A stretch of 34,753 bases of DNA from Longimicrobiaceae bacterium. GTDB taxonomy: Bacteria > Gemmatimonadota > Gemmatimonadetes > Longimicrobiales > Longimicrobiaceae. Location of the stretch: the NCBI GenBank assembly GCA_035696245.1, contig DASRQW010000238.1, forward strand, positions 1 to 34,753, given 5' to 3'. The position numbers were made by a program, and so were the translations under genes. The notes beneath the pieces were generated by a model. That model was given only the letters and a program-made list of their open reading frames with translations. It ran no database searches and was not told the DNA's origin. Shown one piece after another: positions 1-34,753 of this stretch (positions are counted from its first letter, which is position 1; every line of letters starts with the position of its first letter).

Positions 1-3
1 GGT

Positions 4-311
4 GCCCCCTCCCCCAGCCCCTCCCCCGCAAGCGGGAGAGGGGAGTCTATTCTGTTGCGACGGTGATGGTTACGTTCGTTTTGGCTACACGCCGGCTCGC
101 GTTTTCCTGAGGAAGGCGTTGGTGCGGAGACCCAATGACACGAGGCAGTGATATGACACGGCAACGAGCTCGACGCATCCGCTGATGCGCTCACCAGAAT
201 TCGTGATCGGCATCTCACCCCGCCGCGCCGAATCAGCGATGAGCTAACACTCCCCCCCGCAAGCAGTTCTCCCTTCTCCCGCTTGCGGGGGAGGGGCCGG
301 GGGAGGGGGCG
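4..311. repeat. Inverted pair of C-rich palindromic intergenic repeats
   Basis: Positions 4-43 and 271-311 carry the same ~40-bp element in opposite orientations, differing at about two positions. Each copy has a C-run/CCCTCCCCC block followed by the small palindrome CCCGCAAGCGGG and a G-rich end. The ~225 bp between them is visibly less GC-rich than the rest of the window and holds no credible gene. Dispersed palindromic intergenic repeats of this look are common in GC-rich genomes; a miniature mobile element is possible, but no target duplication is visible. Confidence 0.6.
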
Positions 312-360
312 TCTTTCCGCAGCGACACCGCCTCAGTACCGAGCCGCTCTCCTCCAGCTT

Positions 361-840
361 TCACTCCATCGCCACGCGGCGGCCGCGGTCGGCGACGCCG
401 TCGTCGAATGCTCCGTGGCGCGAGCGGGAGCGGGCGAGGAGGGCGTCGATACTCCACTCGCCGGGGCCGGAGAAGACGAAGTACAGGAAGATGAAGCAGT
501 AGAGAACGGCCGGCGTGCCCATGTTCGTGGCGGGGTACGGCGAGCCCGGCGCGTGGAACTGCCAGTACGCCACCGCCATCTCGCCGGATAGGATGAACGC
601 GACCGGGCGCGTGAACAGCCCCAGCAGGATCAGCAGCCCGCCCACCGCCTCCAGCAGCGCGCCGATGGTCGTCTGTGAGGTGAGGTCGAACGGCGGCATG
701 GGCGGCGACCCGGGCGGAGGTGGCGGGAAGCCGAAGAGCTTCATCGTCCCGAACATGAGGAAGGTCAATCCCGCGACGATGCGGAGCACGCTGAGCACTC
801 GGCTAGGCCACGGCGCACGCGCCGGATCGTAGATCGACAT
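361..840 (-). CDS. DoxX family membrane protein
   Basis: The 159-residue protein has about four hydrophobic segments, and its first, with the pattern RIVAGLTFLMFGTMKLFG, is the typical DoxX family opening. It ends in a short basic, Arg-rich tail. DoxX-type proteins are small inner-membrane proteins of poorly defined role, some linked to quinone-dependent redox steps or oxidative stress; the exact function here is unknown. The ATG at 840 is chosen because GGAG lies 6 nt before it, whereas the in-frame ATG four codons upstream (852) has no Shine-Dalgarno sequence. It lies 205 nt downstream of the SRPBCC gene on the same strand and is probably the third gene of the ArsR-led unit. A Pro/Gly-rich loop after the first membrane segment is slightly unusual. 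Confidence 0.85.
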   Translation of the reverse strand: MSIYDPARAPWPSRVLSVLRIVAGLTFLMFGTMKLFGFPPPPPGSPPMPPFDLTSQTTIGALLEAVGGLLILLGLFTRPVAFILSGEMAVAYWQFHAPGSPYPATNMGTPAVLYCFIFLYFVFSGPGEWSIDALLARSRSRHGAFDDGVADRGRRVAME

Positions 841-1045
841 CGGTTGCTCCATTTTTTCGGTTGATGTGCCCGCGATGCCGCCTGGCCCGCGGATGGGTTC
901 CCGCCGAACATCGAACTACGCCGCGATCAACGACCGCAAAACATCTCCCGAACACACGTGCCGGACGCAGATCGAGAGTGGTCCTCTCCACCAGCGTCGA
1001 TCCGGCGCGCGGGGATTCGACATCCGCGCGCCGGACCCGCTGCCC

Positions 1046-1528
1046 TCACGCGATATCGGCGACGCCGGCGAGGTACTCGGACAGGCGCTCGAGCGTCTGG
1101 TTGCCGCCCTCCACCGCGTACCCCATCACAGCCGCCCGCGCTTCGGGCGTGGGGAAGATGGTGCGGAGGGTGACCCGCGTCTTCCCGCCTTCTTCGCCGA
1201 AGGTGACGGTGACCTGGAAGCCGCGGCCGTCCTCCTCGCCCGTGCCGTGGGCGTACGCGAGCCGCTCGGGCCTCACCACCTCGGTGTACTCGATGAGGTT
1301 GGGATAGTCGGTGCCGTCCGGCCCGTGCATGATGAAGCGCCACACGCCGCCGGGCCGCGCGTCCTTCTCGTGCGTGGTCGTGCGGAACCCGCGCGGGCCC
1401 CACCACCGGCCGATCGCCTCGGCGTCGGTGAACGCGTCGAACACGCGGTCGCGCGGCGCGTCGAAGTCGCGGGTGATGACGAGCTCGCGGTCGGCGGTGT
1501 CCGTGGCGGCGTCAGTCGCTGTTGCCAT
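1046..1528 (-). CDS. SRPBCC / AHSA1-like (START superfamily) protein
   Basis: The 160-residue protein reads as a single SRPBCC domain. It opens with the family pattern ELVITRDFDAPRDRVFDAFTD, followed by a WWGP motif near residue 43 and the C-terminal helix ending in the ERLSEYL region. AHSA1-like proteins form a hydrophobic cavity that binds small ligands; which ligand is used here cannot be read from sequence. The start is firm: AAGGAG lies 7 nt before ATG 1528. The gene overlaps the end of the upstream arsR-type gene by 17 nt, so the two are co-transcribed and probably translationally coupled. ArsR plus SRPBCC is a very common bacterial pair, in which the regulator controls its own operon. 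The DoxX gene downstream fits the same unit. Confidence 0.9.
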   Translation of the reverse strand: MATATDAATDTADRELVITRDFDAPRDRVFDAFTDAEAIGRWWGPRGFRTTTHEKDARPGGVWRFIMHGPDGTDYPNLIEYTEVVRPERLAYAHGTGEEDGRGFQVTVTFGEEGGKTRVTLRTIFPTPEARAAVMGYAVEGGNQTLERLSEYLAGVADIA

Positions 1529-1862
1529 CTCGCTGCTCCTTGCTCTGAAGTTCGTGGAGGTACTCGTCCAGCCGGTCGAAGCTCTCGTCCCAGAATCGGC
1601 GGTACTGCGCCACCCAGTCGGCCACCTCGCGCAGCGGCTCCGCCTGTAGCCGCGACGGCCGCCACTGCGCCTCGCGGCCGCGGGAGATGAGCCCCGCCCG
1701 CTCCAGCACGCGCAGGTGCTTGGAGACGGCGGGCAGGCTCATGGCGAACGGCTCCGCGAGCTGCGTGACCGTCGCCTCGCCCTCCGCGAGCCGGGCGAGG
1801 ATGGCGCGGCGCGTGGGATCGGCCAGGGCGGCCAGGGTGGTGCTGAGCTGGTCGGACTGCAT
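1512..1862 (-). CDS. ArsR-family winged-helix transcriptional repressor
   Basis: The 116-residue protein is a compact winged-helix regulator. Residues ~10-80 show the typical ArsR pattern: LADPTRRAILARL, then a recognition helix with FAMSLPAVSKHLRVLERAGL and a wing containing SRGREAQWR. No CxC or Cys-rich metal site is present, so it is unlikely to be a metal sensor and belongs to the SRPBCC-linked, non-metal type. GTG at 1865 and ATG at 1862 are adjacent candidate starts; ATG is preferred because GGGAG lies 5 nt before it. It heads the ArsR-SRPBCC-DoxX unit. A dyad overlapping the -10 box of its promoter suggests autorepression. The ligand that would release it is unknown. Confidence 0.92.
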   Translation of the reverse strand: MQSDQLSTTLAALADPTRRAILARLAEGEATVTQLAEPFAMSLPAVSKHLRVLERAGLISRGREAQWRPSRLQAEPLREVADWVAQYRRFWDESFDRLDEYLHELQSKEQRDGNSD

Positions 1863-1888
1863 CACGTCTCCCGCTCGACTGCCCCATC

Positions 1889-1933
1889 AATTAAACCTAC
1901 TGGTTAAATACACCGACTGCCGCGCCGCGTCAA
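1889..1933 (-). promoter_or_regulatory. Promoter and dyad operator of the ArsR operon
   Basis: On the minus strand TTGACG (1928-1933) is followed after exactly 17 nt by TATTTA (1905-1910). Overlapping the -10 is an AT-rich dyad at 1890-1909, AACC-AGTA-GGTT with imperfect AT arms (7 of 8 pairs per arm). The AT-rich patch stands out in the GC-rich surroundings. A repressor bound here would block its own promoter, as expected for an ArsR/SRPBCC pair. Binding is inferred. Confidence 0.6.
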
Positions 1934-2014
1934 GGCTCTTCATCGGCAGAAAACCAACGAAGCGCCGGCCGAGGCCGAAACGTAGCGGCGGGCTGAGACG
2001 CGCATCCGACGCAC

Positions 2015-2054
2015 GCCGGCCGTACATCTACCGTTCTGGAGATGTACGGCCGGC
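2015..2054. terminator. Perfect 15-bp hairpin after the VIT/VWA gene
   Basis: GCCGGCCGTACATCT at 2015-2029 pairs perfectly with 2040-2054 around a 10-nt loop, starting 10 nt past the stop of the minus-strand VIT gene. No T-run follows on the minus strand, so it may act with Rho or as a transcript-end stabiliser rather than as a classical intrinsic terminator. Confidence 0.45.
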
Positions 2055-2063
2055 AAAGCGGCG

Positions 2064-5000
2064 TCACCGCGCGGGGACGTCGATGCTGGCAAGGTGGCGT
2101 ACGGCCGAGCTGTTGCCTTCCACCAGGCGGAACGGGAGGATCTGCACCGTGGGCCGATCTGCGTTGCGGTCGCTGCGCAGGACGACGAGCACGCCGCGGC
2201 TGACGCCCATCGCCCCGGCGCTGAAGTAGGTCACGCCCACGTGGTACGTGCCCGGGACGAGCTTGCCGGTGCGCACCACCTCGGGCCCGAAGCCCTGCGT
2301 GATGTCCTGGTACAGCTCCAGCCCCTGCGCGGTGGTCTTGTGGCTGAAGAAGCACTCCTCGCCCGCGGGATCGACCACGTGCAGGTCCACGTCGTTGCCG
2401 TCCGCGTCCCACGCCAGGGTCACGCGCAGGGCGTCGCGGCGTTCCAGGTCCACTCCGTACTCGGCTGCCTCGCCGCGGATCTCGGCGCGGCGGCGCGGCT
2501 CCTTCGCCATCCACGCGCGGAGCACGTAGCCCAACTCCTCGTGCACCACGCGCTGCGCATCGCGATACCACGCCGGGAAGGTCTGGCGCGTCGCATCCTC
2601 CAGCACGCGCGCGGCTTCCTGCTCGCGCCCGTCCTGCCACAGCATGAGCGCGAGATGGCGGTAGCCGTTGATGCGGTCCGGCCGCTGCGCCAGTGCGCGC
2701 CGCAGCGGCGTCTCGGCCAGGCGCGCGGCGTTCACGCGCAGGAGCAGGAGCCCGGCGCGCTGGAGAAGCTCGGGCTTGCCGTCTGCGACCTCCACGAGCG
2801 AGCCGAGGGCGCGCTCGGCCTCTTCGCGGCGGCCCAGGTTCACGTCGGCCTCGCCCAGCGCCTCGTAGACCTGCGGGTTCTCCGGATCGTACGGCTGCCA
2901 GTCGAGCGCCAGGTCGCGGAGCGCCGGCCAGTCGCGCCGGGCCCACAGCGCGTCCGCGAGCTGATTCCGCACGCTGCGGTCGCGCGGCTCCGCACGCAGC
3001 GCCGCGCGCAGGCTGTCCACGCGCTCCGCCGTCACCGGCGCGGGGCGCGTCCACGCCGGCGCCTTCATCCGCGCCGCCTCGCCCGCCGCGGGCGAGACCA
3101 TCTGCCCCGCCGCGCGGCCCGCGACCTGTCCCTGCACGTCTCCTCCCGTAGCCTGCCCTGGCACGACAGGAGCCGGCGGCGGCGGCGGTGGGGGAGGAGG
3201 TGGCGGCGGCGCGGGCGGCGGCGGGCCTGCCGACGCCTCGTCCGCGGCGGCGGCGGGCTCGCCGGCCTGCGCTTCCGCGCGCTCCTCCGGGGCCGCGTTC
3301 GTGGCCGTGGGGGGAAGGGGCACGTTCCCGTACGCCTCCCGCTCCCGGCGCGCCGGGAGCGAGTCGGCGTCCCGCTTGGGCGCCTCGGCCTGGGCGACCT
3401 GCAACGCGGCGGGGTCGCGGTCCACGCGGACGATGCCTTCCTCGCCGACGGCCAGAATCTCCGCCAGCGCGCGCCGGTCCAGCCCGAAGCGCCGGTAGTC
3501 GCGCTCCGTCTCCAGCACCAGCATGGTCGTGCGCGGCGAGAGCACGCGGTGCTCTACGGAGATGCGGACCTCCTCGCGTGCCAGAGCGGCGCGCGTGGAG
3601 TCGTCCGTGGTGCGGCTGGCGCGCTCGTCCAGCTCCTGGATGTACGCGCGGTACGCCTCGCGCTCCAGCAGCGGCGCGAAGCTGCCGGCCGGCAGCGGCT
3701 CCGCGGCGGCAGCCACCATCGTCCTGCCCGGCCCGCTCAGGCGCGGCGACGGACGCGCGCCGGGCTTGAGCCGCGCCAGCACCAGCACCTCGTCGCCCGG
3801 CTGCACGTCTTCTCCGCCCGCCGCCTGCACCCACTCCGCGCCGGGGTCGCTCGCCGCGAACGACACGCCGGGCGGCAGCGCGAGGCGGCGAGCTGCCGCG
3901 GCGACCCGCGCATCGAGCGAGTCGGTGAACGGGATGGCGACGATGCGGCCCCGCCCGCCCGTCATCATCCGTAGCGTCGCGGCGTCCTGGCGCGCGCCCA
4001 GCACCAGCGCGTGCACCGTGGTGGTGGTCGGGATGGAGTCCGCCGCGGCGCGAAGCTGCGCGGGATCCACCGTGCCCATCGTCCCCACGCCGTCCGTCTG
4101 CACCACGATCATCGCGTCGGGCCGCGAGCGAGCGACGGATGCCGCGTCCCGCAGCACGGCGCCCAGGTCGGTGCCGCCCAGGTAGCGCCGCGCCCGCAGC
4201 GCCGCGCCGACCCGCGCCGCGACCTGCGCCGCCGAGCCGGAGGCGATCCGCGTGACGCGGTGGTCGAACGCCCGCACCTCCACCGCGTCGCGCTCCGGCA
4301 GCGCGGCCAGCAGCCGCTCGACCGCGCGGATCCGGTGCTCCGCCCCGTCGGCGCCCGACGCGGAGGTGTCGAGATAGAAGACCCAGCCCCGCGCACCGGC
4401 ATCCATCGGCCGCGGCTGCACGGCGGGCCGGAACGCCGCCACGTAGAACCCGCCGGCCGACAGCACCTGTGCGGCGGAGGCACCGGCGTCGGCCCGCCAC
4501 GCCACCTGGAGGTCGTGATCGGGGACGAAATCCTCGTCCGAGCGGTTGATGATGCGCACCGCGCCCGCGTTGCGCACCCGGCCCGGACCGGCGGCCTGTA
4601 TGAACGTCTCCTGCCGTCCCGTCTCGCCCGGCAGGCCACGGAAGCTGCCATGGAAGGTGAAGAGCCCCACCTTCGGCAGCCCGCGCAGCGGCAGGCTCCA
4701 GCTGCGCTCGCCGCCCGTCTGCCGCAGCAGCGACGTGTAGCCCAGCACCAGCCGCACCGTCCCGCCCGCCTCGATGGGGAACACGCGCGCCGAGAAGCGG
4801 TTGCCCGCCTCCTGGTCCAGCATGGCCGGGTCGCGCAGCTCGTGCAGGATCTGATCGTAGACCTGGTGCGCGCGCAGCCGCTCCACGACCTCGCCCTCCA
4901 TGAGGTGCCCATCCACCTCCTTGGCGAAGCGGCTCACCGTAGCGCCCTCGGGCAGCACGGCGCTGAACCGCCCCTCCATGCGCCGCTGGCGCGGGTTGCG

Positions 5001-5300
5001 GAAGCGCATCTCCACCTCGGTCAGCGCGAGCATGCCGTGCACCGCCGTCCGCACGTCCAGCCGCTCCAGCACAAGGTCCTGCCCGTCGGGGTCGGACAGC
5101 GCGAAAGGCGACGGCGCGGGCGCGGTGTCGGGCGAGGCCGCCAGCAGGTGGATGTTCGCTGCGGGCCCGGTAGATGGGTCGCGCGCCAGCCCGGCGGCGG
5201 GCAGCGCGGCCAGACCCGCAAGGGGCAGCAGGATGCGGAGATGTCTGAAGAGCGTCACGGGAAGGCGCGGGTGTGGAGGATGGGACCACGGAAAAGGCAC
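2064..5300 (-). CDS. VIT - VWA - TPR - DUF2135 exported protein
   Basis: The protein is about 1078 residues. A signal peptide (hydrophobic stretch around residues 20-40) is followed by a VIT domain (~72-200), with the family pattern LTEVEMRFRNP and GNRFSARVFPIEAG. A VWA domain follows (~300-480), with an intact MIDAS motif DTSAS near residue 305. Then come a linker with a long poly-proline stretch (~690-707), TPR-like helices (~735-900) and a C-terminal DUF2135 domain (~955-1078). VIT/VWA proteins usually act in adhesion or as extracytoplasmic scaffolds; no enzyme motif is visible. The longest frame opens at GTG 5300, but GTG 5258 would put the signal peptide right at the N-terminus (about 1064 aa) and is equally plausible. 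It stands alone on its strand. The family is clear, the role unknown. Confidence 0.88.
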   Translation of the reverse strand: MPFPWSHPPHPRLPVTLFRHLRILLPLAGLAALPAAGLARDPSTGPAANIHLLAASPDTAPAPSPFALSDPDGQDLVLERLDVRTAVHGMLALTEVEMRFRNPRQRRMEGRFSAVLPEGATVSRFAKEVDGHLMEGEVVERLRAHQVYDQILHELRDPAMLDQEAGNRFSARVFPIEAGGTVRLVLGYTSLLRQTGGERSWSLPLRGLPKVGLFTFHGSFRGLPGETGRQETFIQAAGPGRVRNAGAVRIINRSDEDFVPDHDLQVAWRADAGASAAQVLSAGGFYVAAFRPAVQPRPMDAGARGWVFYLDTSASGADGAEHRIRAVERLLAALPERDAVEVRAFDHRVTRIASGSAAQVAARVGAALRARRYLGGTDLGAVLRDAASVARSRPDAMIVVQTDGVGTMGTVDPAQLRAAADSIPTTTTVHALVLGARQDAATLRMMTGGRGRIVAIPFTDSLDARVAAAARRLALPPGVSFAASDPGAEWVQAAGGEDVQPGDEVLVLARLKPGARPSPRLSGPGRTMVAAAAEPLPAGSFAPLLEREAYRAYIQELDERASRTTDDSTRAALAREEVRISVEHRVLSPRTTMLVLETERDYRRFGLDRRALAEILAVGEEGIVRVDRDPAALQVAQAEAPKRDADSLPARREREAYGNVPLPPTATNAAPEERAEAQAGEPAAAADEASAGPPPPAPPPPPPPPPPPPAPVVPGQATGGDVQGQVAGRAAGQMVSPAAGEAARMKAPAWTRPAPVTAERVDSLRAALRAEPRDRSVRNQLADALWARRDWPALRDLALDWQPYDPENPQVYEALGEADVNLGRREEAERALGSLVEVADGKPELLQRAGLLLLRVNAARLAETPLRRALAQRPDRINGYRHLALMLWQDGREQEAARVLEDATRQTFPAWYRDAQRVVHEELGYVLRAWMAKEPRRRAEIRGEAAEYGVDLERRDALRVTLAWDADGNDVDLHVVDPAGEECFFSHKTTAQGLELYQDITQGFGPEVVRTGKLVPGTYHVGVTYFSAGAMGVSRGVLVVLRSDRNADRPTVQILPFRLVEGNSSAVRHLASIDVPAR

Positions 5301-5675
5301 GCTGTGGAACGCCCCGCATCTTACGCTTCTGCCACAACTCCGTCCAGTATTCGTCGGATGAGCGGCATCCCATCCCCCGCTCCACTACGCTTGAACCCCC
5401 GGGAGATGCGGATCAACCCGCTCGTTCGCCGCTTTGCGATCCAGCGAACCGCACATCGATCGGCGGGATACGCCGATGACGCTCTCTCGATCGGGTAGAT
5501 CGCATCTGGCGAGGTCGCACTCTCTCCAGCAGCCGGCGAAGCCGCGGCTCATATCGAACGCGGCATCTACCAACGAATCGGCGCGCGGACCGAAGCATCG
5601 ATCCACGCGCCGTTCGTCGTCTGCTCATCCTCCGTCGTCGCCAACCCGGAGGAAGATCACTCGTCGGAGAAGCGA
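5301..5675. other. Gene-free stretch upstream of the VIT/VWA gene
   Basis: No credible gene is seen. A weak minus-strand promoter candidate is TGGACG, 17 nt, TAAGAT (5318-5323); if real it favours the GTG 5258 start of the VIT gene. Small dyads lie at 5459-5477 (ATCGGCG/CGCCGAT) and 5629-5652 (CCTCCG/CGGAGG); the latter sits just past the small lipoprotein gene and may help end its transcript. The dispersed motif GGGAGATGCGGA is at 5401-5412. Confidence 0.35.
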
Positions 5676-5909
5676 TCAGAAGCCGCCGCCGCCCCCGCCG
5701 CCGCTCCCACCGCCGCTGGTGTTGCCGGAGCAGTCGCCCTCGGTGCCCACGAAGACGAACTTCTTGAGCGTGTAGTTATACGAGTACAAGTAGTGGCAGG
5801 CCGTGTCCCGGCGCACGGCGGACCGCTTGGCCGCCAGATCGGGCGCGGTGGGGCTGGACGAGCAGGCGCCCAGCAAGAGCGGAAGGAGGAAGACGAGACG
5901 GCGCGGCAT
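5676..5909 (-). CDS. Small Gly-rich lipoprotein, function unknown
   Basis: A 77-residue protein with a type II signal peptide: a basic start, a Leu-rich core and the lipobox LLGAC with Cys16 as lipidation site. The mature part is only ~60 residues. It contains two more cysteines (in DTACHYL and GDCSG), which could form a disulfide, and ends in a Gly-rich tail. Start ATG 5909 is chosen because GGAG lies 6 nt upstream and the signal peptide begins there; the same frame is open further upstream but those residues are not signal-like. The family is not recognised. The location is presumably an envelope membrane facing the periplasm. A strong hairpin (5950-5981) lies in the probable 5' leader. Confidence 0.72.
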   Translation of the reverse strand: MPRRLVFLLPLLLGACSSSPTAPDLAAKRSAVRRDTACHYLYSYNYTLKKFVFVGTEGDCSGNTSGGGSGGGGGGGF

Positions 5910-5949
5910 CGTGCACTCCGGGGTTGCAAGGGTGGGATTTTCCGCCAGG

Positions 5950-5990
5950 ATCGTACACTTCCCCTGGGGGAGGCGTACGATCGCAGGATA
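5950..5990 (-). promoter_or_regulatory. Weak promoter and 5' hairpin before the small lipoprotein
   Basis: On the minus strand TTGTGT, 18 nt, TATCCT (5985-5990) is a weak promoter candidate with a start near 5978. Immediately downstream is a two-part stem: ATCGTAC (5950-5956) with GTACGAT (5975-5981), and inside it CTTCCCC with GGGGAGG containing one G-T wobble. A hairpin at the very 5' end would protect the mRNA; other roles are open. Confidence 0.35.
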
Positions 5991-6165
5991 GGGATGCCCG
6001 GTCCGGAAACACAAGCATCTCGATCTCGAGCCCGCTCCCCTGCACCATTTCCGCAGCTATGCCTCCGAACGTCGCATCTCCATTCGCTATTCACGAAGGA
6101 TGGACGGCGCTCGGCGTCGAGCAGCCGGAGCGAGCGCCGGGTGCCCGTCCCGTGCCCGGCCGCGC

Positions 6166-7566
6166 TCAGACCACGGCGCGCATCGGGGCCGGGGCGGGCT
6201 CGTCCACGCTTGCGGGCGCCCCGAGGTCGGACGAGCGGAGGAGGCGGCTGGTGACCGCGCCGGCCGTCATCGCGCCGTTGACGTTGATGGCGGTGCGCCC
6301 CATGTCGATCAGCGGCTCGATGGAGATGAGCAGCCCCGCGAGCGCCACGGGCAGGTTCATGGCCGACAGCACCACGATGGCAGCAAACGTGGCGCCGCCG
6401 CCCACCCCCGCGATGCCGAACGAGCCCAGCGTGACCACCAGGACGAGCGTGAGGATGAAGTGCATGCTCGTGGGGTCCACGCCCGCGCTGGGCGCGATCA
6501 TCACCGCCAGCATGGCCGGGTACAGCCCCGCGCACCCGTTCTGCCCGATGGTGGCGCCGAAGCTCGCCGCGAAGTTGGCGATGGCCGGCGGCACGCCCAG
6601 CCTGTCCACCTGCGCCTCCACGTTCAGCGGGATCGTCGCCGCGCTCGAGCGCGAGGTGAACGCGAACGTCAGCACCGGCCACACCTGCCTGTAGTAGCGC
6701 CACGGGTTGACGCCGGCCAGCGCCAGGGCTGCCGCGTGCACGCCCAGGATCAGCGCCAGACCCACGTACGACGCCGCCACGAAGCGGATCAGCCCCAGCA
6801 CGTCTGCCGGGTCCGACGTGGCGACCACCTTCGTCATCAGCGCCAGCACGCCGTACGGCGTAAGGCGGATGACCATGCGCACCAGGCGCATCACCAGCTT
6901 CTGCACGGTGTCGATGCCGGCCGCCACGCGCCGCCCGGCCTCCGGGTCGCTCCGCCGCAGGCCCAGCGCCGCCACCCCCAGCAGCGCCGCGAAGACGACG
7001 ACGGCGATCATGGACGTGGGCCGCGAGCCCGCCAGGTCCGCGAACGGGTTGGTGGGGATGAAGGAGAGGAGGAGCTGCGGTACGTCCAGCCCCGCGACCT
7101 CCGTCGCCTTGCCTTCGATCACCGCGGCCTGCGCCACCTCGCGCGTCCCGCGCACGAGGCCGCCCACCTGGAGCCCGAACAGCCGCGCCATCCCGATCCC
7201 GATGGCGGCGGAGATGGCGGTGGTCACCATCAGCATGCCCAGCACGCCCGCGCCGATCTTCCCCAGCGCCCGCGCGTCGTCCAGCCGCGTCACGGCGGAG
7301 AGGATGGAGACCAGCACCAGCGGCGTGACGATCATCTGGAGCAGCCGCACGTACGCGCCGCCCACCACGCCCACCCAGCTCACCGTGCCCTCCACCGCCG
7401 GCGAGCCCGTGCCGTACACCGCCTGCATCGCCGCCCCCAGCGCCGCGCCGAGCACCAGCGCCACCAGCACGTTCTTCGACAGCGCCGCGCCGCCCTTCCC
7501 GCGCCGCGCCAGCCACGCGAGCGCCAGCGCGAACACCGCCAGGTTCAGCATCACCGCGTAGATCAT
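6166..7566 (-). CDS. tcyP: TcyP-like L-cystine symporter (DAACS family)
   Basis: A 466-residue sodium- or proton-coupled symporter of the dicarboxylate/amino acid:cation family with multiple membrane segments. The diagnostic stretch TSRSSAATIPLN at about residue 305 is the hallmark of the TcyP/YdjN cystine branch, whereas glutamate transporters have a serine-rich SSSA-type motif in the re-entrant loop. The length matches TcyP (about 463 residues). The C-terminal half keeps the second loop and a GRTAINVNG motif. Start ATG 7566 is supported by GGAGAG 5 nt upstream; earlier in-frame codons encode non-membrane sequence. The gene is preceded by a leader with a Cys-rich ORF and an intrinsic terminator, which independently supports a cysteine/cystine role. 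The branch assignment rests on remembered family motifs. Confidence 0.88.
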   Translation of the reverse strand: MIYAVMLNLAVFALALAWLARRGKGGAALSKNVLVALVLGAALGAAMQAVYGTGSPAVEGTVSWVGVVGGAYVRLLQMIVTPLVLVSILSAVTRLDDARALGKIGAGVLGMLMVTTAISAAIGIGMARLFGLQVGGLVRGTREVAQAAVIEGKATEVAGLDVPQLLLSFIPTNPFADLAGSRPTSMIAVVVFAALLGVAALGLRRSDPEAGRRVAAGIDTVQKLVMRLVRMVIRLTPYGVLALMTKVVATSDPADVLGLIRFVAASYVGLALILGVHAAALALAGVNPWRYYRQVWPVLTFAFTSRSSAATIPLNVEAQVDRLGVPPAIANFAASFGATIGQNGCAGLYPAMLAVMIAPSAGVDPTSMHFILTLVLVVTLGSFGIAGVGGGATFAAIVVLSAMNLPVALAGLLISIEPLIDMGRTAINVNGAMTAGAVTSRLLRSSDLGAPASVDEPAPAPMRAVV

Positions 7567-7683
7567 GGTCTCTCCAGGCGCTCTCGCCGCAGCGGCGTGC
7601 CATTCGGGGAATCGTGAAACCGGCTCTCCGGAGATGGAGTACGTCCGTTCGGGGGCGCCGCCAGAACCCGCGGACAACAAAAA

Positions 7684-7705
7684 GCCCTCCCGAAGAGGGG
7701 AGGGC
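7684..7705 (-). terminator. Intrinsic terminator (attenuator) in the tcyP leader
   Basis: On the minus strand GCCCTCCC and GGGAGGGC form a perfect 8-bp stem around a 6-nt loop (arms 7698-7705 and 7684-7691), followed at once by five T residues (7679-7683) and a further T-rich stretch. It lies 32 nt after the stop of the Cys-rich leader ORF and about 115 nt before the tcyP start, in the orientation that would stop transcription before tcyP. Confidence 0.85.
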
Positions 7706-7737
7706 CGGAACGGTCGATCGCGCGCTATCCGCTCGAT

Positions 7738-7830
7738 CTACGCGCGCGCCACCACGCGCGCCCGCCCACCCGACTCCCCCACCGGAGAGGCGCAGCGACA
7801 ACAGCAGGCGGAAGCGAAGATGGCGAGCAT
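7738..7830 (-). CDS. Cys-rich leader peptide of the tcyP attenuator
   Basis: A 30-codon ORF on the minus strand from ATG 7830 to TAG 7738. Residues 8-13 read ACCCRC, so codons 9-11 and 13 are Cys (TGC TGT TGT, then TGC). Two of them are TGT, a disfavoured codon in so GC-rich a genome. The ATG is the first one downstream of the predicted transcription start (about 43 nt), but no Shine-Dalgarno sequence is visible. The ORF ends 32 nt before an intrinsic terminator, and the next gene is a cystine transporter. This is the classical layout of amino-acid attenuation: scarce Cys-tRNA would stall the ribosome on the Cys codons and favour readthrough. The peptide itself need not have a function. Confidence 0.72.
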   Translation of the reverse strand: MLAIFASACCCRCASPVGESGGRARVVARA

Positions 7831-7879
7831 GGTCGGTCGGTAGATGGAATTCGCGCGTCGGATGATTCGATGCTTCCGG

Positions 7880-7909
7880 AGTGTAGCGGAAGCCGCGCGC
7901 CGCTGTCAA
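7880..7909 (-). promoter_or_regulatory. Near-consensus promoter of the tcyP leader
   Basis: On the minus strand a perfect -35 TTGACA (7904-7909) is followed after 18 nt by TACACT (7880-7885), 4 of 6 matches to the -10 consensus. The expected start is near 7873. It points into the leader peptide, the terminator and tcyP. No other gene lies between it and tcyP. Confidence 0.75.
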
Positions 7910-8290
7910 CCCGGCCCTGCGTCACGATTCACCGGAGCGCTGCGATGTCCGATCCTGGGACGCGGTTTCCCAGCGACGGACAGGCAGCGCGGCACCGCAT
8001 CTATCTAAGCAGTTGCAGCCCATCGCGTTGGCCGAGTACGGCACCGGGCACGGCATTCGCCCCCTGTCCAACCATCGGCAGAGGTCGTCCCAACCCTCCC
8101 GACTATCCATCCCCGACCGACGACAGACGCGATGCCGAGGCGCCGCAACGCCGGAGCCCATCACACGTCTCGCCCGACAACCATCGACGGGCAGTCGAGA
8201 AGCATTCCCCAGCAGCGATGATCCTACGCCTCCGAGCGGCCTGCTCGCGGCGTTCCCGGCAGAAGCCGGTCTCCAGACGGAAGTACTCTC
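7910..8290. other. Gene-free stretch between tcyP promoter and permease
   Basis: No credible gene is seen. One plus-strand frame is open from 8013 and ends with an ATGA overlap on the permease start, but its composition (Arg/Pro/Ser/Thr-rich, no hydrophobic periodicity) does not look coding. No clear promoter for the permease was found. Confidence 0.4.
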
Positions 8291-10729
8291 ATGAGCGCCA
8301 TCCCCGCCGTACTCCTCGACCTGCGCCTGGCCGCCAAGTCGCTGCTCCGCTCCCCCGGCTTCACCCTCGTCGCCATCGTCACGCTGGGGCTGGGCATCGG
8401 CGCCAACACGTCGATGTTCAGCATCCTCAGCGGATACATGCTGCGGCCGGCGCCGTATGCCGGCAGCGACCGGCTGGACCGCATCTACCGCAGCACGCCC
8501 GGCGAGCCCCGCGGCCCCGTATCGACCGCGGACTACCTGGACCTGAAGTCGGAGATGGGCGGCTACGGCGAGATCGCGGCGTACGGCAACTCGGAGATGA
8601 GCCTCTCGGAGCCGGGCCAGCCGGCGGAGATGGTGCCGGCCCTGCGCGTCTCGGCGAACCTCTTCTCCACGCTGGGCACGCAGCCCCGCCTGGGCCGCGC
8701 CTTCCGTGCCGACGAGACCGTTCCCGGCAACCACCGCGTGCTCATCATCAGCCACCGGTACTGGCAGACCCGCTTCGGCGGAGACGCGCACATCGTGGGG
8801 CGCACCGTGCGCGTGGACGGCGAGCCGCACGAGATCGTGGGCGTGCTGCCGGAGACGTTCAGCGACTGGCGGCACCTGAGCTTCGTGGACGTGTACCGGC
8901 CGCTCGCCCTGGATGCGAAGGAGAGCCGCGACCGCAGCACGCGCTGGCTCCGCCTCGTGGGCCGCCGCTCCGGCGCGCTGCCTCAGGCGCAGGCCGACAG
9001 CTTCATCGCCAAGTTCGGCCGCCGCCTCGCCGGCCAGTACCCCGTCGCCAACGCCGGAAGCTCGTGGCGCGCGATCCCCATCGAGGACACGTTCCTCCAG
9101 GCGAACGGGCCGGTGATGATCACCATGCTGGTCTGCCTCTCCGGCTTCGTCCTGCTCATCGCCTGCTCCAACCTGGCGAACCTCCTCCTCGCCCGCACCA
9201 TGGCCCGCGCGCGCGAGTTCGCCGTGCGCTCGGCCCTGGGCGCCTCGCGCCTCCAGGTCCTGCGCCCGCTGCTCGTGGAGTCGCTGCTGCTGGCGGCCGC
9301 GGGCGGCGTCTGCGCCATCTTCGTCGCCACGTGGACCTTCGATTGGCTGGCGGTGCGGAGCGCGGGCGACAACGGCGTGGGCGTCGCCCTCACGTTCGAC
9401 TGGCACGTGCTGAGCTGGGCCGCGGGCGCCTGCCTGTTCACCGCGCTCGCGTTCGGCGTCGCCCCCGCGCTCTTCGTGCTGCGGCTGGACCTGAACAGCA
9501 CGCTCCGGAGCGGTTCGCGCGGCAACACGGGCGACCGGGGCCACCAGCGCTTCCGCGATCTCCTCATCGTGGGCCAGTTCACGCTGGCGATGGTCCTGCT
9601 CGCGGGCGCCGGCATCATGGTGCGAGGGCTGTACGAGATGAACAACCGGCGGTACGGCTGGGAGTCCGCCCACCTCGTCACCGGCACCACGCTGCTGCCC
9701 GCAAGCGCGTATGCGGGAGACAAGGAGATCACCGGCTTCCAGCGCCTCGCCCTGGAACGCCTGGAGGCGCTGCCCGGCGTCGCCTCCGCCAGCATCTCGT
9801 ACTCGATGCCGTTCTTCGGCCTGGCCGAGCCGCGCAAGTACCTGGTCGCGGGCCGCCTGGCGCCGGTGCGCGGGCACGAGCCGGGCGCCGTCATCAACGG
9901 CATCACCCCGCACTACTTCGAGACCGTCGGCACGCGCGTGCTCAGCGGGCGCGCCTTCGACGCGGGCGACGGCGCCGCGTCTCCCCGCGTCTTCATCATC
10001 AACCAGGCGATGGCGCGGGGCCTCTTCGCCGGCGAGAGCCCGCTCGGCCGCCGCATCGCCCAGGCCGGCGGCGATTCCACGCAGTGGGGCGAGATCGTGG
10101 GCGTGGTGGCCGACATCCAGTCCGTCTTTCCCGAGCCGAGCGCGTCCAGCTACCAGCTCTACCAGCCGATGGCGCAGGAGCCGCGGCGCTTCAACGAGAT
10201 CGCCGTCCGCACCGCGGGCATCGCACCGGCGAGCCTCGTCGGCCCCATCCGCACCACCATGGCCTCGCTCGACCCGGACCTGGCTGTGCGCCAGCTCCAG
10301 CCCGCTCCCACCACCATCGCGCGCGCCAACTACCAGCTCGGCGTGCTGGCGAGCGTGCTCTCCGCGCTGGCGGCGCTCGGTCTGGGCCTGGCGTCGCTGG
10401 GCATCTACGGTGTCATCTCGCGCACCATGGCCCAGCGCCGCGGCGAGTTCGGCATCCGCCTCGCGCTGGGCGCCCAGGCGGGCGACATCACGCGCTTGGT
10501 GCTCACGTCCGGCGCCAGGCTCGCGCTCGCCGGCTCGGCCATCGGCCTGCTCGGCGCCTTCGGCATCACGCGCCTCATCGCGGCATCGTTCCCGAACATG
10601 CCCACCAACGGCGCCGCCGTCCTGGGCGGCGTCACCTTCCTGCTCGTGACCATCGCCCTCGTCGCCTGCTATCTCCCCGCCCGCCACGCCTCCAGGATCG
10701 CCCCCGCGGAGACGCTGGTGTCGCAGTAG
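8291..10729 (+). CDS. Duplicated MacB/FtsX-type ABC permease (ADOP-like)
   Basis: An 812-residue permease made of two MacB-type halves. The N-terminus has the pattern AAKSLLRSPGFTLVAIVTLGLGIGAN, a large periplasmic MacB_PCD domain follows (~50-240), then an FtsX-type membrane block (~270-400). A second periplasmic domain and a C-terminal FtsX block end with MAQRRGEFGIRLALGA and PARHASRI. This two-repeat architecture is that of the orphan permeases described mainly in Acidobacteria and also found in Gemmatimonadota. No ATP-binding partner is encoded nearby, so the substrate and energy source are unknown; related MacB systems move lipoproteins, peptides or toxins or act as mechanotransmitters. 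A GGAAG lies 7 nt before ATG 8291. It is a single-gene unit, convergent with the next minus-strand gene. Confidence 0.9.
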   Translation: MSAIPAVLLDLRLAAKSLLRSPGFTLVAIVTLGLGIGANTSMFSILSGYMLRPAPYAGSDRLDRIYRSTPGEPRGPVSTADYLDLKSEMGGYGEIAAYGNSEMSLSEPGQPAEMVPALRVSANLFSTLGTQPRLGRAFRADETVPGNHRVLIISHRYWQTRFGGDAHIVGRTVRVDGEPHEIVGVLPETFSDWRHLSFVDVYRPLALDAKESRDRSTRWLRLVGRRSGALPQAQADSFIAKFGRRLAGQYPVANAGSSWRAIPIEDTFLQANGPVMITMLVCLSGFVLLIACSNLANLLLARTMARAREFAVRSALGASRLQVLRPLLVESLLLAAAGGVCAIFVATWTFDWLAVRSAGDNGVGVALTFDWHVLSWAAGACLFTALAFGVAPALFVLRLDLNSTLRSGSRGNTGDRGHQRFRDLLIVGQFTLAMVLLAGAGIMVRGLYEMNNRRYGWESAHLVTGTTLLPASAYAGDKEITGFQRLALERLEALPGVASASISYSMPFFGLAEPRKYLVAGRLAPVRGHEPGAVINGITPHYFETVGTRVLSGRAFDAGDGAASPRVFIINQAMARGLFAGESPLGRRIAQAGGDSTQWGEIVGVVADIQSVFPEPSASSYQLYQPMAQEPRRFNEIAVRTAGIAPASLVGPIRTTMASLDPDLAVRQLQPAPTTIARANYQLGVLASVLSALAALGLGLASLGIYGVISRTMAQRRGEFGIRLALGAQAGDITRLVLTSGARLALAGSAIGLLGAFGITRLIAASFPNMPTNGAAVLGGVTFLLVTIALVACYLPARHASRIAPAETLVSQ

Positions 10730-10837
10730 CCGGCCCACCTGTTCATCGAAGGAGCTCGTCCTGCTCTGCATCTCGTAGAGTCCGCCGATCGCAGCCATCG
10801 ATCCTTCCGCTCCGCCAGGACGACGAATCACCTTCCG

Positions 10838-10877
10838 GGCCCCGAGCGGCTGGGCGATGGCCGCGCCGCTCGGGGCC
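10838..10877. terminator. Hairpin between convergent genes
   Basis: GGCCCCGAGCGGC (10838-10850) pairs perfectly with 10865-10877, 13 bp around a 14-nt loop. It sits between the ends of the plus-strand permease and the minus-strand outer-membrane gene and could end both transcripts. There is no strong T-run on either side. Confidence 0.5.
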
Positions 10878-10884
10878 GAGTCCG

Positions 10885-12492
10885 CTAATTCGCTCCGTCG
10901 CGGTGGCGGTGGTCGGATGGCAGCGGGCTTACGGAGAACACCAGGTACGGCCTGCGCGAGAGGCCGCCCGAGATCGAGGCCGGGTAGCCCGCGTCGAGGC
11001 GGAGGATGCCCCGCGCCCGACGCGCCGGGACGAGCTGGAGCGTGGTGCCGAGGACGAGCGTGCCCAGCCGCTCCCGCCCGTCGCCCGCGGCCTCCCACCG
11101 CAGCGAGCCGGCACTGAAGAGGCCGGCGTCCAGCCCCCACGCGCGATTCAGCGCCGCCACGGGCATCGTCCGCTCCAGCGACGCGACGGCGATGCGGCGG
11201 GCGAGGCGCAGCTCGCGCGGGAACAGGGTGCGCGTCACGTCGGGCGTCGCAAGGCCGCGGACGTCGGGGTCGGGGTTCACCAGCAGCTCGCCGCCCAGCG
11301 TCGCCGTCCATCTCCCGGTCCCGGCACGGCGCACGGCGGTGAGCAGCCCGCGCGCGTTCGCCGCGTCGATGCGCTCGTTGCCCAGGTAGCCCGACGTCCA
11401 CGCGTCGGCGCTCAGCAGCGTCGAGCGGCCCGGCAGCCACACGCGCCCCGCCCAGCCGTCCACATGCACCACCGCCCGCCGCGAAGCCACGTCCACGCCG
11501 GGCCCCACCAGGATCTCGCTCTCCAGCCCGTGCGGCACGTCCACCAGCACGCCCGGGCGCAGCAGCCACGTCACCGTGTCCCACCGCGCCGTGCGGCGGG
11601 CGATGCCGAAGTCCAGGGCGGCGTAGCTGCGCCGCACGTTTGCCGGGCCCACCAGCGTGTCTCCGAAGCCGGAGGCCAGCCGCGTGTGCTCGACCTCTGC
11701 GCCGGCGAGCAGCAGGGTGACGCCCGCCTCGGACGCGCGGACGCGCACGCCGCCCAGGAAGGCGGCGTTCTCGCGCAGGAACGAGCGCCCGCGGTCCGGC
11801 GTGGCCAGCACCGAGCGCCGCAGCCGCAGCTCGGCGGTGCGGCGGTCGAAGACGCTGCGCTCGGCCGTGCCCAGGCGGGCGGCCACGTCCCTGCCGTCGC
11901 GGAACGTCGCGACCCCCAGCGTGCCGGACAGGTTGGAGCCGGCGATGAACGGCGCCGCCAGCGTGACGCCCACGCCCATGCGCTGGTTGCGCATCTCCAG
12001 GCGCGCGCCCACCTCGTTGCCCGTGCCCATCAGGTTGCGCTCCTGCACGCCCACGCCCGCGCCGCCGCCGCGCACGCTCACCCGCGGCTGCGTGCTCCAC
12101 GTGTCGCGCGTGGCCACGACCAGGTCCACGCCGCCTGCCCCGGCGCACCGCCTGGCGCTGATGCGCACGTCGTCCAGGTAGCGAAGCTGCCGTAGCCGCC
12201 GCAGCGACTCGGCCACGGCCAGGCTGTCCACCGTGTCGCCCGCCGCGAAGAGCAGGCGCCGCCGCACCGTGGACTCGCGGGTGCGCACGTGCAGGCGCCC
12301 CAGCACCCGGGCGGCGCCGGGCAGGTCCGCCGGGGCCTGCGTCTGCACCGCCACGGAGAAGATACGCGCCCCGGACAGGGCGCCCAGCCCGGTGCGCGAC
12401 TCCGTCTCGGTGCACTCCTGTGCCGCCGCCCGCGTGCAGGCGAGCACGGCGCAGGCCAAGGCGAGCGGGATGAGGAGCGGCGTGGCTTTCAT
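10885..12492 (-). CDS. BamA/TamA-like outer-membrane beta-barrel protein with one POTRA domain
   Basis: The 535-residue protein has a signal peptide ending near an AAAQ site. One POTRA-like module follows (~30-115), recognised by the pattern VRRRLLFAAGDTVDSLAVAESLRRLRQL with RYLDDVRI. The rest is a run of alternating beta strands consistent with a C-terminal barrel, with a Gly-rich strand GGGAGVGVQERNLMGTGN like the first barrel strand of Omp85 proteins. It is shorter than BamA (~800 residues) and has a single POTRA. The related TamA and FhaC proteins assemble or export proteins through the outer membrane; the role here is not known. Start ATG 12492 is chosen because the signal peptide begins there; the longer frame adds non-hydrophobic residues. 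It follows the COG4705-like gene on the same strand with a 243-nt gap. Confidence 0.72.
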   Translation of the reverse strand: MKATPLLIPLALACAVLACTRAAAQECTETESRTGLGALSGARIFSVAVQTQAPADLPGAARVLGRLHVRTRESTVRRRLLFAAGDTVDSLAVAESLRRLRQLRYLDDVRISARRCAGAGGVDLVVATRDTWSTQPRVSVRGGGAGVGVQERNLMGTGNEVGARLEMRNQRMGVGVTLAAPFIAGSNLSGTLGVATFRDGRDVAARLGTAERSVFDRRTAELRLRRSVLATPDRGRSFLRENAAFLGGVRVRASEAGVTLLLAGAEVEHTRLASGFGDTLVGPANVRRSYAALDFGIARRTARWDTVTWLLRPGVLVDVPHGLESEILVGPGVDVASRRAVVHVDGWAGRVWLPGRSTLLSADAWTSGYLGNERIDAANARGLLTAVRRAGTGRWTATLGGELLVNPDPDVRGLATPDVTRTLFPRELRLARRIAVASLERTMPVAALNRAWGLDAGLFSAGSLRWEAAGDGRERLGTLVLGTTLQLVPARRARGILRLDAGYPASISGGLSRRPYLVFSVSPLPSDHRHRDGAN

Positions 12493-12734
12493 ACGGGTAC
12501 CGCGGGTTCCGCGGGCCGCCTCCGCGAGCGCGTCCGCGCCCACGGCTGGCCGGCCGGCTGAGGTGTCGTGCCCCTCGCCACCGTGCATCTTTCGGGCCCT
12601 TCCGACGCGAACCCGATGCACCGTAAGTTGTTATCTTCGCGTAATCTACCCACTCTGCACACCCGGACGGGCGGGCAAGGTCCGAACCTGGTCTCGCCCG
12701 CCGCTGGACGCTACTTCCCGCGCCTCCGATCCGC

Positions 12735-13538
12735 CTACGCCGCCCTCGCCCCGGGCCCGGCCACGTCCCGCTTGGTCACCGAGAGATAGACGACCAGCGC
12801 GAGGATGGTGACGAGGAAGAGCGCGCTCGTGCCCACCGTGCCCAGCCCCAGGCCGCCATCCTTCGGAGCCTGCGACAGGTAGTCGCCGATGGAGGCGCCC
12901 AGCGGCCGCGTGAGGATGTAGGCGAGCCAGAAGGCGAGGATGCCGTTCATCCGCAGCCGGAAGTGCGCGACGGCCACGACGGCGATCAGCCCGGCGAACA
13001 TCGCGGCAGACAGCAGGTAGCCCACCTGCATGCGCTCCGCCACCAGGTCGCCCGCCGCCGTGCCCAGCGCGAAGGTGAAGAGGATCGCCAGCCAGTAGAA
13101 CGCCTCGCGCCGGGTGGTCTGGATGGTGTGCACCGACAGCGTCCTCTCCTTCGCGTACCAGATCGCGAACGTAGCGGCCAGCAGCGCGCTGAATACCGCC
13201 GTCGACGCCACCAGCGAGACGCCCAGGCTGTCCGTCAGGTTGTCGGTGATCAGGGTGCCCACCACGCTGAGGAGCACCACCGCCAGCCAGTAGAGGCCGG
13301 GGATGTACCGCCGGGCCCTGAATTCGAAGAAGAGGGTCACCAGTAGCAGCCCGCCCATCAGATACGTCGTGTTGGTCAGGCCCAGGTTCAGGTTCACGTT
13401 CAGGTAGTCGGCGAACGTCTCGCCCACCGTGGTGCACAGGACCTTGATCAGCCAGAAGTACAGCGTGATCTCGGGCACCTTGTTCAGCATCTGCCGGCCG
13501 GCTTCGGCCGCCGGGTTCCGCGGCGCAGCGTCGTTCAT
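12735..13538 (-). CDS. COG4705-like multi-pass membrane protein
   Basis: A 267-residue protein with about eight or nine membrane segments. Four stretches share a pattern of a hydrophobic run, a Gly pair and an acidic residue: TVGETFADYL, LITDNLTDSLG, LGTAAGDLVAE and PLGASIGDYLS, suggesting internal repeats. It resembles the uncharacterised membrane family COG4705 (opening KVPEITLYFWLIKVL). The conserved acidic residues inside membrane segments hint at a transporter, but that is inference. ATG 13538 is chosen because AAGG lies just upstream; an in-frame GTG two codons earlier has no better site. It stands alone or leads the downstream outer-membrane gene. A function cannot be named. Confidence 0.75.
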   Translation of the reverse strand: MNDAAPRNPAAEAGRQMLNKVPEITLYFWLIKVLCTTVGETFADYLNVNLNLGLTNTTYLMGGLLLVTLFFEFRARRYIPGLYWLAVVLLSVVGTLITDNLTDSLGVSLVASTAVFSALLAATFAIWYAKERTLSVHTIQTTRREAFYWLAILFTFALGTAAGDLVAERMQVGYLLSAAMFAGLIAVVAVAHFRLRMNGILAFWLAYILTRPLGASIGDYLSQAPKDGGLGLGTVGTSALFLVTILALVVYLSVTKRDVAGPGARAA

Positions 13539-13801
13539 GGCCACCTTCAGTGCGTTGTGGGGCGGATCGCCGTCGATCCCGTCCCGGACGGATGCGGCCG
13601 CCGGAGGATACCCGGACCGGTCTCCATCCGCGCCGGGAATCGCGGCGTTCGACGACGTCGTCTCTCAATCATCGCACCGCGTACATTGCGGCAGGATAAC
13701 CGAGGGGAATCGGGCGATGCGCTTCCGCCGGTCCGCCGGGCATCGAATCGGACGATCATCTGCATCCGATCGACACCTCTGCGGATCGACAGAGCACACA
13801 A
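13539..13801. other. Gene-free stretch between pil operon and membrane protein
   Basis: No credible gene is seen. The stretch separates the end of the pilus operon, with its long hairpin, from the start of the COG4705-like gene and presumably holds that gene's promoter, but no clear -35/-10 pair was found. Confidence 0.3.
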
Positions 13802-13847
13802 ACGTATCGAGCCCGCTCCCCGTCATCGGGAAGCGGGCTCGATACGT
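13802..13847 (-). terminator. Long near-perfect hairpin ending the pilus operon
   Basis: A 21-bp stem with one mismatch and a 4-nt loop (arms 13802-13822 and 13827-13847), starting 31 nt past the pilC stop. On the minus strand a short T-rich tract (TTTGTGT) follows, so it can serve as the terminator of the M28-comEA-pilB-pilT-pilC unit. The stem is longer than a usual intrinsic terminator. Confidence 0.65.
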
Positions 13848-13878
13848 CGGCGTCGCCGGCCGCGCGGGACCTGCTCTG

Positions 13879-15087
13879 CTACCCCTGCGCCTGCGCCGCC
13901 TTCATCAGGTCGAACATGGGGAGGTACATGGCGACGACCATGCCGCCGATCACCACGCCCATGACCACGATCATGATGGGCTCCAGCACCGAGGTCAGCG
14001 CCGTCACGGCCGTGTCGACCTCGTCGTCGTAGAAGTCGGCGATCTTGCTCAGCATCTCGTCCAGGCCGCCCGTCTGCTCGCCCACGTTGATCATCTGCAC
14101 CACCATGGGCGGGAAGACGCCCGAGGCCTTGAGCGGCTCGCTGATGGTGGCGCCCCCGGCGATGGAGGCGCGGCTCGCCATGACCGCGTCGTGGATCACG
14201 CGGTTGCCAGACGTGCGCGCCGTGATCTGCAGGCCCTCCAGGATGCTCACGCCCGACGAGACCAGCGTGCCCAGCGTGCGCGTGAAGCGCGACACGGCCG
14301 ACTTGCGGAGCAGGTCGCCCAGCACCGGCATCTTCAGCATCAGCCGGTCGATCACCAGCTGCCCGTTCTCGGTGCCGTAGTACCGCTTCAGCAGGTAGAG
14401 CGCGATGCCGACGCCGATGAACATGAACAGGATGTAGCTCTGCAGGAAGCTGCTGGCCGCCAGCACCACGCGGGTGGGCATGGGCAGCTCCAGGCCGGCG
14501 TCGGTGAAGATGCCGGCGAACACGGGCACCACCTTCCACAGCAGCACCGTGGTGGCGATGATCACCACCGCCAGCATCACGCCGGGGTAGGTCATGGCGC
14601 CCTTGATCTTGCGCATCAGGGCGTCGTTCTTCTCCAGGAACACCGCCAGGCGCAGCAGGATGGTGTCCAGGATGCCGCCCGCCTCGCCCGCCGCCACCAT
14701 GTTCACGTACAGGTCGGTGAACACCTTGGGGTGCTTGCCCATGGAGTCGGCCAGCGTCTGGCCGCTCTGGATGTCCTGGAGCACCTGCGAGATCACGGCC
14801 TGGAAGGGCTTGTTCTCGGTCTGCTCGGCCAGGATGGTGAGGCTCTGCACCAGCGGCAGGCCGGAGTTGATCATCGTCGCGAACTGGCGGGTGAAGATCA
14901 CCACGTCGCGCGTCTTGATCCCCGTGCCGATCTGGAACTTCAGGTCCTTGGGCTTGGCCTTGACCCGCACCGGCATCAGGCGCTGGCGGCGCAGCCACCC
15001 GATGACCTCGTCCTGCGTGGGCAGGTCGATCTCGCCGGTGGTCAGCTCGCCCGTGGCCGACCGGGCGCTGTAGTTGAAGACGGGCAT
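13879..15087 (-). CDS. pilC: Type IV pilus inner-membrane platform protein PilC
   Basis: A 402-residue type II secretion F/PilC protein, the usual length. The N-terminus reads FNYSARSATGELTTGEID as in PilC. Two GspF domains follow, each with a helical cytoplasmic part and membrane segments; the ends of both carry the motif LPLVQSL/MINVGEQTGGLDEML and the C-terminal membrane segment ends near LPMFDLMKAAQAQG. PilC sits in the inner membrane beneath the pilus and couples the PilB and PilT motors to pilin assembly and retraction. The gene starts 12 nt after the pilT stop and is the last gene of the operon. Pilin and alignment genes (pilM-Q) are not in the window. Confidence 0.95.
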   Translation of the reverse strand: MPVFNYSARSATGELTTGEIDLPTQDEVIGWLRRQRLMPVRVKAKPKDLKFQIGTGIKTRDVVIFTRQFATMINSGLPLVQSLTILAEQTENKPFQAVISQVLQDIQSGQTLADSMGKHPKVFTDLYVNMVAAGEAGGILDTILLRLAVFLEKNDALMRKIKGAMTYPGVMLAVVIIATTVLLWKVVPVFAGIFTDAGLELPMPTRVVLAASSFLQSYILFMFIGVGIALYLLKRYYGTENGQLVIDRLMLKMPVLGDLLRKSAVSRFTRTLGTLVSSGVSILEGLQITARTSGNRVIHDAVMASRASIAGGATISEPLKASGVFPPMVVQMINVGEQTGGLDEMLSKIADFYDDEVDTAVTALTSVLEPIMIVVMGVVIGGMVVAMYLPMFDLMKAAQAQG

Positions 15088-15099
15088 CTGCGTCTCGGG

Positions 15100-16212
15100 T
15101 TACGCGGGAACCGGCTCTCCGACGGCGCGGAGGAACTCGGCCTGGTCGGACGAGTGCTTCAGGCACTCCTCCAGGGTCACCTCGCGCTGCATGTACAGCT
15201 GGTACAGCGCGTCGTTCAGCGTCTGCATGCCGTGCTTCTTGCCGGCCTGCATGATGGAGTAGATCTGGTGCACCTTGTCGTCGCGGATGCAGGCGCGGAT
15301 GGCCGGCGTGCACACCATGATCTCGGCCGCCATGCTGCGGCCGCGGCCGCGCGCCTTGGGCAGCAGCTGCTGCGTGAGCACGCCCTCCAGCACGAATGCC
15401 AGCTGCGCGCGGATCTGCGACTGCTGGTGCGCGGGGAAGACGTCGATCACGCGGTTGATGGTCTCGGCCGCGCTGTTCGTGTGCAGCGTGGCCAGGCACA
15501 GGTGGCCCGTCTCGGCGATAGTGAGGGCGGCCTGGATCGTCTCCAGGTCGCGCATCTCGCCCACCAGGATCACGTCGGGGTCCTGCCGCAGCGCGTACTT
15601 GAGCGCCGCCCCGAAGCTGCGCGTGTCGGCCCCCACCTCGCGCTGGTTCACCATGCACCCCTGGTGGCGGTGGATGAACTCGATGGGGTCCTCGATGGTG
15701 AGGATGTGGCCGCGCCGCTCCTTGTTGATCTTGTCCAGCATCGCCGCCAGCGTCGTGCTCTTCCCCGAGCCCGTGGGGCCGGTCACGAGGACGAGGCCGC
15801 GCGGCTTCTCGGCCAGCTTCTGCACGATGGGGGGAAGGCGCAGCTCCTCGAACGTCTGGATCTTGAACGGGATCTGCCGCACCGCCAGCGCCACGCAGCC
15901 GCGCTGGCGGTACACGTTGCCGCGGAAGCGCGCCAGGTTCTGGATGCCGAACGAGAAGTCCAGCTCGTCCTCGGTCTCGAACCGCTTCTTCTGGTTCTCG
16001 GTGAGGATCGAGTAGGTGAGCTGGAGCGTGTCCTTGGGCGTCAGGATGTGGTTGGTGCCGCTGTCGGTGATGTTGCCGTCCACGCGCAGCTTGGGGCGCT
16101 CGCCCGCGGTCACGTGCAGGTCCGAGGCGCCGCGCTCGATCATCTCCTCGAGCAGCGCGCGCAGGTTCACGCCCGTGGGGGCGGCCGCGGGCTGGGTGGT
16201 GCTGGTGGTCAT
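15100..16212 (-). CDS. pilT: Type IV pilus retraction ATPase PilT
   Basis: A 370-residue hexameric ATPase that powers pilus retraction, hence twitching and DNA uptake. It has the N-terminal PAS-like region with GASDLHVTAGERPKLRVDG, Walker A GPTGSGKSTTLAAML near residue 144, Walker B with ILVGEMRDLETI, the HTNSAAETINRVIDVFP His box, and the C-terminal AIRxxIR-type motif (AIRACIRDDK), which is specific to PilT and needed for retraction. The N-terminus has an Ala/Thr/Pro-rich extension of about 15 residues. The gene lies 48 nt downstream of pilB and 12 nt upstream of pilC, so the three form one transcript. Confidence 0.95.
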   Translation of the reverse strand: MTTSTTQPAAAPTGVNLRALLEEMIERGASDLHVTAGERPKLRVDGNITDSGTNHILTPKDTLQLTYSILTENQKKRFETEDELDFSFGIQNLARFRGNVYRQRGCVALAVRQIPFKIQTFEELRLPPIVQKLAEKPRGLVLVTGPTGSGKSTTLAAMLDKINKERRGHILTIEDPIEFIHRHQGCMVNQREVGADTRSFGAALKYALRQDPDVILVGEMRDLETIQAALTIAETGHLCLATLHTNSAAETINRVIDVFPAHQQSQIRAQLAFVLEGVLTQQLLPKARGRGRSMAAEIMVCTPAIRACIRDDKVHQIYSIMQAGKKHGMQTLNDALYQLYMQREVTLEECLKHSSDQAEFLRAVGEPVPA

Positions 16213-16260
16213 CTTCTCACGGAGTTCGAGAGGCGGGGCGCCGCGCCCGTGCGGCGTGGG

Positions 16261-17970
16261 CTACCCGGCCGTCTCCTTCAGGACTTCTTCGAGCGTGGTG
16301 ACGCCGCGCGCCACCTTCTTCATGCCGTCCATGCGCAGCGTCAGCATCCCCTCGCTGATCGCCTGGTCCTGCAGCTCGGCCGTGGAGCAGCCCTGCAGGA
16401 TCATGCGGCGCAGCGTGGCCGACATCGCCATCACCTCGTACAGGCCCTGCCGGCCCTTGTAGCCCGAGCCGCCGCACGCGTCGCACCCCTTGCCGCGGTA
16501 GAAGGTGATCCCCTCCACGTCGTCGTCGGTCAGGTTGGCGGCGGCCAGGTACTCCGGCGGGTAGGTGACCGGCTCCTTGCAGCCGGAGCAGATGCGGCGC
16601 GCCAGGCGCTGCGCCGTGATCAGGTTCACGGCCGAGGCCACGTTGAACGGCTCGATCCCCATGTCGATCATGCGAGTGATCGTGCTGGGCGCGTCGTTGG
16701 TGTGCAGCGTGGAGAGCACGAGGTGGCCGGTGAGCGCCGCCTTGATGGCGATGCTGCCCGTCTCGATGTCGCGGATCTCGCCCACCATGATGATGTTGGG
16801 GTCCTGCCGCAGGAACGCCTTGAGGGCCGCGGGGAAGCTCATCCCGATCTCGGTACGGACCTGCACCTGGTTGATGCCGTGCAGGTTGTACTCGACCGGG
16901 TCCTCGGCCGTCATGATGTTGACCTCGTTCGTGTTGACCTTGCTGAGCGCGCTGTACAGCGTGGTCGTCTTGCCCGAGCCCGTGGGGCCGGTGACCAGCA
17001 CCATGCCGTACGGGTTCATGATCGCCTTCATGAAGTCGGCCTCGGCCTTGGGCTCCATCCCGAACTTCTCGAGGTCGAGCGTCAGGTTGCCCTTGTCGAG
17101 GATCCGGAGCACGATCTTCTCGCCGAACAGCGTGGGCAGCGTGCTCACGCGGAAGTCGATCACGCGGCGGCCCATGCGCAGCTTGAGGCGGCCGTCCTGC
17201 GGCACGCGGCGCTCGGCGATGTTCAGGTCCGAGAGGATCTTGAAGCGCGAGATGAGCGCCGCCTTCATCTTCATGGGCGGCCGCATGATCTCGCCCAGCA
17301 CGCCGTCGATGCGGTAGCGGACGCGGATGTCCTTCTCGTAGCACTCGAAGTGGATGTCCGAGGCGCCCTTCTGCACCGCGTCGGTGAGGATGCCGTTGAT
17401 GAGCTTCACCACCGGGGCCTCGTCGACCTGCGCCGCCAGCGCGGTGGCGCTGATCTCGTCCTCGGTCTCGTCGACCTTCTCGATGTCCTCCTGGTCGAAC
17501 TGCTTGAGCAGCTCGTTCATCCGCTCGTCGGACGACTCGTACTCGCGCTCGATGATCTTGCGGAGCGTGAAGTCGCCGGCGATCACCGGCTCGATGTCGA
17601 AGCGGGTGATGAACTTCAGGTCGTCGATGACGCCCAGGTCGGTGGGGTTGGCCATGGCCACCGTGAGCGTGCGGCCCACGCGGCGCAGCGCCAGCACCTG
17701 GTGCTTCACCGCCACCTCGGCGGGGACCAGCTTGAGGATCTTGGGGTCCAGCTTCACCCGCTCTAGGTCCACCGCCGGCACGCGGTGCTGGCGCGCCAGG
17801 GCGCGCACCAGGTCCTGCTCGCCCAGGAAGCCCAGCTTCACCAGCGAGAAGCCCACGCGCGACTGGTTGGCGCGCGCGTCGTCGAGCGCCTTGTTGAGCT
17901 GCTCGCGCGTGATCAGGCCTTCGTGTACGAGCTGGTCGCCGATTCTGTCGGCAGGAGCGGCTACGGCCAT
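16261..17970 (-). CDS. pilB: Type IV pilus extension ATPase PilB
   Basis: A 569-residue GspE/PilB ATPase that drives pilin polymerisation. The N-terminal GspE_N domain (~10-150) starts with DQLVHEGLITREQLNKALDD. The ATPase core has Walker A GPTGSGKTTTLYSAL near residue 327, an Asp box, Walker B with MVGEIRDIET, and a tetracysteine zinc site (CSGC near residue 461 and CDAC about 40 residues on), all intact. It lies 100 nt downstream of the comEA-like gene; a small GC hairpin (17992-18009) occupies this gap, which may allow separate control. No strong Shine-Dalgarno is visible before ATG 17970. Confidence 0.95.
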   Translation of the reverse strand: MAVAAPADRIGDQLVHEGLITREQLNKALDDARANQSRVGFSLVKLGFLGEQDLVRALARQHRVPAVDLERVKLDPKILKLVPAEVAVKHQVLALRRVGRTLTVAMANPTDLGVIDDLKFITRFDIEPVIAGDFTLRKIIEREYESSDERMNELLKQFDQEDIEKVDETEDEISATALAAQVDEAPVVKLINGILTDAVQKGASDIHFECYEKDIRVRYRIDGVLGEIMRPPMKMKAALISRFKILSDLNIAERRVPQDGRLKLRMGRRVIDFRVSTLPTLFGEKIVLRILDKGNLTLDLEKFGMEPKAEADFMKAIMNPYGMVLVTGPTGSGKTTTLYSALSKVNTNEVNIMTAEDPVEYNLHGINQVQVRTEIGMSFPAALKAFLRQDPNIIMVGEIRDIETGSIAIKAALTGHLVLSTLHTNDAPSTITRMIDMGIEPFNVASAVNLITAQRLARRICSGCKEPVTYPPEYLAAANLTDDDVEGITFYRGKGCDACGGSGYKGRQGLYEVMAMSATLRRMILQGCSTAELQDQAISEGMLTLRMDGMKKVARGVTTLEEVLKETAG

Positions 17971-17991
17971 GGGAGCTTCAAAGGGGCGGAA

Positions 17992-18009
17992 GCCCCGCGA
18001 TTGCGGGGC
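17992..18009 (-). promoter_or_regulatory. Small GC hairpin before pilB
   Basis: GCCCCGC (17992-17998) and GCGGGGC (18003-18009) form a 7-bp stem with a GATT loop, 21 nt before the pilB start and after the comEA-like stop. There is a CCCTTTG stretch downstream, not a true T-run. It could slow or process the transcript between the two genes. Confidence 0.3.
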
Positions 18010-18070
18010 CGGACTGCCGGATTCGGAGTGGGGGATTCACCTGGGAAGGTCGCCGCAAACACAAGGCGTG

Positions 18071-18868
18071 TCAAGGGGTAGCGCGCACCAGCGGGCGCAG
18101 CCGGGCCAGCTTCGCGGGCCCGATCCCGCCCACCTTCAGCAGGTCTTCGGCCGAGCGGAAGCGGCCGTTCGCGGCACGCCACGCGAGCACCTTCCCCGCC
18201 AGCGACGGCCCGATCCCCGGCAGCGCCTCCAGCTCCGCCGCCGACGCCGTGTTCAGGTCCACCGGGCCGGCGGGAACCGTCGACGGAGGCCTCGTAGAGG
18301 ACGGCCGCCGGGTTGCGGGGGGCGTGGAGAGAAAGCCCCGCATCGTCCCCCCGTTCGCCGGTGAAGACGACGGGGAGCGCGGTGAGGTCACGGCGGGGGA
18401 TGAGGGGGGAGCGGCAGGGAGGGTGAGATGCGGGGCCATCTGCGCCAGGACCCGGGGCCCGACACCGGAGACGGAGTCCAGGTCCGCGAGCGTGCGGAAG
18501 CGCCCGCGCGCCTTCCGCGCCTGCACGATGCGCTCGGCCAGCGCGTGGCCCACACCGGGAAGGCGGTCCAGCTCGTCGGCCGTGGCCGTGTTCGGGTCCA
18601 GCTTCTCGCCGGCCGCGAGCGGTGTGGAGCGCGCCTTGTCCTGTTCCGTCTTCCGCTTCACCCTGCCTTGCATCCCGTCGAGGCCACTCATCCCGTCCAC
18701 TAGGTCGGACGACGCGCCTCCCGGTGCGCCGGACGACAGCGCGTCGGTCGAGTAGAGGGCGGGAGTGAGCGTGGAAGTGCGGTGGCCGAGGGCGCGGGCT
18801 CCCGCACCGGCGGCGAGGAGGAGGGCGACGACGCCCAGCGCGAGGCGCTCCTGCGAGGTGGCGGGCAT
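18071..18868 (-). CDS. ComEA-like DNA-binding protein with two HhH modules
   Basis: A 265-residue protein with an N-terminal membrane anchor (residues ~10-28, hydrophobic and Ala/Leu-rich) and two helix-hairpin-helix modules. The first has the pattern LDPNTATADELDRLPGVG...RGRFRTLADL, the second VDLNTASAAELEALPGIG...NGRFRSAEDL, each followed by a GxGP turn. A Pro/Ser/Thr-rich linker separates them. ComEA is the periplasmic receptor that pulls incoming DNA during natural transformation; it usually has one such module. The stop of the M28 gene is 3 nt upstream and pilB is downstream, which strengthens the link with pilus-dependent DNA uptake. No comEC is present in the window. Confidence 0.88.
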   Translation of the reverse strand: MPATSQERLALGVVALLLAAGAGARALGHRTSTLTPALYSTDALSSGAPGGASSDLVDGMSGLDGMQGRVKRKTEQDKARSTPLAAGEKLDPNTATADELDRLPGVGHALAERIVQARKARGRFRTLADLDSVSGVGPRVLAQMAPHLTLPAAPPSSPAVTSPRSPSSSPANGGTMRGFLSTPPATRRPSSTRPPSTVPAGPVDLNTASAAELEALPGIGPSLAGKVLAWRAANGRFRSAEDLLKVGGIGPAKLARLRPLVRATP

Positions 18869-18871
18869 GGG

Positions 18872-19810
18872 TCAGCCCCCGGAGTAGACGAGGTCCGCCA
18901 TCACGTCGGCCACCATCTTCATGGTCTGGCGGCTCACGTTGGCGGGAAGGTCGTCGCCCGTGTGCCAGAACGAGTTGCCGGGGCCGTAGTCCAGGTCGAT
19001 CACCAGCACGCTGGGGATGCCGGCGGCGATCAGCGGCAGGTGGTCGTCGGTGATCTCCCCGCCCACCGTGTCCGGGAAAGCGGCGCCGTGGCCCGCCGTC
19101 TTCGCCAGCGACCAGATGCGGCGCACCGCCTGCGGGGCCGACCTCTGCGACGCCGTCTCCACCGGGAACCGCGCCTCCACGTCGGCCACCATGTCCAGCA
19201 CCACGGCGTAGCGCGGGCGCGGGCCTTCCGGGAGATGCGCGGCAAACCAGCGGGAGCCCAGGTACATGTCCTCGTCCCCCGGCCCGTAGTCCTCGCCGTC
19301 GGTGAAGAGCAGGTCCACGCCGATGGGCGGCGCCTGCTCGCGGAAGAGGTCGGCCAGCTGCATCAGCACCGCGGTGCCGCTCGCGCCGTCGTTGGCGCCG
19401 GGCACCGGCAGGTTGCGGCGCTCCGGGTCCTGCTCGCCGTCCGCGTGCGGGCGCGTGTCCCAGTGCGCGACCAGGAGGATGCGGTCCTTCGCCTGCGGGT
19501 TGAAGCGCGCGAAGACGTTCTCCAGCCGCAGCGTGCGCCCCTGCGCCGTCACGTGGGTGAAGGGCTGGGAGGTGACCTGCCCGCCGTCGGTGTGCAGCCG
19601 GTCCTTGAGCCACCCCAGTTCCTGCGTATGGCCGCGCGTGCCCGCGTACCGCGGCCCGAACGCCGTCTGGTCGGTAAGGAACGACCAGAGCTGCCCCGCG
19701 TTGGTGTCCGGCCGCGCGGGCTGCCCGTCGGCCCTGGCGCACGCAGCGAGGAGCGCCGCCGCCACGAGGGCCGCGGCGCGGGAACGAGCCCTGCGTGGGG
19801 AAGGTATCAC
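18872..19810 (-). CDS. M28-family / glutaminyl-cyclase-like lipoprotein
   Basis: A 312-residue lipoprotein with lipobox LLAAC (Cys24). The M28 zinc fold is intact: HWDTRPHAD near residue 113, GANDGASG (~138, Asp ligand), TDGEDYG (~170, Glu), and DDHLPL with FWHTGDD near the C-terminus (~255-282, His ligand). The DDHLP...WHT arrangement resembles glutaminyl-peptide cyclotransferases, which turn N-terminal Gln into pyroglutamate, as well as M28 aminopeptidases; the sequence alone does not decide. GTG 19810 is the chosen start, with a GAGAG site 5 nt upstream. The protein faces the periplasm. It leads the comEA-pilB-pilT-pilC unit, divergent from the lptF-like gene. Its part in pilus function is unknown. 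Confidence 0.85.
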   Translation of the reverse strand: MIPSPRRARSRAAALVAAALLAACARADGQPARPDTNAGQLWSFLTDQTAFGPRYAGTRGHTQELGWLKDRLHTDGGQVTSQPFTHVTAQGRTLRLENVFARFNPQAKDRILLVAHWDTRPHADGEQDPERRNLPVPGANDGASGTAVLMQLADLFREQAPPIGVDLLFTDGEDYGPGDEDMYLGSRWFAAHLPEGPRPRYAVVLDMVADVEARFPVETASQRSAPQAVRRIWSLAKTAGHGAAFPDTVGGEITDDHLPLIAAGIPSVLVIDLDYGPGNSFWHTGDDLPANVSRQTMKMVADVMADLVYSGG

Positions 19811-19854
19811 CGGTCTCTCAGGAGGATGGGGGCGCGGAAGGGGGCCGCTGCGGC

Positions 19855-19883
19855 TTGTACTGCAGTGCGGCCCCAAATATACT
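19855..19883 (+). promoter_or_regulatory. Promoter of the lptF/lptG-like pair
   Basis: TTGTAC (19855-19860), exactly 17 nt, then TATACT (19878-19883), with a start near 19890 and a 35-nt leader to ATG 19925. The AT-rich patch around 19875-19884 stands out in the GC-rich gap between the divergent genes. Confidence 0.6.
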
Positions 19884-19910
19884 AGACCCGTGTTTTCGCC
19901 CCAGCAAGTC
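19879..19910 (-). promoter_or_regulatory. Candidate opposite-strand promoter for the M28-pil operon
   Basis: On the minus strand TTGCTG, 17 nt, TAGTAT overlaps the -10 box of the lptF-like promoter. The match is weak (3 and 4 of 6), but the spacing is right and no better candidate lies in the 114-nt gap. Confidence 0.3.
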
Positions 19911-19924
19911 CCTGCCGGAAAGCC

Positions 19925-21331
19925 ATGAAGATCCTTACGCGGTACCTGCTGCGGGCGCACGTGGGCCCGTTTTTGTTTGCCTTCGTGGCGCTCACCGGGG
20001 TGATCCTGATCAACACCCTGGCGCGCCGGCTGGCCGACCTGGCCGGCAAGGGCCTGCCCACCAACGTGGTGCTGGAGTTCTTCGTGCTGGCGGTGCCCGC
20101 CACCGTGGCGCTCACCTTCCCCATGGCCGTGCTCGTCTCGGTCCTCTACACCTTCTCGCAGTTCACGGCCGAGAACGAGATCACGGCGCTCAAGGCCAGC
20201 GGCGTGGACCTCAAGCAGCTCCTGCTCCCGCTGCTGGCCGCGGCGACCATCATCGCCGCGTTCATGGTCTGGTTCAACGACCGCGTACTGCCCGAGGCGA
20301 ACCACCGCTGGTCCAGCCTCTGGAGCGACATCGCCCGCAAGACGCCCACGCTGGTGCTCCAGGCGCAGACGGTGAACCGCATCCCCTCGTCCGACGGCCG
20401 TTCGTACTACATGCGGGCGAGCCGGATCGACCCGGCCACGAACCGCATGTGGGACGTGACCATCTACGACGTGAGCGACCCCAACCGCGCGCGCACGATC
20501 TACGCGGACTCGGGCATCACCATGTTCAACGCCACGCACACCGACCTGGTGCTGCGCCTGTACGACGGGCACCTGCGCGAGGCCAGCATCGGCAACCCGG
20601 CCGAGTTCCAGCAGCTGGGCTTCCGCGAGCAGGTGCTGCCCATCCCCGGCGTGGGCACCACCCTCAGCATCGGCGACGACGACGGGGGCTACCGCGGCGA
20701 CCGCGAGATGACCATCGCCATGCTGCGGGCGCACATGGACACGCTCACGCGCGACCGCGGCCGGGTGCAGACCGATACGCGCAAGGCGGCCATGGAGGAC
20801 CTGGAGTACGCCCTGAAGGGCGGCCGCCGCGGCGTGGTCACGCTCCCCGCGAACGGCCCGCCCCCGCTCAGCGTCGCCGAGCGCACGCGGCAGACGGCGC
20901 TCACGCTGGCGGGCGACCAGCAGATGGTGTCCAACACGCGCCGCGACATCCGCTCGTTCGACGTGGAGGTGCAGAAGAAGTACTCCATCGCCATCGCCAC
21001 GCTGGTCTTCGTGATCATCGGCGCGCCGCTGGCCCTGCGCTTCCCCGGCGGCGGCATCGGGATGGTGATCGCCTCCAGCCTGCTCATCTTCTCGCTGTAC
21101 TACATCGGCCTCATCGGCGGAGAGGCGCTGGCGGACGCGGGGCACGCGTCGCCCATCGTGGCGATGTGGATCATGAACGCGCTGATGACGGTGCTGGGCT
21201 TGTTCGGGATAACCAAGATGGGACGCGAGACGTCGACCGCCCGCGGCGGCGGCGGGCTCGCGGCCATCGCCCAGGCGGCGCGGGAGTGGATCGCGTCGCC
21301 GTGGTTCCGGCGGCAGGGGGAGGGCGCATGA
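19925..21331 (+). CDS. LptF/LptG family lipopolysaccharide-export permease (first)
   Basis: A 468-residue YjgP/YjgQ permease with six membrane segments around a periplasmic beta-jellyroll domain (~140-330). It has the LptF/G opening ILTRYLLRAHVGPFLFAF and the conserved cytoplasmic EITALKASGVDLKQLLLP loop that contacts the LptB ATPase. LptF and LptG form the inner-membrane channel that extracts lipopolysaccharide and passes it to LptC. The protein is longer than the typical ~360-residue LptF, mainly in the periplasmic domain and its linker. ATG 19925 is preceded by GGAAAG. Its stop overlaps the next start by 4 nt (ATGA), so the two subunits are coupled. Which paralogue is LptF and which LptG was not settled. 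Confidence 0.92.
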   Translation: MKILTRYLLRAHVGPFLFAFVALTGVILINTLARRLADLAGKGLPTNVVLEFFVLAVPATVALTFPMAVLVSVLYTFSQFTAENEITALKASGVDLKQLLLPLLAAATIIAAFMVWFNDRVLPEANHRWSSLWSDIARKTPTLVLQAQTVNRIPSSDGRSYYMRASRIDPATNRMWDVTIYDVSDPNRARTIYADSGITMFNATHTDLVLRLYDGHLREASIGNPAEFQQLGFREQVLPIPGVGTTLSIGDDDGGYRGDREMTIAMLRAHMDTLTRDRGRVQTDTRKAAMEDLEYALKGGRRGVVTLPANGPPPLSVAERTRQTALTLAGDQQMVSNTRRDIRSFDVEVQKKYSIAIATLVFVIIGAPLALRFPGGGIGMVIASSLLIFSLYYIGLIGGEALADAGHASPIVAMWIMNALMTVLGLFGITKMGRETSTARGGGGLAAIAQAAREWIASPWFRRQGEGA

Positions 21332-22398
21332 AGCTGCTGGACCGCTACGTGGTGCGGCAGTACCTGCGCACCTTCGTGATGCTGGTGCTGGGCATCCCCC
21401 TGCTCTTCATCATCGGCGACGTCACCGACAACATTGACAAGTACCTGGAGCGCGGCATCCCCATGGGGCGCCTCGCCTTGTCGTACGTGTACCAGATGCC
21501 GCTCTTCATCCAGTACGCCTTCCCCATCGCCGCGCTGGTGGCGACGGTGTTCACCATCGGCGGGATGACGCGGCACCAGGAGATCTCGGCGGCCAAGGCG
21601 GGCGGCGTCTCGTTCTACCGCATCATCCTGCCCATCGTGGGGCTCTCCATCGTGCTGAGCATGGCGGCGCTGGGCCTGGGCGAGCTGACGCCCATCACGC
21701 TGCAGAAGCGCGCGGAGCTGATCGGGTCGAAGAAGAACACCGAGTCCACCGGCCGCAGCAACTTCGTCTACCAGACGGAGGGCGAAGGGGTGATGACGGT
21801 GCGCCGCATCGACACCACGGAGGGGCAGATGAACGGCATCGTGCTGGAGCGCAACGCCTCGCGCACGGGCGCCGGCCTGCACCGGATGGCGGACGAGGCG
21901 CACTGGACCCCCGCGCGCGGCTGGATCTTGCGGCGCGGCTACGTGCGCCGCCTGGCCGCCGGCGGCGCCGAGGAAACCTTCGCGTTCGACTCCATGCGCG
22001 TGCCCGGCCTGCGCGAGACGCCGGACGAGCTGCTGGCGGAGCCTAAGGACCCCACGGAGATGGGGTACGCCGACATCTCGCGTTTCATCGGCGCGGTGGA
22101 GCGCTCGGGCGGCGACGCGAACTCGCTCAAGGTGGAGCTGGCGCAGAAGGTCGCGCTGCCGTGCGCGGTATTCATCATCGTGCTCTTCGGGGCCCCGCTG
22201 GCCACCAGCTCGCAGCGCGGCGGCACGGCGTTCGGCATCGGCATCAGCCTGGGCGTGACCATCCTGTACATGCTGATGTTCCGCGTGGGCAAGGCCGTGG
22301 GCAGCAGCGGCAGCGTGGACCCGCAGCTCGCGGCCTGGGCGCCCAACGTGCTCTTCCTCGTCGCCGGCCTCTGGCTCATGTCGCGAACGCGGACGTAG
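21328..22398 (+). CDS. LptF/LptG family lipopolysaccharide-export permease (second)
   Basis: A 356-residue permease of the same family and of normal length. The opening LDRYVVRQYLRTFVMLVLG, the loop TRHQEISAAKAGGVSFYRI and the last membrane segments (LPCAVFIIVLFGAPLATSSQRGG) are the expected LptG-like features. It forms the heterodimeric transporter with the upstream gene, whose stop it overlaps by 4 nt. The lptB ATPase is not in the window. A stem with a short T-run (22425-22459) lies 27 nt after the stop and ends the unit. Confidence 0.92.
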   Translation: MKLLDRYVVRQYLRTFVMLVLGIPLLFIIGDVTDNIDKYLERGIPMGRLALSYVYQMPLFIQYAFPIAALVATVFTIGGMTRHQEISAAKAGGVSFYRIILPIVGLSIVLSMAALGLGELTPITLQKRAELIGSKKNTESTGRSNFVYQTEGEGVMTVRRIDTTEGQMNGIVLERNASRTGAGLHRMADEAHWTPARGWILRRGYVRRLAAGGAEETFAFDSMRVPGLRETPDELLAEPKDPTEMGYADISRFIGAVERSGGDANSLKVELAQKVALPCAVFIIVLFGAPLATSSQRGGTAFGIGISLGVTILYMLMFRVGKAVGSSGSVDPQLAAWAPNVLFLVAGLWLMSRTRT

Positions 22399-22424
22399 GC
22401 GGGCGGGAGCGACGCAGCGATCCG

Positions 22425-22459
22425 AGAGCGGCCACCAGCCACGCTGGGGCCGCTCTTTC
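22425..22459 (+). terminator. Terminator of the lptF/lptG-like pair
   Basis: AGAGCGGCC (22425-22433) pairs with GGCCGCTCT (22448-22456), with a further CCAG/CTGG inside the loop, followed by TTTC. It lies 27 nt after the second permease stop. Confidence 0.65.
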
Positions 22460-22755
22460 GGTTCTGGGGAGGCGGGGGCCCATCACCGCGGTTCGGCCCG
22501 TGGCGGGCATGGGACGTTCGCGACGGGGCTCGAGGGATCACAGCGTCCTGTGGATGCGGCTACACCGCAGCCCAGCATGCGAGCCATACGGGACAGAACA
22601 GCACAGCCCCTTGGACTGCAACGTCGCTGCTACGGGGAAACGGCACGCTTGACTATTCTCCTTTAACGCCCAAAGTTGTGAAAACATCCGGCGCGCTCAA
22701 TCTCGACCTCCGTAGATGGGGCGCCACCTTCCTCATTCTCCCTCAGGAAATCCCA
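22460..22755. other. Gene-free stretch before the unknown lipoprotein
   Basis: No credible gene is seen. A good -35-like TTGACT is at 22649-22654, but no matching -10 lies 16-19 nt downstream. AGGAAA at the end of the stretch is the ribosome site of the next gene. Confidence 0.3.
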
Positions 22756-23880
22756 ATGATCCGCCACCCTCAGACCCGGCTCAGCACGATCGCCGCATGC
22801 GCGCTCGCAGCGGCGTTGGGCACCGCCTGCTCCGACACCGTCACCGGCCCCGCAGCGCGGCCCCGCTCTTCGTACGTCACCGGTATCGCCGTCCAGCAGC
22901 GATGCCTGAGCCCGGCTACGTCCGACCCGACGTTCTACGACGGCTACTTGTACCCGCAGGACGTCCAATATCTGGAGTGCCTGCCCATCGATCCGCCGCC
23001 GCTGATTCCCATCGGAGACCGGCCCGTGTTCTACGATGGCGCATCCGTGGAGGCGACGGTCGAGACTCGCAACGACGCGCCCATCGAGACGCTCGTTCAG
23101 TACGAGCAGGGGCAGGGCTACCAGTCTCTCCGCGCGTACCTCGACTCGAACGAGTGGACGGAGGCTACCGCGGCGGCGGGGGGAGACGGTGAGGCCGCGA
23201 CGGGCAGCGAGGGCATCGCCCAGGCCAATGACGGGGTGACCCGCGACGACTTCGACTTCGGCGACGGAATCCTCTCGCTGCTCAACAACCGCGGCGAGAT
23301 CCAGGTGGGCGACACCGTCTACAAGCTCACCCGCGACAACGCCTACGCAGTTCACGTCAGAGACCTGGCGCTGCTTCGTGAGCTCGTGCCCACCCTCAGC
23401 TCCCCGGCCCCGGCGCCAGACTACCGCATCGTGGCGCAGCCGGTGGAGACCACCGCGACGGGGGACTCGCTCCAGCCGGCGCTCGCGCGCACTGCCGGGG
23501 TCGAAACCGGCTTCTCCCTCGGCTTCACGACCGACCACTGCACCTGGCAGAACGGGTCGCGCCGCATGAAGGGCAAGTCGTACATCACAAGCGCGTTCTT
23601 CTACTCCGAGGCAGGCGTAAGGACGGACTGGGAGCGCAAGAAGCTCTTCTGGTGGTCGAACACGTGGCAGTCGGGCACCCTCGAGTACGCCTACAGCACG
23701 GCCAGCCTGCGCCTTGGGAACAACTACATCTTCCCCACTAGCGGGAGCGGCTTTCAGACCGGCACCTCGAGCGTGCACAAGGTCATCAAGTCAGGCTGGT
23801 TCAAGCAGATCCGCGGCACGATCAACGGGACGCATACATCGTCCATCGGCCAGTGCTATACGCGCGTGACGCGGAACTGA
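22756..23880 (+). CDS. Lipoprotein of unknown function
   Basis: A 374-residue lipoprotein with lipobox LGTAC (Cys25). The middle has an acidic region (residues ~150-180, EATAAAGGDGEA and DDFDFGDG) followed by SLLNNRGEIQVGDTVYKLT, a motif that resembles uncharacterised lipoproteins of Bacteroidota. The C-terminal half is rich in aromatic residues and Ser/Thr (FFWWSNTWQ-type stretches) and probably beta-structured. Four further Cys residues lie in the mature part and could form disulfides. ATG 22756 is chosen because AGGAAA lies 6 nt upstream and the signal peptide starts there. No family name is given. It is a single-gene unit. Confidence 0.78.
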   Translation: MIRHPQTRLSTIAACALAAALGTACSDTVTGPAARPRSSYVTGIAVQQRCLSPATSDPTFYDGYLYPQDVQYLECLPIDPPPLIPIGDRPVFYDGASVEATVETRNDAPIETLVQYEQGQGYQSLRAYLDSNEWTEATAAAGGDGEAATGSEGIAQANDGVTRDDFDFGDGILSLLNNRGEIQVGDTVYKLTRDNAYAVHVRDLALLRELVPTLSSPAPAPDYRIVAQPVETTATGDSLQPALARTAGVETGFSLGFTTDHCTWQNGSRRMKGKSYITSAFFYSEAGVRTDWERKKLFWWSNTWQSGTLEYAYSTASLRLGNNYIFPTSGSGFQTGTSSVHKVIKSGWFKQIRGTINGTHTSSIGQCYTRVTRN

Positions 23881-24240
23881 GGCACCCGTTCCGCCTGGGC
23901 AGCTAACGCGGCGCTCGCCGAAATCCGTGCCCGGCTTAAGTCGCTCCCAGCGCGACCTGGGCGAGGTGCTGGATGCCGCAGCCCGCCAGCATTGCCGCGG
24001 GGGGAACGGCTGAACACCACGTGTCAGCACTCACACACCGAAGTGGGCGGACGACGACAACCCCGCCCGACGTGACTCGGGCTTCAGCACCAGGGCGGCG
24101 GCATTGAAGACGATGCCGTCGCCTTCGTTCTTTCCTGCGACTGCTTCGGTCCTCGACCGCATCTCACCGCGACGACGTACGCGTGGCATGCATCTGGCCC
24201 CTGCCGCCGGCTTTCGGTGTGAAAGCGACGAACGGGGAAG
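23881..24240. other. Gene-free stretch between two lipoprotein genes
   Basis: No gene can be supported. Short open frames exist on both strands but lack coding character. GGGGAAG at the end of the stretch is the ribosome site of the next gene. No clear promoter or terminator was found. Confidence 0.3.
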
Positions 24241-25119
24241 ATGATGCGCAAGATGCAATGGTGTATTGCTTTGGGGATGGTGGCGCTGCTCGGCGTTGCC
24301 GGGTGCTCCGGAGGAAGCGAGCGCGCGGCGGCCGAGGGAGGCGCGGCCGAGGCTCGCGCACAAGCTCAAGCCGCTCCCGCGGCGCCAGCGCCCCCTCCGC
24401 CGCCCAAGGCGCTCACGTTGAAGGATTCGGCGGTGGTGCGGTCGGCGTTGGCGGCGCGGCGCGACTCGGTGGAGGCGGCGTTCGCGCGGGGGAGGCCGCT
24501 GGGCGCGAGCGAGGTCGCGGGGCTCCGGCAGGACGTGAACGCGGAGCAGATCGCGACGGCGCGGAAGCTGGGCATCACCCCATCTTCCGACGCGCAGATC
24601 AGGCAGCTTCTGCGGCAAGGCACGCTCGTGGAGCTGGGCGACAGCACGCCGTTCTGGGTGCTGCGCGACATGGACCACTCGGTGCCGTACGTGACGCCGG
24701 ATGCGCGGGGGATGCTCATGGAGCTGGGCCGCCGCTTCCAGGCGCGGCTCGCGAAGCTGGGCCTGCCGCCGTACCGCATGAAGGTCACGTCGGCGCTGCG
24801 GACTGACGAGAGCCAGGCAGACCTGCGCAAGATCAACTCGTACGCCTCGCGCACGGTGAGCGCGCACGAATTCGGCACTACGATGGACGTGTCGCACGAG
24901 CGCTTCGCGGTGCCCGCGGACCCGCGCCCGGAGGCGCCACCCGAGCTGCGGATGGAGAGGAAGATGCTGGAGGAGGTGGGGAAGGAGCACTCGAAGGTGC
25001 TCCAGGCGGAGCTGGGCCGCGCCATCGCCGAGATGCGCGACGAGCATGCGCTGCACGTGATGATGGAGAACCTGCAGCCCGTCTACCACATGACCGTCGC
25101 GCGGCCGTTCCCCCGCTGA
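24241..25119 (+). CDS. DUF5715 / M15-like peptidase lipoprotein
   Basis: A 292-residue protein with a type II signal peptide (lipobox VAGC, Cys22) and an Ala/Pro-rich linker (~30-60). The C-terminal domain has MKVTSALRTDESQ, then SAHEFGTTMDVSH (~207) and YHMTVAR near the end. The HxxxxxxD spacing and the later His match the zinc site of M15-type D,D-carboxypeptidases and DUF5715 proteins, which suggests a periplasmic peptidoglycan hydrolase; activity is inferred. Two adjacent ATG codons (24241, 24244) compete; GGGGAAG fits the second slightly better. It is a single gene, convergent with the next. Confidence 0.8.
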   Translation: MMRKMQWCIALGMVALLGVAGCSGGSERAAAEGGAAEARAQAQAAPAAPAPPPPPKALTLKDSAVVRSALAARRDSVEAAFARGRPLGASEVAGLRQDVNAEQIATARKLGITPSSDAQIRQLLRQGTLVELGDSTPFWVLRDMDHSVPYVTPDARGMLMELGRRFQARLAKLGLPPYRMKVTSALRTDESQADLRKINSYASRTVSAHEFGTTMDVSHERFAVPADPRPEAPPELRMERKMLEEVGKEHSKVLQAELGRAIAEMRDEHALHVMMENLQPVYHMTVARPFPR

Positions 25120-25194
25120 GCGCGGCGGCGGACGGCCCGTCCAGATGCGGATCGGCTGTTCGATGACGGCTTCGGGAGATGAGTCGCGGTGCGC

Positions 25195-25977
25195 TCAGGG
25201 CACGCGCGGGAACGTCTCGATGCCGCCAGGCCGCAGGCGGTTGAGCGCGGTGACCGCGCCCGTCGCATCGCGCGTGAACACCATCCGCACCACGCCGTTC
25301 GCGGGCGAGAGGCGCGTGAACTCGAACGTCGCCGGCCCGACTGGCTCCAGCGGAATCGCGGTTCCCGACGGCTCGACGAGCGACAGCGCCGAGTCGCCGG
25401 CTGCGACCACGCGGAGGAGCCCGCCGCGCGGCGTCCGGTAGCTGCCTGCGTAGTGCGCGAGCGGCCCCGCGACCGCAACCGATACGCGCGGCGAGAACAC
25501 GGCCTCGCGGGTGCTCTGGGCCATCGACATCTCCCACGCGCCGCCGCGCCGCGTGAGCAGCGTCAGATACCGATACCGCTGCACCTCCACACCCACGCTC
25601 TCCGCCAGCACGCTGGTGACCACGGCGACTCCGGGCGCGGGCCGCCTCACCGCCTCTTCCGACCAGTCGAGCCGCATCTGCCCGCCGGTGCTGTGGCTCG
25701 CGGACTCGGCGATCAGATCCGCGCGGTCGTACGTGCGCCCGCTGCTGAGCGTGAGCGACGCGTCGGAGGCCGTGTGGGCGCGCAGGTAGCCCGTGTCCGC
25801 CAGCGTGAACGCCCGCCACCACGCGCGCTGCGCCGCCACCGCATCCCGCTCTCCTGCGGACGCCGACGAGGCCGCGGACCGTGGCCCATCCACCGGACCA
25901 GCGACGGTAGACGCGGCGCACGCGGAGAGGACGAGCGCGAGCGGTGCGGCGGCGAAGGCCGTGAATCCACGCATCAT
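25195..25977 (-). CDS. NTF2-like (DUF4440-type) lipoprotein
   Basis: A 260-residue lipoprotein with lipobox LVLSAC (Cys20). The mature part starts with an NTF2-like fold (~45-170): AQRAWWRAFTLADTGYLRAHTASDASLTLSSGRTYDRADLI, then beta strands with VVTSVLAESVG and YRYLTLLTRRGGAWEM. A second beta-rich part (~170-260) follows, with GSYRTPRGGLLRVVAAGDSALSL, recalling the small domain that often ends serine-hydrolase-like lipoproteins. NTF2-like domains bind small ligands or are catalytically inert; no catalytic set can be named. Start ATG 25977 is supported by GGAG 7 nt upstream. It follows the YdcF-like gene by 131 nt and may be an independent unit. Confidence 0.78.
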   Translation of the reverse strand: MMRGFTAFAAAPLALVLSACAASTVAGPVDGPRSAASSASAGERDAVAAQRAWWRAFTLADTGYLRAHTASDASLTLSSGRTYDRADLIAESASHSTGGQMRLDWSEEAVRRPAPGVAVVTSVLAESVGVEVQRYRYLTLLTRRGGAWEMSMAQSTREAVFSPRVSVAVAGPLAHYAGSYRTPRGGLLRVVAAGDSALSLVEPSGTAIPLEPVGPATFEFTRLSPANGVVRMVFTRDATGAVTALNRLRPGGIETFPRVP

Positions 25978-26108
25978 TGGTGTGCTCCGGAGATGGGAAG
26001 GCAAGGGCGTGATCGGGAGATGCGGACGCGCCGCGATGCTGCGAGCACGCACCGCCACACATCTCCCGAGATGCCGGAGAGGTGACGAGGGACCGGAAGG
26101 CCCGATGT

Positions 26109-26879
26109 CTAGCGCCGGCTGGGGCCCACGCCGCGGCGTTCGCCGAGCCCGCGGCGCTCGGTGCGTCCGTTCCAGCCGCCGGGGGCGGCGCTGGTGAGCC
26201 AGTGCTGCGTGCCCGCGGCGCGGTTAATCTCGTCGATGGCGGCCAGGCGGCGGCGCATCTCCTCGTGCGTGAGCAGCGGAGCGTCGGCATAGCCGGGGTG
26301 CTCCTGGCTCATCAGGCGGTCGATGGCGTGCTCGTCCGCATCTTCCAGCGCCTCCAGCCACTCGTTCAGGAAGATGGTGATCTTGCACTCCTCGAGCGCG
26401 CGGACGATCAGTTCGTGCGGCGACAGGCCGGACGCGGCGGCCATGAACGAGAAGTCGTAGCCGGGGCCCAGGATCTTCCGGAACACCCACGCCGCCCGCG
26501 ACATGTGGAAGTCCGACGTGACCACGCGGATGGAGCGCCACCCGTTCGGCTCCAGGAACTGCTCGCGGACGAAGTAGGCGTTGCCCAGCGTGTCCTTCGC
26601 CTCCTCCTCCAGCAGCAGCGCCTCGTCCGGCAGGCCCATGCCGCGCGCCATCTCCGCCATCGCGGCGGCCTCCGTGACGGGCGGGTCGTCGTCCATCAGC
26701 CCGCAGCGGCCCGTGAAGATGATGCGCGGGGCGATGCCGCGGCGGTACAGCTCCACCGCGCGGTGCACGCGCGTCCGCCCCACCACGGGCAGCGTGCCGT
26801 CTGGCTTCACGCCGCCCCCCAGCACCACGATCGCGTCCGACGGATACGCGGCGCGGGCCTCCCGTTCCTCCAGGCTCAA
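26109..26879 (-). CDS. YdcF/ElyC/SanA-like (DUF218) protein
   Basis: A 256-residue protein. The DUF218 core has DAIVVLGGGV near the N-terminus, then a GRTRVHRAVELYRRG helix, AKDTLGNAYFVRE and the VTSDFHMSRAAWVFRKIL motif, all characteristic. The last ~80 residues form a charged extension (DEHAIDRLMSQEH and an Arg/Gly-rich tail) not usual in this family. The start is inferred as TTG at 26879, overlapping the glycosyltransferase stop by 4 nt (TTGA) with GGAAG 5 nt upstream, so translation is coupled; no ATG or GTG lies before the core. No N-terminal membrane segment is present, unlike SanA or ElyC. The paired glycosyltransferase suggests an envelope-sugar role. Confidence 0.78.
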   Translation of the reverse strand: MSLEEREARAAYPSDAIVVLGGGVKPDGTLPVVGRTRVHRAVELYRRGIAPRIIFTGRCGLMDDDPPVTEAAAMAEMARGMGLPDEALLLEEEAKDTLGNAYFVREQFLEPNGWRSIRVVTSDFHMSRAAWVFRKILGPGYDFSFMAAASGLSPHELIVRALEECKITIFLNEWLEALEDADEHAIDRLMSQEHPGYADAPLLTHEEMRRRLAAIDEINRAAGTQHWLTSAAPGGWNGRTERRGLGERRGVGPSRR

Positions 26880-28519
26880 AGCGCTTCCAGCTCCCGGTGC
26901 AGCGTGCGCGCTACGCTGGTCCAGTCGAACCGCTCGCGCGCCACGCGGTACAGCGTCTCCTTGTGCTTCTCGCCCATGTCCAGCGCGGCCGGCACCCGCC
27001 GCACGATGTCGGCGACGGTGCGGTCCGCCGCGGGGTCCAGCTTCATCGCGTCGCCCTCGCCCGGCGGCAGGCTCTCGGCCACGGAGTCGATGCTGGCCTT
27101 CATCCCCGCGAAGTAGGTGCCCAGCGGGAAGGTGCCGGACGCGAGCGCCTCCAGGAAGACGAGCGGTCCCGCCTCCTTCACCACCGACGGGAAGACCGCC
27201 GCGTCGCAGCACGGAAAAAGGAAGCGAAGCTCCCGGTGCGTCAAGTAGCCTGTGAAGACGACGCGCTCGGGCCGCACGTGCTCGCGCGCGGCGGCGAAGT
27301 ACGCGCCGGTCTCGCCGCGGGCCTCCACCTGCTCCAGGAAACGGGCGGCCTGCGTCAGCTCCGTGCCCTCCGCCTCGCCCTCGGGGGCGCCCTCCAGCTC
27401 GCGGCCCCACGCCACGATCTCCGCCACCAGCGCGCGCTCGCCGTGCTCCAGCGCCCACAGCAACGCCTCAAGCGGTCGGCGCAGCGGCCCGTGGCCGACC
27501 ACTACGAGGCGGAGGTCGGGGCGTTCACGGAGGATGAACGGCAGGGCGACGATCACACCCTGGATGCCTTTCGTGGAGATCAGCCGTCCCACGAACAGCA
27601 GCGTGGCGTCGCTCTCCCACTGCACGGCATCCAGCTTCGCCTCCACGTCCGCGTCGGGCGCCTTGCCGTCGTACGCCGGCTCGTCCGCCAGCACCTCGCG
27701 CAGCTCGTCCAGGCGCATGTCCCCGCGCAGGCGGGCGAGCATGGGCGCGGAGTGGCCGGGGGCGCGGCCCCGCGGCGTGTCCGCGAGGGCGGCGGCCATG
27801 CGCGCGACCATCTCGCGGCGGCCGGAGCGGGGGATGGGCTGGAACTGGCTGGTGTCCACGCCCAGGTGCAGGTCCATGAACTTCGCTTCCAGCCCCGGCA
27901 CCGCGCCCAGGATGGACCGCACCCGCTCCCGCATCTCCTCGCCGTGCACGAACACGATGGACGCGTCGGCGAAGGCGCTCACGGCCATGCGGTGGAAGCG
28001 CTCCTGCCGCTTGACCGCGAACTCCAGCGCGCTGCCGTGCGGCATGACGGAGAACGGCACCCCCGTCTCCGCCCTCACCCGCTGCGCGACGACGGACATC
28101 AGCACCGCGTGGTTGGCGTGGATCGCCGTGATCCCCTCGTCGCGGACGATGCGGAGGAGGGCGCGCGTGTTCCGCTCCACGTAGTCCTCCACCTCCTCGT
28201 CGGAGAGGTCCACCATGGGCACCACGCGGCCGAACTGTTCGTACCTGTCCCACACGTACACGGGCAGCGTGTCGCCCAGGTCCGGCTGGTGGAGGATGCA
28301 GCGGCCGGGCGTGGACGGCTCGGCACGGTACTGCGTCTCCACCGCGCCGTCCGGGAGATACCGCCGCGCCTCGGCGATGAAGCCGTAGCGCTCCGGGTGG
28401 TTCTCCTGCGCCATCAGGTGCACCGTCTCGCCCTGGCGGCACAGCGACTCCACGATGGAGCGCGTCCACAGGTTGCTGCCGGAGCCTTCGAGCAGATAGC
28501 CGTGCAGGATGCAGATCAT
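26876..28519 (-). CDS. GT4-type glycosyltransferase
   Basis: A 547-residue GT-B glycosyltransferase. The N-terminal domain begins ICILHGYLLEGSGSNLW, with the Gly-rich loop of family 4. The C-terminal nucleotide-sugar domain has LLFVGRLISTKGIQGVI, then VVFTGYLTHRELRFLFPCCD and the acidic pattern PSVVKEAGPLVFLEALASG (EX7E-like). Between VVVGHGPLRRPLE and VVFTGY there is an insert of roughly 70 residues, Glu-rich and helical, longer than usual. ATG 28519 is chosen for GAGG 5 nt upstream; the signal-free N-terminus fits a cytoplasmic enzyme. It is coupled with the YdcF-like gene. The sugar donor and acceptor cannot be read from sequence. Confidence 0.88.
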   Translation of the reverse strand: MICILHGYLLEGSGSNLWTRSIVESLCRQGETVHLMAQENHPERYGFIAEARRYLPDGAVETQYRAEPSTPGRCILHQPDLGDTLPVYVWDRYEQFGRVVPMVDLSDEEVEDYVERNTRALLRIVRDEGITAIHANHAVLMSVVAQRVRAETGVPFSVMPHGSALEFAVKRQERFHRMAVSAFADASIVFVHGEEMRERVRSILGAVPGLEAKFMDLHLGVDTSQFQPIPRSGRREMVARMAAALADTPRGRAPGHSAPMLARLRGDMRLDELREVLADEPAYDGKAPDADVEAKLDAVQWESDATLLFVGRLISTKGIQGVIVALPFILRERPDLRLVVVGHGPLRRPLEALLWALEHGERALVAEIVAWGRELEGAPEGEAEGTELTQAARFLEQVEARGETGAYFAAAREHVRPERVVFTGYLTHRELRFLFPCCDAAVFPSVVKEAGPLVFLEALASGTFPLGTYFAGMKASIDSVAESLPPGEGDAMKLDPAADRTVADIVRRVPAALDMGEKHKETLYRVARERFDWTSVARTLHRELEAL

Positions 28520-29026
28520 GGGACCTCGTGGCGGCGGGAAGCTTGCGCCATCTCGCAATCCCCCGGCCACGGGCCTGTACCGAGCGTTCTTCATCGACCG
28601 ACCGAAAGATGCGTCGCCGCGGCCTCGCCCTGTCGCGTGGACGCGCGGGCTACGGCGGCGCGAAGCCCTGTCGTGGACTGCTTCTGGAGATGTCTACTCG
28701 GCGAGCGGACGGAGTGATCGAGAGGTGGTCAAGCCCGCCCACAAGATCAGGACGATATCGGCGGCTGCGCACCTACCGTGATTTCCTTCATCCTCTGATC
28801 GCACTACGCGCTCGGCGACTTCGGCGGTGCGATGGACGGAAAGAAGCGTGCGGCATGGCTGATCGTCTACCGTCATACCAGCGTGTTCTCGGCAATGGGA
28901 AGACGCCTGGAGAGCGCGGGAGCGTGGCAGGCGCGCAACACTTCCGAACACGCGGAAGTACATGGGACACAATACGTTCCGCTGCCTCGGAAACAGTTGC
29001 GGAGAAGGCCTTTCGTCGTTAACGTA
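28520..29026. other. Divergent gene-free stretch
   Basis: No gene is supported, although a plus-strand frame is open from 28832. It separates the GT4 gene (minus) from the first TolB-like gene (plus), so both promoters must be here; only partial matches were found (TTGACC on the minus strand without a paired -10). Confidence 0.3.
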
Positions 29027-30508
29027 ATGCGCGGTCCCCGCCCCATCTCGCCCTCATTCGAAGAGCGGTCCCACTTGATCACTGACGCCCGCCCCAGCCG
29101 GGGCTTGCTGCGCCTGGCGCTGCCCATGGCCGCGCTCGCGCTTTTTGCCGCCTGCTCCGACGCGGGCACGCTGCCGTCCGCCCCCGGCACGCCGGGCCAG
29201 CCGCCTGTGTCCGTGCCGGCATCGCCCTCGTTCGCCGTCCTGGAGTGCACCGCGAGCGTGGCCGCCCGCATGGTCCGCTGCGGCGCGCCGGGCACCGCTG
29301 CCGGCGCCGCGCTCGACATCACGCACACCATCGGCGGTCAGGGACAGAACGTGCTCCTCGCCTCCAGCGGCGTGGCGTACGACTCGGTGGCCGAGGTGTT
29401 CAGCGCCAACGTGACCGTGCAGAACCTGCTGGTGAACCGCCTGGGCACGCCCGACGGCACCACCGTCACGGGCATCAAGGTGTTCTTCCACAGCTCGCCC
29501 ACCGCCACGTCGGGCAGCGGCGTCATCTCGGTGGCGAACGCGGACGGCACGGGCACCTTCACCGGCGGCGGGCAGCCGTACTTCGACTATCCCGAGATCC
29601 TGGCGTACCAGGCCGTGTCGCAGGCGCACCAGTGGCGCTTCAACGTGCCCAAGACGGTGGGCACCTTCGGGTTCCGCGTGCTGCTGCAGACCAAGGCGCT
29701 GCCCGTGGTGGTGTTCGACCGCGTGACCGGCGGCAACCGCGACATCTGGCGCGTGGCGCTGGACGGCAGCGACCTGGTGCGCATCACCAGCAACGTGGCC
29801 GACGACCAGAACCCCACCGTGGCGCAGGGCCTGGTGGTGTTCACCAGCTTCCGCGACACGGCGGCGGACCTGTACCGCATCCCCCTCACCGGCGGCGCCG
29901 AGACGCGGCTCACGCAGCAGCACGTGGACCTGCTGGACGCGGCGTACTCGTCCAACGGGCTCCGGCTGGCGTACACCAACGACGTGAGCGGCGTCTCGCG
30001 CCTGTACACGTCCAAGGCGGACGGCACGGGCGGCGCCCCGGCCACCACCGGCTCGGGGCAGATCGAGGCGGGGCCCACCTGGAAGCCGCGCGCCGACACG
30101 TCGTCCGCGCACCTGGACTCGATCGCCTTCGTCTCCACGCTCACGGGCGGGTCCGACATCTACATCGCCACGCCGGGCGGAGCGGCCACGCTGCTGGTGG
30201 GCGGCCCCAACGCCGAGGTGGAGCCCGCGTGGAGCCCAGACGGCACGCAGGTGGCCTTCGTCTCGGACCGCACGGGCGACACCGAGATCTTCACCGTGAA
30301 CGTGTCCACCGGCGTGGTCACGCGCCTCACCAACCGCGCGGGCACCGACAACGGCCCCGCCTGGCTGGCCGACGGGCGCCTGGTGTACACCGCCTGGGTG
30401 GGCTCCACGCCGCACCTGGAGTGGCTGGACCCGGCCGCGCCGGCCACCACGCACGTGATCCCCACGGGCACGGGCGCGGCGCAGCGGGCGTCGGTGGTCC
30501 AGTTCTGA
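29027..30508 (+). CDS. TolB-like beta-propeller lipoprotein (first)
   Basis: A lipoprotein of ~493 residues with lipobox LFAAC. After a Pro/Ser-rich linker comes a ~170-residue N-terminal beta domain with paired Cys (VLECTASVAARMVRCG), followed by a TolB/PD40-type propeller with repeats of the type SPDGTQVAFVSDRTGDTEIFTV. It ends in a conserved LDPAAPATTHVIPTGTG tail. No peptidase domain follows the propeller. ATG 29027 is the first in-frame start near the signal peptide but lacks a Shine-Dalgarno; TTG 29075 would give a more normal signal peptide. TolB-type propellers are periplasmic binding platforms. It is a paralogue of 32688-33836. Confidence 0.83.
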   Translation: MRGPRPISPSFEERSHLITDARPSRGLLRLALPMAALALFAACSDAGTLPSAPGTPGQPPVSVPASPSFAVLECTASVAARMVRCGAPGTAAGAALDITHTIGGQGQNVLLASSGVAYDSVAEVFSANVTVQNLLVNRLGTPDGTTVTGIKVFFHSSPTATSGSGVISVANADGTGTFTGGGQPYFDYPEILAYQAVSQAHQWRFNVPKTVGTFGFRVLLQTKALPVVVFDRVTGGNRDIWRVALDGSDLVRITSNVADDQNPTVAQGLVVFTSFRDTAADLYRIPLTGGAETRLTQQHVDLLDAAYSSNGLRLAYTNDVSGVSRLYTSKADGTGGAPATTGSGQIEAGPTWKPRADTSSAHLDSIAFVSTLTGGSDIYIATPGGAATLLVGGPNAEVEPAWSPDGTQVAFVSDRTGDTEIFTVNVSTGVVTRLTNRAGTDNGPAWLADGRLVYTAWVGSTPHLEWLDPAAPATTHVIPTGTGAAQRASVVQF

Positions 30509-30566
30509 GGAGCTGATCTCTGGCCGCGGCTTCGCGATTCCGACAGGGTTTCGCGGGGCCGCTCCG

Positions 30567-30600
30567 GAGCCGGGCGGCGATACAGCCTGCCGCCCGGCTC
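30567..30600. terminator. Perfect 12-bp hairpin after the first TolB-like gene
   Basis: GAGCCGGGCGGC (30567-30578) pairs with 30589-30600 around a 10-nt loop, 58 nt past the stop. There is no T-run, so factor-dependent termination is more likely than intrinsic. Confidence 0.45.
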
Positions 30601-30673
30601 CTGCGCGGGGGCGGTGAGCCTCCTCCTCCGGCCAACGGTACTGCTGTTGGCCTATGTCCGGGGTCTCCCCGCC

Positions 30674-30730
30674 CGCGGAGCGAGCCTGCCGGGTGCCGCC
30701 TGAACCGCGGCACCCGGCATTCTCGCTCCG
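30674..30730. repeat. Long two-part inverted repeat (22 bp)
   Basis: GCGGAGCGAG (30674-30683) pairs with 30721-30730, and inside it TGCCGGGTGCCG (30686-30697) pairs with 30707-30718, separated by a 2-by-2 internal loop and closed by a 9-nt loop. All 22 pairs are perfect. It may be a terminator, a cruciform or a dispersed palindromic repeat. Confidence 0.6.
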
Positions 30731-31075
30731 CTTCAGCTTTATGGGGGTACGGCGGAACGGCGTCTTCCGGGTCCTCCCATTGCGCCGGGCTCGTACGGCG
30801 CTGACCTTGTCCGCGCATCCATCCGCCGCACGGACGCACCCGTCCGGAATCCCATCTCCCGTCCAGCCCCGCATCCCACCTGACACGCGCCCCACATCCA
30901 CCTCCGCGACGGACGCACGAGCGCGCCGCATCGCGGCAGCGCGTCGTTCGCCACAGCGGAGCCGGCCCGCTGGTCGCCCTCCGCTTTCGGACCGCGGCGT
31001 GACGGGTTCGGCCGATGCACGACGGTGCCGTCCGGCGGCCGTCGATCTCCACCTCAAGGTGAAACGAAGAACCGA

Positions 31076-32320
31076 ATGATGACCAGGCGAACGGCCGTGC
31101 GACTCACCCTGGCCGTGCTGGCCGCGGCGCTCCCCCTGGCCGCCACGGCGTGCGACGGGAGCGGCACCGGTGCGGACAGCGCGCGCGACGTGACCATCGG
31201 CGGCGTGTTCTCGCTCACCGGCAACTGGGCCACGCTGGGCGTCACCAGCAAGGCCGCCATGGAGCTGGCGGTCGAGGACGTGAACGCCTACGCGGCGGGG
31301 CGCGGCATCCACTTCGTGGCGCGGGTGGAGGACACGAAGCTCGACCCCGCGACGGCGCTGGCGAAGGTCCAGGCGCTGCACGGCGCGGGCGTGCAGGTGG
31401 TGGTGGGGCCGCAGTCCAGCGCGGAGCTCGCCGCAATCAAGCCGTACGTGGACGCGAACGCCATGCTGGTGGTGAGCCAGTCCAGCACGGCGGGCAGCCT
31501 CGCGGTAGCGGGCGACGGCATCTTCCGCTTCACGCCGTCGGACAGCCTGGAAGGCGTGGCGGTCTCGGCGCTGATGTGGGACGACGGGATCCGCGCCGTG
31601 GTGCCCATCTGGCGCGCCGACGCGGGCAACCAGGGGCTGCACACGGCCACGGCGGCGCGCTTCGCGTCGGCCGGCGGCACCGTCTCCACGGGCGTCGAGT
31701 ACGCCGCGACGGCGACGGCGTTCGCGACGCCGGTGGCCTCGCTCTCCGCCCAGGTGCACCAGGCGCTCGCGACCCATCCTGCGGGGCAGGTGGGCGTGTA
31801 CTTGGCCGGCTTCGACGAGGTGGCGGACGTGTTCGCGCTCGCCGCGGCCGACCCGGAGCTGTCGTCGGTGCGCTGGTACGGCAGCGACGGCGTGGCGCTC
31901 AGCGCGGCCGTCCTCGCCCGCCCCGCCGCCGTGGCGTTCTCCGAGCGGGTGGGCTTCCCCAACCCCGTGTTCGGCCTGGATCCCACCGCGCAGGACCGCT
32001 GGAAGCCGGTGGCCGATCGCATCCGCGCGCGGGCCGGGCAGGAGCCCGACGCGTTCGCGCTGGGCGTGTACGACGCGGTGTGGGTGGCGGCGATGGCGTA
32101 CCTGGCCTCGCCCGCGCACCCGAGCGCGGCGGACCTGAAGACGCGTTTCGTGGCGACCGCGGGCTCGTACTACGGCGTGACCGGCTGGACGGCGCTGAAC
32201 GCCGCGGGCGACCGCAAGTATGCCGACTTCGACTTCTGGGGCATCCGGGCATCCGGCTCCACGCACGCCTGGACCCGCGTCGCCTCGTACGACACCAAGC
32301 TGGGCCTGCTCAGCCGCTGA
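31076..32320 (+). CDS. Orphan type-1 substrate-binding lipoprotein (Leu/Ile/Val-binding-like)
   Basis: A 414-residue lipoprotein (lipobox LAATAC, Cys26) of the periplasmic binding protein type 1 fold. It starts with IGGVFSLTGNWATLG, followed by the helix AMELAVEDVNAYAAGRG, the VVVGPQSSAELAAIKPYVD and VVSQSSTAGSLA strands, and a C-terminal lobe with DAVWVAAMAYLASP, all typical of branched-chain amino acid and amide-binding proteins. The ligand is unknown. No permease or ATPase is encoded nearby, so it either serves a distant transporter or acts as a sensor. Two adjacent ATG codons (31076, 31079) compete; the ribosome site is weak. It lies between two paralogous propeller genes. Confidence 0.88.
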   Translation: MMTRRTAVRLTLAVLAAALPLAATACDGSGTGADSARDVTIGGVFSLTGNWATLGVTSKAAMELAVEDVNAYAAGRGIHFVARVEDTKLDPATALAKVQALHGAGVQVVVGPQSSAELAAIKPYVDANAMLVVSQSSTAGSLAVAGDGIFRFTPSDSLEGVAVSALMWDDGIRAVVPIWRADAGNQGLHTATAARFASAGGTVSTGVEYAATATAFATPVASLSAQVHQALATHPAGQVGVYLAGFDEVADVFALAAADPELSSVRWYGSDGVALSAAVLARPAAVAFSERVGFPNPVFGLDPTAQDRWKPVADRIRARAGQEPDAFALGVYDAVWVAAMAYLASPAHPSAADLKTRFVATAGSYYGVTGWTALNAAGDRKYADFDFWGIRASGSTHAWTRVASYDTKLGLLSR

Positions 32321-32332
32321 GCGGAGCGGCAC

Positions 32333-32368
32333 AGCGGGCCCGGTGGACCTCCGTCCGCCGGGCCCGCT
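32333..32368 (+). terminator. Hairpin after the substrate-binding gene
   Basis: AGCGGGCCCGG (32333-32343) pairs perfectly with CCGGGCCCGCT (32358-32368), an 11-bp stem 12 nt past the stop. Only GCGTTCTCC follows, so a T-run is almost absent. Confidence 0.5.
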
Positions 32369-32687
32369 GCGTTCTCCCAGCCGCGTCGGCCGACTGGCAT
32401 CGCGCTCGCGACGCCGTGGTAGGATGCGGACCTGCGCATCCGCGGTCCATCGCCGACGAGGCTCCGGCATCGGGACGCATCCACCGGCGCTCGGTACATC
32501 TACCGAACCTCCGCACGGCCGGCGCCCGCCTCCGCATCTCCCGACACCGACGGCCCCACGCCTCCGCATCTGCCAATGCAGCCGGATCGTCGGATGCGAG
32601 ACGTGGGAAATGCTATTCCCGGCGCGGGTGGGCGGTATTAGCTTTCCGATGTTTCCACGTTCATCCCCATGCTCCCCCACCGGAACC
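32369..32687. other. Gene-free stretch before the second TolB-like gene
   Basis: No gene is supported; I looked in particular for a short lasso-type precursor and found none. It contains two copies of a TCCGCATCT-type motif (32531-32542 and about 32562). A small GGGAA/TTCCC dyad lies near 32607-32622; the promoter of the next gene is probably in the AT-richer stretch after it, but no clear pair is seen. Confidence 0.35.
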
Positions 32688-33836
32688 ATGAGCCTCAGCC
32701 GCACCCTGCCCCGCGCCGCCTTCCACGCCCGTGCGGCGCTCGTTGCCGCGGCGCTCGCCGTGCTCGCGGCCTGCAACGGCGGCGGCGGCACCGGCAGCGG
32801 GCCCGTGGTGGCGGTCGCCGCGGCCGGACGCCTGGAGCGCGGCGCGACCGTGACGCTCTCCGCCACGCGCGACGGCGTCGCGATCCCCCCCGCCGAGGTG
32901 ACCTGGTCCGCCACCCCGGCCGACGCGGTCACGCTCACGGCAGACGGCCACGCCACGTTCCTGCGCGCCGGGAACGTCACCATCTCCGCCAGCGCGAGCG
33001 GCGACGCGGGGCACGCCGACTTCACTGTCGCCGTGCCGCCCACCGTGGTCTTCGACCGCGTGGTGAGCGGCAACCGCGACATCTGGAGCGTGTCGCTGGA
33101 CGGCGGCGAGCTCACGCGCATCACCACCGACCCGGGCGACGACCAGGACCCCAGCGCGGCGCACGGGCTGGTCGCGTTCACCAGCTTCCGCGGCGGCTCG
33201 GCAGACATCTTCACCGTGCCGCTCACCGGCGGCGCGAACACGCAGCTGACCTCGGCGGCGTCGTTCGAGACGTCGCCCTCGCTCGCTCGGGACGGGACCA
33301 AGATCGCGTACACCAGCGACGTGACCGGCCTGTCGCGCGTGTGGGTGATGTCCTCCACCGGCAGCGGCGCGACGGCGGCCACGGGCAACTTCGGCCAGGC
33401 GGGAAGCATCGAGGCAGGGCCGTCGTGGAACCCCGGGGGCACCGGTATCGCATTCGTCTCAACCGCGAGCGGCGGCGCGCAGCTCTACACGGCGTCCGTC
33501 CCCGGCGGCCCGCCCGCGCAGCTCACCGGCACGACGAGCACCGCCAGCGTGGAGCCCGCGTACAGCCCGGACGGCACCCGCGTGGCCTTCACCTCGGACC
33601 GCGACGGCGACACCGAGATCTACCTGGTGACCGTCGCCACCGGCGCGGTGACGCGCGTCACCAACCGCCCGGGCGCCGACGCGCAGCCCGCGTGGCTGCC
33701 CGACGGGCGGCTGGTGTACACGGTGTTCACCGGCGGCACGCCCTCGCTGCGCTGGCTGGACCCCGCCGCGCCGGCCGACGTGCACAACATCCCCACCGGC
33801 ACGGGCGACGCGCAGCGCCCGTCCGGCGTACTCTGA
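32688..33836 (+). CDS. TolB-like beta-propeller lipoprotein (second), linked to the RiPP genes
   Basis: A 382-residue lipoprotein with lipobox VLAAC (Cys29). Behind the Gly/Ser linker is one bacterial Ig-like domain (~35-115, VTLSATRDGVAIPPAEVTWSA), then a propeller with repeats of the type SPDGTRVAFTSDRDGDTEIY and a tail LDPAAPADVHNIPTGTG. The propeller is clearly paralogous with that of 29027-30508, but the N-terminal domain differs. No hydrolase domain follows. ATG 32688 has GGA just upstream and begins the signal peptide; in-frame ATG 32649 is possible. The stop is only 12 nt before the RRE gene, so it may be co-transcribed with the lasso-type genes. Confidence 0.85.
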   Translation: MSLSRTLPRAAFHARAALVAAALAVLAACNGGGGTGSGPVVAVAAAGRLERGATVTLSATRDGVAIPPAEVTWSATPADAVTLTADGHATFLRAGNVTISASASGDAGHADFTVAVPPTVVFDRVVSGNRDIWSVSLDGGELTRITTDPGDDQDPSAAHGLVAFTSFRGGSADIFTVPLTGGANTQLTSAASFETSPSLARDGTKIAYTSDVTGLSRVWVMSSTGSGATAATGNFGQAGSIEAGPSWNPGGTGIAFVSTASGGAQLYTASVPGGPPAQLTGTTSTASVEPAYSPDGTRVAFTSDRDGDTEIYLVTVATGAVTRVTNRPGADAQPAWLPDGRLVYTVFTGGTPSLRWLDPAAPADVHNIPTGTGDAQRPSGVL

Positions 33837-33848
33837 TCGCGAGGCACC

Positions 33849-34136
33849 ATGCCCGATGGATACCAGGTCCCCGAAGACGTGCTGGCCGCCCACCTGGCGG
33901 GCGAGGCGGTGCTGCTGGACATGGACACCAAGCAGTACTTCCGCCTGAACGCCACCGCGGCGCACGTGTGGAAGCAGCTGGAGCGCGGCCTGGACCGCCC
34001 GGCGCTGCTGGCCGACCTGTGCGCCAACTTCGAGGTGGACGAGGCGACCGCCGGCGCCGAGCTGGACCGGCTGCTGGCCGAGCTCGCCGCGCACGGCCTG
34101 GTGCGCCCCGCCCCGCCGGAGGGCGGCGCGGCGTGA
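33849..34136 (+). CDS. PqqD-like RRE protein (lasso peptide B1 type)
   Basis: A 95-residue protein that is a stand-alone RiPP recognition element. The pattern GEAVLLDMDTKQYFRLNATAAHVW followed by a helix with L..LC.NFEVDEATAGAELDRLLAEL and a final GLV matches the PqqD/lasso B1 family. B1 proteins bind the leader of a precursor peptide and hand it to the B2 protease. ATG 33849 has GAGG 4 nt upstream. Its stop overlaps the next start (GTGA), so RRE and protease are made together. The precursor peptide was not found in the window. Confidence 0.9.
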   Translation: MPDGYQVPEDVLAAHLAGEAVLLDMDTKQYFRLNATAAHVWKQLERGLDRPALLADLCANFEVDEATAGAELDRLLAELAAHGLVRPAPPEGGAA

Positions 34137-34540
34137 GGGCCACGCCGGGCGCGGTGGCATCCGGGATCTGGGCCGCGGCCCGGGTCCCGTTCCAGCTTCG
34201 GGGCCGCGCGCTCGACGCGCTGATGGCCGCGCCCGAGCCCGCCGCCACGCCGCGCCCGGTCCCGCGCGGGGCCGTGGGCGCCGCGAACCGCATGGTCGCG
34301 GCGCTGGCGCGCGTGCCCGGCTCGCCCTGGCGGGACACCTGCCTGTACCGCAGCATCGCCGAGTGCCTGGTGCTGCGGCGCTACGGGGTTCCCGCCTTCG
34401 TGCGCATCGGCGTGCGCAACGAGAACCCGCCGCACGGGCGCATCATGGCGCACGCCTGGGTCGTCCGCGCGGGCGACGACGGGGCCCCGCCCGAGGCCAC
34501 GCACAACGAGCTGCTCCACTCGCTCCTGGTGCGCGGTTGA
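34133..34540 (+). CDS. Lasso peptide biosynthesis B2-type cysteine protease
   Basis: A 135-residue transglutaminase-like protease of the lasso B2 family, which cuts the leader off the precursor. The catalytic Cys lies in DTCLYRSIAECLVLRRYG, the partner His in IMAHAWVV, with the IGVRNEN strand between them, all in the expected order. The start is GTG 34133, overlapping the RRE stop by 4 nt; the family's usual N-terminal helical part is present. The stop overlaps a TTG start of the next frame (TTGA). The lasso cyclase (asparagine-synthetase type) is not in the window and should lie to the right. Confidence 0.88.
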   Translation: MRATPGAVASGIWAAARVPFQLRGRALDALMAAPEPAATPRPVPRGAVGAANRMVAALARVPGSPWRDTCLYRSIAECLVLRRYGVPAFVRIGVRNENPPHGRIMAHAWVVRAGDDGAPPEATHNELLHSLLVRG

Positions 34541-34753
34541 CGGCTCCCGCCCTCCCCGCTGCGGCCGAGGTGACCGCCGGCTCGCTGCGCCTGCTGCAAG
34601 ACGGCTCGCTCTCCGCACACTGGGAGGCGGGCCTGCACCCGTTCATCGCCCGCTGGCTCCCCCTCCTCCCGCCGGACGAAGCGGGCACGACGGCAGATGG
34701 CGCCTCGGCCATCCGCGTCGTCCACGCATCCTCCCCCGCGCCCGCCGCGCCTT
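34537..34753 (+). CDS. Partial coupled ORF downstream of B2, unidentified
   Basis: An open frame of 72 codons from TTG 34537 (overlapping the B2 stop as TTGA) to the window edge. It contains LRLLQDGSLSAHWEAGLHPFIARWLPLLPP. Composition looks coding, and it lacks the MxAIAGI-type start of asparagine-synthetase cyclases. In some lasso clusters a HPr-kinase-like protein follows here, but 72 residues are not enough to assign it. Confidence 0.5.
   Translation, partial: MTAPALPAAAEVTAGSLRLLQDGSLSAHWEAGLHPFIARWLPLLPPDEAGTTADGASAIRVVHASSPAPAAP

Follow-up and report, generated by a model that had tools for sequence, protein, structure and literature searches.

A putative cysteine-sensing transcription attenuator upstream of the cystine transporter gene tcyP in a Longimicrobiaceae bacterium, and related leaders in Gemmatimonadota

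The window analysed here is a stretch of 34,753 nucleotides from a Longimicrobiaceae bacterium (assembly GCA_035696245.1, contig DASRQW010000238.1, positions 1 to 34,753). On its minus strand lie, in this order, a promoter, a short cysteine-rich open reading frame, an intrinsic terminator and a transporter gene (Table 1). The transporter contains the SDF domain PF00375 (Pfam domain search, E = 5e-101), is 58–60% identical to E. coli TcyP over 88–98% of the protein, and is 70% identical to two orthologues, L005 and L006. E. coli TcyP is annotated as 'cystine/sulfocysteine:cation symporter'. Translation most likely starts at the ATG at 7566, where the alignment with E. coli TcyP begins, and stops at 6166–6168. 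With both the SDF domain and orthology-level identity to a characterised TcyP, the gene is, as judged by sequence, an orthologue of this L-cystine symporter of the SDF family, in line with an earlier sequence-only reading that had called it TcyP-like. Divergent from the tcyP element, an ADOP-family duplicated permease (TIGR03434) is encoded at 8291–10729 on the plus strand; its best plasmid matches are from Gemmatirosa kalamazoonensis (36% identity).

Table 1. Features of the tcyP locus in the order of transcription (positions refer to the window)
Feature	Positions	Strand	Evidence
Sigma70-like promoter, TTGACA-18-TACACT	7880–7909	minus	sequence match
Leader peptide ORF, 30 codons, MLAIFASACCCRCASPVGESGGRARVVARA, stop TAG	7738–7830	minus	same place in L005 and L006
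Sensor codons TGC TGT TGT CGC TGC (CCCRC)	7792–7806	minus	TGTTGTCGCTGCG invariant in the three tcyP leaders
1:2 hairpin, CUCUCC-GGUG-GGGGAG, 2 nt past the last Cys codon	7774–7789	minus	pairing in tcyP leaders and class
Region 2, antiterminator 5' arm (GGGGAGUCGGGUGGG)	7765–7779	minus	pairs with 7699–7713
Region 3, antiterminator 3' arm, overlapping the terminator 5' arm	7699–7713	minus	pairs with 7765–7779
Intrinsic terminator, GGCCCUCCCCUCUUCGGGAGGGCU + UUUUGUUG	7675–7706	minus	conserved in L005 and L006
tcyP, cystine symporter gene, 466 aa	6166–7566	minus	Pfam PF00375; identity to E. coli TcyP and to orthologues

The promoter, with TTGACA at 7909–7904 and TACACT at 7885–7880, is the only sigma70-like site within 7000–10000, where 0.1 would be expected. 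It predicts a transcription start near 7873, which leaves about 40 nt of 5' leader ahead of the ATG of the leader ORF. The encoded peptide opens MLAIFASACCCRCASPV...; among 2000 dinucleotide-shuffled versions of the region, one contained an ORF with four cysteines in eight codons (p = 0.0005). Downstream, the terminator stem (7706–7683) is followed by a U-rich tail (TTTTGTTG), and tcyP starts more than 100 nt further on. These parts are as the sequence-only reading had described them: the promoter with its 18-nt spacer, the 30-codon ORF with cysteines at codons 9, 10, 11 and 13, and the terminator, which lies 31 nt past the ORF stop and not 32. The weak point it had raised, the lack of a Shine-Dalgarno sequence before the leader ATG, likewise holds in the window.

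Is this arrangement a feature of tcyP in related bacteria? The gene is rare: of the order's 154 genomes only 3 have it, and of the 395 in our phylum sample likewise 3. All three orthologues in the order are preceded by a cysteine-rich leader and a terminator. The other two leader peptides read MFTHLACCPCCRC... and MTIAYACCCCCRC...; all three leaders (MLAIFASACCCRCASPV..., MFTHLACCPCCRCGAPP... and MTIAYACCCCCRCGAPP...) are followed by UAG at the same place, and all three terminators have the form GGC(C/U)CUCCCC.../GGGAGGGC. Absence of either the Cys-rich ORF or the terminator from relatives had been named beforehand as evidence against an attenuator, and both other orthologues have both features. 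The 1:2 hairpin, the antiterminator and the terminator occupy homologous columns in the three leaders. The hairpin is 100% paired, with one position varying between UA, GC and GU, and in the antiterminator 95% of cells are paired, compared with 50–64% when the register is slid. With three sequences, shuffle controls of these hairpin and antiterminator counts were not decisive alone. The minimum-energy fold is the antiterminator in L006, and the 1:2 hairpin plus terminator in L005. For the window leader alone the RNA fold z-score is weak (−1.2), and neither the window nor 11 related loci gave an Rfam match above the gathering score, T-boxes included.

Outside the phylum we looked for the same layout upstream of more distant homologues. 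No Cys run precedes tcyP in E. coli or the distant homologues of Leptotrichia. The TcyP of the gammaproteobacterium Terasakiispira papahanaumokuakeensis (L007) is 69% identical to that of the window, as near as the orthologues within the phylum, yet it has no leader: upstream lies one ORF with three cysteines in eight codons, without such a leader-terminator layout on inspection. We think that tcyP has probably been exchanged horizontally, and that the attenuator belongs to the phylum that received the gene.

To find further copies, a covariance model of the three tcyP leaders (R1) was used to search 395 genomes of the phylum. It replaced a simple Cys-block pattern, dropped because its matches were mostly of the form CTGCTGCTGTCGCTGCG, apparently coding sequence. 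R1 matched before metY, which encodes O-acetylhomoserine sulfhydrylase (TIGR01326), and before an ATP-grasp gene; a second copy of the element precedes the ATP-grasp gene in the window's own genome. Three low-scoring matches (L078, L079 and L082) have no leader, look like coding sequence and were rejected. The metY and ATP-grasp loci were then collected by protein search regardless of leaders. As a caution, the families had first come to notice through R1, but all counts come from the orthology searches. A Cys/Met-rich ORF with a terminator is present in 46 of the 63 tcyP, metY and ATP-grasp upstream regions, as against 2 in antisense and 0.4 in shuffled controls. By family, this holds for 28/30 ATP-grasp regions, 3/3 tcyP regions and 15/30 metY regions, the other 15 metY regions lacking the full combination of ORF and terminator. 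Cys runs are present in 26 of 30 ATP-grasp regions (5 in antisense). On this comparison, the window element is one of a phylum-wide class. In nearly every locus (L113–L142, L143, L148) the ATP-grasp gene, which is RimK-like, is followed by an LLM monooxygenase close to SfnG/SsuD; this neighbour suggests that the pair is a candidate organosulfur-scavenging pathway.

The class also allowed us to examine the alternative structures on a broader basis. An alignment of 26 members gives 87% pairing for the 1:2 hairpin, and 0 of 500 shuffles reached as high a pairing or covariation score. The class-wide antiterminator register is 83.5% paired, compared with at most 74% when slid, with moderate support from shuffles (18–94 of 500). 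In 17 of 47 members, where about 2.4 would be expected, the duplex between region 2 and the terminator arm is better than in shuffles at p ≤ 0.05 (mean z −1.5). In the window, whose sequence is very GC-rich, this duplex taken alone is no better than with a shuffled region 2 (z = 0.05), so that support for it comes from the relatives. When a ribosome is placed at the last sensor codon, pre-pairing of the terminator 5' arm is 0.76, compared with 0.61 for shuffled region 2; the difference is seen in 43/47 members (Wilcoxon p = 5e-10).

How would such an element work? When cysteine is plentiful, the ribosome would pass CCCRC and reach the UAG, where it would cover or disrupt region 2; with region 2 blocked, the terminator would fold and transcription would end before tcyP. 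When charged Cys-tRNA is scarce, a ribosome stalled on the Cys codons would mask region 1, the 5' arm of the 1:2 hairpin. The freed region 2 could then pair with the terminator 5' arm, RNA polymerase would continue, and the cystine transporter would be made. In silico, the window terminator forms with a probability of 0.98 if no ribosome is present. A stall at the first Cys codon lowers this to 0.01, whereas a ribosome at the last Cys codon leaves it at 0.90 and one at the stop at 0.96. Since the terminator still prevails when the ribosome has reached the last Cys codon, a simple equilibrium model accounts for antitermination only if stalling occurs early in the run. The locus thus appears to have what defines a trp-type attenuator: an ORF in which codons for the amino acid handled by the downstream gene are abundant, an intrinsic terminator between the two, and an antiterminator that is predicted to exclude the terminator and to be freed by a stall at the sensor codons. 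From this layout we infer translation of the leader, ribosome stalling and cysteine-dependent termination, and we put the probability that the tcyP element is a trp-type, ribosome-mediated transcription attenuator sensing Cys-tRNA at roughly nine in ten. Points that weigh against it are the lack of a Shine-Dalgarno sequence before the leader ATG, the predicted start that is not leaderless, the small number of tcyP examples (three in the genomes searched) and the metY regions without the full ORF-terminator combination. The sequence-only reading, a probable cysteine attenuator, is right and understated: it covered one locus, whereas the element is one of a phylum-wide class. The leader and terminator recur at all three tcyP orthologues, with a homologous antiterminator in each.

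Could the leader instead act on translation? Polycysteine leaderless ORFs are cysteine-responsive attenuators in mycobacteria (doi 10.1111/mmi.14498, as cited in PMC13236596), and an analogous leader here would control the tcyP ribosome-binding site, with the hairpin and U tract incidental. In its favour, six leaders of the class appear leaderless. A Shine-Dalgarno-like motif precedes 6 of 47 leader ATGs and is missing from 41, making its absence in the window a feature of the class. Good promoters precede 13 of the 47 members, the window among them (0.47 expected in shuffles). In six leaders the −10 box ends 6–7 nt ahead of the ATG, where 0.04 such cases would be expected; this spacing implies a leaderless mRNA, and at least these six look leaderless. 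In the remaining promoter-bearing leaders the −10 box lies 38–69 nt from the ATG (49 nt in the window), and the window promoter itself predicts the 5' leader described above and not a leaderless start. Against control of translation, all tcyP loci and most other members have a strong, U-tailed intrinsic terminator separating the leader from its gene. Moreover, the alternative pairing that is conserved includes the terminator arm, and in the window tcyP starts more than 100 nt beyond the terminator. We therefore regard translation attenuation as very unlikely.

A second covariance model (R2), built from 26 leaders, all of them Cys or Cys/Met, was used to search 240 genomes. It revealed new targets: cysI, cysJ, a TauE permease gene, metX, a homoserine dehydrogenase gene, a ThrC-like/ThiS/JAB/ThiF operon, leuA and hisG. 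The cysI leader reads CCCCVCLC (L189, G244:C430:3500-8300) and precedes a sulfate assimilation operon of cysI, APS kinase and PAPS reductase; the cysJ leader is MCACCMMAPCM and that of the TauE/SafE permease CPLCCC. Methionine dominates in the metX leaders, MSMPMPMCMC and MRTIMSMTMRMMRMM, and in the homoserine dehydrogenase leader, MMMMMM. The leader of the ThrC-like gene is MCMCMCCM. At this locus (L187, G026:C5:1-3700) the ThrC-like gene is followed by genes for a ThiS-family sulfur carrier, a JAB metalloprotease and a ThiF/rhodanese protein, and a second ThrC-like locus (L188, G238:C144:28500-32700) is similar in layout by eye. The operon looks like one for a sulfur-carrier-dependent cysteine or homocysteine synthase, and the annotation 'thrC' may therefore mislead. 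Of two further R2 matches, L155 has no leader, looks like coding sequence and was rejected, and L169, before what by eye is a glutamate synthase gene, is doubtful.

The leaders before leuA (L180, L181) are rich in leucine, LLLGLLILPVLLL, and the one before hisG (L177) in histidine, LHHVHRHH. Neither residue could have been selected by those on which R2 was trained, which makes these leaders the best evidence for codon-specific ribosome stalling. Leu and His leaders on the same RNA scaffold suggest that attenuation reaches beyond sulfur genes in this phylum, and sensor codon identity matches the amino-acid pathway across the class. The parts, their order, their conservation, the mutually exclusive pairings and this class-wide agreement between codon and pathway can be read directly from the sequences and their comparison.

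The same leaders bear on a different proposal, in which the Cys-rich peptide would sense a signal other than cysteine through its thiols, for example metal or oxidative stress. Short Cys-rich peptides can bind metals, and every tcyP leader contains Cys codons. Yet the same RNA element has runs of Met, Leu or His before Met, Leu or His genes, indicating that codon identity tracks the amino-acid pathway, and the targets of Cys leaders serve sulfur uptake or cysteine and methionine synthesis; thiol sensing is accordingly very unlikely. Least credible of all is coincidence, in which the terminator would end some other transcript from upstream and the Cys ORF would have arisen by accident: spurious ORFs are plentiful in GC-rich genomes and the window antiterminator alone is not significant, but the Cys run has p = 0.0005 in the window, the arrangement is conserved in two relatives, and ORF plus terminator recur across the class at 46/63 against 0.4 expected.

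With its several targets, the class looks like a multi-target system for sulfur control in Gemmatimonadota. We think it fairly likely that leader-peptide attenuators of a single family, sharing one RNA scaffold and partly with leaderless uORFs, control much of the sulfur amino-acid supply as well as leucine and histidine synthesis in this phylum. If so, its sulfur part would comprise cystine uptake, sulfate assimilation, sulfur-carrier-dependent synthesis, homocysteine synthesis and organosulfur scavenging, and metY, through its mixed Met/Cys leaders, would combine signals from two amino acids. This suggests how the charging of Cys-tRNA and Met-tRNA could govern cystine uptake together with sulfate reduction and methionine synthesis, and it offers functional hints for the ATP-grasp/LLM pair and for the sulfur-carrier-linked ThrC-like enzyme.

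Most described examples of leader-peptide transcription attenuation come from Proteobacteria and Actinobacteria, and a few from Firmicutes (PMC2965389). In the literature we searched, we found no described attenuator in Gemmatimonadota; provisionally, the mechanism class is known, and the phylum, the targets and the shared scaffold appear new. With the trp/his/leu-type attenuators of Proteobacteria (Rfam leader families) the element has in common an ORF with regulatory codons, 1:2, 2:3 and 3:4 pairings, an intrinsic terminator and downstream genes for the same amino acid. Unlike these, it belongs to a different phylum, uses Cys and Cys/Met sensor residues, matches no Rfam family, lacks a Shine-Dalgarno sequence, sometimes has a leaderless start, and shares one scaffold among Cys, Met, Leu and His leaders. 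The cysteine T-boxes of Firmicutes also sense charged tRNA-Cys and control sulfur genes through premature termination, as proposed for the window element; they bind the tRNA directly and need no leader peptide.

For cysteine attenuation with an intrinsic terminator we found one precedent, itself computational (PMC8632094). uORFC-8-2, before cysS in Rhodobacterales, has tandem Cys codons in a short ORF followed by an intrinsic terminator, and ribosome-mediated transcription attenuation was proposed for it (PMC8632094). Cys leaders are thus known outside Actinobacteria, contrary to the narrower scope given in the sequence-only reading, whose remark that none was known for this phylum or for tcyP agrees with our search. 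Both elements combine tandem Cys codons with a terminator, and both rest on computation. uORFC-8-2 is alphaproteobacterial, has cysS as its one target and places Cys codons 14–15 within the first stem (PMC8632094), while here Cys runs precede uptake and assimilation genes and the hairpin follows the codons. In Actinobacteria, Cys leaders without terminators were predicted by Seliverstov 2005 (PMC1262725), and the polycysteine ORFs of mycobacteria were described by Canestrari 2020 (doi 10.1111/mmi.14498), their action being termed translation attenuation in PMC13236596. These resemble our class in the runs of Cys codons within a short ORF, in leaderless starts and in the sulfur genes that follow. 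The mycobacterial ORFs have no terminator (PMC1262725), act on translation and carry their Cys codons near the stop; the window leader, having a terminator, falls outside that group, and the elements described here combine terminator and antiterminator with sensor codons far from the stop.

Follow-up and report, generated by a model that had tools for sequence, protein, structure and literature searches.

Three described RiPP systems combine an RRE with a kinase and come closest to the gene set reported here. The LPP system of Bacillota (Popov et al. 2026, PMC13381572) comprises an RRE, an HprK-like kinase, an NTP transferase and a SpI-like (SipW-type) peptidase, and has no cyclase. The LPP leader follows the consensus YxxPxVLxHQxIxFETxxS. 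Polyphosphate is carried on Ser3 of the core, which lies at index 18 from the leader Tyr when computed from the published numbering, and the kinase LppK did not phosphorylate the S3T variant. The same source states that LPP and the paeninodins are restricted to Bacillota, that an NTP transferase is found in both sets, and that WxxP leaders occur in paeninodins (PMC13381572). In the Bsf system, BsfK phosphorylates Ser3 of the B1/B2 substrate with the help of B1, the RRE, and accepts Thr in its place; the leader is cut off by B2 (PMC10368454). A Longimicrobium genome is reported to hold one lassopeptide cluster called by antiSMASH, as well as RiPPs without known relatives (PMC7291104), a statement that neither names nor excludes the system below. 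Searches of the open-licence PMC literature gave no earlier description of the cassette.

The window analysed here is an entire contig of 34,753 nucleotides (G000:C238:1-34753), and the genes of the cassette occupy its end. The first gene encodes a TolB-like beta-propeller lipoprotein whose N-terminal region is Ig-like (32688..33836, + strand). It is followed by a discrete RRE of the PqqD/B1 type (33849..34136, +), a B2-type transglutaminase-fold cysteine leader peptidase (34133..34540, +) and the 5' part of an HprK-like kinase gene with a TTG start (34537..34753, +), which is truncated at the contig end. The first-pass annotation, made from the letters of the DNA, had joined the propeller to a lasso-type gene set, and its geometry is correct: the propeller ends 12 nt before the RRE begins, and overlaps of 4 nt join the RRE to B2 (34133-34136) and B2 to the next ORF (34537-34540). 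The lasso-type label holds for the RRE and B2. It does not hold for the third gene, which is a kinase, and a cyclase is absent from the cassettes examined. A second, paralogous propeller gene (29015..30508, +) shares 70% DNA identity with the first and encodes an additional N-terminal domain of about 150 aa. Between the two propellers lies the gene of an ABC-type periplasmic binding lipoprotein (31070-32320; PF01094, PF13458).

The RRE matches PF05402 (PqqD, E 8e-17) and, by profile A2, TbiB1 of the PDB (E 5e-19). Its predicted fold matches that of leader-bound TbiB1 (5v1v, Foldseek E 5.8e-7). It is the single RRE of the cassette kind in the genome, which has one other, weaker, match at C440. 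A search of genome contigs with the RRE gave only seven distant loci in other groups (Clostridia, Thermoanaerobaculales, Acidobacteriota and others). The protease scores 57.9 bits against the NCBIfam model lasso_biosyn_B2 (NF033537, cut-off 33), matches PF13471 at E 6.6e-16, and has both the Cys of TCLYRS and the His of AHAW. In a tree of 36 B2 rows, 35 of them different (L019 equals L180; L176 was left out, having no B2 there), a branch supported at 100/99 separates the cassette proteases from the lasso-linked and unlabelled B2s. At the end of another contig, the genome of the window has a further RRE and B2 of lasso type (L055, G000:C440), and this B2 clusters with the lasso B2s.

The ORF at the contig end comprises the first 217 bases of its gene and resembles the kinase of locus L049 (57% over 30 aa). 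Because a matching kinase C-terminus, detected by profile A1, opens another contig of the same genome (G000:C518:2-187), the assembly probably divided one gene between C238 and C518. The kinase family matches HprK of known structure at E 1e-5; the match is confined to the P-loop region and lies below family cut-offs. The invariant columns of the kinase profile take in the GDxHxGK of the P-loop and an SDD motif, which align with HprK (1jb1). A PF14907 nucleotidyltransferase adjoins the kinase in 3/3 such ORFs scanned, all from f4 loci, and no NTP transferase was seen on reading the ORFs of the family-f1 loci. In two loci the kinase is followed by a different radical-SAM protein (L048:6110-7651 and L049:11263-12648, 91% identical to each other; NF045502, 163.9 bits).

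The gene run is conserved in relatives. A search with the B2 protein in 61 related genomes gave ten B2 genes of the cassette type in the window's family, f1 (the window, G005, G006, G010, G013, G014, G015, G016, G018 and G020). All ten have RRE-B2-kinase, and in seven the propeller lies immediately upstream of the RRE; L048, L049 and L054 are without an adjoining propeller. Seven further loci were examined in families f3, f4 and f5 of the same class. The RRE directly follows the propeller in L176, L181 and L185. L178 has propeller-B2-kinase, and the RRE of that genome lies on another contig together with a precursor and a radical-SAM gene (L179). A propeller is nearby without adjoining the cassette in L177 and L180, and there is none on the short contig L184. 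B2 is present in 16 of the 17 cassettes. The run in G260 reads precursor-rSAM-propeller-RRE-kinase with no B2, and since the only B2 match of that genome lies in a lasso-type cluster on contig C282, which has another RRE and a PF00733 match, the two clusters may share a protease. The cassette arrangement is found again in further genera and further families; the run is therefore beyond chance.

The substrates are encoded elsewhere. The window has no precursor by motif scan or by profile A4 (best E 0.078), which extends the earlier remark that none lies beside the cassette. The first precursors were seen as short frames before the RRE (G010) and before radical-SAM genes (other genomes) with a common leader; profile A3 was built from seven of them, and the search of family f1 gave many more, several per genome. 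The W-type set comprises 38 peptides, 29 from family f1 and 9 from other families. Its pattern fixed W, P, L8, P9 and L11, so that independent evidence resides in the remaining positions. L185 was kept despite its LPPL; 10 of the 39 family-f1 candidates (F-type, Y-type, other-type or broken) and L188 of the other families were left out. The leader consensus is WxxPx[V/I/L]xxLPRLTxLTLx[TS]G. W, P and T occupy indices 0, 3 and 15 in 38/38, W and P being selection criteria, V is at index 5 in 30/38, and Ser or Thr is at index 18 in 36/38, with Thr in 30/38. The core has 15-25 residues, with 40% Gly from index 19. The leader has the form [Y/W]xxPx[L/V] that defines lasso leaders, and T15 agrees with their Thr(-2).

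Other peptides were noted besides the W-type set. Six carry an FxxP leader and a core about 5 to 15 residues long (L114:13894-14007, L125:6217-6360, L128:6611-6751, L129:5592-5741, L130:5659-5799 and L110:5932-6135); a second kinase paralogue adjoins 5/6 of them, and Ig-like and S74/YadA-head surface proteins adjoin 6/6. One orphan W-type precursor has, a short way upstream, the gene of an MNIO enzyme (L119:5096-6025; PF05114, E 1.4e-66) and a partner ORF. L123 and L124 contain small Cys-bearing peptides near orphan precursors, with the common start MxKxxLxxxxLxVESF...GTVxGH, and these are perhaps another peptide family.

The genome of the window has at least four strong precursors that are unlinked to each other (C488, C137, C496 and C77), and a single radical-SAM gene of the precursor-linked kind, directly behind the precursor on C488. 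Precursors (profile A4) and the kinase (profile A1) were counted in 395 genomes of the phylum, with up to 17 candidates per genome scored for the precursor and 5 for the kinase. The precursor was found in 18 genomes, the kinase in 16 and both in 14 (hypergeometric p 1.8e-20, kinship between genomes ignored). Outside family f1, 6 genomes are shared of 8 and 8 (p ~2e-10, likewise ignoring kinship and assuming 15 family-f1 members among the 395). Four genomes have a precursor only: in G000 the kinase is divided between contigs, and the assemblies of G017, G359 and G379 are 80-86% complete. Those with a kinase only are G281, where the contig is 3.3 kb long, and G098, which is also without an RRE of the cassette kind. 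Precursor copy numbers and this co-occurrence together support the conclusion that a single cassette acts in trans on the products of several precursor genes at unlinked sites.

We propose, with a probability of roughly 0.7, that the cassette is the maturation set of a RiPP family that is akin to lasso peptides and lacks a cyclase, and the products of which would be linear modified peptides. The RRE would bind the precursor leader through WxxPxV, as suggested by its homology to TbiB1 and by the published [Y/W]xxP rule. The kinase would phosphorylate a Ser or Thr of the precursor, most likely the near-invariant residue at index 18 from Trp, by analogy with LppK and BsfK. Where a radical-SAM/SPASM-like enzyme is encoded next to the precursor, it may modify the core. 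B2 would then remove the leader after LTL, if the rule for lasso B2 proteins applies, releasing a linear, Gly-rich peptide of 15-25 residues that keeps its conserved C-terminal Ser/Thr-hydrophobic end. A single cassette would act in this way on several precursors encoded at unlinked sites. Some observations point against parts of the scheme. Thr dominates index 18 here, while LppK rejected S3T. The cassette is also not uniform: G260 is without B2, three f1 loci are without the propeller and most precursors are without a radical-SAM gene.

The system shares with LPP, as far as its source describes it, the discrete lasso-like RRE, the HprK-like kinase, the lack of a cyclase and the [Y/W]xxP leader. 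In the three f4 loci, PF14907 may be the counterpart of the NTP transferase. P3, V5 (30/38), T15 and S/T18 are common to both leaders. The differences are that B2 replaces the SpI-like peptidase, that radical-SAM and propeller lipoprotein genes are added and that most precursors are dispersed. The leader here has W0 and LPRLTxLTL, with LPRL at 8-11, where LPP has HQxIxFET, and does not match the LPP consensus (PMC13381572). Because of this difference in leader consensus the system was not filed as LPP, but as far as its sequence tells it would work like LPP. The Bsf set is similar in B1, B2 and a low-identity HprK-like kinase, which in Bsf phosphorylates core residue 3, and differs in being described as a lasso peptide cluster, with no mention of radical-SAM or propeller genes in the passages that treat it (PMC10368454). 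The paeninodin-type lasso clusters resemble the cassette in the split B1/B2 and the kinase (PMC5067487), and in WxxP leaders (PMC13381572). They differ by the cyclase (C) and transporter (D) genes of the paeninodin cluster (PMC5067487) and by phosphorylation of paeninodin at its C-terminal Ser (PMC10368454).

The role of the propeller is conjectural. The protein has PD40 repeats (PF07676, E 8.5e-28) and scores 140.9 bits with TIGR02800, and the best matches of its predicted structure are TolB structures. Among the structure matches are solved complexes in which TolB binds short colicin peptides. Lasso clusters with an Atxe2-type isopeptidase similarly have a propeller domain adjoining the B genes, but there it is fused to a hydrolase, whereas here it is a stand-alone lipoprotein, closest to TolB. 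The first pass was right that the hydrolase is absent and that the protein is a lipoprotein: only PD40 is found, the lipobox-like motif is LAAC, and the lasso isopeptidase model reaches 58.4 bits against a cut-off of 400. Descent from an isopeptidase was rejected on the same grounds, the protein being closest to TolB and without a hydrolase. The propeller gene is probably co-transcribed with RRE-B2-kinase, and we speculate that, outside the cytoplasm, the lipoprotein serves to bind the mature peptide or to present it. The alternative is that the gene is linked to the cassette by chance or by a shared promoter and has no peptide role, a possibility compatible with the maturation scheme. Genomes of this sort commonly contain PD40 propellers, and the three family-f1 loci without one fit this alternative. 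We consider it unlikely, since the propeller lies directly upstream of the RRE in 10/17 cassettes, other families of the class included, and inside the fetched piece in 13/17; the joining of the propeller to the gene set, as first annotated, is thereby upheld. The paralogue at 29015-30508 is probably a companion of the cassette as well, judged by gene order: locus L046 of G005 has propeller-propeller-RRE-B2-kinase, as in the window's pair of paralogues. Its case is weaker, with the gene at 31070-32320 intervening. The latter has no counterpart at the equivalent place in G005. The N-terminal domain of about 150 aa of the paralogue (around CTASVAARMVRC) is found in lipoproteins near many precursors and has matches in 21/55 searched pieces.

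A second alternative is that the product is a cofactor of the PQQ or mycofactocin kind, in which the RRE and the radical-SAM enzyme rework the C-terminal (S/T)TV(F/I) and the remainder of the peptide is cut away. The precursor is directly followed by a radical-SAM gene in 14/38 cases by motif (L116 is a fifteenth by similarity), and the best NCBIfam match of that enzyme is the mycofactocin maturase. The C-terminus, Ser/Thr followed by hydrophobic residues, is conserved in 35/38 by a permissive pattern, and in 27/29 family-f1 precursors under an earlier one. The maturase match, however, is 63.9 bits against a cut-off of 265, and that to PqqE 43.7 bits against 381, so that the enzyme is below both cofactor-family cut-offs. 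Moreover, 24/38 precursors have no directly following radical-SAM gene by motif, and several divergent precursors per genome are ill-suited to one cofactor. To our knowledge, B2 and the kinase are not components of the PQQ or mycofactocin pathways. A cofactor is accordingly improbable.

The proposed maturation set for linear peptides also has to be separated from a lasso system proper. The asparagine-synthetase cyclase, PF00733, was searched in 21 genomes of the window's family. It was found on none of the ten family-f1 cassette contigs, which range from 9.6 kb (G010:C118) to 622 kb (G006:C3), some being short. A PF00733 match lies within 2.6 kb of 11 of the 12 remaining B2 genes in the family, and the twelfth gene, on G000:C440, is 280 bases from a contig end. 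No full-length PF00733 match lies near the cassette in 7-8 genomes of other families. G045 is a single contig, and its one full-length match is 2.9 Mb from the cassette. G072 (99% complete, 5 contigs) carries precursor, radical-SAM, propeller, RRE, B2 and kinase genes and one B2 match in all; it has no cyclase-like gene, with one partial PF00733 match of 34 bits genome-wide. A lasso cluster with its other genes beyond the contig end was rejected, as relatives with longer flanks are without the cyclase. By its gene content the cassette is thus unlikely to be a lasso cluster; of the "unusual lasso or lasso-like cluster" first suggested, lasso-like stands, and lasso is disfavoured by precursors that are dispersed and mostly without a usable ring acid. 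A true lasso system whose cyclase is supplied in trans by another cluster of the genome would account for the lasso-type RRE, B2 and leader, for the additional cyclase-bearing lasso-type clusters of several genomes and for Asp or Glu at core positions 7-9 in 10/38 precursors by the lasso cleavage rule (16/38 if the core starts two residues later), but it is improbable, as 17/38 cores have no Asp or Glu at all, G072 has the whole set without a cyclase-like gene and the cassette B2s form a separate branch.

As a cyclase-free maturation set, the cassette would extend kinase-bearing RiPPs without a cyclase beyond Bacillota, to a second phylum in which the protease is a different one. Genome mining keyed to B2 or the RRE would presumably mislabel it as a lasso cluster, and dispersed precursors served by a single cassette would escape cluster-based searches. 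The cassette also offers a test of whether the RRE, kinase and B2 are an older core and whether lasso cyclases were added or lost. A wider reading, which we regard as tentative and rather doubtful, is that short Gly-rich phosphopeptides, often modified by a radical-SAM enzyme, are encoded throughout the genome, matured by one trans-acting cassette and displayed or captured at the cell surface by dedicated TolB-like propeller lipoproteins. If true, this would be a Gram-negative system of peptide display or signalling, in which a single processing plant serves scattered and varied substrates.
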